The notes below the pieces were generated by a model. That model was not told the origin of the DNA and searched no databases. It was given only the letters and a program-made list of their open reading frames with translations. DNA of 64,000 nucleotides, taken from positions 62,001 through 126,000 of the forward strand of contig NZ_JAKQZG010000014.1 in assembly GCF_024359545.1 (NCBI RefSeq). Direction: 5' to 3'. Below, piece after piece: positions 1 through 64,000 of the stretch. The position numbers and the translations under genes were made by a program. This DNA comes from Jiella marina. Its GTDB lineage: Bacteria; Pseudomonadota; Alphaproteobacteria; Rhizobiales; Rhizobiaceae. Numbering within the stretch: the first letter of the stretch is position 1; the number at the start of each line of letters is the position of its first letter.

Positions 1-799
1 CACCCATGAAGATCGCGGCCGGCGGCGCGTTGAACCAGAGGAAGCCGAGCCCCGCACCGATCACCGCACCGCAGAGCGGCGCGAGTTCGCCCGTACCCGC
101 GACATAATGGATCTGCAGGTAGTTCGAGAAATTCACATTGCCGGCGACATAGGCGATCAGACCAAAAGCTGCAGCGGCGATCATGATCGGCACGATCGCC
201 AACCCGTCGAGCCCATCGGTCAGATTCACCGCGTTGCCCGCTCCGACCACGACGACGGCAGCAAAGCCGATATAGAACCAGCCGAGATCCAGCAGAAGCT
301 GCTTGATGAAGGGAAAGGCGAGCGAGGTGGCGAAGCTGCCGGTACCGGCATGGACGATGATCCCGGCCGCCAGAGCCGCGATGACGAATTCGAGCGCGAG
401 GCGCGACTTGCCGGAAAAGCCCTTGTCACTCTGCTTGGTCACTTTGAGATAGTCGTCGTAGAAACCGATCGCCCCGAAACCGACCGTGACCATCAGGACT
501 GTCCAGACATAGACGTTCTGGAGATCGGCCCACAGCAAGGTCGAGACGATGACACCCGAGAGGATCATCAAGCCGCCCATGGTGGGCGTGCCGGCCTTCT
601 TGAAATGGGTCTGCGGGCCGTCGGCGCGAATCGGCTGTCCCCGGCCCTGGCGGATCCGAAGCGCGGAAATGATGGCCGGACCGAACAGGAAGACGACGAT
701 GAAGCCGGTGATCATCGCCGCGCCGGTGCGGAAGGTGATGTAGCGAAAGACGTTGAAGAGCGGAAATGCGTCGCCGAAATTTCCGAGATACGCGATCAT
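1..799 (-). CDS. mraY: MraY, phospho-N-acetylmuramoyl-pentapeptide transferase (3' end outside window)
   Basis: Polytopic inner-membrane enzyme that transfers phospho-MurNAc-pentapeptide from UDP to undecaprenyl phosphate, giving lipid I. The reading frame opens with ATG at 799 and stays open to the left edge, so about 266 of the usual ~360 residues are present and the C-terminus is missing. The N-terminal [11 protein letters not shown] stretch, the FYDDYLK motif with paired aspartates, and the [10 protein letters not shown] motif are diagnostic of the MraY family. The start overlaps the murF stop in an ATGA arrangement, so translation is probably coupled. It is the last visible gene of the dcw operon here. 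The identification is very secure; only the extent is unknown. Confidence 0.96.
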
Positions 800-2283
800 T
801 CCCCGCCTCCGCCGCTCGGCTCGGAAGGCGCATCCGCCGAGGCGGCCGCCGGTGCCGGCTCGGCAGGCTTCACCTCGTATCGTTCGAGAAGCTTTTCGAC
901 CAAGGGGGAGAATCCAATGCTCTTCGACGCCTTCACCATGACGACGTCGCCGTCGCGGAAGCTCCTTAACAGATCGGCGAGGAGTTCGTCGTTGCTTTCA
1001 TGCCACTGACAGGCGATCTCCCCGGCCAGAACCTCATCCAGCGCCTTCATCTCCTCCCCGGCGAGGAACACCATGTCGACGCCGCCGGCGAGAATCGGCT
1101 CCTTCAGTTCCGCATGGAGCGTCGGCGAGGTTTCTCCAAGCTCCAGCATGTCGCCCAGAACGGCAATGCGCCGTCCGCCCTCGCCGCTTTCGGCCCGCGA
1201 AAGGACATCGATCGCAGCGCGCATGGAAGCCGGGTTGGCGTTGTAGCTGTCGTCGATCAGTGTGACGGTCGTACCGCCAGGCATGGCGAGCTTGTGTCGC
1301 CCGCCCCGCCCCTTCACGGCCCGCCAGCTCGACAGTGCGTTTGCCACCGCCTGGACATCGGCGCCGATCCGGTGCGCGGCACCCAGAACGGCCAGAACGT
1401 TCTGCGCCATGTGGCGGCCGGGGATGGAAAGCGTCAGCTTCACCGGCTCGCCGGCAATTTCCGCCTCGACTTCGGCCCCCTGCCGATCCGAGCGGAAATC
1501 CAGCAGACGATAATCGGCCCCGGCCGATTCGCCGAAGGTCGCGATTTCCTTGACGCCGGCCTTGCGGGCATAGGTCGCAAGCGGGCCGCATTGCGGGTCA
1601 TCGGCGTTGAGGATGGCCGTGCCGTCTGCCACCACGCCCTCGAAGATCTCGGCCTTTGCCTGCGCGATCTCGTCGAGATCGCGGAAATGACCGAGATGCG
1701 CCGGCGCGATCAGCGTGATGATGGCGACGTGAGGCCGGACGAGCTTGACCAAAGGGCGGATCTCGCCGGGATGGTTCATGCCGATCTCGAAGACCGCAAA
1801 GCGGCAATCGGCCGGTAGCCGCGCGAGAGACAGCGGCACGCCCCAGTGGTTGTTGAAGGAAGCCGCGCTCGCATGGACTCTGCCGCAGGCCGAAAGGCCG
1901 TGGCGAAGCGCTTCCTTGCTGGTCGTCTTCCCGACGCTGCCTGTCACGGCGACGATCTTGGCGCGCGAGCGAGCCCGCGCGGTTTCCGCCAGCCGCGAGA
2001 GGGACTTGAGCACGTCGTCGACAACGAGCATCGGCGCCTGGACGCGGCCAAGCGCCGGCAACTTCTGCTCCGAGACGACGAGAACCGAAGCGCCTGCCCT
2101 CAGCGCGCCGGTCAGGAAATCATGGCCGTCAAACCGTTCGCCCTTGATGGCGAAAAAGGCGTCGCCCGGCTCCAGCGTGCGCGTATCGATGGAAATGCCG
2201 CTGACCGATTCCGGCAGATCGCCCATGGGCCGGGCCTGCAAGGCCTCGATCAGAACACTCGTTTCCCAAAGCATCTCACTCAT
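796..2283 (-). CDS. murF: MurF, UDP-MurNAc-tripeptide--D-Ala-D-Ala ligase
   Basis: Cytoplasmic ATP-dependent ligase that adds D-Ala-D-Ala to UDP-MurNAc-tripeptide, the last soluble step of peptidoglycan precursor synthesis. It is 495 residues, slightly longer than typical owing to an Ala/Pro-rich tail ending in four glycines and a glutamate. The Mur-ligase P-loop GSVGKTT lies around residues 115-121, followed by the central-domain motif with [11 protein letters not shown] and the C-terminal DSYNANP motif. The ATG overlaps the murE stop by four bases, and its own stop overlaps the mraY start, so murE-murF-mraY form a translationally coupled block. Confidence 0.97.
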
Positions 2284-3728
2284 TTCGCGCGCTCCGCGAT
2301 GGCCGACTCGACTTCCTCGTGGTCGCTGAAGTGGTGGGTGGTATCGCCGACAGTCTGCCCGATCTCGTGGCCCTTGCCGGCAATGACGACGCTGTCGCCG
2401 GCCGCCGCCAGCCGCACGGCCTCCCGGATCGCCTCTCGCCGGTCACCGATCTCGGTTGCGCCCGGAGCTGCTGCCATGATCTCTGCCCGGATCGCTGCCG
2501 GCTCCTCGGAACGGGGATTGTCGTCGGTGACGATGACGATGTCGGCAAGCCGCGTGGCGATCTCGCCCATCATCGGCCGCTTTGCCCTGTCTCGGTCGCC
2601 GCCACAGCCGACCACAACGATGACTCGCCCGGTCGTAAAGGGCCGCACCGAGGAGAGCACGTTCTCGAGGGCCTCGGGCTTGTGGGCATAGTCCACGAAG
2701 ACCGGCGCGCCCTCGTCCGTGGTGCCCGCCAGTTCCAGCCGCCCGGCCGCGCCCTTGAGCTTCTCCAGCGCGGCCAGCGCCTCGGAGACCGGCACCCCAG
2801 TCGCGATGGCAAGCCCGGCCGCGACAAGGGCATTCGACATCTGAAAGTTTCCGGCAAGCGGCAGCACCACGCGGTAGAGCCGGCCCTCCGCTTCGATCTC
2901 GGCGATCTGGCGGCTGCGCTCATGTTCAAGCCGCTTCAGGGTGAGGAAGTCGCCCTTGCGGCCGACCGTCATGACCCGGGCCGAGACGCCGGTGGCGACT
3001 TCGATCGCGCGGCCCGACCAGGCATCGTCGGCGTTGATCACCGCCGGCGCGCCCTTCGGCAGAAGCGTCGTGAAGAGCCGCATCTTCGCCTGGAAATAGC
3101 TCTCGGCGTCGGGATGATAGTCGAGATGGTCATGGCCGAGATTGGTGAAGGCGGCGGCCTTCAGCGCCACGCCGTCCAGCCGACGCTGGTCGAGACCATG
3201 GCTCGAGGCCTCCATCGCGGCATGGGTGACGCCTTCGGACGCAAGATCCGCCATCAGCCTGGCGAGTTCCACCGGATCGGGCGTCGTCAGCGTGCCGTAG
3301 GCATCGCGGCCCGGCGAAACCACGCCGGTGGTGCCGATCGATGCCGCGGCATATCCCGATTGCTGCCAGATCTGCCGCGTGAAGGTCGCAATCGAGGTCT
3401 TCCCGGCTGTGCCCGTCACGGCGACGACATTCTCGGGGTGCGCCCCGAAGAACCGTGCGGCCATGACCGCGAGCGCATGGCGGGGATCATCGCAGCGCAC
3501 GAGGGGAAAAACCGTTTCGACCCTTGCCTCGGAAGCGCACAGGACTGCGGCAGCCCCCTTCGCCTCCGCGTCCGGCACGAAGCGCGAGCCATCGGCTTTG
3601 GTGCCGGGAAGCGCTGCAAACAGAGCGCCATGCGCCACCGCGCGCGAATCGGCCGTCAGAGAGGAAATCTCCGTCGCGGCTTCGCCCTCGATCGTCCCCA
3701 GACCATCTGCGAGAAGGGAGAGTTTCAT
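2280..3728 (-). CDS. murE: MurE, UDP-MurNAc-dipeptide--meso-diaminopimelate ligase
   Basis: Cytoplasmic ligase that adds the third peptide residue to UDP-MurNAc-L-Ala-D-Glu. It is 482 residues, normal for the family. The P-loop TGTAGKT is at about 105-111. The DNPRSE motif around residue 403 is the signature of enzymes that use meso-diaminopimelate rather than lysine, as expected in a Gram-negative. It overlaps murF by four bases and is separated from the upstream ftsI stop by 65 bases, the widest gap inside this dcw segment. Confidence 0.97.
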
Positions 3729-3793
3729 GGCCCCTGTCCTTGCTCCGTCGCTCCGGCCGGAAGCATGGCCCCGACCGACTGGTCTTCTATCGT

Positions 3794-5548
3794 CTAATAG
3801 GAGACGAGCAAGGACTTTCCTTCTTCACCGAAATCGGGACGAACCTTCAGAAGCGTCGCGGCGCGGCGAATGATGTTGCCGACCGTGGGGGCGGCGTTCA
3901 TGCCCGCCGTCGCGTAATACTGCCCCTCTTCCGGCTTCGGCTCGTCGACGACGACGAGAACGATGTAGCGCGGCTTGTCGATCGGAAAGGCCGACAGGAA
4001 GGCGTTGAACTTCTTGGTGTTGGAATAGCGGCCATTGACGACCTTGTTCGCCGTGCCCGTCTTGCCGCCGACCCGGTAGCCGGGAATATCCGCCTTGTTG
4101 CCGGAGCCCCGCTGATCCGCCACGTTAAGACGGAACAGGTAGCGCATAAGATCGCTGGTCTTTTCGGAAACGACGCGGGTCGAGATCGCGTCGGCTTCCT
4201 CCTTGGTTCGCGGAAGGAACGTCGGCGGAATGAGCTTGCCGCCATTCACGAGCGCCGCCGCGGCGACCGCGGTCTGCAACGGCGTCGTGGAGACGCCGTG
4301 GCCGTAGGAGATCGTGATCGAGTTGATCTGCTTCCAGACATTGGGCTGGGTTGGGGTCGCGACCTCCGGAAGCTCGGTATCCATCTTCGTGAGAAGGCCG
4401 AGCTTGGTCAGAAACTCCCTGTGCCCCTCGATGCCCACGGCTTCGGCTTCCCGCGCGGTACCAATGTTCGAGGAGTAGATGAAGATCTCCGGGACCGTCA
4501 GCACGCGACGCTTGCCGTGGAAGTCGGAGATGGTGAAGCCGCCGATGCGGATCGGATGCGTGGCGTCGAACGAGTCGGTGATCTTTACCTTCCCCGAATC
4601 GAGGGCCATCGCCGTGGTGAAGGTCTTGAAGGTCGACCCCATCTCGAACAGGCCGGCCGACATGCGGTTCATGCGATCCTTGTCGAGGGCCTGGGACGGG
4701 ATGTTCGGATCGTAGTCGGGAAGCGAGGTCATGGCGACGACTTCGCCCGTCTCCACATCGAGGACCAGGCCGCCGGCCGCGATCGCCTTGTAGCGCTTCA
4801 TCGCCGCCGCCACCTCGTCGCGGACGATGTGCTGGACACGCAGATCCATCGCCAGCTTGACGGGTTCGAGTTCCGTATCGACGGCGAGTCCTGCCTTCTG
4901 CAGAGCAAGATAACCCTGATCGTCGATATATTTCTCCATCCCCGCGGTGCCCTGATTGTCGACATTCGTATGTCCGACGATGAAGCCTGCGGTGTTGCGG
5001 CCGGGATAGAAGCGACGGGTCTCGGTCCTGAAACCGATGCCGGGAATGCCGAGATCGAGGATCTGCTGCTGCTGACGCGGGGTCAGTTCACGCCGCAGCC
5101 AGACGAAGCCGGCATCCGAATCGAGATGCTTGTAGAGCCATTTCGGATCGAGGCCAGGCAAGACGCTGAGCAGGAGTTCGCTCGCCTCGTCGGCGTCGAC
5201 GATGCGGCGCGGCTCGGCAAACAGAGAAGCGGTCTTGATGTCGGTCGCGAGCGGTGCGCCATTGCGGTCGACGATGTCGGGGCGTGAGGCCATGATCTGA
5301 TCGCTCGCCCGGAACATGGCGGCGGTCTGCTCCGGCTCCATGCCCCACTGGACGAGACGCATCCCGATCACGCCGTAGACGCCGGCGAACAGCGCGATCG
5401 CGATCGCGAACCGGCCAACGTTGCGCGGCGGGTCACGATGCGGCTTGCGACGGCCGAACCGGTCATAGGGCGAACATGGTGCAGCCGATCGTCCGGGCTC
5501 CTGCGCCGGTCGGACGGAACGCTTCAGCTTGGCAAGGAGAGTCTTCAT
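3794..5548 (-). CDS. ftsI: FtsI (PBP3), septal peptidoglycan transpeptidase
   Basis: Class B penicillin-binding protein that cross-links septal peptidoglycan in the divisome, working with FtsW. It is 584 residues: a short basic cytoplasmic tail, one membrane anchor around residues 45-65 ([16 protein letters not shown]), a pedestal domain, then the transpeptidase domain. The active-site triad of motifs is present: STFK with nucleophile Ser at about residue 305, SSN, and KTGTA. The ATG overlaps the ftsL stop by four bases. The order ftsL-ftsI-murE-murF-mraY is the standard dcw order. Confidence 0.97.
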
Positions 5549-5904
5549 CGAATGTCCGCCTCGGACTGGTATGCAAACTTGACGACGGATTCGCGCCGCT
5601 GGGGAACGGGAATGACCACCGGTTCGGCCGGCAGTTCGTCACTCGCGACGATCTGATCCGGCCGCATCGGCTTCAGTTGCAGTTCTTCCTCGTAGATCGT
5701 CGCCAGGCGCTGCAGCCGGGACGGCTGGTTGAGAAGCGTCCAGTCGGCGTCCAGAAGGGCGATCGTCTCCTTTTCCAGAGCGATCTTGTGGTCGATCTTC
5801 GCAACCTGCTGCTCGAGTTCTTCGGCCTCGTGCTTGATCTTGTAAGTGTAGCTCGCCGCGCCCAGCATTGCGGCGACGAGAAGAACGTTGAGTGTTTTCA
5901 GCAT
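5545..5904 (-). CDS. ftsL: FtsL-like divisome protein
   Basis: Small bitopic division protein of 119 residues. It has an N-terminal membrane span (residues ~4-22, LNVLLVAAMLGAASYTYKI) followed by a charged, heptad-like helix (about residues 25-60) that should form the coiled coil seen in FtsL, and a short periplasmic tail. FtsL sequences are poorly conserved, so the call rests mainly on size, topology and position between rsmH and ftsI, which is invariant in dcw clusters. It starts two bases after the rsmH stop and overlaps ftsI by four bases. Confidence 0.88.
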   Translation of the reverse strand: MLKTLNVLLVAAMLGAASYTYKIKHEAEELEQQVAKIDHKIALEKETIALLDADWTLLNQPSRLQRLATIYEEELQLKPMRPDQIVASDELPAEPVVIPVPQRRESVVKFAYQSEADIR

Positions 5905-5906
5905 CG

Positions 5907-6941
5907 TCAGTCTCCGCTCGTAGGACTGGCGGCAAGCGAGGGCAGCGCCGCGAAATCGAGGAGGTCATCGCCTTCGCGCGCCGGCGCATCGGTGCGCACA
6001 CCGACGCGGAGTTTCGCCGAGCGGCTCCGCGGATTACGCTCCGCCTCCTCGGGCGACGCGGCGATCGCCTTGTTGCTCGCCGTAAAGGTGGACGGCAGCG
6101 TCGCAACGTCGGGCATGTGCCGGGAGGCAGACGGCGGCGAAGAACGGTCGCGAAGGAAGCGCTTCACGATCCGGTCTTCCAGCGAATGGAACGTGACGAC
6201 GACCAGCCGCCCACCGGGTTTCAGCGCGCGCTCGGCGGCCACGAGCGCGCGGGCGAGTTCGCCGAGCTCGTCGTTGACGAAGATGCGCAGCGCCTGGAAG
6301 CTGCGGGTCGCGGGATCGATCTTGTCCTTCGGCGAGCGCCCCACGACTTTCGCAATCGTCTCTGCGAGGTCGAGTGTTGTCGTGAATGGCCGCTCGGCTC
6401 GCCTTGCCGCGATGGCACGGGAAATCCGCCCGGCGTGGCGCTCCTCGCCGAGGATCCCCAGGATGCGGGTCAGGTCGCCTGGCTTGATGCGATTGACCAC
6501 GTCGGCTGCGGTCGGTCCGGAGGCAGCCATGCGCATGTCGAGCGGGCCGTCCTTTTGAAAGGAGAAGCCCCGCTCGGCCTCGTCGATCTGCATGGACGAG
6601 ACGCCGATATCCAGGACGACGCCGTCGACGCCGTCCGCAAAGCGCTGCAATGCGATCTCGTCCAGTGAAGAGAAACGTCCCTCGACAAGGTCCAACCTGC
6701 CGCCGGAAGACGAAACGAGCGGGTGTCCGGCCGCGATCGCCGTCGGATCGCGGTCGATCGCAACGACCGTCGCGTCCCGCTCGAGAAGCCCACGACTGTA
6801 ACCGCCGGCCCCGAATGTCCCGTCGACGATGACCTCTCCGGCCTGCGGCGACAGCGCCGCGACCACTTCGGATAATAGCACCGGAACATGACGGGCTGGT
6901 CCGCCAACGGTGGGTTCCCCGACCCCGCCGTCGCCCGCCAT
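5907..6941 (-). CDS. rsmH: RsmH (MraW), 16S rRNA m4C1402 methyltransferase
   Basis: SAM-dependent enzyme that N4-methylates C1402 of 16S rRNA. From the chosen ATG at 6941 it is 344 residues. The family hallmarks [10 protein letters not shown] at the N-terminus, the SAM-binding [12 protein letters not shown] motif, DIGVSSMQ and [10 protein letters not shown] are all present. The frame stays open far upstream into mraZ DNA, but the homology begins just after this ATG. The ATG shares one base with the mraZ stop (TAATG), so the two genes are translationally coupled. Confidence 0.96.
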
Positions 6942-7411
6942 TATTCCGGTGTTTCGGCGGAAGCCGAAAACCCTTGCCTGTTCTGCAGCGTGGTCTGCAG
7001 TCTCTCGCGCGACTGCGAGCGGAACGCCTCGAACCGTTCCGGATCCCACAGCTGGAAGGAATGCTTCACGCCGACGAACGCCACGCGGTCGGTGATTCCG
7101 GTATGGGCGCGAATGAAGTCGGTCATCTGGATCCGCCCCTCCGTATCGAACTTCAGATAGGCCCCGTCGCCATAGGCGTAGAGAGCGAGATCCTGGTAGA
7201 GATCGCTGAAAGGATCGACCGCTTCCATCTGCCTCTCGTAGTGCTCCATCAGTTCCGGACCGCCGACATCGATGGCCGGTCGCGAGAGGCTGCGCATGGC
7301 AAACAACTCGCGGATCCCGCGACTGGCGATCACCTGACGAAACGATGAAGGAACAGAGACGCGCCCCTTCGCATCGATGTTGTGGACGTAGCTGGATAAA
7401 AAGCGGTCCAT
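6941..7411 (-). CDS. mraZ: MraZ, AbrB-fold regulator of the dcw operon
   Basis: DNA-binding regulator, first gene of the dcw operon, which in Escherichia coli represses its own promoter by binding TGGG-type direct repeats. I chose ATG 7411 (156 residues) because MraZ homology begins there, with [20 protein letters not shown] leading into the first SpoVT/AbrB-like half. The second half is visible as [20 protein letters not shown]-like sequence. An upstream in-frame ATG at 7465 would add 18 residues and has the better ribosome-binding site (AAGGGG), so the true start is unsettled. The stop overlaps the rsmH start by one base. Confidence 0.93.
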
Positions 7412-7425
7412 CACCGGAAGCTCGA

Positions 7426-7457
7426 CCCAACCCGCCCCAAGACCAGGCGACTGCCCA
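7426..7457 (-). promoter_or_regulatory. Short TGGG repeats just upstream of the chosen mraZ start
   Basis: On the coding strand there are TGGG motifs at 7439-7436 and 7429-7426, spaced exactly 10 bp, plus another at 7457-7454. This is the spacing reported for MraZ operators and the motifs lie on the mraZ sense strand. They fall between the two possible mraZ start codons, so they are operator-like only if translation begins at 7411. Only two repeats are in register, so this is weak. Confidence 0.3.
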
Positions 7458-7611
7458 ACACTCATCTACCCCTTCGACCAGCCGGCCGAAGGCGCGAACA
7501 CACATGCCGACGCGGCCTCCGCCAAGGCCATCGTCCAGCCTCCAGACATGCCGGAAGCCCGAAGCGAACTGGTTGATTTCAGGCCGGAAACGACCCCTCT
7601 GAGATGGCATT

Positions 7612-7645
7612 TGGGATAGCATGGGCAACCATGGGCGTCAATGGG
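7612..7645 (+). promoter_or_regulatory. Probable MraZ operator: four TGGG repeats at 10-bp period
   Basis: TGGG occurs at 7612, 7622, 7632 and 7642, an exact 10-bp period, so the motifs lie on one face of the helix. MraZ is known to bind direct repeats of TGGGN separated by about five bases, and the array is about 150-200 bp upstream of mraZ on the same side. The motifs read TGGG on the strand opposite to the gene, which differs from my recollection of the Escherichia coli arrangement. Autoregulation of the dcw operon is inferred. Confidence 0.6.
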
Positions 7646-7698
7646 AACAGGGCTTCAAACCCGTGCCCCAAGCTAAACTCCAGCCTATCCGAAAAGCG

Positions 7699-7714
7699 GT
7701 TAACGCCTTACTAA
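7699..7714 (-). promoter_or_regulatory. CtrA-like site upstream of mraZ (one mismatch)
   Basis: The minus strand reads TTAG, seven bases, then TTAAC, against the CtrA consensus TTAA-N7-TTAAC, giving one mismatch. It lies about 55 bp upstream of the TGGG array in the likely promoter region of the dcw operon. Cell-cycle control of division genes by CtrA is known in Caulobacter; its use here is inferred. Confidence 0.35.
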
Positions 7715-7910
7715 TCCTGAATTATTCCTTTCCATGTTAAATTTATAAGGAATACGTCATAAATCGGCTTCTGCCGTGAATCCCCTGGCGTCAGGGGCGT
7801 ACGGCCCAGTCGACGTTGCGAAGCCGCCTACGGATTTCTTTTCGTCAAGAAGAGACGACGTGACCGCCGCCACATAGCCGGCGCGATGCGGATCTTTGCG
7901 GGATCAAAGT

Positions 7911-8353
7911 GCCAGCCGGCCTGTAAGCCGGGTTCTGTGCGCGACAATGCCGCACGGCGACCATTCCTCTGGGACGGCCCTTGCGGACCGCCTCAAGCAA
8001 CCCACCCGGACGACTGGCCCGGAGAAAGGCTGGCGGTGGGGCGCTGCCCCACGCCGCGTCGTCCCTATTCGGTCTTGCTCCCGGTGGGGTTTGCCCTGCC
8101 GCCGCTGTTGCCAGCGACGCGGTGGGCTCTTACCCCACCCTTTCACCCTTACCCCGCCGATCCTTCGGCTCTCTTCCTCGCGTCGGCCAGTTCGCGCGAG
8201 CCGAACGACAGGCGGGGCGGTCTGCTTTCTGTGGCACTTTCCCTGGGGTCGCCCCCGCCGGACGTTATCCGGCACCGTTTCTCCGTGGAGCCCGGACTTT
8301 CCTCCCCCGCCGTCTTTCGACATGTGACGGGAGCGGCCGCCCGGCCGGCTGGC
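7911..8353 (-). ncRNA. rnpB: RNase P RNA (alphaproteobacterial type A)
   Basis: Catalytic RNA of RNase P, which matures tRNA 5' ends. On the minus strand the conserved 5' block GAGGAAAGTCCGGGCTCCA is present near 8310-8290. The conserved 3' block ACAGAACCCGGCTTACAGG occurs near 7937-7919. The ends are set by an 11-bp P1 helix: GGCCGGCTGGC at 8343-8353 is the exact complement of GCCAGCCGGCC at 7911-7921. The resulting length of ~443 nt fits alphaproteobacterial RNase P RNAs. The precise ends may differ by a few bases. Confidence 0.95.
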
Positions 8354-8414
8354 GCACCCTCACTCTTCGAGGTGCCTTCATATGTCAATGGAAAATGGCC
8401 CGCGACCAGGCCGA

Positions 8415-9197
8415 TCAGCTCACCAACGACCGCGCGCCACGATCGACCAAGGCCTGCCTCAGCCGCTTCAACGTCCTGACCGTGGAAAGATCGGCAACCC
8501 CGTCGACGCAAGCCGGCCGGAAATGGCGCTGAAAGGCGATCGTCGCGAAGCGCGTCGCCTCGTCGAAGTCGCCGGTCGGAGACAGTTCGTAGCCGTAGGA
8601 AGCCAGATCGCGCTGCCAACGCAGAACCGCGTCGCCGCCGTCCCCCGGCGAGAGGCACGGACCAGCCTCCATGGGGGCGGACGAGACGAAATGGCCGATA
8701 CCGGCCGCGGCCAGCCGTTCCCAGGGAAATTTCTCCCCGGGATCCTGCTTTCGGGCCGGCGCCACATCGGAATGGCCGAGCACGCGTTCCGGCGCAATCC
8801 GGTGACGAGCGACGATCTCGGCGGAAAGGCGCATCACCTTTGTGATCTGGCCTTCTGGAAAATCGGGATAGCCCCCAGCGTGGCCAGCATTGACGATCTC
8901 GATGCCGACGGAGAGCGAATTGATGTCACAAACGCCCTGCCAGCTGCCCTGCCCTGCATGCCAGGCACGATGCTGCTCGGGGACCATCTGGACGACGCGT
9001 CCATCTTCGTGGACGACATAATGGCAGGACACCTCGCTCGCCGGATCGGCAAGCCAGCGAACCGCACCTTCGCCCGTGCCCATGCCGGTATAGTGAAGGA
9101 TCAACATGGACGGGCCGCCAGCCATGCGGCGGTCGTTGAAATTGGGCGATGCGCAGATCTCGTCGACGAGCGGACTGTCCGCCGGGAAGCCCGTCAA
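8415..9197 (-). CDS. amiD: AmiD-type N-acetylmuramoyl-L-alanine amidase
   Basis: Zinc amidase that cleaves the amide bond between MurNAc and L-Ala, acting in peptidoglycan recycling or anhydro-muropeptide breakdown. It is 260 residues: an Amidase_2 domain (about 25-165) and a C-terminal peptidoglycan-binding domain (about 190-255). The expected zinc ligands are visible as H35 (ILHYTGM), H142 (GHSDVAP) and D152 (KQDPGEKFPW). No clear signal peptide or lipobox is seen, unlike the E. coli outer-membrane AmiD, so it may be cytoplasmic. The ATG overlaps the stop of the upstream TerB-DnaJ gene by four bases. Confidence 0.9.
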   Translation of the reverse strand: MTGFPADSPLVDEICASPNFNDRRMAGGPSMLILHYTGMGTGEGAVRWLADPASEVSCHYVVHEDGRVVQMVPEQHRAWHAGQGSWQGVCDINSLSVGIEIVNAGHAGGYPDFPEGQITKVMRLSAEIVARHRIAPERVLGHSDVAPARKQDPGEKFPWERLAAAGIGHFVSSAPMEAGPCLSPGDGGDAVLRWQRDLASYGYELSPTGDFDEATRFATIAFQRHFRPACVDGVADLSTVRTLKRLRQALVDRGARSLVS

Positions 9198-9907
9198 GCC
9201 GCGTGCCTCTTCTCGATCTCCGAATAAGCGGCGTTGATCGCCTTCATTCGCTCCGAGGCGATGAACATGAATTCGTCCGGCACGCCGCGCGCTGCCAGCC
9301 GGTCCGGATGGTTCTCCTTGACCAGCGCCAGATATTGCGACCGCGCCTCCGACGCGCTTGCATCGGCCGCGATGCCAAGCACGGCATAAGGGTTGCCCGG
9401 CCCCTGAATATGCCGGTCCCGCAACCGCTCGAATGCCGTTTCATCGAGACCGAAGATACTCGCGATCTCCCGCAAAAAGGCCAGTTCGCGCTCGTGCACC
9501 ACCCCGTCGGCCTTGGCGATATGGAACAGCCCGTCCAGCACGTCGCCCAGAAGCTGGCAGTTCCCGTTCTCGTCGGCGCAAAGCCCCCTCAGCCGCGAGG
9601 CGTAGACTTCGAAACCGGCGATATCCTGCTTCGCGATATCATAGAGGCGGAAGACGTTGCGCATCTCTTCGGGCGGGATCTCGAGGATCTGACGGAAAGC
9701 GGAAACCTCGGCGGGCGAGACGATCCCGTCCGCCTTGGCCATCTTCGCCGAAAGCGCGATCACCGCGACCGAAAAGGCAACACGGCGCCTGGTCTCGCGA
9801 TCGCTGGAGAACATCGACCGCACCGCCTCGAACACGGCGTCGACCGTCGCGCGGCCGCCGGCCGGGATCGACTGCAGCAAGGCATTGAGTGTCGAGAGGA
9901 TCCGCAT
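9194..9907 (-). CDS. TerB-DnaJ domain protein (DjlA-like co-chaperone)
   Basis: Predicted DnaK co-chaperone of about 237 residues from ATG 9907. It has an N-terminal TerB-like helical domain (about 40-160; two homologous turns rich in KADGxV, as in MAKADGIVSPAE and IAKADGVVHERE) and a C-terminal J-domain (about 170-237). The J-domain keeps the NPYAVLGI opening and the essential HPD (KENHPDRL). Unlike E. coli DjlA there is no evident N-terminal membrane span. A GTG at 9943 is possible but lacks a ribosome-binding site, while ATG 9907 is preceded by GGTGG. It is cotranscribed with the amidase gene. Confidence 0.85.
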   Translation of the reverse strand: MRILSTLNALLQSIPAGGRATVDAVFEAVRSMFSSDRETRRRVAFSVAVIALSAKMAKADGIVSPAEVSAFRQILEIPPEEMRNVFRLYDIAKQDIAGFEVYASRLRGLCADENGNCQLLGDVLDGLFHIAKADGVVHERELAFLREIASIFGLDETAFERLRDRHIQGPGNPYAVLGIAADASASEARSQYLALVKENHPDRLAARGVPDEFMFIASERMKAINAAYSEIEKRHAA

Positions 9908-10234
9908 CGCGTCCACCACTGCGCTTCGGAATGAAGAGAGCACTATCCATCATGGGCATGCCCAAGGCAAACATCCGGCGCTCCGTTCCGCCGGGTGCAA
10001 GGTCCGTGAAAGTGGGGCGTGATGTCCTCACTTCGACCCGTGCCGGAAACAATTGCGCGAGGAGCCGGCGGTCGCCAAGATTTCGCCGCACCTTCGCGTT
10101 TCACATGCCATTGGGGAAATTGGGGCATTTTCGGGGGAAAAGCCATGCATGCCGAGGCCGAGAGCGGGGTCGACCTCGACACTTCCGACGTTCGTACGGA
10201 ATTGTCGCACGACACGATCATCGAAAAGAAGACG
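9908..10234. other. Divergent intergenic region, djlA-like / GH25
   Basis: 327 bases between two divergently read genes, so it should carry both promoters. No confident promoter or operator motif was found. An in-frame ATG at 10145 with a good upstream purine run (GGGGGAAAAG) could be an alternative start for the GH25 gene. Confidence 0.5.
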
Positions 10235-10993
10235 ATGCGTTCACGGCGCGCCTTTCTGGGCGGGCTGGCCGCGACGGCTGCCCTTGCCGGATGCCGATCC
10301 ACGCCGATGAGCGTCGAGGAACTGGGTCTCTCGTCCTTTTCGGCGAGTGCTGCCCATCATTATCCGATCCACGGGATCGACGTCGCCAAATATCAGGGCG
10401 ACATCGACTGGCACGCCGCGCGCCGGGCCGAAACGGCATTTGCCTTTCTGAAGGCCACGGAAGGCGGCGACCGGCTCGACGATCGCTTTCATCAGAACTG
10501 GCGCGGTGCCGCCAAGGCCGGAGTTCCGCGCGGCGCCTACCATTTCTGGTATCATTGCCGCCCGGGCCACGAGCAGGCCAAATGGTTCATCGAGAACGTG
10601 CCGCGGCAGCGCGGCGCCCTACCGCCGGTGATCGACGTGGAGTGGACGCCGTTCTCGCCGACCTGCACGATCCGCCCGCCACGCGAAGAACTCGTGCGCG
10701 AAGTGGGCGAAATGGCCGAGGCGTTGGAACGCCATTACGGCCAGCGGCCCCTGTTCTATATCCCGATCGACGTTCACCGGGACCGCTTCGTCGGGGCCTT
10801 CCCGAACCACGAGTTCTGGCTGCGCGCCGTCGCCGACCATCCGGACAACGTCTACGAGAACCGGAAATTCCGCTTCTGGCAGTATACGGCGACGGGATCG
10901 GTCGACGGGATCGAAGGCGAGGTTGACCGCAACGCCTTTGCCGGCACGCATGGCGACTGGGCGAAATGGCTGAAGGCCCACACGCGAGCCTGA
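10235..10993 (+). CDS. GH25 family lysozyme-like lipoprotein
   Basis: Predicted muramidase of glycoside hydrolase family 25, 252 residues from ATG 10235. The N-terminus RSRRAFLGGLAATAALAGC combines a twin-arginine-like motif with a lipobox, so it is probably an exported lipoprotein anchored at the cysteine. The GH25 barrel follows: GIDVAKYQGDIDW at the first strand, FLKATEGG, GAYHFW, and VIDVEW carrying the acidic catalytic pair. It ends with the WQYTATGSVDGIEGEVDRN region typical of the family. An upstream ATG at 10145 would add 30 residues. It sits beside an amidase gene and an MltB gene, a wall-hydrolase neighbourhood. Confidence 0.88.
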   Translation: MRSRRAFLGGLAATAALAGCRSTPMSVEELGLSSFSASAAHHYPIHGIDVAKYQGDIDWHAARRAETAFAFLKATEGGDRLDDRFHQNWRGAAKAGVPRGAYHFWYHCRPGHEQAKWFIENVPRQRGALPPVIDVEWTPFSPTCTIRPPREELVREVGEMAEALERHYGQRPLFYIPIDVHRDRFVGAFPNHEFWLRAVADHPDNVYENRKFRFWQYTATGSVDGIEGEVDRNAFAGTHGDWAKWLKAHTRA

Positions 10994-11077
10994 TCTTGGC
11001 CCCGCCACCTTCAAACCGCCATCATGGGTGCATAGCGGGCCTCAACGCCATTGATCAGCCTCAGGAGAATCCGTTCG

Positions 11078-12265
11078 ATGACAGTCCTGCCACGCCTCGC
11101 CGCGTCGTTTGCCCTTCTTCTCGCCGGTACGGCAGGCGTGAGTGCGCAGCAATGCGGCGGCGATTTCTCGGCCTTTCTCGAAGGCGTTCGGCAGGAGGCT
11201 CTGGCAAAGGGCCTGTCGCAGAGTGCCGTCGATGCCGCGGTCTCCGACATGCGGATCGACCAGAAGGTCCTCGCCCGCGACCGTTCTCAGGGCGTCTTCG
11301 CTCAGGACTGGCGCCAGTTTGCCACCCGCATGGTCAATGCCTATCGGCTTCAGCAGGGCAAGGCGAACCTGCGCAAATATTCCGATACGTTCGATCGCGT
11401 CGAAGCCGAGACCGGCGTGCCGGGCCCGGTGATCACCAGCTTCTGGGGCCTGGAAACGGACTACGGCGCCGTGCTCGGCGATTTCGACACGCTCGCCGCG
11501 CTCGCGACCCTTGCTCACGACTGCCGCCGGCCGGAACTCTTCCGCCCGCACCTGATCGGAGCGATCGAGATCGTCGACAAGGGCTATCTGCGCCCTGGCG
11601 AAATGCGCGGCGCCTGGGCCGGAGAAATCGGCCAGACCCAGCTTCTGCCAGAGGAATACGTCGCGTTCGGCACCGACGCGGACGGAAATGGGCGCGTCGA
11701 CTTGCGCGAGGACGAGGCCGACGTCCTGATGACCACGGGCAAATACATCGAGTCTCTCGGATGGCGCCGTGGCGAACCCTGGCTCGAAGCCGTTCGCGTG
11801 CCGAGCAACTTTCCGTGGGAGCGAGCGGCGCTCGTCAACAAGGAGCCGCGATCGAACTTTGCCGATCTCGGCGTGACCAAGGCCGACGGCTCGCCGCTTG
11901 CCGCGGACGATCTGCCCGCCTCGCTGATCCTGCCGATGGGACGCGGTGGCCCTGCCTTTCTCGCCTATCCCAATTTCCAGATCTATCTGACCTGGAACAA
12001 CTCCCTCGTCTATTCCCTGACGGCGGCCTATTTCGCCACACGGCTCGCCGGTGCCGAGCCTGTCGACATGGGCAATCCGCAGCCGGGCCTCTCGATGGAA
12101 CAGACGAAGGTGCTGCAGCAAAAGCTCGTCGATCGCGGTTACGACACCGGCGGCGTGGATGGCATCGTCGGCGAAAACACCCGAGCAGCCGTGCGGTCAG
12201 AACAGCAAAGGCTGGGATTGCCGGCCGATGGCTGGCCGACGCCAGACCTTTTGTCGTCACTCTAG
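11078..12265 (+). CDS. MltB-type lytic murein transglycosylase with peptidoglycan-binding domain
   Basis: Exported lytic transglycosylase that cleaves MurNAc-GlcNAc bonds to give 1,6-anhydro muropeptides. It is 395 residues from ATG 11078, preceded by AGGAG with 10 bases of spacing; a TTG at 11051 is less likely. It starts with a Sec signal peptide (LPRLAASFALLLAGTAGVSA) and no lipobox, so it should be soluble in the periplasm. The SLT_2 catalytic domain shows ITSFWGLETDYGA with the catalytic Glu, then GEIGQTQLLPEEYV. A C-terminal PG_binding_1 domain covers the last ~60 residues (VLQQKLVDRGYDTGGVDG). Confidence 0.92.
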   Translation: MTVLPRLAASFALLLAGTAGVSAQQCGGDFSAFLEGVRQEALAKGLSQSAVDAAVSDMRIDQKVLARDRSQGVFAQDWRQFATRMVNAYRLQQGKANLRKYSDTFDRVEAETGVPGPVITSFWGLETDYGAVLGDFDTLAALATLAHDCRRPELFRPHLIGAIEIVDKGYLRPGEMRGAWAGEIGQTQLLPEEYVAFGTDADGNGRVDLREDEADVLMTTGKYIESLGWRRGEPWLEAVRVPSNFPWERAALVNKEPRSNFADLGVTKADGSPLAADDLPASLILPMGRGGPAFLAYPNFQIYLTWNNSLVYSLTAAYFATRLAGAEPVDMGNPQPGLSMEQTKVLQQKLVDRGYDTGGVDGIVGENTRAAVRSEQQRLGLPADGWPTPDLLSSL

Positions 12266-12334
12266 CGCTGGTTTCCCAGGATCGCCGCTCTCTCGGGCCT
12301 CGCGTCCCGGACATACCGTTCCATCCGCGCGGAT

Positions 12335-12369
12335 CAGCTTCTCGGCGCTGTCGAGGCGCCGAGAAGCTG
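12335..12369. terminator. 14-bp perfect hairpin after the MltB gene
   Basis: CAGCTTCTCGGCGC (12335-12348) and GCGCCGAGAAGCTG (12356-12369) form a perfect 14-bp stem with a seven-base loop, 70 bases after the mltB-type stop. There is no T-run behind it, so it may be a Rho-independent-like or processing/stability hairpin rather than a classical terminator. Confidence 0.5.
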
Positions 12370-12941
12370 GGAAGACATCCCGTGGAGCCTTCCCATCCGG
12401 CCGGACCCCGAATTTATAGTTGTATCATCTGATATTATTCGAATTAGTCGCGAATTTTCCAGAATCGGACGAGATGTTCTTTTCCAGCCGAAGAACATTT
12501 TCGACTGCCAAGGTCCGGCAATCGGACGAAACTATCCCCAACATTTGGCGATGTGACAGATTGCCGCAACGCACAACGTGGGAGATTGTAAGTGGTGCCG
12601 GATGCTTCCACCTATCCTGGAGACGTTGCGAGACCTATCTTAATCTCGCGAAGCCTTGAAAATGCACATTTTCTGCGCACCGGCCGTGTCTAAGCCCCGG
12701 TTCAGTCAGTGAAGGCGTTGCAATCATGTGACATTGCTGAACGGCGTTATGGCAGCGCGCTGCCCTTCCCGGAGAGCGCCCTAAGTAAACCATCCATCAA
12801 CCCCAAGGCGCTGTTGCCGGCTTTGAATTATGCAATTCCTGAGCTAGAGGAAGCGGTACCCGAAGCTGCGGCAGCAGTAGAACACTCCGAACGATGTTCG
12901 CGCGTACTTTAAAGCCGCCTAAACGTAAGATAGCAGAATAG
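12370..12941. other. AT-richer leader region before the XRE regulator gene
   Basis: About 570 bases without a convincing gene, visibly less GC-rich than the rest. It contains two perfect inverted repeats. ATGTTCTT at 12474-12481 pairs with AAGAACAT at 12491-12498. CGAAC-GAT-GTTCG lies at 12888-12900, 42 bases before the XRE start. Both contain GTTC/GAAC arms and may be operators. Two short open frames (79 and 67 codons, at 12420 with a TTG start and 12709 with a GTG start) lack ribosome-binding sites and recognisable products. Confidence 0.5.
12474..12498. repeat. Inverted repeat, 8-bp arms, 9-bp spacer
   Basis: ATGTTCTT and AAGAACAT are perfect inverted complements separated by nine bases, in the AT-richer gap between the MltB-type gene and the XRE regulator gene. 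It could be a dimeric operator; no function is assigned. Confidence 0.5.
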
Positions 12942-13310
12942 ATGCGAAATTCCAAAGCCGCCTCCGACATCGATCGTCAAATTGCCGCCCGTATACGGCT
13001 CGCCCGTCTTGAAAGCGGCATGTCCCAGGAAAAACTTGCCGAGGCGCTTGGGATTACGTTTCAGCAGGTTCAGAAATACGAAAAGGGTCTGAACCGCATT
13101 TCGGCTGGCCGTCTGCGGGAAATCGCCGATACGCTTGGCCGTGAAGTCACGTGGTTCTTCGAAGAGATGCCAACCTACGAGGCCTACCCGACCCTGTCGA
13201 AGGCCGACTTGAGAATGCTACGCAATCTCAAGGCACTCACCCCTGAGACGCGCAGGGCCGTCGACGCTCTGCTGTCCTCTCTCAGCGGATCGGGGGAAGC
13301 CGCCAAGTAA
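12942..13310 (+). CDS. XRE-family helix-turn-helix regulator
   Basis: Small DNA-binding protein of 122 residues. The Cro/CI-type helix-turn-helix spans about residues 14-68 (IRLARLESGMSQEKLAEALG, then FQQVQKYEKG), matching the very common rhizobial SQEKLxExLGITFQQxQKYEKG regulators, of which PraR is the best studied. The C-terminal ~50 residues are helical with no known effector domain. The ribosome-binding site is weak. A perfect palindrome 42 bases upstream suggests autoregulation. It is read alone, convergent with recJ. Target genes cannot be told from the sequence; the neighbouring wall hydrolase genes are candidates only. Confidence 0.9.
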   Translation: MRNSKAASDIDRQIAARIRLARLESGMSQEKLAEALGITFQQVQKYEKGLNRISAGRLREIADTLGREVTWFFEEMPTYEAYPTLSKADLRMLRNLKALTPETRRAVDALLSSLSGSGEAAK

Positions 13311-13342
13311 CACGGCCCAATCCGGCGGCTGTCAGTGAATAG

Positions 13343-13365
13343 TCGGGAAATCCTGTTTTTCCCGA
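13343..13365. terminator. Hairpin between convergent XRE and recJ genes
   Basis: TCGGGAAA (13343-13350) and TTTCCCGA (13358-13365) form an 8-bp stem with a seven-base loop, 33 bases beyond the XRE stop. No long T-run follows on either strand. It may serve as a two-way transcription end. Confidence 0.4.
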
Positions 13366-13473
13366 CGAACGAAGGGCTTCAGAACAGGCGAGCGTACACG
13401 AAGCGCGGCCGCGGCGTGGGACGCGTTACTCTTTGCTGAAAAGACAGTCCGAAGGCAGGCTTTCGACCCGACA

Positions 13474-15279
13474 TCAAGCACTGCGCCGATCGGCATGCGC
13501 AGCGTCGCGAATGTGAAAGCAGACTTCTCCGGCCCCGCGATATTGATCGAGGGACAGGTATCCGGCCACATGAAGCGCCCTGTCCGGGCCCGCCATGAGG
13601 ATCGAACCAAGGTCGCTCGTGGCGGCTTTGAATGCGATCGTCCGCACCGACCGGCCGTCCTCGCCCGTAAGCGTCGCGGCCACATGACCGTTTCCGACGA
13701 CATTGGCTCGCGTAACCCGATGACGCGCCACGGCCAGCATGGGCGTCTCGTGTCCGGCGCCGTAGGGACCGGCCTTTTCCAGCATGGTATACAGCGAACT
13801 CGTCAAGCCGGCCGCGCTCACCGTGCCGTCGATCCGCAAGGCATCGGTCTCGCGAACGGACTCGTAGTCCGCTTGGGCGCCCGTTTCCAGGAAGGCGCGC
13901 AATTCGCCAAGCCTGTCGCGCCGGACCGTCAGGCCAGCGGCCATGGCATGGCCACCGCCTTTCTCGATGATGCCTGCATCCACGGCCTGCCGCACCAGGC
14001 GACCGAGATCAATGCCGATCACCGACCGCCCGGACGCTGTCCCCTTGCCGCTTTCGTCGAAAGCCACCGCAAAGGCAGGGCGGCGATAGCGTTCCTTCAG
14101 CCGCGCAGCGATGAGCCCGACGATCCCCGGGTGCCATCGCTCCGAGCCAACGAGGAGCACGGGTGGCCCCTCGCCGTTTCCGATCTCCGACGCGACTTCG
14201 GCCTCCGCTTCGGTCAGCATCTCTCGTTCCATCGCCTGACGTTCAGCGTTCAGCTGATCGAGGCGCTCGGCAAGCGTTCCGGCCGCTGCGGCATCGTCGA
14301 GGCAGAGGAGCCGACTTCCCAGGGACGCGTCGCCGATCCGCCCACCGGCATTGATCCGCGGACCGAGGAGAAAACCGAGATGATGGCATTGCGGCGGGCC
14401 GGAGAGGCGCGCCACGCGTGCGAGGGCAGCCAACCCTGCATTGCCGCCCTGCCGCATGACGTTGAGTCCCTGCACGACGAAAGCCCGGTTCAGCCCCTTC
14501 AGGGGAACCACGTCGCAAACCGTCGCCAGGCTCACGAGATCGAGCATTGCCATCAGGTCCGGCAGGTCACCGGCAGGGCTGCCCTCCCGGCGCAGGAGGC
14601 GCGTCGTCGCGACCAGGGTCATGAAGACGACGCCGGCCGCAGCCATGTAGCCGAGCCCCGAAAGATCGTCCTGCCGGTTCGGATTGACCAGTGCGACGGC
14701 TTCGGGAAGCTCGAGATTGGCCTGATGATGGTCGAGGACGAGGAGATCAAGGCCGAGCCTGCTGGCTTCCGCCGCCGTTTCGAGGCTCGTCGTTCCGCAA
14801 TCCACGGTCACCAGGAGGCTGGCCCCGGCTTCGGCCAATTCGCGCACGGCTCCCGGATTGGGGCCATAGCCTTCCGTGATCCGGTCGGGGATCCGGATCG
14901 TGGGATCGAGACCGAAATGGCTGAGATAGCGCCACAGGAGCGCCGACGACGCAGCGCCGTCGACATCGTAGTCGCCGAAGATCGCGACCCTCTCCCGCCG
15001 GGCGATCGCGGCGCCGAGACGGGCTGCAGCCGTCTCCATGTCGGTCAGGGTCGAGGGATCGGGCATCTCATCGCGCAGTTTCGGCTGAAGAAACCTCGCG
15101 GCTTCGGTGGCACCAACGCCACGGGCCGCCAAGACCCGACAGAGGATGTCCGGAAGGCCGAGTTTCTGCGCCATGGCGAGCGCACTCGCTTCCATGCGCG
15201 TGTCCAGTGCGCTCACCCAGCGTCGGCCGGAAGCTGAGCGATCGACGTCGAGAAAGCTGCGGGTCGGCGGAATCATCAT
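13474..15279 (-). CDS. recJ: RecJ, single-strand-specific 5'-3' exonuclease
   Basis: DHH-family exonuclease used in recombination and in base-excision and mismatch repair. It is 601 residues. Motif I (FGDYDVDG, about 101-108) and the DHH motif (LDHHQ, D183-H184-H185) supply the metal ligands; the DHHA1 domain with GGGHAMAAG follows at about 440, then a C-terminal OB-like region. Two tandem ATG codons (15279, 15276) are possible starts. Its start lies 36 bases after the glpX stop, so both are probably on one transcript. Confidence 0.96.
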   Translation of the reverse strand: MMIPPTRSFLDVDRSASGRRWVSALDTRMEASALAMAQKLGLPDILCRVLAARGVGATEAARFLQPKLRDEMPDPSTLTDMETAAARLGAAIARRERVAIFGDYDVDGAASSALLWRYLSHFGLDPTIRIPDRITEGYGPNPGAVRELAEAGASLLVTVDCGTTSLETAAEASRLGLDLLVLDHHQANLELPEAVALVNPNRQDDLSGLGYMAAAGVVFMTLVATTRLLRREGSPAGDLPDLMAMLDLVSLATVCDVVPLKGLNRAFVVQGLNVMRQGGNAGLAALARVARLSGPPQCHHLGFLLGPRINAGGRIGDASLGSRLLCLDDAAAAGTLAERLDQLNAERQAMEREMLTEAEAEVASEIGNGEGPPVLLVGSERWHPGIVGLIAARLKERYRRPAFAVAFDESGKGTASGRSVIGIDLGRLVRQAVDAGIIEKGGGHAMAAGLTVRRDRLGELRAFLETGAQADYESVRETDALRIDGTVSAAGLTSSLYTMLEKAGPYGAGHETPMLAVARHRVTRANVVGNGHVAATLTGEDGRSVRTIAFKAATSDLGSILMAGPDRALHVAGYLSLDQYRGAGEVCFHIRDAAHADRRSA

Positions 15280-15315
15280 GACAAATGCGTTGGACGGCAG
15301 GATTGCGAGGCGCGA

Positions 15316-16302
15316 TCAGGCGCTCGAGCTTCCGACGTAGTGATGAGCGCGCACCTCGCGGATGGTGCGCGAGTGAGATCGCATGACCAGCGTGTGGGTC
15401 GTGATGCGATCGCGATAGAAGCGAACTCCGTCGAGCAGATTGCCGTCGGTCACGCCGGTTGCCGCAAAGATGACGTTGCCCGCCGCCATCTCTTCGACCG
15501 TGTAGATCTTGTAGGGATCGACGATGCCCATGCGCTCGGCGCGCGCCCGCTTCTCGTTGGTGTTGAGCTGCAGGCGGCCCTGCATCTGACCGCCGGTACA
15601 TCTGAGCGCCGCCGCCGCGAGGACGCCCTCCGGCGCGCCTCCGATTCCCATATAGATGTCGATGCCGGTCTCTTCCGGGTCGGTGGTGTGGATCACCCCC
15701 GCCACGTCGCCATCGCCGATCAGTCGGATTGCCGCGCCTGTCTCACGCACGGCGGCAATGAGCTGGGCATGGCGGGGCCGATCGAGAATACAGGCGGTGA
15801 GGTCCGCCACCGCAACGCCCTTTGCCTTGGCGAGGGCGGCGAGATTTTCCTCGGGCGTATTGGCGAGATTGACCACGTCCTGCGGCAAGCCGGGACCGAC
15901 CGCGATCTTCTCCATATAGACGTCGGGCGCATTAAGAAGGCTGCCGTTCTCGGCAACGGCAAGCACGGTCAGGGAATTCGGCAGGTTCTTGGCGCAGACC
16001 GTCGTCCCTTCGAGCGGGTCAAGCGCGATATCGACCTCCGGCCCGCCCTTGCCGACGGTCTCGCCGATGAACAGCATCGGCGCCTCGTCACGCTCGCCCT
16101 CGCCGATCACGACGGTTCCGCTGATCGCGACCTCGTTCAGGGCCGAGCGCATCGCATCGACCGCCGCCTGGTCTGCGGCCTTCTCGTCGCCGCGCCCGCG
16201 CAGTCGGGCGGCAGCGATCGCCGCCTGCTCCGTGACTCGTGCCAGTTCCAGTGTCAGTAGGCGGTGAAGAGCCTCGCCGCCCGTTGGGGTCTTGTCGCTC
16301 AT
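15316..16302 (-). CDS. glpX: GlpX, class II fructose-1,6-bisphosphatase
   Basis: Metal-dependent phosphatase that hydrolyses fructose-1,6-bisphosphate to fructose-6-phosphate in gluconeogenesis. It is 328 residues, the normal class II length. The characteristic VVIGEGERDEAPML, DPLEGTT and GIGGAPEGVLAAAA motifs are present. The gene sits between hom and recJ, the usual rhizobial order. A 264-base gap separates it from hom and may carry its own promoter. Confidence 0.96.
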   Translation of the reverse strand: MSDKTPTGGEALHRLLTLELARVTEQAAIAAARLRGRGDEKAADQAAVDAMRSALNEVAISGTVVIGEGERDEAPMLFIGETVGKGGPEVDIALDPLEGTTVCAKNLPNSLTVLAVAENGSLLNAPDVYMEKIAVGPGLPQDVVNLANTPEENLAALAKAKGVAVADLTACILDRPRHAQLIAAVRETGAAIRLIGDGDVAGVIHTTDPEETGIDIYMGIGGAPEGVLAAAALRCTGGQMQGRLQLNTNEKRARAERMGIVDPYKIYTVEEMAAGNVIFAATGVTDGNLLDGVRFYRDRITTHTLVMRSHSRTIREVRAHHYVGSSSA

Positions 16303-16566
16303 CGGCCGCTTCCTTGCCCGTCCCCGTCAGTGTTCGTGGCGCTTCCTGCCGAGACCGATATGCGCCACACAGCTGACAATGCGATGTCGCGTTTACACGC
16401 CAGCTTTGCGCTCTCTTAAGCGATCGTTGACGGTTTCACCATCGACATTCTTCAACGCACCGGGAGGCCGGCGCTCCGGCCTGTCCCCCTCGCGCGTCCG
16501 CTGCTTCTGCGATAACGCCCGAAACCAGCAGGCCGTTCGACCGGCCAGGCACGGGTCCTCTCAACG
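16303..16566. other. hom-glpX intergenic region
   Basis: 264 bases without a gene. It holds a 7-bp hairpin with a four-base loop (AGGCCGG and CCGGCCT, 16465-16482). At 16416-16431 a sequence reads TTAA, seven bases, TTGAC on the plus strand, one mismatch from the CtrA consensus; I regard that site as weak. Confidence 0.4.
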
Positions 16567-17871
16567 TCAGTCCAGATCTTCGATCCGGATCATCTGCGGT
16601 TCATCCTTGAGATGTCCGTCGGTCGACAGCGCATCGAGTGCCTTGCGGATCGCCGCCTCGGTGGTCTCGTGTGTGACCATGACGACCGGAGCCGCCTCTT
16701 CGCCATTCTTCGCCGCGGCTTTGCGCTGGACGATCGATTCGAGCGAGATGCCGTTCTCGGCCATTCGATTGGCGATCGAAGCGAAGGCGCCGACACGGTC
16801 ATAAACGGAGAGGCGGATATAGTAGCCTCCCTCATGCGCCCGCATCCGCGCCCGCTGATAGGGCTGCAGGCGTGCCGGGGGAATTCCCAGCGTCGGCGGC
16901 ACAAAGCCACCCGCGACATCCATGATGTCAGACAGGACAGCCGAGGCCGTCGCCGGACCACCGGCGCCGGGTCCGGCCAACAGGATCGAGCCCAGAAGAT
17001 CGCTGTCGACGGCCACGGCGTTGGTCACGCCGTCGACCTGCGCCAGGGCGGAGCGCGCTGGGATCATTGCCGGATGCACGCGCTGCTCGATCCCCGTGTC
17101 GGTCTTCAGGCCCACCGCCAGGAGCTTGATGCGATAGCCGAGCTCGCTCGCGGCGTTGATGTCGTCGATGGAGATCTTCGAGATTCCCTCGACAAAGATG
17201 CTGTCGAGCGAGATCTCGCAGCCGAAGGCGAGCGAGGTCAGGATCGCCAGCTTGTGAGCGGCGTCATAACCGCCGATGTCAAAAGTCGGATCGGCCTCGG
17301 CGTAGCCGAGATCCTGTGCGTCCTTCAGACAGGCGTCGAAGCTGAGCCCCTCCTTTTCCATACGCGTCAGTATGTAATTGCAGGTCCCGTTCAGGATACC
17401 ATAGACCCGCGAAACATCGTTGCCGGATAGAGCCTCGCGCATGGTCTTGATGGCTGGAATACCGCCCGCGACCGCTGCCTCGAACAGGATTTCTGTCCCG
17501 TTTTCGGCCGCGAGCCGAGCCAGCGCGACGCCGTGATGGGCAAGCAGAGCCTTGTTGGCCGTGACAACGGGAAGACCGCGCCTGAGGGCCGCTTCCACGG
17601 CCTCGCGCACGATGCCGTCCGAGCCGCCGATCAGTTCCACGAAGGCATCGATCTCGCCTTCACGGGCAAGTGCCACCGGATCGTCGAACCAGGCCATGCC
17701 GCTCGCGTCGAAGCCGCGATTCTTCGTGCGATCGCGAGCCGACACGCCGGCGACGCGGATCGGCCGCCCGACACGCTCGGCGAGGAGTTCGGATTTTCGT
17801 TCGATCAGTTGCGCAACATTGGCACCGACGGTTCCGAGCCCGGCGAGGCCGAGCCGCAATTCGCTTTTCAT
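16567..17871 (-). CDS. hom: Homoserine dehydrogenase
   Basis: NAD(P)H-dependent enzyme reducing aspartate-4-semialdehyde to homoserine, on the way to threonine, methionine and isoleucine. It is 434 residues: an N-terminal Rossmann fold with GLAGLGTVGANV (about 8-19), the catalytic domain with GILNGTCNYILTRM and the DPTFDIGGYDAAHK segment, and a C-terminal ACT domain (about 350-430), which in other homoserine dehydrogenases mediates feedback inhibition by threonine. It starts 33 bases after the stop of the aminotransferase gene, so they are probably one operon. Confidence 0.97.
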   Translation of the reverse strand: MKSELRLGLAGLGTVGANVAQLIERKSELLAERVGRPIRVAGVSARDRTKNRGFDASGMAWFDDPVALAREGEIDAFVELIGGSDGIVREAVEAALRRGLPVVTANKALLAHHGVALARLAAENGTEILFEAAVAGGIPAIKTMREALSGNDVSRVYGILNGTCNYILTRMEKEGLSFDACLKDAQDLGYAEADPTFDIGGYDAAHKLAILTSLAFGCEISLDSIFVEGISKISIDDINAASELGYRIKLLAVGLKTDTGIEQRVHPAMIPARSALAQVDGVTNAVAVDSDLLGSILLAGPGAGGPATASAVLSDIMDVAGGFVPPTLGIPPARLQPYQRARMRAHEGGYYIRLSVYDRVGAFASIANRMAENGISLESIVQRKAAAKNGEEAAPVVMVTHETTEAAIRKALDALSTDGHLKDEPQMIRIEDLD

Positions 17872-17904
17872 GACAAACCCGTTTTGGACGGAATCAGGAC
17901 GCGT

Positions 17905-19122
17905 TCAGGAGTGCGCCCGCAAAGAGACGACGTTTTCCCCCGCCGAGCCGTTCGAGGCAAGGAAGCGGCGGATGTTGCGTGCCGCCTGTCGGATGCGGTG
18001 CTCGTTCTCCACGAGCGCGATCCGAACGTGATCGTCGCCATGTTCACCGAAGCCGACACCCGGCGCGACGGCGACTTCCGCCTGCTCGATCAGAAGCTTG
18101 GAGAACTCGAGCGAGCCAAGATGGCGATAGGCGGGCGGAATCGGCACCCAGGCGAACATGGTCGAGGATGGCGGCGGCACCTGCCATCCGGCGCGGCCGA
18201 AGGACTCGACCAGGACGTCACGGCGGCGGCGATAGGTGGTGCGCACTTCCTCGATCGCCTCGTCTCCGCCGTTGAGCGCGGCCGTGGCGGCGACCTGGAT
18301 CGGCGTGAACGCGCCATAGTCGAGATAGGACTTCACTCGGGCCAGCGCCGCGATCAGCCGCTCGTTGCCGACCGCAAAGCCCATTCGCCAGCCGGGCATG
18401 GAGAACGTCTTCGACATGGAGGTGAACTCCACCGCTACGTCCATTGCGCCCTCGATCTCGAGGATGGAGGGCGGCACAACGTCGTCGAAATAGATCTCGG
18501 CATAGGCGAGATCCGACAGCACGATGATCTCGTGCTTCTTGGCGAAGGCGACGACCTCCCGATAAAAATCGAGATCCGCCATGTAGGCCGTCGGATTCGA
18601 CGGATAGTTGAGGATGATTGCGATCGGCTTCGGGATCGAATGACGGACCGCGCGGTCGATCGCGGTCATGAAGTCCGCATCGGGCTTGGCCGGGATCGCG
18701 CGGATCGTGCCGCCCGACATGATGAAGCCGAAGGCGTGGATCGGATAGGTCGGGTTCGGGCAGAGCACCACATCGCCCGGCGCGGTGATCGCCTGGGCCA
18801 TGTTGGCGAAGCCTTCCTTCGAGCCGAGCGTCGCCACGACCTGCGTCGCCGGGTCGAGGGTCACGCCGAAGCGCCGCTTGTAATAGCCGGCCTGGGCTCG
18901 ACGCAGCCCCGCGATTCCCTTCGAGGCGGAATAGCGGTGGGTGCGGGAATCCTGGATCACCTCGCACAGCTTGTCGACGATGAATTTCGGCGTCGGCAGA
19001 TCGGGATTGCCCATGCCGAGATCGATGATATCGGCGCCGCCGGCCCGGGCCGACGCCTTCAGGCGATTGACTTCTTCGAAGACGTAAGGCGGCAGCCGCC
19101 TGACTTTGTGAAATTCTTCCAT
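17905..19122 (-). CDS. PLP-dependent aminotransferase, AlaC/LL-DAP aminotransferase-like
   Basis: Fold-type I class I/II aminotransferase of 405 residues. The PLP lysine is K238 in SMSKTFSMPGWRMGF; NYPSNPTA and SDLAYAEI provide the usual cofactor contacts. Closely similar proteins are annotated as alanine-synthesising transaminase AlaC (glutamate-pyruvate) or, in many rhizobia, as LL-diaminopimelate aminotransferase. Its position directly before hom is common in this group and suggests amino-acid synthesis. The exact substrate cannot be told here. Confidence 0.9.
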   Translation of the reverse strand: MEEFHKVRRLPPYVFEEVNRLKASARAGGADIIDLGMGNPDLPTPKFIVDKLCEVIQDSRTHRYSASKGIAGLRRAQAGYYKRRFGVTLDPATQVVATLGSKEGFANMAQAITAPGDVVLCPNPTYPIHAFGFIMSGGTIRAIPAKPDADFMTAIDRAVRHSIPKPIAIILNYPSNPTAYMADLDFYREVVAFAKKHEIIVLSDLAYAEIYFDDVVPPSILEIEGAMDVAVEFTSMSKTFSMPGWRMGFAVGNERLIAALARVKSYLDYGAFTPIQVAATAALNGGDEAIEEVRTTYRRRRDVLVESFGRAGWQVPPPSSTMFAWVPIPPAYRHLGSLEFSKLLIEQAEVAVAPGVGFGEHGDDHVRIALVENEHRIRQAARNIRRFLASNGSAGENVVSLRAHS

Positions 19123-19207
19123 CGTTCTCGCCCTCCGGCCCCATGCCGGGAAAATCGTTAGCGCTGAGCCTGCCGGCCTGTCAGTCGGAAGACAAGCCGG
19201 TTCGGCG

Positions 19208-19669
19208 TCATTCCTCGCCGGCCTCGATTCGCCGCAGCACCTCTTCCGGCGTGCGGCTCGGCCCGGTTCGACCGGCGGAGCCTTCGCCCTCTGCGGCCGG
19301 CCGCTCTGCCAGCGCCTGATCGACGGTGCGGGCCTGCTCCTGCCGCAGGCGCGTCATGCGGGCGATATCCGCCTCGTATTGCGCCGACGAGGCGCGACCA
19401 CGGCGCCGGCTGGCAATGGCGTTCATGCGGCCCTGCTGCTGAGCCACCACCGCGTCCTCGACCTGCGGTGCCGCAGCGTTGGGATAGGCGCCGAGCTGCG
19501 GATATCCGTCCGGACCCAGACGTTGTCCGGAGGCGGGAAACCCGGAACTGCTAGCCGAAGCGGCGAGCACCGGTTCCTGCGTGCCAGAGCTGGCAGACTG
19601 ACAGCCGGCCACCGCCACGCCAAGCGCAGCTACTGCCAGACACCGGGTCACGAACCCTGCAAACATCAC
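19208..19669 (-). CDS. Small predicted lipoprotein of unknown function
   Basis: 153 residues. The N-terminal hydrophobic signal (FVTRCLAVAALGVAVAGC) ends in a lipobox with the modified cysteine in AGCQS, so it is probably a lipoprotein. The mature part is low-complexity and Ala/Gln/Arg-rich, with no recognised domain; the middle and C-terminal parts are charged and helical. AAAGG about eight bases before the ATG supports the start. It ends 85 bases before the aminotransferase start. I do not recognise a family. Confidence 0.75.
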   Translation of the reverse strand: MMFAGFVTRCLAVAALGVAVAGCQSASSGTQEPVLAASASSSGFPASGQRLGPDGYPQLGAYPNAAAPQVEDAVVAQQQGRMNAIASRRRGRASSAQYEADIARMTRLRQEQARTVDQALAERPAAEGEGSAGRTGPSRTPEEVLRRIEAGEE

Positions 19670-19997
19670 GGACGCCTTTTTTCGAAACGCGGATCCGGTT
19701 CATCCCGTCGCAACGATCGATCCCTTTCCGCATATGTGCAGTCAAGCGATCGGATGACCGGAAAATCCTGCGCCGCCAATCCTTGAAGCCTACCCGCGCA
19801 GGCTTTGCCGAAACGGGAGCACGCTTCAATTCCCCATCGGCTGTGTCATATCCTACAGAAACGGCATTTACAAAAGACAGAGCGTCCGTTTCTTGTCGGG
19901 ATAACGAAAAAGACGCCGAGATCCGGACGCGGCCGCGCAGCAGGACGGAAAACCTGCCGAAAAGGACACCGCTGCCGGAATATAGGGAGGAGTCAGC
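19670..19997. other. Divergent intergenic region, lipoprotein / phaC
   Basis: 328 bases between divergent genes, which should carry promoters for both. No confident -35/-10 pair, operator or RNA gene was seen; there is a 6-bp inverted repeat (AAGCCT/AGGCTT) near 19784-19804. A strong ribosome-binding site (GGGAGGAG) for phaC lies at its right end. Confidence 0.5.
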
Positions 19998-21833
19998 ATG
20001 GCCAGCAAAGCGAGCAACCCGCACCCGGCCGAAGCAAATCCGATCCCCGAAGACTTCGTGGTGAAGGATCCGGAAGCCTTCGCGCGCAACATGGCGCGCA
20101 TGCTGGAGCAGATCGGCAAGGCCGCCGCCGCCTGGGTGGGACCTCGCGAAAAGGGTGACGCGATCGACGAAGGCCCCGTCCCTATGGTCGAGATCGTGCA
20201 GACCCTGTCGCGCGTCTCGGAATACTGGATGACCGACCCGGCCCGGGCCATGGAGGCGCAGAGCAAGCTGTTTGCCAACTATCTGACGGTCTGGAGCAAC
20301 TCGATCCGCCGCATGACGGGCGAGGCGCCCACCCCGATCTTCGAGCCGCCCAAATCGGACAAGCGCTTTTCCGATGCCGAGTGGGACAGCCATCTGTTCT
20401 TCGATTTCATCAAGCAGACCTATCTCCTGACGAGCCGCTGGGCCGACGATCTGGTGGAGCGAGCCGAGGGGCTGGATCCCCATACACGCCACAAGGCCGC
20501 CTTCTACGTCCGCCAGATCTCGAACGCCCTGGCGCCGTCGAACTTCATCATGACCAATCCGGAGCTCTACCGCGAGACGGTGGCCTCCAACGGCGAAAAC
20601 CTCGTGCGCGGCATGAAAATGTTCGCCGAGGACATGGCCGCCGGCCACGGCAATTTGCGCCTGCGCCAGGCCGACTATTCGAAATACGAGGTCGGCCGCG
20701 ACATGGCGGTGACCCCCGGCAAGGTCGTTGCGCAGAACGAGGTCTGTCAGATCATCCAGTATGCGCCGCAGACGGAAACCGTCTTCAAGCGCCCGCTGCT
20801 CATCGTCCCGCCCTGGATCAACAAGTTCTACATTCTCGATCTCAACCCCGAGAAGTCGCTGATCAAATGGCTGGTCGAACAGGGCCTGACCGTCTTCGTC
20901 GTCTCCTGGGTCAATCCGGACGAGCGCCACGCGGACAAGGACTGGCAGGCCTATATCGAGGAGGGCATCGTCTTCGGGCTCGATACGGTCGAGGCTGCGA
21001 CAGGGGAAAAAGAAGTCAATGCGGTCGGCTATTGTGTCGGCGGCACGCTTCTCGGCGCCTCGCTCGCCTATCTCAAGGCGAAAGGCGACGAGCGCATCCA
21101 GTCCACCACCTTTCTGACAACCCAGATCGATTTCACCCATGCCGGCGACCTCAAGGTTTTCGTCGACGAGGGGCAGATCCAGGCGCTGGAACGGGCGATG
21201 GAGTCGAAAGGCTATCTCGAAGGATCGCAGATGGCGACAGCCTTCAACCTGTTGCGCTCCGGCGATCTGATCTGGCCCTATTTCGTCAACAACTATCTGC
21301 GGGGCAAGGAGCCCCTGCCCTTCGACCTCCTCTACTGGAACGCCGATTCCACCCGCATGCCCAAGGCGAACCACCTGTTCTATCTGCGCAATTGCTACCA
21401 CGAGAACAATCTGTCGCGTGGGCGGATGGAGATTGGCGGGGTGAAGCTCGATCTCTCAAAGGTGACGATTCCGATCTACAACCTCGCCACCAAGGACGAT
21501 CACATCGCCCCGGCCCGCTCGGTGTTCCTCGGCTGCGGCGCCTTCGGCTCGAAGGTCAATTTCGTCCTGACCGGCTCGGGCCATATCGCCGGCGTTGTGA
21601 ACCCGCCAGCAAAGAACAAGTACCAGTTCTGGACCGGCCCGGCGCCCAAGGATGTCGGCAGCTTCGAGGACTGGCTGCTCGCCGCCAAGGAGACGCGGGG
21701 CTCCTGGTGGCCCCATTGGCTCGAATGGATCACGCCGCTCTCCGGCGACCAGGTCAAGGCGCGCAAGCCCGGCAGCCGCAAGGCAAAGCCCATCGAGGAC
21801 GCGCCGGGTAGCTATGTAAAGGTGAAGTCGTGA
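19998..21833 (+). CDS. phaC: PhaC, class I poly(3-hydroxyalkanoate) synthase
   Basis: Polymerises (R)-3-hydroxyacyl-CoA into storage polyester at granule surfaces. It is 611 residues, typical of class I. The N-terminal PhaC_N domain is followed by an alpha/beta hydrolase core. The lipase-like box GYCVGG carries the catalytic cysteine at residue 346, with D501 in DDHIAP and H529 in SGHIAG completing the triad. The start is set by GGGAGGAG just upstream. No phaA/phaB or phasin genes are nearby. The stop overlaps the GTG start of the next gene. Confidence 0.96.
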
Positions 21834-22276
21834 GACGTCTCCTCGTCGCCTTCAAAGTGCTTGCCTGCCTCGCCGTCTTCTCACCGGCAGCCGCGCAGGG
21901 CCCCACGGGCATTGCCATCGTCGAGGCCCCGGAAGCGGGCTCCGGCGTCTGCTTTGCCGGCAATCCCGAAACCGGCTTCTCCTGCGCGCGGGACAAATGC
22001 ATCGCCGAATCCGGGCTGGAGCCGCGCGATTGCCTCCGGGTGCGCTGGTGCTATCCATCGGGCTGGACGGCGGACCTGTTCCTGCAGACGGCGGATGGCT
22101 TTCATTTCCACCGCTACATTTGCGGCTCGGGATCACGCGCCGAGATGATTTCCCTCGCCAAAGCCGTGTGCAGCGATCCGCAAAAGGCGGACTACCTCGA
22201 ATGCTCTTTCGCGCGCGCCTGGGATCCCGACGGCAATGATGTCGAGGTGGACGAACAACTTCGGGCGGCTCGCTGA
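21830..22276 (+). CDS. Secreted cysteine-rich protein of unknown function
   Basis: 148 residues starting with GTG that overlaps the phaC stop (GTGA), so it is probably translationally coupled. A Sec signal peptide (about 1-22, [20 protein letters not shown]) has no lipobox. The mature part contains nine cysteines in a small domain, suggesting several disulfides in the periplasm. I recognise no family. Pairing of a periplasmic protein with the cytoplasmic PHA synthase is odd; cotranscription may be positional only. Confidence 0.75.
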
Positions 22277-22504
22277 AGGCTTGCCCTACCGACGATCGCC
22301 CGCTTCCAGATTGCCGCAGGCCCCGAAACCGGCTACAGACCCTTGCAGGTTCCGGGAGCACCCGCCGCCCGCAGGCTGATTCTCAGCCGTGGTAAAGCGC
22401 CCGACTTGGAACAGCCTCGCTCTTCTCAGGGCATCGCTGGCCGGTGGCAATGCGGGCTCCCACCTCTCACAGGCCGTCATGCGATGCCGGAAAGAGCTTC
22501 CGAC

Positions 22505-22951
22505 ATGACATCATCCTATACACCCCTGGCATCGCTGCCGGTTCTCAAGGATCAGGCGAGACGCCTGCGCGCTTCGCTCGAAGCCGAGGGGCGACCCATC
22601 TCGCATTGCCGGGCCCTCGAACTCGTGGCCCATCAATACGGGTTCCGCGACTGGAACACGCTTCACGCCCGGATCGGCAACCGGCCACCGCTGACGCCCT
22701 TCAATCTCGGCGCAAAGGTGACAGGCACCTATCTCGGCCAGAGATTCACCGGCGAAGTCATCTCGGCGAGTGCGTTCGAAGCCGATCCCACCCGCATCCG
22801 GCTGACGCTGCGCTTCGACGAGCCGGTGGACGTTGTGACATTCGACAGTTTCTCGTCGTTCCGTCACCGGGTGAACTGCGTCGTCGACGACACCGGTCGA
22901 AGCCGCGAAAAGACCTCGAACGGCCTGCCGCATGTGGAACTCGCCTGGTAG
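22505..22951 (+). CDS. Glyoxalase-superfamily-type small protein
   Basis: 148 residues from ATG 22505, preceded by GGAAAGAG. The N-terminal helical segment LKDQARRLRASLEAEGRPI leading into CRALELVAHQYGFRDWNTL is the hallmark of a family that automated pipelines call 'glyoxalase superfamily protein'. The C-terminal half is beta-rich. No glyoxalase metal ligands are evident, so the enzymatic name should be taken loosely. An upstream ATG at 22484 would add seven residues. Confidence 0.7.
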   Translation: MTSSYTPLASLPVLKDQARRLRASLEAEGRPISHCRALELVAHQYGFRDWNTLHARIGNRPPLTPFNLGAKVTGTYLGQRFTGEVISASAFEADPTRIRLTLRFDEPVDVVTFDSFSSFRHRVNCVVDDTGRSREKTSNGLPHVELAW

Positions 22952-23008
22952 CGCAACGCGTTCAGTCTCAATATTGACCCGGCGGGGGCGCTCCGCTACC
23001 CGCCGGTG

Positions 23009-23728
23009 ATGGTGTCCTTTCCTTCCTCGCTCATCCCTGCCCGGCTGATCCAGCGTTACAAGCGCTTCCTGGCGGATGTGGAGATGGAGGGCGAGGACAC
23101 GCCCGTCACCGTTCATTGCCCGAATCCGGGCGCGATGCTCGGCCTCAAGGTGCCGGGCTCGCGGGTCTGGCTGTCGCGCTCGCCCAACCGCAATCGCAAG
23201 CTGCCGCTGACGCTGGAAATAGTCGAGGCGGATGGGACACTGGTCGGGATCAATACGGGCCTGCCCAACCGCCTCGCCGAAGAGGCGATCGACGCCAGTC
23301 TCGTGCCGGCTCTCGCCGGGCTTGGGCAGGCGCGGCGGGAGGTGCGCTATGGCACGTGCTCGCGCGTCGATCTCCTCTATGAGGAACCCGACGGCCGTCC
23401 GGTCTATGTGGAGGTGAAGAACGTCCATCTGATGCGCGAACCGGGGCTCGCCGAGTTTCCCGATTGCGTGACGGCGCGGGGCGCGCGGCATCTGACCGAA
23501 CTCGCCGATCAGGTGGAGGCCGGTCACCGGGCGGTGATGCTCTATATCGTGCAGCGCGGCGACTGCGATCGCCTCTCCTTCGCCGGCGACCTCGATCCGG
23601 CCTATGCGGCGGGTTTTGCCGAAGCTCGACGCCGAGGGGTTGAAGCCTGGGCGGTTCGGTGCGACATCAGCTTGAATGCGATAAAGCCCGTGACCGTTCT
23701 TCCGATCGTCGAGACCGCACGCCCATGA
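23009..23728 (+). CDS. sfsA: SfsA family protein (sugar fermentation stimulation)
   Basis: 239 residues from ATG 23009 (GTG 23006 is an alternative). The family motifs LIQRYKRFLADV, CPNPGAM and the nuclease-like core VDLLYEEPDGRPVYVEVKNV are present. SfsA proteins combine an OB-like N-terminus with a PD-(D/E)XK-type fold, and DNA binding has been reported in E. coli, but their role is poorly known. The stop overlaps the map start by four bases (ATGA), the common sfsA-map arrangement in alphaproteobacteria. Confidence 0.93.
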   Translation: MVSFPSSLIPARLIQRYKRFLADVEMEGEDTPVTVHCPNPGAMLGLKVPGSRVWLSRSPNRNRKLPLTLEIVEADGTLVGINTGLPNRLAEEAIDASLVPALAGLGQARREVRYGTCSRVDLLYEEPDGRPVYVEVKNVHLMREPGLAEFPDCVTARGARHLTELADQVEAGHRAVMLYIVQRGDCDRLSFAGDLDPAYAAGFAEARRRGVEAWAVRCDISLNAIKPVTVLPIVETARP

Positions 23729-24576
23729 CCACCTATCTCGAGGCCGAGGCGAATCCGCTTCGCAACACCGGCGCCATCCGGATTTACGACGCCGATGCCT
23801 TTGCCGGCATGCGCAAGGCCTGCCAACTGACCGCGCGATGCCTCGACGGGCTGGTCGAGATCGTGCAGCCGGGCGTCACGACCCAGGCGATCGACGACTT
23901 CGTCTATGATTTCGCGGTTTCTCACGACGCGGTGCCGGCGACGCTGAACTACCGTGGCTACACCAAGAGCGTCTGCACCTCGATCAACCATGTCGTCTGC
24001 CACGGTATTCCCAATGAGAAGCCGCTCAAGGAAGGCGACATCGTCAATATCGACGTGACGTTGATCGTTGACGGCTGGCATGGCGATTCCTCGCGCATGT
24101 ACCCGGTCGGCCGGGTCAAGCGCGCGGCCGAGCGCCTGTGCGACGTCACCTACCGTTCGCTTCTACTCGGCATCGATGCGGTGCGTCCGGGTGGACATAT
24201 CGGCGACATCGGGGCGGCGATCCAGACCTATGCGGAGTCGGAGCGCTGCTCGGTCGTCCGCGATTTCTGTGGCCACGGCGTCGGCAAGCTGTTCCACGAC
24301 GCGCCGAACATCCTCCATTACGGCCACCGCGGCGAAGGACCGGAGATGCGCCCCGGCATGATCTTCACCATCGAGCCGATGATCAATCTCGGTCGTCCGC
24401 ATGTGAAGATCCTGTCCGACGGCTGGACGGCCGTGACGCGCGACCGCACGCTGTCGGCCCAGTACGAACATACGATCGGCGTGACCGAGGATGGCTGCGA
24501 GGTCTTCACCTTCTCCCCGGGCAGGTTCGACACGCCGGGGATCGCCTTCGATCCCAATCTCGATGCGGCGCGCTAG
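23725..24576 (+). CDS. map: Type I methionine aminopeptidase
   Basis: Removes N-terminal methionine from nascent proteins in the cytosol. From ATG 23725 it is 283 residues; the frame is open upstream but homology starts here and the ATG overlaps the sfsA stop. The five metal ligands are visible in [16 protein letters not shown] (two Asp), GHGVG (His), FTIEPM (Glu) and the terminal QYEHT (Glu), and the active-site His in NHVVCHGIP. The N-terminal extension before the catalytic core is short and lacks zinc-finger cysteines. Confidence 0.96.
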
Positions 24577-24590
24577 CCTGCGGTTCGACG

Positions 24591-25418
24591 ATGAACGCGT
24601 CGGACCGGAAGGATGATCGCACCGGTATGGCCGATGATATCGAACCTGACGCCCCCGCTGGTGACGGCGATTTCTTCGGTCTGAGCGAAGACCAGGGATC
24701 TGCCGGGCGAAAGACCGGTAAGCGTTCCGGCCACATCCCCACAACGCCTAGACATCACGATGGCCATCGCGACCGCCTGCGCGAGCGCTTCGTCAACGCC
24801 GGCGCCGAAGCCCTCGCTGACTACGAACTTCTGGAACTCATCCTCTTTCGCTCGATCCCGCGCAAGGACGTCAAGCCCATCGCCAAGGCGCTGCTTGCCC
24901 GCTTCGGGTCGCTGGCAGAGGTGCTCAACGCGCCCCAGCGGCGGCTCACCGAGGTGCCCGGCGTCAAGGATGCGGTGGCGCTCGATCTTGCCATCGTCGC
25001 CGCCGTCAACCAGCGGGCGATGCGCTCGGCCGTGCGGCAGCGCGAAGTCCTCTCCTCATGGTCGGCCGTCCTCGACTATTGCACCGCCGTGATGGCCCAC
25101 GAAGCGCGCGAGCAGTTCCGCATCCTGTTCCTCGACAAGAAGAACGCCCTGATCGCCGACGAGGTGCAGGGGACCGGCACGGTCGACCACACGCCGGTCT
25201 ATCCCCGCGAGGTCGTTCGCCGCGCGCTGGAACTGAACGCCACGGCCCTGATCCTCGTCCATAACCACCCCTCCGGCGATCCGACACCCTCGCGCGCCGA
25301 TATCGAGATGACCAAGACGATCATCTCGACCGCCAAGCCGCTCGGCATCGTCGTCCACGACCACGTCATTGTCGGCAAGAACGGTCACGCCAGCCTCAAG
25401 GGGCTGAGGCTGATCTGA
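24591..25418 (+). CDS. radC: RadC (JAB/MPN domain) protein
   Basis: 275 residues from ATG 24591, 15 bases after the map stop. An N-terminal acidic tail precedes a helix-hairpin-helix-like segment (about 60-140, with [20 protein letters not shown] and [13 protein letters not shown]). The C-terminal JAB1/MPN domain has the metalloprotease-like motif [14 protein letters not shown]. RadC's function remains uncertain, as the original DNA-repair assignment was withdrawn. An ATG at 24627 is an alternative start. Confidence 0.93.
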
Positions 25419-25424
25419 CCGAAA

Positions 25425-25706
25425 TCAGTGCAGCGTGCCGCCATCTTTCACGAGCTGGATCTCTTTCGGCTTGATCAGACCCTGATGCATGACGCGGACG
25501 GACTGGATCATGGCCTCGATCTCGCGCTCCCAATGGTCCAGAAAACGCTTCAGGCGCGGGTAGTCGGGCGCCATGTCCTCGAACTGCCAGAAGAATGTCT
25601 GAAGCAATGTCGGATGATCCGGCATCCGGTAAAGCACCTCCGCCGAGGTCAGGCTGTAGCCTTCCAGCATTCGGCGAAACGAAGCGTCGACAGTTCTTCC
25701 AGTCAT
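25425..25706 (-). CDS. Usg family protein
   Basis: 93 residues from ATG 25706, which has GAGGTG about eight bases upstream; starts further out are not supported by homology. The LEGYSLTSAEVLYRMPDHP opening, LLQTFFWQFEDMAPDYP, and the closing IKPKEIQLVKDG are characteristic of the small alphaproteobacterial Usg family, whose role is not established. It is convergent with radC (six-base gap). A perfect CtrA-type site lies upstream. Confidence 0.9.
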   Translation of the reverse strand: MTGRTVDASFRRMLEGYSLTSAEVLYRMPDHPTLLQTFFWQFEDMAPDYPRLKRFLDHWEREIEAMIQSVRVMHQGLIKPKEIQLVKDGGTLH

Positions 25707-25772
25707 GGGCACACACCTCATCGAGCGGCGCCGGCCGACCATCGGCCGACCCTTCGATGCTGCGCCGCTTTC

Positions 25773-25788
25773 GTTAACGACGTCTTAA
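25773..25788 (-). promoter_or_regulatory. Perfect CtrA-type site upstream of usg
   Basis: The minus strand reads TTAA, seven bases (GACGTCG), TTAAC, an exact match to the CtrA full-site consensus TTAA-N7-TTAAC. It ends 67 bases before the usg start codon. This suggests cell-cycle regulation of usg; binding is inferred from the motif alone. Confidence 0.5.
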
Positions 25789-25917
25789 CCGGTGACTTGT
25801 CATAAGCTCCGGTTCGGCGATTAAACCGTCAGTCCAATGGAAGGCGCAAGCGGCTTTTCGCCGCATTCCGCGCCAGATGCAGCCGCTGCCCAGCGACCGG
25901 GCACATCCGAGATGTCG

Positions 25918-27453
25918 TCAATAGTCGCCGCCGGAAGGCAGTCCCTCGAGGAAGGCCTGCGCCTCCTTGCGGATCGTCTTCACCTTCTCGCCGTCCATCC
26001 TGTCGAGCGTCGCATAGGTGCGGTTCATGCGGGGATTGCCGCGCAGGTTCTTCTCGTTCCGGGCGATGAAATCCCAGTAGAGCAGATTGAAGGGGCATGC
26101 GCCCTCGCCCGTCTTGGTCTTCGGCGAATAGGCGCAGTCAGCGCAATAGTCCGACATCTTGTCGATGTAGTTCGCGGACGCAGCATAGGGTTTGGAGGCG
26201 AAGAGGCCGCCATCCGCGTAGAGGATCATGCCGACCACATTGGGCATCTCCACCCATTCATAGGCGTCGTGATAGACGACGAGATACCATTCCTGCACCT
26301 CGCGCGGATCGAAGCCGCAGAGAAGGCAGAAATTGCCGATCACCATCAGCCGCTGGATATGGTGGTTGTAGGCGCTCTCGCGGACCTCTTCGAAGCACTG
26401 GCGCAGGCAGTTCAGTTCGGTCTCGCCGGTCCAGAAGAAGTCGGGAAGCCTGCGCTGGGCGTTGAGCTTGTTGGAGGCGGCGTAGTCCGGCATGTGCAGC
26501 CAGTAGACGCCGCGGATGAACTCGCGCCAGCCGATGATCTGGCGGATGAACCCCTCCACCGCATTGATTGGCGCCTTGCCCTCCCGATACGCCTCCTCGG
26601 CCCGATCGCAGGCCTCGCGAGGATCGATCAGGCCGCAGTTGATCAGGCCCGAGAGATGCGAATGGAAGAGCAGCGGCTCGCCCTGGCGCATGGCGTCCTG
26701 ATAGGTGCCGAAATCCGGCAGGGCTTCGTCGACGAACCAGTTGAGGTAATGGAGCGCTTGCCGGCGCGAAACCGGATAGTCGAATTTCTCCAGCGATCCG
26801 AAATGGTTGCCGAAGCGAGTTGAGACGAGTTCGAGGACGGCTTCGGTGGTGTCGTCCACCGAATATGTGGGGCGCTCCGGCGCGCGGACCGCCTTCTTCA
26901 GCGGCTCGCGATTGTCGTGGTCGAAGTTCCATTTGCCTTCGGCGGGGTGATCGCCCTCCATCAGATAGCCGGTGTCCTTGCGCATCTCGCGATAGAAATA
27001 CTCCATGCGCAGTTCCTTGAGCCCTTCGGCCCAGTCGGCAAAGCGCTCATGCGTGCAGAGGAACCGCTCGTCGGCCCGGATCTCCACATCAATGGAGAAC
27101 TCTTCGCGCCAATCCGCCATCATCTGGCGGACACGCCATTCGCCGGGCTCCGTCACGACGAGACGGTCCGGCTTATGCCTTTCCACCGCACGCTTGACCT
27201 CGCCGGTAAAAGAACCGCTGTTCTGCGGATCGTCGAGAGTCACGTAATCGACCTTGATCCCGCGCGCTTCCAGATCCTCGGCGAAGTGCCGCATGGCGGC
27301 AAAGAGGAAGGCGATCTTGCGCTTGTGATGCCGGACGTATCGCGTCTCGTCGGCGACTTCGCACATCAGCACGACATCGCCATCCGCGATGTCGGAGAGC
27401 GATGAAATATCAAGACTGAGCTGGTCGCCGAGGACGAAACGCAGGACCGTCAT
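25918..27453 (-). CDS. FeS-type cryptochrome/(6-4) photolyase (PhrB-like)
   Basis: DNA repair photolyase of the prokaryotic iron-sulfur class (FeS-BCP). From ATG 27453 it is 511 residues. It starts with the photolyase alpha/beta domain (LRFVLGDQLS) and continues into the FAD-binding helical domain with NAVEGFIRQIIGWREFIRG. Four cysteines at 349, 437, 440 and 453 have the same spacing as the [4Fe-4S] ligands of Agrobacterium PhrB (350, 438, 441, 454). PhrB repairs (6-4) photoproducts using FAD and a lumazine antenna. Read alone; GGAG lies ten bases before the start, and an upstream TTG is less likely. Confidence 0.93.
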   Translation of the reverse strand: MTVLRFVLGDQLSLDISSLSDIADGDVVLMCEVADETRYVRHHKRKIAFLFAAMRHFAEDLEARGIKVDYVTLDDPQNSGSFTGEVKRAVERHKPDRLVVTEPGEWRVRQMMADWREEFSIDVEIRADERFLCTHERFADWAEGLKELRMEYFYREMRKDTGYLMEGDHPAEGKWNFDHDNREPLKKAVRAPERPTYSVDDTTEAVLELVSTRFGNHFGSLEKFDYPVSRRQALHYLNWFVDEALPDFGTYQDAMRQGEPLLFHSHLSGLINCGLIDPREACDRAEEAYREGKAPINAVEGFIRQIIGWREFIRGVYWLHMPDYAASNKLNAQRRLPDFFWTGETELNCLRQCFEEVRESAYNHHIQRLMVIGNFCLLCGFDPREVQEWYLVVYHDAYEWVEMPNVVGMILYADGGLFASKPYAASANYIDKMSDYCADCAYSPKTKTGEGACPFNLLYWDFIARNEKNLRGNPRMNRTYATLDRMDGEKVKTIRKEAQAFLEGLPSGGDY

Positions 27454-27662
27454 CCGGTCAACTCCGGATCGCGCGGGTTTCTGCAACCGCCAAATCCAAC
27501 CGAATGCCGCTCTTGCCGGTCAAACGTCACATGAGCCTCTCATCTGCGTTCTCGCAAGGAGACCGTGCCCGGTCCATTGCACTCAGGCAAAACTGGTTCA
27601 GCCGGTGACGTTCGAAAGAGCTTCAGCGTCCCTCATGGGTGCGACCGATCGCGCCTCCCCGT

Positions 27663-28577
27663 TCAATGACAGGCGACACCGTCCACCGATCGCAGATCCT
27701 GCACCAGCCTGTCGGCAAAGGCGCGCACGACAGGGCGCATGAAGCGCACGGACGGATAGGCGAGAACCATCTCGGCCGACTTCACCTCGTAGTCGGGCAG
27801 AATCCGCACCAACCGTCCGTCCTTCAGCGCCTCGCGCGCGAAAAGCGTCTGGATCGGACCGCATGCATGCCCGTCGAGAAGCGTGTTCAGGATGACGTTC
27901 GCATCGTTGGTGTGGATGAAGGGTCGGACCGGAATGTCGTGCTGTTCGCTGCCCGCGACGAGCGTCAGGATCTTGCGCGGCGAGATCACCTGCGCGGTGG
28001 TGATCAGCGGGAGATCGCCGAGCTGCTCGGGTCGTGCGATGCCGCCGACCCGATCGAGAAATGCCGGGCTTGCGCACAAAAGGCGCTCCACCGTCCCGAG
28101 CCTGCGGATGACGACGTCCTGATTCTCCGGCCGCGAATAGCGGATCGCCATGTCGAAATTGTCGTAGACGAGATCGATGGCGCGGTTTTCGAGGACGAGA
28201 TCGACGGAGACCTGCGGATGATCCCGCTGGAAACCCATCACGATCGGGTGGATGACCTTGCCGCCGACGCAGGTCTGGGCGTGGATGCGAAGCGAACCCT
28301 CGATTGCTCCCGTCTCGATCCTGATCCCTTCCATCGCGGCGTCGATCGCCGCGAGGCCGGAGCGGGTGGCCTCGTAGAGCGCTTCGCCGGCAGACGTCGC
28401 ACGCACATGGCGGGGCGAGCGCTCCAGAAGCCGGGCTTGCACATGCCGCTCCAGATTAGCGAGGTGCTTGGAAATGGCCGGCTGGCTGACGCCCAGATCA
28501 TCGGCGGCGCCGGTCATGGAGCCCCGCTCGATCGTTCGCGCAAAGGCTCTCAAGGCGGCCGTCAGGTCCATCACCAT
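27663..28577 (-). CDS. LysR-family transcriptional regulator
   Basis: 304 residues. The N-terminal winged helix-turn-helix (about 4-62) carries the classic GSMTGAADDLGVSQPAISKH helix pair, and the rest is the periplasmic-binding-protein-like effector domain. It resembles the group whose co-inducer-binding domain reads SLRIHAQTCVGG near residue 100. It is transcribed divergently from the L,D-transpeptidase gene with 96 bases between the starts, the usual arrangement when a LysR protein controls its neighbour. The co-inducer is unknown. Confidence 0.92.
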   Translation of the reverse strand: MVMDLTAALRAFARTIERGSMTGAADDLGVSQPAISKHLANLERHVQARLLERSPRHVRATSAGEALYEATRSGLAAIDAAMEGIRIETGAIEGSLRIHAQTCVGGKVIHPIVMGFQRDHPQVSVDLVLENRAIDLVYDNFDMAIRYSRPENQDVVIRRLGTVERLLCASPAFLDRVGGIARPEQLGDLPLITTAQVISPRKILTLVAGSEQHDIPVRPFIHTNDANVILNTLLDGHACGPIQTLFAREALKDGRLVRILPDYEVKSAEMVLAYPSVRFMRPVVRAFADRLVQDLRSVDGVACH

Positions 28578-28673
28578 TCCAATCGGCTATGCATGCTATA
28601 TCTCGATCGCCATTGCTCATATTGCGGTCGAATGATCTTCACAAGCCACATTCGACAGGTGGCGATACATTCC
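28578..28673. promoter_or_regulatory. Divergent LysR / L,D-transpeptidase promoter region
   Basis: 96 bases between divergent start codons. AGGTGG lies 12 bases before the transpeptidase ATG. I could not pick out a certain T-N11-A LysR box. Confidence 0.4.
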
Positions 28674-29435
28674 ATGGCGATCACGCGCACGAGCATCTCA
28701 CGACGATCCCTCCTCATCGGCGGAGCAGCGGCAGGCCTTGCCGGTTGTACGACGCCCGGCCGCCAGACAACGAGGCCGGATGCGTCGCGTCCCCTGCCGC
28801 TCGAGAGTGCTGGATACGGCGCACCCAGCGACCCGCTTCAGGCGAAGCGCACGGATGCGCTCGATGAACGCTATTCCGCCCTGGTCGACGACGGCCACGA
28901 GCTGCCGGCCATCCCTTATTGGAAAATGGACCCGAAATATTTCCGCCAACGCGTCCCGAACCCGACTGGCGAACCCGCCGGCACGGTCGTTGTCGATACG
29001 CCGAATCGGTTCCTCTATCTCGTCGAGGCCGATGGCATGGCGATGCGCTACGGCGTCGGGATCGGGCGCGCCGGCTTCGTCTGGGGCGGCGAAGGCACGA
29101 TCCACTGGCGCCAGCATTGGCCGCGCTGGAAAGTCCCGGCGGAGATGATTGCGCGCAAGCCCTCGCTCGAGATCTATTCGGTCGAAAACGGCGGCATGGA
29201 ACCGGGCATCGGCAATCCGCTGGGCGCCCGGGCCCTCTACATCTTCAAGAACGGCCGGGATACGCTCTACCGCCTCCATGGCACGCCGGAATGGTGGACG
29301 ATCGGCGGGGCGAATTCATCGGGCTGCGTGCGGCTCGTCAATCAGGACGTGATCGACCTCTACGAGCGGGTTCCCTATCACGCCCGGATCGTCGTCCATC
29401 AGTCCGCGATGGACGACCGCATTGTCGCGATCTGA
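28674..29435 (+). CDS. L,D-transpeptidase (YkuD domain) lipoprotein
   Basis: Predicted periplasmic enzyme forming 3-3 peptidoglycan cross-links or anchoring proteins to the wall. From ATG 28674 it is 253 residues. The N-terminus SRRSLLIGGAAAGLAGC has paired arginines, a hydrophobic core and a lipobox cysteine, so it should be an exported lipoprotein. The YkuD domain (about 105-245) ends in the catalytic block with HGTPEWWTIGGANSSGCVRL, containing the nucleophilic cysteine. The frame is open far upstream but that DNA belongs to lysR on the other strand. Confidence 0.92.
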   Translation: MAITRTSISRRSLLIGGAAAGLAGCTTPGRQTTRPDASRPLPLESAGYGAPSDPLQAKRTDALDERYSALVDDGHELPAIPYWKMDPKYFRQRVPNPTGEPAGTVVVDTPNRFLYLVEADGMAMRYGVGIGRAGFVWGGEGTIHWRQHWPRWKVPAEMIARKPSLEIYSVENGGMEPGIGNPLGARALYIFKNGRDTLYRLHGTPEWWTIGGANSSGCVRLVNQDVIDLYERVPYHARIVVHQSAMDDRIVAI

Positions 29436-29483
29436 CGATCCGAGAACAGCGCCCGATCCGGGCGGGAAAAGCGATGTTCGCCC

Positions 29484-30212
29484 TCAACTTCGCATCACGC
29501 GGATTGCGGACCGGCCGCCATCGACCCCGATGATCTGGCCGGTGATCCACGAGCCGGCCTCGGTGAGAAGCACCTCCGCCATGCCGGCGACGTCATCGGG
29601 CCGCCCGAGCCGCGGAATGGCGTGCATCTTGGCGACTGCATCGGCCATTTTGGGATTACCGGCCACCGTCTGTCCCAAGGGCGTATCGATCAGCGAAGGC
29701 GCGATGGCGTTCACCCGGATCTGCGGCGCATATTCGGTGGCGAGCGTGCGGGTCAGCCCGACGACTGCGCCCTTGGCCATGGCGATCGAGGCGTGGGCGG
29801 AGAACCCCTGATCGACGGCAACGGTCGAAAAGAACAGCGCGCTGGCGCCGTTCTCTGCCTTCATCAAGGCATCGCTCGAAGCCTGGAACGCCCGCGCCGC
29901 GCCGACGGCATTCAACCGAAAATCACCGACGAAATCTTCCGGTTTTGCACGCGCGAACGGCTTGAGATTGATCGACCCGACCGCGTAGACCAGGCCATCC
30001 AGCGGCCCTTCGATCTCGGCAGCGGTTCGCTCGATTGCCTCGTCCTCCATGACGTCGCAGACGATGCTCTGCGCAGAGAACTCCTCTGCGATCCGGCCGA
30101 GTTCGTCGCCGTTACGTCCGGCGACGACGATCTCATGCCCGGCCCCGTTCAGGCGGCGCGCGATCGCCGACCCGATACCGCCATTTCCGCCATAGATCAG
30201 ATAACGTCCCAT
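29484..30212 (-). CDS. SDR-family protein with substituted catalytic tyrosine
   Basis: Short-chain dehydrogenase/reductase fold, 242 residues from ATG 30212 with AAAGGGG upstream. The cofactor motif YGGNGGIGSAIARRL is at the N-terminus, the NAVG motif and the catalytic serine (FFSTVAV) are present, and the lysine is in MAKGAV. The tyrosine expected four residues before that lysine is replaced by isoleucine (HASIAMAKG). Such variants occur in a divergent SDR subgroup; activity as a dehydrogenase is therefore uncertain and the substrate unknown. It ends 48 bases from the convergent L,D-transpeptidase gene. Confidence 0.82.
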   Translation of the reverse strand: MGRYLIYGGNGGIGSAIARRLNGAGHEIVVAGRNGDELGRIAEEFSAQSIVCDVMEDEAIERTAAEIEGPLDGLVYAVGSINLKPFARAKPEDFVGDFRLNAVGAARAFQASSDALMKAENGASALFFSTVAVDQGFSAHASIAMAKGAVVGLTRTLATEYAPQIRVNAIAPSLIDTPLGQTVAGNPKMADAVAKMHAIPRLGRPDDVAGMAEVLLTEAGSWITGQIIGVDGGRSAIRVMRS

Positions 30213-30676
30213 TTCGGCCCCTTTGCTCGTCATTCTCTTGGCGAAAGCGGTGCGCTCCCGCCCCAAATCAATGGGTCGAGAACACGGGGTCGGAAGAAAG
30301 GGTTTCTGAGAATCGGCCAGGTGCGTCGAAATGCCGGGGCATGAAGAGAGCGCCCTTCTTCCCGAATTGACGCGAATCTGCGCAGATTGGAGGCAGTGAA
30401 GAAAACAATGGTCGGCTGGCAGCCATGCGGCGGTACGAGGAAACCGTCATTGCACGGTGCCAGCCGACCCCCCACGGGACCCAGGAGATGCGGCGGACCT
30501 GAGCATTCCATGGGGTAACTCGCAGGGTGCCAGATCGCTGGCTTATTCCCTGGAATTCCTTGGCTGAACACTTGCCCAGAAAAGACTCAAATGCAACTTC
30601 GCCGCAGCGCCGAAAGCCAAACTTTTATCAAGAGGGTTAAGACGCTGACAACTCTGCTATCCGGCGTCCTGGTGCA
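30213..30676. other. 464-base gap between SDR and pleD genes
   Basis: No gene is supported. A weak 113-codon minus-strand open frame (30230-30571) has no recognisable protein. The notable element is a 12-bp perfect inverted repeat at 30410-30469, listed separately. A smaller hairpin (GCCAG-CGAT-CTGGC on the minus strand) lies about 50 bases further upstream on that strand. Confidence 0.5.
30410..30469 (-). ncRNA. Candidate structured RNA: 12-bp stem enclosing nested hairpins
   Basis: GGTCGGCTGGCA (30410-30421) and TGCCAGCCGACC (30458-30469) are perfect complements closing a 36-base loop. Inside, CCGT/ACGG (30444-30447 with 30454-30457) can stack directly on the main stem, while CGGT/ACCG (30431-30434 with 30443-30446) is a mutually exclusive alternative. 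On the minus strand the stem is followed by ATTGTTTTCTTC. It does not carry the conserved signal-recognition-particle or tmRNA motifs. It could be a small RNA or a leader or terminator structure. Confidence 0.35.
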
Positions 30677-32062
30677 TTATCCACACGCTTTGCCGCGATC
30701 GTCCTCGGCTGTCTCCAGCCGGTCGCGTCCGGCCCGCTTGGCGGCGTAAAGCGCAGCGTCGGCGCGCTTCAGGATCGCCGCCGGCTGATTCTGCTCCCTC
30801 GACGAGAAGGCGAGGCCCTCGCTCACCGTGACATGGAGCCTCTCGCCCACGATGTCGAAGGGCGTATCCCGGATCTCCGCGCCGATCCGCTTTGCGACGG
30901 CCACCGCGGTTTCGGCATCGGCCGCCGGCATGAGCACCGCGAATTCCTCGCCCCCATAGCGGCAGGCGAGATCGGTCGAGCGAATCGAAGCTTCGAGCCG
31001 ACGGGCAAACTCCCGCAAGACGGCGTCGCCGGCGTCGTGGCCGAAGCCGTCATTGATGCGCTTGAAATGATCGATGTCCGCGATGATCAGCGCAAAGCTT
31101 TCGCGTTGGCCGTTCGCCCGCTCGACGGCGCGCTGCAGATGCATGTCGAAGAAGCGGCGGTTGTGAAGCTTCGTCAACGGATCGAGCACCGCCAGTTCGA
31201 TCGTCTCGTCCACTGAACGCCGCAGCTGGTCGTCATAGCGCTTGCGCCGGATCTGCGTCTTCATCCGGGCTGCCAGTTCGTTGCGATCGACCGGACGCGA
31301 GACGTAGTCGTTGGCGCCGAGTTCGAGCGCGCGCGCAGCCGTCTCCTCTCCGTCGGCGGCCGCCAGGGCGAGGATCGGGATCGAACGCGTGGCGTCGCTG
31401 GATCGCAATTGCGAGACCAGACGCAGCGGATCGCAGTGCCGGGCCGACAGGTCGATCACGACGACCTCGGCGTTGGTTTCGCGAACCGCAGCGAAGAAGG
31501 TGGAGGCCTTGTCCGCAATCGATACAGCGGCAGGGCTGCCGAGATAGCGCACCAGCCGGCGCCCCTCGCCGGCTTCCTCCACATAGGCGACGACACGGGC
31601 CGAGTCGTCGAGATCGATGCGCGCCTGCTCATCGGCGTTGCCCGTGACCTGCAGCGCCGTGCGGGCGCGAGCGCGCCATTCGTCGGTGGCGCGCTTCAAG
31701 CGAACCAGGCTGCGCACCCGGGCAAACAGTGGCAGGTCGCGCACCGGCTTCGTCAGGAAATCGTCGGCGCCGGCCTCAAGCCCCGCCACCCGATCCTCGG
31801 GCTGGTCGAGCGCCGTGATCAGCACAACGGGAATATGCATGAGCTCGGGATCGGCCTTGATCCGGCGACAGACCTCGAACCCATCGAGATCGGGCATCAT
31901 GACGTCGAGCAGGACGATGTCGATCGCCTCACGGCGACAGATCGCCAGCGCTTCGGCGCCATTGTCGACGGCAACGACGTCGAAATACTCCGCCGTCAAA
32001 CGCGCCGACAGGACCCGGAGATTGATTTCGACATCATCGACGACAAGGATCCGTGCGGTCAT
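30677..32062 (-). CDS. pleD: PleD, response-regulator diguanylate cyclase
   Basis: Makes cyclic di-GMP during polar development and the cell cycle. From ATG 32062 it is 461 residues: a receiver domain with phospho-acceptor D53, a second degenerate receiver-like domain (about 150-280), and a GGEEF domain. The active-site motif is GGEEF itself, and an inhibitory I-site RSTD (RxxD) lies just upstream, so product inhibition is expected. A GTG at 32074 would overlap divK, but starting at 32062 puts the phospho-acceptor at the canonical position 53. It is eight bases after divK: one operon. Confidence 0.96.
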   Translation of the reverse strand: MTARILVVDDVEINLRVLSARLTAEYFDVVAVDNGAEALAICRREAIDIVLLDVMMPDLDGFEVCRRIKADPELMHIPVVLITALDQPEDRVAGLEAGADDFLTKPVRDLPLFARVRSLVRLKRATDEWRARARTALQVTGNADEQARIDLDDSARVVAYVEEAGEGRRLVRYLGSPAAVSIADKASTFFAAVRETNAEVVVIDLSARHCDPLRLVSQLRSSDATRSIPILALAAADGEETAARALELGANDYVSRPVDRNELAARMKTQIRRKRYDDQLRRSVDETIELAVLDPLTKLHNRRFFDMHLQRAVERANGQRESFALIIADIDHFKRINDGFGHDAGDAVLREFARRLEASIRSTDLACRYGGEEFAVLMPAADAETAVAVAKRIGAEIRDTPFDIVGERLHVTVSEGLAFSSREQNQPAAILKRADAALYAAKRAGRDRLETAEDDRGKACG

Positions 32063-32070
32063 GGCGCCGC

Positions 32071-32442
32071 TCACGCATCATCGAGAAAGGAGCGGACGAC
32101 TTCCATGAATCGAGTCACCGAGATCGGCTTGGAGATGTAAGCCTCGCATCCCCCCTGGCGGATGCGTTCCTCGTCGCCCTTCATCGCAAAGGCCGTTACC
32201 GCCACGACCGGAATCTGGTGGAGTTCGGGATCGGCCTTGAGCTGCTTGGTCACGTCGAGCCCGGAGATCTCCGGAAGCTGGATGTCCATCAGGATGAGAT
32301 CGGGCCGATTTTGACGCGCGAGTTCGACGGCAGACAAGCCGCTACGCGTCTGGACGGTCTCATAGCCATGCGCCACCAGGAGATCCCGGAACAGCTTCAT
32401 GTTGAGCTCATTGTCCTCGACGATCATCACGGTCTTCGCCAT
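32071..32442 (-). CDS. divK: DivK, single-domain response regulator
   Basis: 123-residue receiver-only regulator. The acidic pocket (VED near residue 10), phospho-acceptor D53 ([10 protein letters not shown]), Thr (VTAF) and Lys (SKP) are all present. In Caulobacter and rhizobia DivK is phosphorylated by DivJ/PleC-type kinases and acts through DivL-CckA to lower CtrA activity. It is the first gene of the divK-pleD operon, with AAGGAG before the ATG, and is divergent from the DUF3572 gene. Confidence 0.97.
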
Positions 32443-32532
32443 CGTCGATACTCCTTGCCTCGACCGGCCCGCCGAATTGCGTTACCCAGAGCACATCTAA
32501 TCGAATTTGTTTAAGAATCGGGAATCAGGTCG

Positions 32533-32868
32533 TTGACCTTCTTTAAGGATGTCGAGCCGCGACCACGCTCGGGAACGCAGAAACCGGAAATCGACGCCCC
32601 GGCAGCGGAAGCGATTGCCGTCAAGGCATTGGCCTTTATAGCCGGTGACGAGATACTACTTAAGCGATTCCTTGCCCTCACCGGCCTCGACCCACAGGAG
32701 ATGCGCCGGGCCGCTAGTGAGCCGGGCTTTCTCCCCGGGGTGCTCGATTTCATCCTCGGCCATGAGCCAACACTCGCAGCCTTCTGTGATGCAACGCAAA
32801 TCCCCCCGTCCAGCGTTCCGGCGGCGCGACGCGCGCTCGGCGGCCCGAGCGAGGTCGAAACCTGGTGA
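32533..32868 (+). CDS. DUF3572 family protein
   Basis: Small acidic cytosolic protein, about 111 residues from a TTG at 32533. The core AIAVKALAFIAGDEILLKRF followed by LALTGLDPQEMRRAA and FLPGVLDFILGHEPTLAAF is characteristic of DUF3572. The function is unknown. Its place next to divK is common in Hyphomicrobiales. The start is uncertain, since no ATG is available before the conserved region and AGG lies only about four bases upstream. Its stop overlaps the next gene's GTG by three bases. Confidence 0.8.
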   Translation: MTFFKDVEPRPRSGTQKPEIDAPAAEAIAVKALAFIAGDEILLKRFLALTGLDPQEMRRAASEPGFLPGVLDFILGHEPTLAAFCDATQIPPSSVPAARRALGGPSEVETW

Positions 32869-33533
32869 AACGCGGGCCGGTCAGCGCGGGGCCTTCGGTG
32901 GCGGACATCCCGAAGCGACGGGATGCCCTGCTCGTTCTTGACGTGGACGAGGTGATTCTCGAATTCATCGAGCCGTTCTCGCGGCTCCTTGGCGAGTATG
33001 GCGCCAAGCTCCACCCTGAGAGTTTCCGGCTGACGGGCAACGTCCGTTCGATTTCGACCGGAACCGCCCTCTCCGGCTCGGAACTCGACCGCATCACCGA
33101 ACAACTCTATCAGGAGCAGGAGCATCGTCAGCCGCTCGTGTCCGGCGTGGCAGAGGCGCTCTCGCGGCTCGGCGAGGTGGCGGACATCCTGTTCCTGACG
33201 GCGATGACGCCGGCCTATTACGGCAAGCGTCGTGCCTTGCTCGATGGCCACGGCCTCGACCATCCGATGATCGCAACGGAGCGTTCCAAGGGCGCCGTGG
33301 TCGCGCAGCTCGCCGAGCGCTGGCTTGGCCCGATCGTCTTCGTCGATGATCTGCCGCCGAATCTCGCCGCCGTGCGGCAGCGGGTCGATCGCGTGCGTCT
33401 GATGCATCTGATGGCCAACGAAGTGTTCCGCGACCATCTGCCGCCGCTCCCCTCCGGCGCCGTCAGCGCCGCGAACTGGCACGAAGGTCAAAACATCGTT
33501 CTCGACTGGCTGCGAATCGACGCTTCGTCCTGA
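32865..33533 (+). CDS. HAD-superfamily hydrolase-like protein
   Basis: 222 residues from a GTG overlapping the DUF3572 stop (GTGA). Motif I reads LVLDVDEVILEF, i.e. DxDxV with both aspartates, motif II is FLTAM, and the acidic motif IV is FVDDLPPN, all consistent with a haloacid-dehalogenase-fold phosphatase. The substrate cannot be deduced. It is translationally coupled to DUF3572, which hints at a linked role. Confidence 0.8.
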   Translation: MKRGPVSAGPSVADIPKRRDALLVLDVDEVILEFIEPFSRLLGEYGAKLHPESFRLTGNVRSISTGTALSGSELDRITEQLYQEQEHRQPLVSGVAEALSRLGEVADILFLTAMTPAYYGKRRALLDGHGLDHPMIATERSKGAVVAQLAERWLGPIVFVDDLPPNLAAVRQRVDRVRLMHLMANEVFRDHLPPLPSGAVSAANWHEGQNIVLDWLRIDASS

Positions 33534-33620
33534 GGGCCGCCGACGGTTGAACCGGGCCACTGTTCGATCGCGCTTTTTCCCGGGATCAGCTATGATCGCG
33601 CGCGGCCGGATTGGAAAACC

Positions 33621-34961
33621 ATGGCGACCTCGGATCCTTTCAGCTTCTGTCGGGACTGTTTCACCGAATCGCACGGTTCGGCACGGCGTTGTCGCGCCTG
33701 CGGGAGCCCCCGGATCCTCCGCCACGCGGAGCTGCGATCGCTCGCCATCGCCCATATCGACTGCGACGCCTTCTACGCCAGCATCGAAAAGCGTGACCGC
33801 CCGGAGCTCGCCGATCGGCCGCTGATCATCGGTGGCGGACGGCGCGGCGTCGTCTCCACTGCCTGTTACATTGCGCGAATCCGCGGCGTGCGGTCGGCCA
33901 TGCCGATGTTCAAGGCGCTGCAACTCTGCCCGAACGCAACGGTGCTCAGGCCCGACATGGCGAAATATGCGACCGTCGGCCGATCCGTCCGCGCCTTGAT
34001 GAACGAGATCACGCCTCTCGTGGAACCGCTGTCGATCGACGAGGCGTTTCTCGACCTTTCCGGCACCGAAACGCTCCACCGCGCGCCAAGCGCCCTCACC
34101 CTCGCGCGTCTCGCCCGACGCATCGAGACCGAACTGGGCATCACCGTCTCGATCGGGCTTTCCCACAACAAATTCCTCGCCAAGATCGCCAGCGACCTGG
34201 AAAAGCCCCGCGGCTTTTCCGTCATCGGCCGGGAGGAGACGCTCCGGTTCTTGTCCGACAAGCCGATCGGGCTGATCTGGGGCGTCGGCCAGGCGATGGA
34301 TCGCAAACTCGAGCGCGACGGTCTCCGCGTCATCGGCCAGCTTCAGACGATGGACGAAACCGACCTGATGAAGCGCTATGGCGACATCGGCCGCCGCCTC
34401 TGGCGGCTGTCACGCGGTATCGACGAGCGAAGCGTCAATCCGCGCGGCGAGGCCAAGAGCATCTCCACCGAGACGACGTTTTCGACCGACAAGTCGACGC
34501 GCGAGGAGCTGCTGCCCATCCTGCGGGACCTGTCCGAAACGGTGGCGGCGCGGCTCAAGGCCACCGATCTGGCGGCTTCGGGAATCGTCCTCAAACTCAA
34601 GACCGCGGACTTTAAGCTGCGCACACGAAACCGCCGGCTGGCCGATCCGACACGTCTCGCAGACCGGATCTTCGCGACCGGACGCGCCCTGTTGGAGCGC
34701 GAACTCGACGGCACGCGCTTTCGCCTGATCGGTATCGGCTGCGTCGATTTCTCTCCCGCGACGCGGGCCGACCCGGTCGATCTCGTCGACCGGGGCGCAG
34801 AGAAGCGCGCCAAGGCCGAAGCCGCACTCGATGATCTGCGATCGAAGTTCGGCAAGACGGCGATCGAGACCGGCCTCACCTTCGGTCGGCTGGAACGCCG
34901 CCATCGCGAGACCCAGCCGCCCGATCCGTCCGCAACGGCGCCCGACGTCTCGGCAGAATAG
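33621..34961 (+). CDS. dinB: DNA polymerase IV with N-terminal Cys4 motif
   Basis: Y-family translesion polymerase, 446 residues. The palm motifs [15 protein letters not shown] and [11 protein letters not shown] supply the catalytic acidic residues, followed by the helix-hairpin-helix and little-finger domains. Residues 1-30 add a zinc-ribbon-like motif with paired cysteines C10-x2-C13 and C24-x2-C27 that is absent from E. coli DinB but seen in some rhizobial homologues. No clear GTTC-N7-GTTC SOS box is present in the 87 bases upstream; an inverted GAAC...GTTC pair is there instead. No C-terminal beta-clamp motif was firmly identified. Confidence 0.94.
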
Positions 34962-35071
34962 TCCCGGCGAAATGAGCCTTTAGCGACGGTATGGCGGCCG
35001 AACGCACCCGCCTCAAGCTATCGATAAAATTTTTTCATTAATCCGTTGATTTAGAAAGACTAAAATCCGCC

Positions 35072-38566
<3,495 letters not shown>

Positions 38567-38746
38567 CGACCCGTCCCCCGCAGCAATTCGTCAGACATCC
38601 CGTCGGAATGTGTCCGGAGCATTATGACCCGCATACATGGCGCGAAAGGCGCCCGACCGCGCCCGTCCCCAGAAAAGTCCGGTCGTCCACCGACGATGCC
38701 ATCCGCGTCCGGCAGATACATCGGGATGCAGCGCCGCCGAGGCTCG
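38567..38746. other. dnaE upstream region
   Basis: 180 bases between the microprotein frame and dnaE. It probably holds the dnaE leader. No strong T-run terminator separates the two, so read-through from the SOS promoter into dnaE is possible. Nothing else is recognised. Confidence 0.4.
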
Positions 38747-38833
38747 TCAGATCGCGTGGATGACCAAGCTAACAGCGAACACGAAGCTCGAAATTGCGAC
38801 GAGCGAAAGAACATCTTTGACGATGACGATCAT
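38747..38833 (-). CDS. Putative SOS-induced single-span membrane microprotein (28 aa)
   Basis: 28-codon frame with ATG at 38833 and TGA at 38747-38749. It starts MIVIVKDV and continues as one hydrophobic helix with a single charged residue pair (K6, D7) near the start and a His near the end (residues 8-28: LSLVAISSFVFAV then SLVIHAI). GAAGGTG ends about seven bases upstream, a good ribosome-binding site. A perfect GTTC-N7-GTTC box sits 39 bases upstream inside a TTGACA promoter. I recognise no named family. By design it resembles Caulobacter SidA (29 aa, SOS-induced, inner membrane, blocks division), but homology is not claimed. Confidence 0.6.
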   Translation of the reverse strand: MIVIVKDVLSLVAISSFVFAVSLVIHAI

Positions 38834-38871
38834 GACAGCACACCTTCGATATCCCGTTATGATCGGCATTT

Positions 38872-38896
38872 GTTCTTATTTTGTTCTAATTGTCAA
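38872..38896 (-). promoter_or_regulatory. LexA (SOS) box within a TTGACA promoter
   Basis: The plus strand reads GTTCTTATTTTGTTC at 38872-38886, i.e. GTTC-N7-GTTC, an exact match to the LexA site of Alphaproteobacteria (GAAC-N7-GAAC on the coding strand). TTGACA (minus strand, 38896-38891) lies four bases upstream as a -35 element, so bound LexA would cover the promoter. The -10 is not obvious. The only frame downstream before dnaE is the 28-codon frame. Confidence 0.7.
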
Positions 38897-39151
38897 GCGA
38901 TCCAAGGGCCGCGATCGGTGCTCAATTTGCCAGCGTTGTCGGGATGGTTGATGGCCGACGCACCCTGCAAGGCCGCGCCCCGTCATCCTGGCACGGCTTT
39001 GATGTGAAATTCCAAGCAGGTATGCGCGCTTTGGGCCGACCACGCGAACGCGCCGCCCGTGCCGAACCATGCTCGGGACGATCGAGTTCGTGACGGATGG
39101 GTATAGTGCGGAACGAGCCGGCTTCGCGGTTCGAAGCCGAACCGTTCGGGT
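38887..39151. other. Intergenic region between lolD end and the SOS promoter
   Basis: 265 bases with no supported gene. A 7-bp hairpin (GGCTTCG and CGAAGCC, 39120-39138, five-base loop) lies 14 bases after the lolD stop and may end that transcript, although no T-run follows. Confidence 0.45.
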
Positions 39152-39847
39152 TTAGCCCATGTCGAGCGGGACGACCTTGCCGTTTTCGAGGGTGATCGCC
39201 CGATCCATGCGTTTGGCCAGATCGTGATTGTGGGTGGCGATCAGCGCCGCGACCCCCGACTGGCGCACCAGCGCCGTCAGCGCATCGAAGACATAGCTCG
39301 ACGTCGTCGGATCGAGATTGCCCGTCGGCTCGTCGGCCAGAAGCACGTGCGGTGAATTGGCGACGGCGCGGGCGATCGCCACGCGCTGCTGCTCGCCGCC
39401 GGACAGTTCGGCGGGGCGGTGGTGGGAGCGCTTGCCGATGCGCATGTAATCCAGAAGCTCCTGGGCGCGCGAGGCCGCTTCGCCGTGCTTCAGACCCATG
39501 ATCATCTGCGGCATCATGACGTTTTCGAGCGCCGAGAATTCCGGCAGGAGGTGGTGGAACTGGTAGACGAAGCCGATCGCTTGGCGGCGCATGGCCGTGC
39601 GTCGGTCGTCGCCGAGCGTTCCGCAGGCCTCGCCGCCCACATAGACCTCGCCCGTGTCCGGGCGATCCAGGAGCCCGGCGATATGGAGGAGCGTCGATTT
39701 GCCGGCCCCGGAGGGCGCGACGAGCGCCACCATTTCACCGGGGGAGATCATCATCTCGGCCTCGTCGAGGATCGTCAGGCGGTTCTCGCCCTGCTCGTAA
39801 TGCCGGCCGACCGCTTCGAGGCGAAGCGCTGCTTGTTCCACCATCAT
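39152..39847 (-). CDS. lolD: LolD, lipoprotein-releasing ABC transporter ATPase
   Basis: ATPase of the Lol complex that extracts outer-membrane lipoproteins from the inner membrane. From ATG 39847 it is 231 residues. Walker A is APSGAGKST, followed by the family-typical [20 protein letters not shown], the signature LSGGEQQR and Walker B VLLADEP. The ATG overlaps the lolC stop (ATGA), so the two subunits are coupled. A longer frame upstream runs inside lolC and is not needed. Confidence 0.95.
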
Positions 39848-41142
39848 TCGTACCGCAAGGCGTCGACAGGATCGAGGCGGGACGCCCGCCAGGAGGGCGG
39901 GATCGTCGCCAGGAAGGACAGTCCGATGGCCATGCACACGACGAGGATGACCTCGCCGGTCTCCACTTCCGCCGGAAGCTGGCTGAGGAAGTAGAGCTGC
40001 GGGTCGAACAGGACGACGCCAGTGATCCAGGAGAAGAATTGCCGCACGCTCTCGATGTTGAGGCAGAAGAGGACCCCGAGAAGGAAGCCTGCGAAGGTGC
40101 CGACCACGCCGATCGACGCACCGGTGATGAGAAACACCCGCATCACCGCGCCCTTGGTCGCGCCCATCGTTCTCAGGATGGCGATGTCCCGCCCCTTGTC
40201 CTTCACCAGCATGAACAGGCCGGAGATGATGTTCAGCGCCGCGACCAGGACGATCAGCGTCAGGATGATGAACATCACATTCCGCTCGACGGTGAGCGCC
40301 GAGAAGAAGCTCTCATTCTGCTTCTGCCAGGTCACCGTGTAGATCGGGCGACCAGCGGCATCGGCGATATCGGCCTGCATTTCGGCCACCTGATCGGGAT
40401 CGTTGACGAAGATCTCGATCGACTGGACCTGGTCCTCCTGGTTGAAATAGAGCTGCGCCTCGGCAAGCGGCATGTAGACGTAAGCCGCATCGTATTCCGA
40501 CAGGCCGATCTCGAAGATCGCGCTGACGGGATAGGCCTTCACACGCGGCGTGGTGCCGAGAGGCGTCACGTCGCCCTCGGGCGAGACCAGCGTGATCTGA
40601 TCGCCGAGCCTCAGACCCAGCGACTGGGCCAGGCGGCTTCCGATGGCCACCCCCTCACCCTCGTCGAAACCCTTGAGCGATCCGAGGGTGATGTTGTCGG
40701 CGACGGGATCGAGATTCTGCAGATCGGCCTCACGCACGCCCTTGACCAGCGCGCCGCTTGAAGACGTGGCAGGACCGGAGGCGAGAACCTGCCCCTGGAC
40801 CAGCGGCATGACGAAATCGACGCCGGACACCCGGACCACGCGTTTGGCCACCTCGTCATAGTCGGTCAGAGGCTGGTCGATCGGAGAGAGAATCACGTGG
40901 CCGTTGACCCCGAGGATGCGTGTAAGGAGTTCCGCCCGGAATCCGTTCATCACCGACATGACGATGATCAGCGCCGCCACGCCCAGCATGATGCCGACGA
41001 AGGAAAAGCCGGCGATCACCGAGACGCCGGCGTCCCGGCGCCGCGAGCGCAGGTAGCGCCCCGCGATCATCCATTCGAAGCGCGAGAACGGTTTGGTCGA
41101 CCCGGCGCCCCGCCCGTTCTCGGCGACGGAAGTCTCGCTCAT
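39844..41142 (-). CDS. lolC: LolC/LolE-family permease of the lipoprotein-releasing complex
   Basis: Inner-membrane permease of 432 residues: one N-terminal span after [20 protein letters not shown], a large periplasmic MacB-like domain, and three C-terminal spans (from about 290 on, [20 protein letters not shown]). Only one permease gene accompanies lolD here, so the complex is presumably a homodimer, as usual outside gammaproteobacteria. Its start overlaps the proS stop by four bases. Confidence 0.93.
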
Positions 41143-42461
41143 GCCTGCACCCGCGTCACGACGGAGGCGAGCGGGATCGTCTCACGCTCCCCACTCGCGC
41201 GGATCTTGATCTCGGCCTCGCCTGCCTTGGCGCCGCGCGGCCCGACGATGACCTGCATCGGCAAGCCGATCAGATCCATGGTCGCGAATTTGGCACCGGC
41301 GCGCGTATCCTGGTCGTCATAGAGAACATCCAGCCCGGCCCTGCCCATCTCGGCGTAAAGCTGTTCGCAAGCCGCATCGCATTCCGCATCGCCGGGCTTC
41401 ATGTTGATCAGACCGACATCGAAGGGCGCGATGGATTTCGGCCAGATGATGCCGTTCTCGTCATGGGACGCTTCGATGGTCGCGGCGACGAGACGGCTCG
41501 GGCCGATGCCGTAGGAGCCCATGTGAACGGGGGTTTCCTTGCCGTCCGGCCCGGTGACCACCGCATTCATGGCGCTCGAATACTTGGTCCCGAAATAGAA
41601 GATGTGGCCGACCTCGATGCCGCGGGCCGCGACCTTGTCGTCTTCCGGCAGCGCGTCCCAGGTGGCTGTATCGTGCATCTCGTCCGTCGCTGCATAAGGC
41701 GTCGTCCAGCGGTCGACGATCGCGGCCAGCGAGACCGCATCGGAAAAGTCGATCCCCTCGCCCGGAACCTCGAGATCGAGGAAATCGCGATGGCAGAAGA
41801 CCTCGCTCTCGCCGGTCGAGGCGAGAATGATGAACTCATGGCTGAGATTGCCGCCGATCGGTCCGGTCTCGGCGCGCATCGGAATCGCCTTCAGACCGCA
41901 GCGCGCGAAGGTCCGCAGATAGGAGACGAACATGCGGTGATAGGCGGTCTGCGCCGCCTCGAAGTCGAGATCGAAGGAATAGGCGTCCTTCATTAGGAAT
42001 TCGCGCGAGCGCATGACGCCGAAGCGCGGCCGCACCTCATCGCGGAATTTCCACTGGATGTGGTAGAGGTTGAGCGGCAGATCCTTGTAGGAGCGCACAT
42101 AGGACCGGAAGATGTCGGTGATCATCTCCTCGTTCGTGGGACCATAGAGCAGATCCCGCTCGTGGCGATCCTCGATCCGCAGCATCTCCTTGCCATAGGC
42201 GTCGTAGCGCCCGCTCTCCCGCCAGAGATCGGCGGACTGGATCGTCGGCATCAGAAGCTCGATCGCGCCGGAGCGGTTCTGCTCTTCACGGATGATGTTG
42301 CACACCTTGTCCAGCACCCGCTTGCCGAGCGGCAGGAAGGAATAGATGCCCGCCGACTGCTGGCGGATCATGCCCGCGCGCAGCATCAGCCGATGCGAGA
42401 CGATCTCCGCCTCTTTCGGATTCTCCTTGAGAATGGGAAGAAAAAACCGCGACAGACGCAT
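41139..42461 (-). CDS. proS: Prolyl-tRNA synthetase (short alphaproteobacterial type)
   Basis: Class II aminoacyl-tRNA synthetase of 440 residues from ATG 42461 ([19 protein letters not shown]). The frame is open a further 60 codons upstream but homology starts here. Motif 2 reads [22 protein letters not shown]-like (ending [12 protein letters not shown]) and motif 3 [10 protein letters not shown]. It lacks the editing insertion of the E. coli enzyme, which fits its short length. proS, lolC and lolD overlap in series and form one operon. Confidence 0.95.
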
Positions 42462-42717
42462 GGCGGGTCCGATCTGGAACGTCGAGTGAATCTCTGTTTG
42501 CGCTGAACCGCCTCTTAAACGGTCGGTCCGGGGTTGAAAAGATCGCAAGTCGGTGTGGCGCAACCCGAAATGCCGCTGATCCGGCGATGAGACATGAAAT
42601 TCGTCACGAAGAATGTCAGGGCGTAAAATTTCACGTGACAAGACTGTGCCACGCGGCTAACGTTTGGTCGCATAAAAACCGTGCCGTTCAAGGTACGAAA
42701 TTAAGCGGTCTAGTCTT

Positions 42718-42825
42718 GGGAGGACGTGATTTCTGGCGCGGCCGATACGCCGCAGCCCCGGCAAAGCCGGCAGGAAATCCAGGCACGCGAATTCGAATGC
42801 AAGGCGAAAGCCTTGCATTTTTTTT
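42718..42825 (+). ncRNA. Candidate small RNA with Rho-independent terminator
   Basis: About 108 nt, plus strand, opposite to its neighbours. A possible promoter upstream is TTCAAG, 17 bases, CTAGTC, placing the start near 42718. The body folds well: GTGATTTC near the 5' end can pair with GGAAAT near 42775, enclosing CCGGC-AAA-GCCGG. It ends with the terminator at 42797-42825. No open reading frame of note fits inside. The architecture resembles rhizobial trans-acting sRNAs of the alpha-r families; I cannot assign a family. The 5' end is inferred. Confidence 0.55.
42797..42825 (+). terminator. Strong intrinsic terminator
   Basis: ATGCAAGGC (42797-42805) and GCCTTGCAT (42810-42818) form a 9-bp stem closed by a GAAA tetraloop, followed by eight T residues (42818-42825). 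It is directional to the plus strand, whereas both flanking genes read on the minus strand, so it must end an independent plus-strand transcript. Confidence 0.88.
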
Positions 42826-42967
42826 GGGCAATTATCCTTGCTGCCCACTCTTCCAGCACAATAGTTCTTCTGAAAGTTCGCGTGATCACAGGCGTGAAAC
42901 ACGACAAACTTCCTTGGCTGCCGAAGTCGAGCCAGAGAGGCCAGATTGCCAAGGGGCAGTGGCTTGC

Positions 42968-43234
42968 TCAGGTGCCGGGGATGAAATGCGGCAGATCGTC
43001 CGGTCCGAGGCCATAGACCTGCGTGACGACGTAGAAGCACGCAAAGACCACCGTGGCGAGAATGGTCGTCACGATCAGCTTTCGCCCCATACGGTGTTCC
43101 GCCGGCGCACTTGAGGTCGTGCCGAGGATCACTTCCTCGGATTCAAGCTGCGAGCGATGGCCGAAAGGCAGCACGACGAAGAGCGTCGTCCACCAGATGA
43201 TGAAATAGATGGCGAGCGCCGAGATGATTCCCAT
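42968..43234 (-). CDS. DUF1467 family membrane protein
   Basis: 88 residues from ATG 43234, with AGGAGG five bases upstream. Two membrane spans are visible (about 3-23, IISALAIYFIIWWTTLFVVL; about 56-76, KLIVTTILATVVFACFYVV), separated by the conserved PFGHRSQLESEEV and TTSSAPAEHRMGRK. The family is confined largely to Alphaproteobacteria and has no known function. It follows mce, with which it is regularly linked in this group. Confidence 0.88.
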   Translation of the reverse strand: MGIISALAIYFIIWWTTLFVVLPFGHRSQLESEEVILGTTSSAPAEHRMGRKLIVTTILATVVFACFYVVTQVYGLGPDDLPHFIPGT

Positions 43235-43325
43235 CCGCACCTCCTGTCGTTATCCTGAGCCACCGGCCTCCGCCTGACCCAACGATCGTCGCCTTGAGCC
43301 TTGATTCCCGTGCCGGAAGGGCCGC

Positions 43326-43730
43326 TCAGACCTGTTCGAGTTCCGTGAGCGTCCCGTGCACGTCACCCGGGTGCAGGAACAGCACCGGCTTGCCATGGGC
43401 GCCGATCTTCGGTTCGCCGTCACCCAGGACACGTGCGCCCGTGGCGACGAGCCGGTCCCGCGCGGCGATGATGTCGGGCACTTCATAGCACAGATGGTGC
43501 ATGCCGCCCTTCGGGTTCTTTTCGAGAAACGCCGCGATCGGCGACGTCGCGCCCAGAGGCTCCAACAGCTCGATCTTGGTGTTGTCGAGTTCCACGAACA
43601 CCACCGTCACACCATGCTCGGGCAGGCTCTGCGGCGCCGTCACGCTAGCTCCGAGCTTCGTGCGATAGGTCTCGGCCGCCGCCGCCAGATCGGGCACCGC
43701 CAGAGCGACATGATTCAACCGGCCGAGCAT
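43326..43730 (-). CDS. mce: Methylmalonyl-CoA epimerase
   Basis: VOC-fold metalloenzyme interconverting (R)- and (S)-methylmalonyl-CoA in propionate and odd-chain fatty-acid breakdown. From ATG 43730 it is 134 residues, normal length, with GGGAAGG upstream. LNHVALAVPDL supplies the first metal His, MHHLCYEV the second, and the Glu in LTELEQV region the third; KPVLFLHPGDVHGTL is typical of the family. No mutase gene is in the window. Confidence 0.93.
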   Translation of the reverse strand: MLGRLNHVALAVPDLAAAAETYRTKLGASVTAPQSLPEHGVTVVFVELDNTKIELLEPLGATSPIAAFLEKNPKGGMHHLCYEVPDIIAARDRLVATGARVLGDGEPKIGAHGKPVLFLHPGDVHGTLTELEQV

Positions 43731-43821
43731 GAGCGGACGCCTTCCCTGAAACTTGATTTTCGACACTGACCAAAACATGCTCGGAAAGGCAACAGCTTCC
43801 CGGTTCATACGCTCGGCACGA

Positions 43822-44550
43822 ATGATCAAACTCTACGGATTCGGCCCGGGTCTCGGGCTGCCGGACCTCAGCCCTTTCGTGATCAAGGCCATGATCCTCC
43901 TGGAGATGGCCGGGCTTCCCTTCGAGGTCAAGACGGGCCTTGGCGGAGTCCGCAAGGCGCCGAAGCGCAAGCTCCCCTTCATCGAGGACGACGGAAAGGT
44001 GGTGGCCGACAGCCGCTTCATCCTCTCCTATCTCGAGCGACGATACGGCGCAGACTTCAGCGGCGGATATGACGAGGCGACGCTTGCGGTCGGCCTGATG
44101 GCCGAGCGCATGCTCGAAGAATCGAGCTATTTCCTCGCTCTCGAACGACGCTGGATCAGGCCCGATGGATGGGCCGTGCTGGAAGAGACGGCATTTAGCC
44201 GGCTGCCCCGTCCGATGCGTGCGATCTTTCCGCCGCTGGTCCGCCGCAGCGTGCGGAAATCCCTGGAGGGGCAAGGCACCGGCCGGCTGACGGAGTCCGA
44301 AAACGACGCGCTTGCCGCCGAGAACGGCCGCGCTCTGGCGCTGCTTCTCGCGGACAAGCCCTATCTTCTGGGCGATCGTCCCTGCCGCTCGGACGCAACG
44401 GCGCTCGCCTTCATCCTCGCTGGGAGCTGCGATGCCTTTCCCGGCGCGATCCGCGACTCCATCGTCAACGAGCCGAACGTCCTCGCCTATCGCGACCGGC
44501 TCCGGGCTCAGTACCTGCAGGGATCGGCGAGAACGGAGTCCTCCGGCTGA
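43822..44550 (+). CDS. Glutathione S-transferase family protein
   Basis: 242 residues from ATG 43822 (MIKLYGFGPGLGLPDLSPFV). The N-terminal thioredoxin-fold domain carries the cis-Pro in KLPFIEDDGKVVADS with the GSH-contacting Asp-Ser, and the C-terminal helical domain has LLGDRPCRSDATALAFI. It resembles metaxin/failed-axon-connection-type GSTs, but subclass and substrate cannot be told. It is the lone plus-strand protein gene in this region, divergent from mce and convergent with rnj (nine-base gap). Confidence 0.85.
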   Translation: MIKLYGFGPGLGLPDLSPFVIKAMILLEMAGLPFEVKTGLGGVRKAPKRKLPFIEDDGKVVADSRFILSYLERRYGADFSGGYDEATLAVGLMAERMLEESSYFLALERRWIRPDGWAVLEETAFSRLPRPMRAIFPPLVRRSVRKSLEGQGTGRLTESENDALAAENGRALALLLADKPYLLGDRPCRSDATALAFILAGSCDAFPGAIRDSIVNEPNVLAYRDRLRAQYLQGSARTESSG

Positions 44551-44559
44551 CGCCGGCAG

Positions 44560-46236
44560 TTACGGGCTCGAGACGAACACCGTCACGATCGGCTTCTTGC
44601 CCCAGGCATCGGCCGCGGCGAAACGGACCGCCCGGCGCACGGCCTCGCGCACTGTATCGGGGTCCTTGCGGCGCTTCGGCGGAATGCTTTCCACGGCATC
44701 GGCCGCAGCGTCGACGAGGATGTCCTCCATGTCGTCGCCCTCATCGTCGGCTTCCGGAATGCCGAGAGCGACGATTTCGGGATCGTCCCGGAGCGTGAAC
44801 TTGGCCGTCAGTTCCACATGCACCGCGATGTGCCCGACGAAGGACAGGCGCCGCCGTTCGACGATTCCCGTCTCCTCGACCGTACCCAGGAGACGACCGT
44901 CCTTGTAGATGCGGCCGACGGGCACTTGATCGACAATTTCCGCATCGCCGGGCCACAGCCTCACCATATCGCCGTTGCGGGCGGGAACCACCGATTTGAC
45001 GCCTGCTTCCTTCGCGAGCGCCGCATGGGCCACCAGATGGGCCGGTTCGCCATGGGCCGGCACCGCGATCGACGGACGCACCCATTCATACATGTCCCGC
45101 ATCTCGCTACGGCGGGGATGACCGGACACGTGCACCAGCGCCTCGTTGTCCTCCAACACCCGAACACCGCGATCGATGAGGGCGTTCTTGATCTCGATGA
45201 TCCCCTTTTCGTTGCCGGGGATCGAGCGGGAGGAAAAGATCACCATGTCGCCCTTGGAGAGGCTGACGGCAGGATGCTCGTCGCGGGCGAGCCGGGCCAG
45301 AGCGGCCCGCGGCTCACCCTGGCTGCCGGTCAGGATGATCACCGCCTTTTCCGGCGGAATGTAGCCGAAATCCTGTTCGGACAGGAAGGATGGGATGCCC
45401 TCCAGATAGCCGAGCTCGTCCGACACATCGATGACGCGCCGCATCGACCGGCCCATCAGCAGGACCTGCCGTCCGGCATCGCGGGCGGCGATCGCGACGG
45501 AGCGGATGCGGCCGACATTGGACGAAAACGTCGTGACCGCGACGCGGCCCGGCGCTTCGGTGATGATCTTGGCGAGCGAGGCGGAGACCTCGCGTTCGCT
45601 CGGACTGATGCCGTCGCGCATGGCGTTGGTGGAGTCGGCGATCATCGCCAGAACCCCCTCCTCGCCGATCTCGCGCAGCCGCCGCTCGTCCGTCGGCGCG
45701 CCGAGGACCGGCGTCGCGTCGATCTTCCAGTCGCCCGTGTGAAGAACGGTTCCCGCCTCCGTGCGGATCGCGAGCGCCACGGGCTCCGGGATGGAGTGGG
45801 TAACGTTGATCGCCTCGATCTCGAAGGAGCCGATCTTGAAGCGATCCCCGGCCTTGAAGATCTCGACCGGAATCTCCGGCGCTTCCGGCTCACCCTCCCG
45901 CTTGGCGGCCAGAAGGTTGGCCGTAAAGGCCGTAGCGTAGACCGGCGCCTTCAGACGCGGCCACAGATCGAGCAGAGCGCCGTAATGATCCTCATGGGCA
46001 TGGGTGATGACGATGCCCTTCACCGAGAGGCGGTTCTCCTCGATGAAGCGGATGTCCGGCAGAACGAGGTCGACACCCGGGATTTCCGGCCCGGCGAAGG
46101 ACACGCCGCAATCGACCACGATCCATTCGCGATCGCTTTCGGGCCCGAAGCCATAGAGCGCGAAATTCATCCCGATTTCGCCGAGGCCGCCAAGCGGACA
46201 GAACACGAGCTCGCTCTTGTTGCTGTTTTTCATCAA
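44560..46236 (-). CDS. rnj: Ribonuclease J
   Basis: Metallo-beta-lactamase/beta-CASP nuclease with endonuclease and 5'-3' exonuclease activity in mRNA decay and rRNA maturation. It is 558 residues, the usual length. The metal motif HAHEDHYGA is at about 79-87, with the ADSTNAMRDG and beta-CASP FSSNVGRI and SGHPRRSEM motifs further on. Alphaproteobacteria that have RNase J also keep RNase E. A 112-base gap lies between it and birA upstream. Confidence 0.95.
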   Translation of the reverse strand: MMKNSNKSELVFCPLGGLGEIGMNFALYGFGPESDREWIVVDCGVSFAGPEIPGVDLVLPDIRFIEENRLSVKGIVITHAHEDHYGALLDLWPRLKAPVYATAFTANLLAAKREGEPEAPEIPVEIFKAGDRFKIGSFEIEAINVTHSIPEPVALAIRTEAGTVLHTGDWKIDATPVLGAPTDERRLREIGEEGVLAMIADSTNAMRDGISPSEREVSASLAKIITEAPGRVAVTTFSSNVGRIRSVAIAARDAGRQVLLMGRSMRRVIDVSDELGYLEGIPSFLSEQDFGYIPPEKAVIILTGSQGEPRAALARLARDEHPAVSLSKGDMVIFSSRSIPGNEKGIIEIKNALIDRGVRVLEDNEALVHVSGHPRRSEMRDMYEWVRPSIAVPAHGEPAHLVAHAALAKEAGVKSVVPARNGDMVRLWPGDAEIVDQVPVGRIYKDGRLLGTVEETGIVERRRLSFVGHIAVHVELTAKFTLRDDPEIVALGIPEADDEGDDMEDILVDAAADAVESIPPKRRKDPDTVREAVRRAVRFAAADAWGKKPIVTVFVSSP

Positions 46237-46348
46237 GCTCTTGCTTTCCCGTCACGAGAGCAAAAAGCGATCAAAGGGAATCGCCATTTCGCTCCAAGTC
46301 TTTGTTTCAACGCAAGACGTTGTCCGAAACGTCAGCGACTTTTCAGCA

Positions 46349-47179
46349 TCATGCTCTGGCCGAAGCGACGCCGCCGAAATGGACGTCGCCCGCCGCAATT
46401 CGTGTCGCCTGCCCGTTCGGCTCCCGTATCACCAATTGGCACTCGGCATCGATCGTTTCAAACACGCCCCGAACGATCCGCCCGCCGAGATCAACGGCCA
46501 CCTCGCCACCGATACCCGCAGCACGTTCCAGCCAGCGGTCCCGGATCGCGGCAAGGCCGCGACCGCTGTCCCAAAGGCCGATATTGTCCATCCAGGCGTC
46601 GCTCAAGGCGAAGAACAGATCGCCCGCATCGCACGCGGTGCCCAGCGCGCGCAGGCTGGTCGCCGGATAGGGCGTCCCGACCGGATGCTCGGCGACATTC
46701 ACTCCAATGCCAATCGCGACCGCAAAGTCGTTCGGCCCGGCCGCGCTCGTCTCGAGCAGGATACCGGAGAGCTTGGCCCCGTCGGCGAGTACGTCGTTCG
46801 GCCATTTCAGCGCGAAACGCCCGCCTTTCGCGACATCCCCGCCATCCGGTCCGATCGCGACCGAGTTCTGCGGCAGCAGGGCTTCGAGCGCATCTCCGAG
46901 CGCAAGCGCGGCGACGAAACCGAGCGAGGCAGCGGCCGAAAGCGGGACGTCGGGCTTGAGCAGCAGCGTCGCGGCAAGATTGCCGGGCTGGCCGTCCCAG
47001 GGGCGGCCACGCCGTCCGCGCCCGCCGGTCTGATGGCCCGTCACGAGCCAGAGCCGACCCGTGTCACCGGAGGAAGCCCGCCCCAATGCCTCGGCGTTGG
47101 TCGAGCCGATCGCGTCGAAGGTTTCGAGCCGGTATCCCGCTGCGATCGCGGTGGGGGAAAGAGCGAAACCGGCCGCCAC
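46349..47179 (-). CDS. birA: Biotin--[acetyl-CoA-carboxylase] ligase
   Basis: Attaches biotin to the acetyl-CoA carboxylase carrier protein. I start it at GTG 47179, two bases after the nuoN stop, giving 276 residues; no ATG lies near the homology start. The N-terminal DNA-binding domain of E. coli BirA is absent, so it is a monofunctional group I ligase. Catalytic motifs are GRGRRGRPWDGQPGNLAATL and KWPNDVLADGAKLSGILLE. The tight junction suggests expression with nuoN. Confidence 0.92.
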   Translation of the reverse strand: MAAGFALSPTAIAAGYRLETFDAIGSTNAEALGRASSGDTGRLWLVTGHQTGGRGRRGRPWDGQPGNLAATLLLKPDVPLSAAASLGFVAALALGDALEALLPQNSVAIGPDGGDVAKGGRFALKWPNDVLADGAKLSGILLETSAAGPNDFAVAIGIGVNVAEHPVGTPYPATSLRALGTACDAGDLFFALSDAWMDNIGLWDSGRGLAAIRDRWLERAAGIGGEVAVDLGGRIVRGVFETIDAECQLVIREPNGQATRIAAGDVHFGGVASARA

Positions 47180-47181
47180 TG

Positions 47182-48624
47182 TCAGAAGAAGGTCTTTGCC
47201 GCTGCCTCTGCCGCCGCGAAGATCGGTCCGCCGACGAAAAGGTAGACCGGGAAGACGAACAGGCCGGCGCACCACAGCACAGCCTTGAGCTCGATCGCCA
47301 TCGGCACGAACTCTTCCGCCGGCTCATCGAACCACATCACCTTGACGATGCGCAGATAGTAGTAGAGCCCGACCACGCTCGCCAGAACACCGATGATCGC
47401 GAGCGGCCAGAGATCGGCACGCACGGCGGCCATGAAGACGAAATACTTGCCGATGAAGCCGGCGAGCGGCGGAAGCCCGGCCAGCGACAGCATCATGATC
47501 GTCAGGAACAGCGCCATCGCCGGATTGGTCCGCGACAGGCCCGCGAGATCGTCGATCTCTTCGACCATGCCCTCGCGGCGGCGCATGGCGAGGATCACCG
47601 CGAAGGTGCCGAGCGTCATCGCCAGATAGATCGCCATGTAGAGAAGAACGCCGCGCACACCTTCGACATTCGCCGCCGCCAGCCCGACCAGCGCGTAACC
47701 CATATGGGCGATGGAGGAATAGGCCATCAGCCGCTTGATGTTCTTCTGGCCGATGGCGGCAAAGGCGCCGAAGACCATCGAGGCGATCGAGATGAAGACG
47801 ATCACCTGCTGCCAGTCGGCCGCCAGCGGCTCGAAACCCTGAACGGTGAAGCGGGTGATCAGCGCCATGGCGGCGACCTTCGGCGCACCGGCCAGGAATG
47901 CCGTGATCGGCGTGGGGGCGCCCTCATAGACGTCCGGCGTCCACATATGGAACGGCACGGCGGAGATCTTGAACGCGAGACCGGCCAAGACGAAGACGAT
48001 GCCGACCACGAGGCCGAGCGAGCGCTCGCCGTCGGCCACCGCTGCGGCGATGGCCGTGAACTCGATCTGGCCCGTAAAGCCGTAGACCATCGAGGCGCCG
48101 TAGAGCAGCATGCCCGACGAGAGCGCGCCGAGGACGAAATATTTGAGTCCCGCCTCGGTCGAGCGCACCGAATCCCGGTTGATCGCCGCCAGCACGTAGA
48201 TCGCCAGCGACTGCAGTTCGAGGCCGAGATAGAGCGCGATCATGTCACCGGCGGAAACCATGACCATCATGCCGGTGGTCGACAGGATGACGAGCACCGG
48301 GAACTCGAAGCGGTTGAAGCGCTCGCTCTCGGCAAAGCCGACCGACATGATGACGGCTGCCGCCGAGCCGATCAGCACCAGAACCTTCATGAAGCGCGCG
48401 AACGGATCGACCACGAAGGAGCCGCCGAAACCGATTCCCATGGGCGTGATCAGGATCAGCCAGAGCGCCGCAATGATGATCAGAGCGACCGAAAGCCCCG
48501 TCACGGTCTGCGAGCTCTTCTCGCCCATGAAGACGCCGATCATCAGAAGGATCATCGCGCCGACCGACATGATCAGTTCGGGCGCGGCGATCGAAAGGCT
48601 GCTGGCGAGGATATCCGTCATCAC
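47182..48624 (-). CDS. nuoN: NADH-quinone oxidoreductase subunit N
   Basis: Antiporter-like proton-pumping subunit of the complex I membrane arm, 480 residues with about 14 predicted spans. The conserved lysine-bearing region [20 protein letters not shown] and the [16 protein letters not shown] segment identify NuoN. It is the last nuo gene; birA follows after two bases. A 117-base gap with two hairpins separates it from nuoM, unlike the tight spacing elsewhere. Confidence 0.96.
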
Positions 48625-48741
48625 AGAGGGGCCTTTAGAGAAATTCCTGAAGCCTTCGGAAGATTTCCCGTCGCTAAGAGATCACCGACGGGACAGGCAA
48701 TGGGTTTTAAAGTCCGAGGGCGGCCACGCCGCCCCGGGAGA
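48625..48741 (-). other. nuoM-nuoN spacer with two hairpins
   Basis: 117 bases inside the operon. GGGCGGC/GCCGCCC (48718-48734, three-base loop) and CCCGTCG/CGACGGG (48667-48692) form stems just after the nuoM stop. Neither has a T-run. They could affect mRNA stability or reduce read-through into nuoN. Confidence 0.45.
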
Positions 48742-50256
48742 TTAGTGAAGCACCGCCACAGCGCCGCTTCCGGCGGCATCGAGCGCAGCAGTGTAACTGT
48801 TGACCAGCGCCTCGACCGAGGCGGCGGTGATGTCGAAGACCGGCATCGGATAGACGCCGAAGAAAATGACCAGCACGACCAGCGGATAGAGAAGCAGCTT
48901 CTCGCGACCGGTCAGATCCATGATCGAGCGCAGGCTCTCCTTCTCCAGCGCGCCGAAGATCACCCGGCGATAGAGCCACAGCGCGTAGCCCGCTGACAGG
49001 ATCACGCCGGTCGTCGCGAAGATCGCCACCCAGGTATTGACCTGGAAGACGGCGATCAGCGTCAGAAACTCGCCGACGAAACCACTCGTGCCCGGAAGGC
49101 CCACATTCGCCATGGTGAAGATCAGCATCACGACCGCATAATGCGGCATCCGGTTCACCAGACCGCCATAGGCCGCGATCTCGCGGGTGTGCATCCGGTC
49201 GTAGACGACGCCGACGCAAAGGAACAACGCGCCGGAGACGAGACCGTGCGAGAGCATCTGGAAGATCGCGCCCTGCACGCCCTGCTCGTTGGCGGCGAAG
49301 ATGCCCATGGTCACGAAGCCCATATGGGCGACCGAGGAATAGGCGATCAGCTTCTTGATGTCCTCCTGCATCAGCGCGACCAGCGAGGTGTAGATGATCG
49401 CCACCACGGAAAGCGCGAAGATCAACGGCGCGAAGTCGGCCGAGGCCAGCGGGAACATCGGCAGCGAGAAGCGCAGGAAGCCATAGCCGCCGAGCTTCAG
49501 GAGGATGCCCGCCAGGATCACGGAGCCTGCCGTCGGGGCCTCCACGTGGGCGTCCGGCAGCCAGGTATGGACCGGCCACATGGGCATCTTCACGGCAAAG
49601 GAAGCCAGGAAGGCGAACCACAGCCAAGGCTGCATGGTGGCCGGGAAGTCGTGCTGCAAGAGCTCCGGAATGGCAGTCGTGCCAGCGTCCCAATACATCG
49701 CCATGATGGCGATGAGCATCAGCACCGAGCCCAGGAAGGTATAGAGGAAGAACTTGTAGCTCGCGTAGATCCGCCGCTTGCCGCCCCAGACGCCGATGAT
49801 CAGGAACATCGGGATCAGGCCGCCCTCGAAGAAGATGTAGAAGAGCACGAGGTCGAGCGCGCAGAACACGCCGATGACCAGCGTCTCCAGCACGAGGAAG
49901 GCGATCATGTACTCCTTCACGCGCGTCTTCACAGACTCGAAGCTCGCGAGAATACAGATCGGCATGAGGAAGGTGGTCAGGATGACAAACAGCATCGAGA
50001 TGCCGTCAACACCCATGTGGTAGGTGATGCCGGTGCCCAGCCATTCGAAGCGCTCGACCATCTGAAAATCGGCGGTCGAGGAATCGAAATCGACCCACAC
50101 CCAGAGCGACAGAATGAAGGTGAATACCGTCGTCAGCAGCGCGACGTTGCGCACGTTGCGCCGCGCGAGTTCATTGTCATCCTTGATGAAAAGGATCAGA
50201 ATCGCGCCGACCAGCGGGAGAAAGGTGACGGTCGAAAGGATCGGCCAGTCGGTCAT
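48742..50256 (-). CDS. nuoM: NADH-quinone oxidoreductase subunit M
   Basis: Antiporter-like proton-pumping subunit, 504 residues, about 14 spans. Diagnostic are [40 protein letters not shown] with the pump lysine, and [15 protein letters not shown]. Its ATG shares one base with the nuoL stop (TGATG). Confidence 0.97.
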
Positions 50257-52268
50257 CAGTTGGCTCCCCCGAGCATCGTCCAGGTGACCAGCGCGGCAAC
50301 GCCGATCAGCATCGCGAAGGCATAGTGGTACAAATATCCGCTCTGCAGCCGAACGACCCGGCCGGTGACGTCGAGCACGCGCGCCGAAACCCCATCCGGT
50401 CCGAGCCCGTCGATGACCTTGCCGTCACCCGTCTTCCAGAGGAAGCGTCCGATCGCCTGCGCCGGGCGCACGAAGATGAACTCGTAAAGCTCGTCGAAGT
50501 ACCACTTGTTGAGCAGGAACGTGTAGAGCCCGCGATGGCGCTTCGCCGTGTCCTTCGCCAGGTGCGGCGAGCGGATGTAGAAGAAGTAGGCGGTGACGAA
50601 GCCGATGGCCATCATCACGGTCGGGATGAACGCGATCCAGAACGGCGTCTCGTGCAGATCGTGCAGGACGTGGTTGTCCGCTCCGGTGAACAGCGCCGAA
50701 TGCCAGAACTCGTCATAGGCCTCGCCGATGAAAGAGCCTTCGAACAGCAGGCCTGCCAGAAGCGCGCCCGCCGCGAGGACGTAGAGCGGGATCAACATGA
50801 CCTGCGGTGACTCGTGCACGTGATGCATCACGTCGGCAGACGCCCGCGGCTTGCCGTGGAAGGTGAGGAAGATCAGGCGCCAGGAATAGAAGCTCGTCAG
50901 CAGCGCCGAGATCACCGTCAGACCCCAGCCGTAAAGAGCGAAGGAATTGTGCCCGGCATAGGCCGCCTCGATGACAGCATCCTTCGAGAAGTACCCGGCG
51001 GTGAAGGGAAAGCCGGTCAGCGCCAGCGTGCCGATCACCATCATCCAGTAGGTGATGGGAATGTGGTTCTTCAGACCGCCCATGCGCCGCATGTCCTGCT
51101 CGTCGGAGACCGCGTGAATGACGGAGCCGGCGCCGAGGAACAGAAGCGCCTTGAAGAAGGCGTGGGTGAAGAGGTGGAAGATCGCCACGGAATAGGCGCC
51201 GACGCCGAGCGCCACGAACATGTAGCCGAGCTGCGAGCAGGTCGAGTAGGCGATGACGCGTTTGATGTCGTTCTGGACGAGACCGACAGTGGCGGCAAAG
51301 AACGCCGTCGTCGCGCCAATGAACGTGACGAAGGTGAGCGCGGTGTGGCTGAGCTCGAAGATCGGCGACATGCGCGCCAGCATGAAAACGCCGGCGGTGA
51401 CCATGGTCGCAGCATGGATGAGCGCGGAGACGGGCGTCGGGCCTTCCATGGCGTCGGGCAGCCAGGTGTGAAGGCCGAGTTGGGCGGACTTACCCATAGC
51501 GCCCATGAAGAGGAGCAGGCAGACCGCGGTGAGCGCCCCACCCATGGTCAGCGCATAGCCCGCAAAATTCATGACGATGTCGCCCGCGCCATGAGCGGCG
51601 GCTTCCGCGCCCTCTGCCGCCGCGTGGGCACCCTCGCCACCCATGGTGGCCGCCACATCGGCGGCACCGGCAAAGATCGTGTCGAGATTGACCGAACCGA
51701 ACAGCACGAAGACGCCGAAGATGCCGAGCGCAAAGCCGAAGTCGCCAACGCGGTTGACGACGAAGGCCTTCATCGCCGCGGCATTGGCCGAGGGCTTCTT
51801 GTACCAGAATCCGATCAGGAGATAGGAGGCGAGACCGACGCCTTCCCAGCCGAAGAACATCTGGACGAGATTGTTCGACGTCACCAGCATCAGCATGGCA
51901 AAGGTGAAGAGCGAGAGATAGGCGAAGAAGCGCGGACGATGCGGATCGTGGTGCATGTAGCCGATCGAGTAGACATGCACGAGCGCGGAGACGGTGTTGA
52001 CCACGACCAGCATCACCAGGGTCAGCCGGTCGATCCGCAGAGACCACGAGACATCCAGCCCGCCGGACTGCATCCAGTGCAGGAGCGAGATCCGCATGGT
52101 CTCGCCTTCCCCGAAGCCGAAGCTCAGGAAGCCGATCCAGGACAGGATGGCAGCCAGCACCATGAAGCCGGAGGTCGTGTATTCGGCGGCCTTGGCTCCG
52201 ATCGACTTGCCGAACAGCCCGGCGATCAGGAAGCCTGCCAGCGGCAGGAGGACGATGATCGGATACAC
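50256..52268 (-). CDS. nuoL: NADH-quinone oxidoreductase subunit L
   Basis: Distal antiporter-like subunit, 670 residues, with the long lateral helix region expected in its C-terminal third. [20 protein letters not shown] and [17 protein letters not shown] are the family blocks. An Ala/Glu/His-rich insertion (about 208-232, between two spans) is longer than in E. coli and low-complexity. It starts five bases after nuoK. Confidence 0.97.
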
Positions 52269-52273
52269 CGCGA

Positions 52274-52582
52274 TCAGCCTTTCATCGTGTTGACGTCATC
52301 CACGGCGATCGAGCCGCGGTTTCTGAAGAAGACCACCAGAATGGCGAGACCGATGGCCGCCTCGGCCGCGGCGACGGTCAGAATGAAGAGGGCAAAGACC
52401 TGGCCGACCAGATCGCCCAGGAAGGCCGAGAACGCCACCATGTTGATGTTGACCGCCAGCAGGATGAGCTCGATCGACATCAGGATGGTGATGATGTTCT
52501 TCCGGTTCATGAAGATGCCGAACACCCCGGTGACGAAGAGGATCGCCGCAACGGTGAGGTAGTGGCCGAGACTGATTTCCAT
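52274..52582 (-). CDS. nuoK: NADH-quinone oxidoreductase subunit K
   Basis: 102-residue membrane subunit with three spans. The two conserved intramembrane glutamates are visible in [10 protein letters not shown] and [13 protein letters not shown]. It follows nuoJ by 21 bases. Confidence 0.96.
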
Positions 52583-52603
52583 GGTCTTGCTTCCTTCTCC
52601 GCC

Positions 52604-53221
52604 TCAGATGCCCCGGCCGCTTTCGACCTTGCGGACCTCGATCGCCGTGGCGGGATTGCGCGCCACCTGGGCGGGGATCGACTGGCGCTTCAGACCGGCC
52701 TTGTGGCGAAGCGTCAGCACGATCGCACCGATCATCGCGACGAAGAGGATGAGACCGGCGAGCTGAAAGAACAGGATGTAGCGGGTGTAGAGCACGCTCC
52801 CGAGCGCCTCGATGTTCGACATCACGCTGAGCGGCGGCATCGGCATCGCCGTGTTGGCGACGATCTCCGGCTCGTAGACGCTGCCCGTCGCGGCGATGAT
52901 CAGTTCGGCGAGCAGCACGACACCGATGATCAGCCCGAAGGGTGCGTATTCCAGCGCGCCCTGCTTGATCCGGCCGAAGTCGAGATCGAGCATCATCACG
53001 ACGAAGAGGAAGAGGATCGCCACCGCGCCGACATAGACGACGATCAGGATCAGCGCCAGGAACTCCGCACCGGCCAGAAGGAACAGACCGGCGGCAGCGA
53101 CGAAGGTCAGGATCAGGAAGAGGACGGAGTGCACCGGATTGCGGGAGAACACGACCATGAGCGCCGCGCCGACCGCAATGAAGGCGAAGATATAGAAAAA
53201 GAATGCCTGAAGGCCGAGCAT
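52604..53221 (-). CDS. nuoJ: NADH-quinone oxidoreductase subunit J
   Basis: Membrane subunit of 205 residues from ATG 53221, with GAGGGGAG upstream; the long open frame further upstream is not homologous. Five spans; the third carries VVYVGAVAILFLFVVMMLDL, the hinge helix with the pi-bulge in known complex I structures. A 107-base gap separates it from nuoI. Confidence 0.95.
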   Translation of the reverse strand: MLGLQAFFFYIFAFIAVGAALMVVFSRNPVHSVLFLILTFVAAAGLFLLAGAEFLALILIVVYVGAVAILFLFVVMMLDLDFGRIKQGALEYAPFGLIIGVVLLAELIIAATGSVYEPEIVANTAMPMPPLSVMSNIEALGSVLYTRYILFFQLAGLILFVAMIGAIVLTLRHKAGLKRQSIPAQVARNPATAIEVRKVESGRGI

Positions 53222-53328
53222 TCTCGGGCTCCCCTCATGTTCCGACACGCGGCGATTCGGGCCGCTTCGTTCATCATCGATGGCCGAGCCGGGCCCGGCC
53301 GCGATTCCCGCCTGATTCCTGCGTTCGC

Positions 53329-53820
53329 TTAGCGGTATGGCGCATCGAGCGCAATGTTGCGCGCGAGTTCGCGCTCCCACCGATCGCCATTCGCGAGCAG
53401 TTTTTCCTTGTCGTAGTAGAGCTCTTCGCGGGTTTCCGTCGCGAACTCGAAATTCGGGCCTTCCACGATCGCGTCGACCGGGCAGGCTTCCTGGCAAAAG
53501 CCGCAGTAGATGCACTTCACCATATCGATGTCGTAGCGGATGGTACGGCGGGTGCCATCGTTACGGCGCGGGCCGGCCTCGATGGTAATCGCCTGCGCCG
53601 GGCAGATCGCCTCGCAAAGCTTGCAGGCGATGCAGCGCTCCTGGCCGTTCGGATAACGGCGCAGGGCGTGCTCGCCGCGAAAGCGCGGGCTGACCGGCCC
53701 CTTTTCGAAGGGATAGTTCACGGTCGCCTTCGGCGCGAAGAAATAGCGCATGGACAGGACGAAGGCCTTCGCGAACTCGATGAGGAACAGCGAACGGACC
53801 GATTGTGCAATCTGGGACAT
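53329..53820 (-). CDS. nuoI: NADH-quinone oxidoreductase subunit I
   Basis: Peripheral-arm ferredoxin-like subunit, 163 residues. Two [4Fe-4S] motifs, [12 protein letters not shown] and [12 protein letters not shown], bind clusters N6a and N6b near the quinone site. The [19 protein letters not shown] lead-in is typical. Confidence 0.97.
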
Positions 53821-53845
53821 GGGCCTTGCCCTCCCCTCTTTCAGT

Positions 53846-54055
53846 TCAACCCGCGATCATCGGCCCGAAGAACCAGCCGGCGACGGGAAAGAAAATCAAT
53901 TGTGAAATCCGCGCGATGTTCAGCGCAGTGGAAGCGCCGAGGCGCTCCGACGGCCGCTGCCTGGCGACCTGCCCCATAATCAGCCCGATGACGTAGAAGT
54001 CGATCACGCCGAGGGCGAGACCGACCAGAGCACCGAGGACCGCCGGGTCGGTCAT
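53846..54055 (-). CDS. Small membrane protein encoded between nuoH and nuoI
   Basis: 69 residues with two predicted spans (about 5-27, [21 protein letters not shown]; about 46-66, [19 protein letters not shown]) and a short basic loop. Its ATG overlaps the nuoH stop by four bases and its stop is 25 bases before nuoI, so it is made with complex I. It matches no standard Nuo subunit and I recognise no family. It could be an accessory or assembly factor, but that is inference from position. Confidence 0.75.
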
Positions 54056-55113
54056 GCCGCCACCGCCACGGCACCCCAGCCGAAGAGCTGCAGGACGAAG
54101 GCGACGATGACGACCATCGCCAGCGACAGCGGCAGGAAGACCTTCCAGCCCAGCCGCATCAACTGGTCATAGCGGTAGCGCGGCACGAATGCCTTCACCA
54201 TGGCGAACATGAAGAACACCAGCGCGACCTTCGCCAGGAACCAGATGACGCCCGGAACCCAGGTGAACGGTGCGAAGTTGAACGGCGGAAGCCAGCCCCC
54301 CAAGAAGAGGATGGTCGTCAGGCAGCACATCAGAGTGATGGCGGCGTATTCGCCGAGCATGAACATCATGTACGGGGTCGACCCATATTCGACCATGAAA
54401 CCGGCGACGAGTTCGGATTCGGCTTCGGGAAGGTCGAATGGCGGCCGGTTCGTCTCGGCGAGCGCCGAGATGAAGAACACGATGAACATCGGGAACAGGC
54501 CGAGCCAGTGCCAGTCGAGGAACGTGTTCGGCAGGCCGATCATCGTGCCGAATCCGGTCTGCTGCGCGAGCACGATATGGCTGAGATTCAGCGAGCCGAC
54601 GCACAGGAGCACGGTCACGATGACGAAGCCGATCGAGACCTCGTAGGAGACCATCTGCGCAGCCGAGCGCAGCGCACCGAGAAAGGCGTATTTCGAGTTC
54701 GACGCCCAGCCGCCCATGATCACGCCATAGACCTCGAGCGAGGAGATCGCGAAGACGTAGAGAATGCCGATATTGATGTCGGCGATCACCCAGCCGTCGG
54801 CCACCGGCACGACGGCGAATGTCGCCAGCGCCAACGTCACCGCCACCAGAGGTGCGAGCAGAAAGACGACCTTGTCGGAGCTGGCCGGAACGACCGGTTC
54901 CTTGAGCACGAACTTCAAGAGGTCGGCGAAGGACTGGAACAGGCCCCAGGGCCCAACGACGTTCGGGCCGCGCCGGTTCTGGACCGCCGCCCAGACCTTA
55001 CGATCGGCCAGCAGGATGTAGGCGATCAGGACCAAGAGGACGACGAGGAAAAGAACGCTCTGCGCCAGGATGATGAGCCCCGGCCAGACATAGAATGAGA
55101 AGAAGTCCGTCAC
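54052..55113 (-). CDS. nuoH: NADH-quinone oxidoreductase subunit H
   Basis: Membrane subunit that forms the quinone-entry chamber, 353 residues, eight or more spans. [40 protein letters not shown] and the C-terminal [16 protein letters not shown] are strongly diagnostic. It lies 12 bases after nuoG. Confidence 0.97.
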
Positions 55114-55125
55114 GTTCGAGCGTCC

Positions 55126-57201
55126 TTATTCCGCTGCTTCGAGATGCTCGGCTTGGGCGAGCCTTGAACATTCGGCCATCACCTTGGAGGCTCGCGCGAT
55201 CGGGTTCGTCAGATAGAAATCCGCGAGCTTCGAGGCGAGCGGTTCATTGCCGAGCGAACCGGCCCTGTCGGCGAGGCTCAGAAGGTCGTCGTGACCGGCT
55301 GGCTCGATTCGATCGGTGCGCATCGTCGGGTGCGACTGGTAGAGATCGCGGCGCAACGCAGCAAGGGAATCGAAAGGCAACGTCTTGCCGAGAACCGCCG
55401 AGAGCGCCCGGATGATCGCCCAATCCTCGCGCGCGTCGCCCGGAGGAAAGGCCGCGCGGGTGGTCACCTGCGCCCGGCCCTCGGTATTGACGAACGTGCC
55501 GTCCTTTTCCGTATAGGCGGCGCCGGGCAGGATCACGTCGGCCCGGTGGGCGCCGCGGTCACCATGGGTGCCGACATAGACGACGAAGGGCCCGGGCGCG
55601 ATCTCGACCTCGTCGCCGCCGAGGCTGAACAGGACGTCGACGGCTCCGCCGGCCATCTCGCCGAAGCTCTTGCCGCCCTCACCCGGCACGAAGCCGATAT
55701 CGAGCGCGCCGACCCGTGACGCCGCGGTGTGAAGGACGTTGAAACCGTTCCAGTCGCCACTGAATGCGCCGATCTCGCGGGCGAGCGCTGCGGCGGATGC
55801 GAGAACGTTCGTACCGTTCTCACCGGAAATCGCGCCGCTTCCGACGATGATCATCGGTCGCTCGGCATTCTTCAGCGCGTCGAAGAATCCCTGGCTTGCG
55901 CCCGCGACATCCGAGAGCGTCTCCGTGCCGGCACCGAGATAGGTGTAGGCGTAGCGCAGATTGACACTCTCGCCGATGACGCCGATCGGAAAGCCGCCCA
56001 TGCGCCAGCGCTTGCGGATGCGGGCGTTGAGGACGGACGCCTCGAAGCGGGGATTGGCGCCGATGATGAGAAGCGCGTCGGCGTCCTCGATCCCGGCAAT
56101 GGTCGTGTTGAAGAGATAGCTGCCACGCCCTGCCGACGGATCGTGCTTCGCACCGTCCTGTCGGCAATCGACGGAGGTCGAGCCGAGCTCGGCCATGAGC
56201 TTCTTCAGGGCCCACATTTCCTCCACGGCCGCCAGATCACCCGCCACGGCGCCGATCTTTTCCGGCGCAGTATTGCCGACCTTGTCGCGGATCGCAGCGA
56301 AGGCTTCCTGCCAGGTTGCAGGCTGCAGCTTTCCGTCACGGCGCACGTAAGGTCGGTCCAGGCGCTGGGTCCTGAGGCCATCCCAGACGAAGCGGGTCTT
56401 GTCCGAGATCCATTCCTCGTTCACCGCCTCGTTGATGCGCGGCATGATGCGCAGCACTTCGCGGCCGCGCGTATCGACGCGGATCGCAGAGCCGACAGCG
56501 TCCATGACGTCGATCGTCTCGGTCTTGGTCAATTCCCAGGGACGCGCCTGGAAGGCATAAGGACGCGAGGTCAACGCACCGACGGGGCAGAGATCGATCA
56601 CATTGCCCTGCAGCTCGGAGGTCATCGCCTGTTCGAGGAAGGTCGTGATCTCGGCATCCTCGCCGCGGCCGACGAGGCCGAGCTCGGAAATGCCGGCGAC
56701 TTCGGTGGTGAAGCGGACGCAGCGCGTGCAGTGGATGCAGCGCGTCATGATCGTCTTCACCAGCGGGCCGATATACTTGTCCTCGACCGCGCGCTTGTTC
56801 TCCTGGTAGCGCGAGGAGTCGACGCCATAGGCCATGGCCTGGTCCTGCAGATCGCACTCGCCGCCCTGATCGCAGATCGGGCAGTCGAGCGGATGGTTGA
56901 TCAGCAGGAACTCCATGACGCCCTCGCGGGCCTTCTTCACCATCGGCGTATTGGTGAACATTTCCGGCAGTTCGCCGTTCGGCCCTGGCCGCAGATCGCG
57001 AACGCCCATGGCGCAGGAGGCAGCCGGCTTCGGCGGGCCACCCTTCACCTCGACGAGACACATGCGGCAATTGCCGGCGATCGACAGCCGCTCATGGAAA
57101 CAGAAACGCGGAATCTCGGCGCCCGCCTCCTCCGCCGCCTGCAGCAGCGTGTAGTGGTCCGGAACCTCGATCTCTTTGCCGTCGACTTTCAGCTTCGCCA
57201 T
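55126..57201 (-). CDS. nuoG: NADH-quinone oxidoreductase subunit G
   Basis: Largest peripheral-arm subunit, 691 residues from ATG 57201. N-terminal [2Fe-2S] region with [19 protein letters not shown], then the [18 protein letters not shown] and [11 protein letters not shown] cluster motifs, followed by a molybdopterin-oxidoreductase-like domain that carries no cofactor in this subunit. The length is typical of the shorter alphaproteobacterial/mitochondrial-like NuoG, not the 900-residue E. coli form. Confidence 0.96.
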
Positions 57202-57258
57202 GATGACCTTCACTTTCAGCTCACGGAAACATAGGGTCCCATGAGCCGCAGAAATTAG

Positions 57259-58563
57259 TTATTCCGCCGCCTCGAGCACTGGCTTCACGTCGTGCGCATT
57301 GTGCGAGAACTCGTCGATGCGCCGCTCGATCTCGGCGCGGAAATGCCGGACGAGGCCCTGGATCGGCCAGGCCGCCGCATCACCGAGCGCGCAGATCGTG
57401 TGGCCTTCGACCTGCTTCGTCACATCGAGAAGCATGTCGATCTCGCGCTTCTGAGCATGGCCGGTAACCATGCGCTCCATCACGCGCCACATCCAGCCGG
57501 TGCCCTCGCGGCACGGGGTGCACTGGCCGCAGCTCTCATGCTTGTAGAAATAGGAGATGCGGGCGATCGCCTTCACGATGTCGGTGGACTTGTCCATGAC
57601 GATCACGGCCGCGGTGCCGAGCGAGGTCTTGATCTCGCGCAGCCCGTCGAAATCCATCGGCGCATCGATGATGTCTTGCCCCGGCACCAGCGGCACGGAC
57701 GAGCCGCCAGGGATCACGGCGAGAAGATTGTCCCAGCCGCCGCGAATGCCGCCGCAATGCTTCTCGATCAGCTCCCGGAACGGGATCGACATCGCCTCTT
57801 CGACGGTACAGGGCTGCTCGACATGGCCGGACACGCAGAAGAGCTTGGTGCCGGTGTTGTTCTGCCGCCCGATGCCGGCAAACCATGAGCCGCCACGACG
57901 CAGGATCGTCGGAGCCACCGCAATCGATTCGACGTTGTTGACCGTCGTCGGGCAGCCATAGAGGCCGACATTCGCCGGGAATGGCGGCTTCAGGCGGGGC
58001 TGGCCCTTCTTGCCTTCGAGGCTCTCCAGAAGCGCCGTCTCTTCACCACAGATATAGGCGCCGGCGCCGTGATGGACGATGATGTCGTAGTCCCAGCCGC
58101 ATTTGTTGTCCCGGCCGAGATAGCCCTGCTCGTAGCACTCGTCGATCGCCCGCTGCAGCGCCTGACGCTCGCGCACATATTCGCCGCGAATGTAGATGTA
58201 GGCGGCATGGGCGCCCATGGCGAAACCGGCGATCACACAGCCTTCGATCAGCGTGAACGGGTCGTTGCGCATGATCTCCCGGTCCTTGCAGGTCCCGGGC
58301 TCGGATTCGTCGGCATTGACGACGAGGTAATGCGGCCGCTCGCCGACCTCCTTCGGCATGAAGGACCATTTCAGCCCGGTCGGAAAACCGGCGCCGCCAC
58401 GACCACGAAGACCGGAGGCCTTCATCTCGTTGATGATCCAGTCGCGACCCTTGCCGATGATGTCGGCGGTGCCATCGAAATGGCCGCGTTTCAGCGCCGC
58501 CTTCAGGCTCTTGTCGCGAAGCCCGTAGATATTGGTGAAGATCCGGTCCTTATCCTGAAGCAT
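57259..58563 (-). CDS. nuoF: NADH-quinone oxidoreductase subunit F
   Basis: NADH- and FMN-binding subunit of 434 residues. [20 protein letters not shown] holds the FMN/NADH glycine-rich loop, [13 protein letters not shown] follows, and [18 protein letters not shown] with a later Cys binds cluster N3. It starts 17 bases after nuoE, with GGAG upstream. Confidence 0.97.
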
Positions 58564-58580
58564 GTCGCTCCTCCTTCACC

Positions 58581-60035
58581 TCACGCGTCGCCCGGCCGCG
58601 ACTGCGAGCCCGACTGCAAATCCCGCGCCTGCTCGATCCAGCCCTCGCGGACGGCCCGGCCCCGGAAATTCAGATAATCGTCGATCCAGATCAGCTCGGT
58701 CTCGCGCCATTTGGCAATCTGCCAGAAATGGAAGACACCGAGATCGTTCAGCTTGCCCTCGATAACGGGACCGATACCCTTGATCTGCTTCAGATCGTCG
58801 GCTTCGCCCTGGGGCGCCGAAAGAAGATCGGCCGGCTTGTCGCCGGGCTCTCTGGCCGGCTCTGGTTCCTCCGCCTCGCTCTCGAAGCGATCGTCGTGAG
58901 CGGGGCCTGTCGTCGTGTCCGACGTGACTGCGCGCCGACCCTCGGCCAGCGTATCCGTCGATTCGCTCAGGACCTTCGACGTCTCTTCGCCACTCGCCAC
59001 GCGGGGCGGCTGGTGCCCATCATCATCGGCAAGGTGTTTGTCAGCCGGGATGACCGCGTCCTCGGCAGCCGCCTCGGCGCGACGGAAATCGCCGCTGGTC
59101 TCACGGCCGGTATCGGCCGACTCTTCATCATCCTCGACGTCGTCGGGGCCGTGACGCTCGCCACCGGTCTGCCCTGCCGCCGGCTTGTGACCTTCCGCGG
59201 CAAGCTCGTCGCTCTCGCGCTCCTCGCCGCGCTGATCGGCGTTGCCGTCCGCCGCCTTGCCCGGAGATTTCAGGCTCGGGTCGCTCTCGGTGGATTCCGT
59301 ATCGGGACGGCCCGCCTCCGACGGTGGTGTGGAGACGGTCTCGCCGGCCCCTTCACCCTGCGCCTTCGAACCGTTGGCGGGACCATGCCCGAAATCGCGT
59401 TCCTGCTCCTCGATCAGGTCGTCATAATCGCCCTTGAGCGTGGTCAGCCCGCCAATCGGAACCGAGAGATGCCGTCCGTTCTGCGGTCCCGGCTTCACTT
59501 CCTCACCGCGACCCGCGTCGAAGAGGTCGATGATCTCTTCCAGTCGCTCGGGCGTCAGATCCTCGTAGGTATCCTGGAAGATCATCACCATCGGCGCGTT
59601 CACGCAGGCCCCGAGGCATTCGACCTCCTCCCAGGACAACGAGCCCTTCTCGTTGCGGTGGAACTGCTCGGCATGGATCTTCTTGCGACAGACGGCCTTC
59701 AGATCTTCCGCGCCCCGCAGCATGCAAGGCGTCGTGCCACACACCTGGATGTGCGCCTTGGTGCCGACCGGGTGCAGCTGGAACTGGGTATAGAAGGTCG
59801 CGACCTCGAGCACGCGGATCAGCGGCATTTCGAGCATCTCGGCGACATGCTCGATCGCGGCCTTGGTGACCCAACCCTCCTGGTCCTGCGCCCGCATCAG
59901 AAGCGGGATGACAGCGGATTGCTGGCGACCTTCGGGATATTTGCGAATCGTCGCTTCGGCCCAGGCCGCGTTCTCTTCGGTGAAAGCGAAACCGGCGGGT
60001 TGCGCGGTCTCTTCCGCGAGACGTCTGACGGACAT
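58581..60035 (-). CDS. nuoE: NADH-quinone oxidoreductase subunit E with long C-terminal extension
   Basis: 484 residues, against ~165-180 for E. coli NuoE. Residues 1-180 are the normal thioredoxin-like [2Fe-2S] domain with C99, C104, C140 and C144 (CGTTPC and CLGAC). Residues ~215-415 are a highly acidic, low-complexity linker rich in Glu, Asp, Gly, Ser and Thr. Residues ~420-475 end in a helix-hairpin-helix-like unit (LKQIKGIGPVIEGKLNDLGV, then WRETELIWIDDYLNFRGR). Extended NuoE proteins occur in rhizobia and this tail domain is also found alone or on ribosomal proteins, but its role is unknown. The linker here seems unusually long. Confidence 0.94.
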   Translation of the reverse strand: MSVRRLAEETAQPAGFAFTEENAAWAEATIRKYPEGRQQSAVIPLLMRAQDQEGWVTKAAIEHVAEMLEMPLIRVLEVATFYTQFQLHPVGTKAHIQVCGTTPCMLRGAEDLKAVCRKKIHAEQFHRNEKGSLSWEEVECLGACVNAPMVMIFQDTYEDLTPERLEEIIDLFDAGRGEEVKPGPQNGRHLSVPIGGLTTLKGDYDDLIEEQERDFGHGPANGSKAQGEGAGETVSTPPSEAGRPDTESTESDPSLKSPGKAADGNADQRGEERESDELAAEGHKPAAGQTGGERHGPDDVEDDEESADTGRETSGDFRRAEAAAEDAVIPADKHLADDDGHQPPRVASGEETSKVLSESTDTLAEGRRAVTSDTTTGPAHDDRFESEAEEPEPAREPGDKPADLLSAPQGEADDLKQIKGIGPVIEGKLNDLGVFHFWQIAKWRETELIWIDDYLNFRGRAVREGWIEQARDLQSGSQSRPGDA

Positions 60036-60158
60036 CGGTTCTCTATCTTAGAGCGGTTCAACATGCGATGTTGCGGCGCGTTCTATCACAAGACTGACAA
60101 AAGGCCAGTGGCGGATGACCGCAGTTTTCGATTGATTGAAAGCACCGACGAGCGCCCG
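60036..60158. other. Spacer between Uma2 gene and nuoE
   Basis: 123 bases. CAACAT/ATGTTG around GCG (60058-60072) forms a small hairpin shortly before nuoE. A TTGTCA could serve as a -35 for a nuoE promoter, but no matching -10 is clear. Confidence 0.3.
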
Positions 60159-60725
60159 TCAAGCGCCGAGGAGAGCTTCCACCGAAACCGTGAATCCGGG
60201 CGGAGAAAGATCGACTGTCTCGCCGCGGCCGAGGATGCGTGTCAGTATCTCGCCTTCGACGGACGAGCGCCGGTGATGGATCAGGCGACCCTGTTCCGGA
60301 GACACGATCAGATAGTGTGAGATCGACGAAACGGCGAAGTAATCGGCCAGCTTGTGCGTCGCGTCGAAAACGGCGCTCGACGGCGACTCGATCTCGACGA
60401 CGACCACCGGATTGGTCGCAACCAGACTGTTCGGATCGTAAGGCCCACAATGCACCAAAGCGTCGGGTTCGCGGACCGTGTGATCGTCAATTCGCACGCT
60501 GACGCCGTCGATGAAGGCGCTGCAGTCCAAGCCCCGCTCACGAATTCCCGATCGTAGAGCCAGCCATGCGCTCGCTTTCGCCTCCGCATGCCGGATCCGC
60601 TCCGATTGCAGCCGCACGGCCTCGCCCGCCACCAGTTCGTAGCGCTCCCCTTCCGGCAGCGCCTGCGACCAGACAAGGAACTCGTCCGCGCTCATCGGCG
60701 CAAGGGGCAGCGCTTCGTTCTTCAT
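60159..60725 (-). CDS. Uma2-family (DUF820) putative endonuclease inserted between nuoD and nuoE
   Basis: 188 residues. The PD-(D/E)XK-type core is visible: ELVAGEAVRL near the start, REPDALVHCG with the catalytic Asp, VVVVEIESPSS with the catalytic Glu, then KLADYFAVSSISHYLIVSP. Uma2 proteins are abundant in cyanobacteria and scattered elsewhere; their biological role is unclear. It is in the nuo operon, same strand, with 73 and 123 bases to its neighbours, looser than other nuo junctions, which suggests a later insertion. No transposon ends were seen. Confidence 0.88.
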   Translation of the reverse strand: MKNEALPLAPMSADEFLVWSQALPEGERYELVAGEAVRLQSERIRHAEAKASAWLALRSGIRERGLDCSAFIDGVSVRIDDHTVREPDALVHCGPYDPNSLVATNPVVVVEIESPSSAVFDATHKLADYFAVSSISHYLIVSPEQGRLIHHRRSSVEGEILTRILGRGETVDLSPPGFTVSVEALLGA

Positions 60726-60798
60726 GAGCCGACACTACCCTAACGGTCCGAAATTCGGAACGCTTTTCGCCCGGCGCCAGGAGCCGCCGGGCTGCGAG

Positions 60799-61989
60799 TC
60801 AGCGATCGACCTCGCCGAAGACGATATCGAGCGTGCCGAGGATCGCCGAGACGTCGGCCAGCATATGCCCCTTGCACATGACGTCCATCGCCTGGAGATG
60901 GGCGAAACCTGGCGCGCGGATCTTGCAGCGATGCGGCTTGTTGGTGCCGTCGGAGACGAGATAGACACCGAATTCGCCTTTCGGCGCCTCGACCGCCGCG
61001 TAGACCTCGCCTTCGGGGAGATGGAAACCCTCGGTGTAGAGCTTGAAGTGGTGGATGATCGCTTCCATCGAACGCTTCATCTGACCGCGCTTCGGTGGCA
61101 CCACCTTGCCCTCGGTCGAGGAAACGGGCCCCTGCCCTTCCGCGCTCGAGAGCTTCTCGACGCACTGCTTCATGATCCTGGCGGATTCGCGCATCTCGAC
61201 CATGCGAATGAGATAGCGGTCGTAGCAGTCCCCGTTCTTGCCGATGGGGATGTCGAAATCCATTTCCTCGTAGCACTCATAGGGCTGCGACTTGCGCAGA
61301 TCCCACGCTGCACCCGACCCACGCACCATCACGCCCGAAAAGCCCATCGCCCAGGCGTCTTCGAGATTGACGACGCCGATGTCGACATTGCGCTGCTTGA
61401 AGATGCGGTTGTCGGTGAGCAGGCCCTCGATGTCGTCACAGACCTTCAAGAACGGGTCGCACCAGGCACCGATATCGTCGATCAGCTTCTGCGGCAGGTC
61501 CTGATGAACGCCGCCGGGCCGGAAATAGCCCGCATGAAGACGCGCCCCGGATGCACGCTCGTAGAAGACCATGAGCTTCTCGCGCTCCTCGAAGCCCCAG
61601 AGCGGCGGCGTCAGCGCGCCAACGTCCATGGCCTGGGTGGTCACGTTGAGGAGATGCGAGAGGATGCGACCGATCTCGCTGTAGAGCACGCGGATGAGCT
61701 GGCCGCGTTTCGGCACCTCCACCTCAGCGAGGCGCTCGATCGCCATGCAGAAGGCATGCTCCTGATTCATCGGCGCGACGTAGTCGAGCCGATCGAAATA
61801 GGGGATCGCCTGAAGATAGGTCTTGTGCTCGATCAGCTTCTCGGTACCGCGATGCAACAGACCGATATGCGGGTCGACGCGCTCGACGATCTCGCCGTCG
61901 AGTTCCAGAACCAGCCGCAGCACGCCATGCGCCGCCGGGTGCTGGGGACCGAAATTGATGTTGAAGTTGCGGACGTCGATCTCAGCCAT
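60799..61989 (-). CDS. nuoD: NADH-quinone oxidoreductase subunit D
   Basis: Quinone-site subunit related to the large subunit of NiFe hydrogenases, 396 residues from ATG 61989. [19 protein letters not shown] with the quinone-contacting His, [16 protein letters not shown], and the C-terminal [20 protein letters not shown]-like block ending FGEVDR identify it. The first seven bases overlap the 3' end of the GFA-family gene, so its translation may depend on that gene's. Confidence 0.97.
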
Positions 61990-62419
61990 TCGACCTGTCC
62001 TCTTGGGAAGCAAACTGCGCCAGGAATTCGCCACCGGTCATTTTCTTGGTGTCGTTGGCGAAATCATACCAGTCGGGCTTGGAGTCGACGAAGATCTGCT
62101 GCGTGAAGCAGGCCTCTGTCAGGTCGTCGAAGGCCGCCGCCGAGATGGCGTAGTGCGTCGCGTCCTTCGATCGCCAGAACAGCGTCGAGCCGCAACGATT
62201 GCAGAAGCCGCGCTCGCCCCAGTCGGACGATTCGTAGATCCCGAGGAAATCGGTTCCCGCGATGACCACTTCCTCGCTGGCTTCGACCGCCATGAATGGC
62301 CCGCTCGACCAACGACGACAGATGTCGCAATGGCAGGCACCGACATCCTGATTGTGAAGGTCGGCGTCGATTCGTACGCCGCCGCAAAGGCACCGGGCCT
62401 GGAGCCGCTTGGCCGTCAT
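61982..62419 (-). CDS. GFA-family (glutathione-dependent formaldehyde-activating-like) zinc protein, inserted between nuoC and nuoD
   Basis: 145 residues from ATG 62419 with AGGA upstream. Zinc-binding cysteines occur in the family pattern: CLCGG near the N-terminus, CHCDICRRW, and [18 protein letters not shown] domain proteins are related to S-hydroxymethylglutathione synthase; most members have no proven substrate. It lies 14 bases after nuoC and overlaps nuoD by eight bases, so it is fully embedded in the operon. No catalytic link to complex I is known. Confidence 0.9.
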
Positions 62420-62433
62420 CGCCTGTCCTCGCT

Positions 62434-63042
62434 TTACTGGCTCTTGGCTTTCTCGTCGCCCGGGAGAACGTATTCCGTTCCCTCCCACGGCGAGAGGAAG
62501 TCGAAATTGCGGAATTCCTGGCGAAGCTCGACGGGCTCGTACACCACCTGCTTCTTCTCTTCGTCGTAATGAACCTCGACGAAACCGGTCAGCGGGAAAT
62601 CCTTGCGCATCGGATGCCCCTCGAAGCCGTAATCCGTCAGGATGCGGCGGAGATCCGGGTGGCCGGTGAAGAGGATTCCGTAGAAATCATAGGCCTCGCG
62701 CTCGAACCAGTCCGCCGCCGGGAACACGCCCGCGACCGAGGGGACGGGATCGTCCTCGGCGGTGCGGACCTTCACCCGGATCCGCTGATTCTGCCGGGGC
62801 GACAGCAGGTGATAGACCACTTCGAAGCGCTTCTCGCGCGCCGGGTAGTCGACACCGCAGATATCGATGAGATTGACGAACTGGGTCTGAGGATCGTCGC
62901 GGAGGACGGTCATCACCTTGACGATGTCTTCCGGCGACACGACCAGCGTCAGTTCACCAAAGCGGAACTCGCTCGAGCCAAGACGCTCCCCCAGCACTTC
63001 GGCGACATAGTCAGCCATGTCGGTGGTAGCAAAATCGCGCAT
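62434..63042 (-). CDS. nuoC: NADH-quinone oxidoreductase subunit C
   Basis: Peripheral-arm 30-kDa subunit, 202 residues, separate from NuoD as usual in Alphaproteobacteria. The family signature [20 protein letters not shown] followed by [20 protein letters not shown] is complete. It lies 18 bases after nuoB. Confidence 0.97.
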
Positions 63043-63060
63043 CGGTGGCTGCTCCTCGTC

Positions 63061-63648
63061 CTAGCGCTCGATGGTGCCTGTACGGCGGATCTTCTTCTGC
63101 AGGAGAAGCACGCCGTAAAGCAGCGCCTCGGCGCTCGGCGGACAACCGGGCACGTAGATGTCCACCGGCACGACGCGATCGCAGCCGCGCACCACCGAAT
63201 AGGAGTAATGGTAATAGCCGCCGCCATTGGCGCAGGAGCCCATGGAGATGACATAGCGGGGCTCGGGCATCTGGTCGTAGACCTTGCGCAGCGCCGGCGC
63301 CATCTTGTTGGTCAGCGTGCCGGCGACGATCATCACGTCCGACTGACGCGGTGAGGCACGCGGCGCGAAGCCGAACCGCTCCGCGTCATAACGCGGCATC
63401 GACATCTGCATCATCTCGACCGCGCAACAGGCGAGACCGAACGTCATCCACATGAGCGAGCCGGTGCGCGCCCATTGGATCAGATCGTCCGTCGATGTGA
63501 CGAGAAAGCCCTTGTCGGCCAGCTCGTTGTTGACGTCGGTCACGAACGGGTCTTCTGCCGGCACGATCGGCCGGGCAGTCTGGCCCGTACCCGTTCCCAT
63601 CTCCGCAGCGCGCGGAGCGAACGGCTGGTCGCCGATGATCAATCCCAT
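63061..63648 (-). CDS. nuoB: NADH-quinone oxidoreductase subunit B
   Basis: Holds the terminal [4Fe-4S] cluster N2 that passes electrons to quinone. From ATG 63648 it is 195 residues. The tandem cysteines C74-C75 ([10 protein letters not shown]), [17 protein letters not shown] and [14 protein letters not shown] give the four ligands. This start overlaps the nuoA end by ten bases, with AAAGGG upstream; an earlier in-frame start would overlap by 31. Confidence 0.96.
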
Positions 63649-64000
63649 TCCAAAGCGCCCTTTTTCCATTCATAGATGAAGCCGACGGTCAGGACGCCGA
63701 GAAACACCATCATCGACCAGAAGCCGAACCAGCCGAGCGTGCCGAAGGTGGCCGCCCAGGGGAAGAGGAACGCGACTTCCAGATCGAAAATGATGAACAG
63801 GATCGAGACCAGATAGAATCGGACATCGAACTTCATGCGCGAATCGTCGAAAGCGTCGAAGCCGCACTCATAGGCCGACAGCTTCTCGTCATCCGGCGCC
63901 TTGAAGGCGAGGAGAAACGGCGAGACGAGAAGCGCCAGGCCAACGATCAGCGCGACGCCCACGAAGATGACGATCGGCAGATAGGATGCGAGAAGTTCGC
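63639..64000 (-). CDS. nuoA: NADH-quinone oxidoreductase subunit A (start outside window)
   Basis: Small membrane subunit with three spans. [20 protein letters not shown] and [14 protein letters not shown] are diagnostic. The frame remains open to the right edge and reads [20 protein letters not shown], so only the first few residues are missing. A GTG at 63962 is internal, not the start. nuoA is normally the first gene of the operon, so the promoter lies beyond the window. Confidence 0.95.

Follow-up and report, generated by a model that had tools for sequence, protein, structure and literature searches.

Related small inhibitors of cell division

The closest described system is SidA of Caulobacter. 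PMC4211646 describes SidA as an SOS-induced peptide of 29 aa that resides in the inner membrane, interacts with FtsW and is suppressed by mutations in FtsW and FtsI. An AlphaFold 3 model that is not of high confidence places the SidA helix on TM7 of FtsW (PMC13396833), and further SidA background is given in PMC13384398 and PMC4117421. Another small membrane protein of Caulobacter, the FtsN-binding DidA, also inhibits division and is induced by DNA damage (PMC4211646), but DidA is 71 aa long and SOS-independent and was set apart from the peptide considered here by description. YneA, SosA and ChiZ are likewise reported in PMC13396833 as DNA-damage-induced small membrane division inhibitors, but they come from other phyla and were compared by description. 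In S. meliloti a translated small frame, sORF25, lies in the dnaE1 5'-UTR, probably in the same place as the gene described below (PMC10117765). The accessible part of that paper gives no function for sORF25, and its presumed identity with the 28-aa frame is drawn from its place; if the two are the same, sORF25 provides independent support for translation of the peptide. We surveyed the mostly open-access literature on SOS and LexA regulation, on small proteins of rhizobia, on SidA elsewhere in the Alphaproteobacteria and on boxes at dnaE, and within it the peptide was not described as an SOS gene. Nor did the survey of this partial, open-licence literature turn up a named rhizobial inhibitor of division under SOS control. 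One paper, PMC11031950, was rejected as its 'Sidak' is Holm-Sidak and not SidA.

The locus analysed here resembles that of Caulobacter SidA (model NF033228) in that the peptide is about 29 residues long, has a single hydrophobic segment and follows closely on GAAC-N7-GAAC, with dnaE downstream. We conclude that the gene is most probably a Hyphomicrobiales member of the SidA superfamily, coding for a single-helix peptide that LexA would repress and that would inhibit late division by acting on FtsW.

Layout of the locus

We analysed one stretch of DNA of 64,000 nucleotides, referred to in full as the window. On the minus strand it holds lolC (39844-41142), lolD (39152..39847), the SidA-like microprotein gene (38747..38833) and dnaE (35072..38566). 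The lolD frame, which is the upstream neighbour of the peptide gene and is open to 39937, had TIGR02211 LolD as its best model with 256.8 bits, under the model cut-off of 307.75. The dnaE gene, encoding the DNA polymerase III alpha subunit, scored 1469 bits on NF004226 and exceeded the cut-off of 1002. The start of dnaE is 180 nt from the peptide stop, and the microprotein therefore does sit just before dnaE in the window, as a preliminary description of this DNA had stated. From the other side dinB (DNA polymerase IV, 33621-34961) converges on dnaE. As the window has no second exact LexA box, dinB is seemingly not controlled by a perfect LexA site here.

The candidate LexA box, which has the alphaproteobacterial SOS box form GAAC-N7-GAAC, is located at 38872..38886 and reads GAACAAAATAAGAAC on the minus strand (GTTC-N7-GTTC on the plus strand). 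A -35-like element, TTGACA, lies four bases from the box (38891..38896, minus strand), and an overlapping one-mismatch box, GAACAAATGCCGATC (38861..38875, minus strand), amounts to a degenerate third half-site 11 nt on. These are followed by a GAAGGTG ribosome-binding site (38841..38847, minus strand) and by the 28-codon frame, whose ATG begins at 38833, whose stop ends at 38747 and whose product is MIVIVKDVLSLVAISSFVFAVSLVIHAI. The exact box, the TTGACA upstream of it and the ribosome-binding site with its 28-codon frame ahead of dnaE were all present as the preliminary description had claimed; the distance from box to ATG was given there as 39 bases and was measured here as 38. An alternative in-frame ATG 12 codons upstream would yield 40 aa, but in the alignment of relatives the conserved stretch starts at the Met of the 28-aa form and not at the upstream ATG.

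Judged by hydropathy only, the best hydrophobic 17-mer in the 28 aa has a mean of 2.54, and by eye the only chargeable residues of the window peptide are K6, D7 and H26. A promoter scan of the window returned no sigma-70-type promoter over threshold, and by eye the -10 in the window looks poor. Scanning between the peptide and dnaE for terminators produced one weak match, with 0.6 expected. The preliminary description had called the peptide unannotated, and in Pfam and NCBIfam scans it matched nothing over cut-off, with weak matches to light-harvesting, ComGE, DUF5337 and similar models; a PDB profile search gave two weak unrelated matches.

Conservation within the family

To follow the frame in relatives, 151 genomes of the family, which appears to be GTDB Rhizobiaceae, were searched. 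A single-sequence search with the window peptide matched 36 of the 151 genomes at E<=1. Thirty loci from this search included 28 with a 27-29 aa frame of common pattern, and the exact GAAC-N7-GAAC was found upstream of 26 of these 28 frames; L028 and L029 were rejected as false matches inside a long membrane protein that is Trk-like by eye. As the single-sequence search was too weak, a profile (A1) was built from the 28 peptides and used instead, and this matched 142 of 151 genomes at E<=1. This threshold admits chance matches, so loci were fetched and read individually. A total of 126 loci from 118 genomes were read; the remaining 24 of the 142 matched genomes, all weaker, were left out. The matches that carried a name (52) were mainly from Mesorhizobium, Nitratireductor and Chelativorans, for example Nitratireductor aquimarinus (L112) and Nitratireductor sp. 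B36 (L118).

When the locus with a box was preferred wherever a genome had one, the exact box was found at most 130 nt upstream in 107 of the 118 genomes read. When the best-scoring locus was always picked, the box was present in 104/118 and lolD or dnaE was near in 102/118. Control patterns counted in the same upstream stretches were rare (reversed pattern 0/118, spacer of 6 4/118, spacer of 8 0/118, GTTC-N7-GTTC 4/118). The check proposed in the preliminary description, that frame and box be conserved in relatives, therefore came out in its favour. Of the 11 genomes without the exact box, one (L016) is cut by a contig end and the other ten are 1-2 bases off by eye. The frame started with ATG in 117 of the 118 genomes and was exactly 28 aa long in 110, and within 1.5 kb of the peptide we found lolD in 80, dnaE in 71 and either of the two in 105.

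Conservation was evident at the level of the peptide as well. Residues D7, S10, L11 and F17 are conserved by position, and D7 and F17 are invariant in the 44 diverse members that make up the 44 rows of profile A3. Among 524 close pairs drawn from 151 distinct 28-codon frames, pN/pS was 0.145 (pS 0.406, pN 0.059), and the shifted-frame controls gave ratios of 1.6 for +1 (14 usable pairs) and 8.0 for +2 (404 usable pairs). Purifying selection on the 28-codon frame is strong. Gathering of the conserved residues on one helix face was not significant (p 0.087).

The nine family genomes without a match include five of 1.1-2.6 Mb. Loss of the peptide in reduced genomes is possible, though a genome of 1.9 Mb (L025) retains both peptide and box. 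Second copies of 32 aa, MRDLLHDIASFVAVSTFIATFAVWAGYLAEKV and kin, were seen at L172 and L204 (G016, G119), with neither lolD nor dnaE within 1.5 kb and with no exact box in 130 nt. Are these copies paralogues under other control?

The LexA box and promoter geometry

The number of boxes in the window was compared with shuffles. The exact box was seen once as compared to 2.1 expected, and one-mismatch boxes were seen 52 times as compared to 52.6 expected, which is chance. The box alone was consequently rejected as evidence: at a chance number in the window it proves nothing by itself, and the case rests on conservation. Genome-wide there were 145 exact copies as compared to 93 of the reversed pattern. 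The form GTTC-N5-TTGTTC stood out with 15 as compared to 2 and includes the box of imuA and that of the peptide. SOS genes of the window's genome carry like boxes at lexA (GAACACAACTAGAAC), imuA (GAACAAAATAGGAAC; identified by a model match under that model's cut-off) and recA (GAACAAATAGAGTAC; one base off by eye).

Family promoters aligned on the box (n=104) gave the consensus TTGAcann-GAACAAAAAtaGAAC-AtAat. TTGAC starts 9 nt ahead of the box in 60 of these 104 promoters and is absent nearby in 24, and a purine-rich ribosome-binding 4-mer precedes the ATG in 103 of 107 relatives as compared to 30 in the shuffle. The box therefore sits between -35 and -10, which is a repression geometry, and LexA is predicted to bind there.

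Relationship to SidA

Two of the peptides found upstream of dnaE in the class, those of G407 and G620 (both family f115), led us to search 120 genomes from the same order. This search resulted in 22 accepted peptide loci, all in f115, with peptides of 29-31 aa such as MARIARETLALASVVGFVWMMCSVAYLAA; five further loci looked like noise and were rejected. The f115 loci had dnaE downstream in 22/22, lolD in the fetched stretch in 13/22 and the exact box at most 140 nt upstream in 18/22. There were 19 distinct f115 peptides, 16 of which were aligned (A5) and scanned, and 16/16 matched the NCBIfam model NF033228 'cell division inhibitor SidA' at E<=10. Eleven scored singly on this model ranged from 13.8 to 72.4 bits, with 5 over the cut-off of 35 (44.3 to 72.4) and 6 at 13.8 to 28.5. 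Because its peptides match the SidA model, f115 would fit Caulobacteraceae.

Profile-profile comparison (hhalign) aligned the Hyphomicrobiales peptides to the f115 peptides ungapped from Met1, at 94.5% for A1 (E 8e-8) and 93.2% for A3 (E 3e-7), both being single-pair E-values. On the A3 model all 16 f115 peptides scored higher than their shuffled versions (p<=0.04), and 14/16 beat natural helices at p<0.05 and 2/16 did not. In the other direction, on the A5 model of f115, 32 of 44 Hyphomicrobiales peptides, the window's included, beat their own shuffles at p<=0.05 and 12/44 did not. On the f115 model the window peptide reached only 13.7 bits, yet none of 948 natural hydrophobic 29-mers scored as high. 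The aligned likeness is short and N-terminal, covering the first 18-21 residues, and within it [KR]6-[DE]7, L9, L11 and F17 are shared with SidA in register. In contrast, the C-terminal half of the window peptide has diverged from SidA, and W19, invariant in the 16 f115 peptides, is F19 in the window peptide.

The curated SidA model does not reach the family. NF033228 was over cut-off in 0 of the 151 family genomes, with no match at all in G000, and P0001 gave no match to NF033228, whose equivalog level is at least 35 bits. As the NF033228 cut-off was not reached, the peptide was not filed under this model. Sub-cut-off matches occurred in 62/151 family genomes; three of the better ones (L431, L432, L436) were read and rejected as other sequences, without box, lolD or dnaE. 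A single A3 member out of 44 gave a weak match to the SidA model (E 0.038). On 14 control genomes the model matched seven, Caulobacter vibrioides among them, and was over cut-off in one.

The comparison with SidA thus goes further than the preliminary description had claimed, as peptides of the SidA model share the place before dnaE and align in register. Features of a wider SidA superfamily were found in the in-register profile similarity, for which the shuffle and natural-helix controls were mixed, in the promoter LexA box and in the lolD-peptide-dnaE locus. We regard the window peptide as a divergent homologue and candidate orthologue of SidA.

Distribution in the order and class

In the order, A3 matched 98 of 199 genomes at E<=0.3; many of the weaker matches lay inside long frames and looked like noise. 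The 24 best full-length extra-family matches with loci had the exact box in 21/24 and lolD and/or dnaE near in 24/24. Over 289 genomes of the class A3 gave 31 matches at E<=0.3, almost only noise. The class matches G549 and G346 were rejected as false in appearance, and G549, the best non-own class match, had neither an ATG start nor a box. Two loci drawn from the NF033228 genome scan had no profile match.

As the class-wide profile search was nearly empty, we searched by position upstream of dnaE. DnaE was found in 270 of the 289 class genomes, 110 were chosen, mostly larger genomes, and 107 dnaE-upstream regions were read once the window's genome and two regions truncated at contig ends had been set aside. 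GAAC-N7-GAAC was found at most 600 nt upstream of dnaE in 20/107, as compared to 1 for the reversed pattern and 0-3 for other spacers, and the opposite orientation, GTTC-N7-GTTC, in 9/107 as compared to 2 for its reversal. The 20 boxed regions come from 12 families, all but one of which lie outside the order, and 19 of the 20 had a hydrophobic ATG frame of 22-48 aa starting soon after the box. When the same positions were tried in 87 unboxed regions, such frames turned up in 38 of 2001 tries (1.9%), and reverse-strand tries gave 3 of 460. Against their own shuffles on the A3 model, 9 of 17 other-order peptides scored higher at p<=0.05 and 8/17 did not, and ten other-order peptides compared with NCBIfam matched no model. 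We consider it fairly likely that SidA is not peculiar to Caulobacter but forms a single branch of an old, rapidly diverging family of SOS checkpoint microproteins whose root lies at lolD-dnaE across the Alphaproteobacteria, that the LexA site credited to dnaE is theirs, and that the SOS division inhibitor still missing from rhizobia and related bacteria comes from this family.

Association of the box with the peptide and alternative explanations

In 20 of the 126 family loci both lolD and dnaE were missing from the fetched 1.5 kb, and the exact box was retained in 12 of these 20 and missing in 8. The neighbours of all twelve were inspected and were named by model at three, lipB at L073 and L165 and a gamma-glutamyltransferase at L185, the latter just below the model cut-off. 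At L177 the peptide and box were seen beside a frame that is MucR-like by eye. With such neighbours it looks as if peptide and box move together as a cassette. Among the 52 named loci lolD was found in 43 and a dnaE match in none, in fetched sequence that extends about 1.5 kb downstream or less. Since peptide and box are also seen at loci where 1.5 kb holds neither lolD nor dnaE, the adjacency to dnaE in itself probably serves no function. These loci bear on the reading that the frame is a leader peptide or upstream frame regulating dnaE and that the LexA box serves dnaE. The position 180 nt before dnaE would fit such a leader, Ribo-seq in S. meliloti puts the translated sORF25 in the dnaE1 5'-UTR and such 5'-UTR sORFs have been suggested as possible uORFs (PMC10117765), and PMC3323433 lists dnaE among genes reported to be SOS-regulated in Caulobacter. 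However, the constant coupling to dnaE expected of a leader or uORF was not found, the loci without dnaE argue against both a leader and dnaE as the intended LexA target, and the conservation is at the amino-acid level, making this explanation very unlikely. The data instead suggest that the LexA site at dnaE belongs to the small gene between and goes with the peptide, with LexA as its predicted ligand.

TisB of E. coli is a LexA-controlled hydrophobic peptide of similar size, with a charged amphipathic helix and an antisense RNA antitoxin. The preliminary description had offered a TisB-like depolarising peptide as an alternative. Such a peptide, made in the SOS response, would slow growth by depolarising the inner membrane, and the size, the hydrophobic helix and the LexA box would fit it. 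This alternative was not supported: the three chargeable residues leave the helix with hardly any charge where TisB has a charged amphipathic one, D7, S10, L11 and F17 are conserved by position, and the peptide and its relatives resemble the division inhibitor SidA, so that depolarisation appears highly improbable. In our judgement it is unlikely that the membrane peptide arose independently under LexA control, acts on a different partner (e.g. an envelope or replication factor) and is SidA-like only in position and hydrophobicity. An independent origin would be consistent with an alignment limited to the N-terminal residues, with the missing W19 and with a curated SidA model that falls short of the peptide, but the locus, the length, the box spacing and the ungapped Met1 register are common to distant orders.

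Proposed role

The reading we prefer is that of a SidA-type inhibitor of division. The frame, the box and its geometry are conserved, the frame is under purifying selection, and locus and register are common with SidA-type peptides. The preliminary description had proposed a LexA-controlled membrane microprotein of the SidA kind, which the conserved frame and box support, with the control and the membrane role as predictions. LexA would occupy the box between -35 and -10 and repress the peptide gene. Upon DNA damage RecA would make LexA self-cleave and the peptide would be produced. Its single helix is predicted to enter the inner membrane, where the peptide may hold the late divisome (FtsW/FtsI/FtsN) inactive and septation paused until repair. 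The most likely target would be FtsW, as reported for SidA; because of the homology, the locus and the control, the 28-aa peptide should act like SidA.

This provides one candidate SOS division-inhibitor gene for rhizobia, present in most of the sampled family genomes, and suggests reassigning a LexA site formerly read as dnaE regulation. It would also be an example of a checkpoint peptide whose promoter and position persist even as its sequence changes until it is barely recognisable.

GAAC half-sites repeat with an 11-nt period in the window (38861-38886) and in relatives. At least two full boxes were found in 27 of the 104 family promoters, and in some relatives the second box is at the equivalent of 38861-38875; multiple half-sites may grade LexA repression. 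AT-rich exact boxes were also seen near two further genes, one for a radical SAM protein of the PA0069 family and one for a C5 cytosine methyltransferase (L032 and L040, both in the window's own genome).
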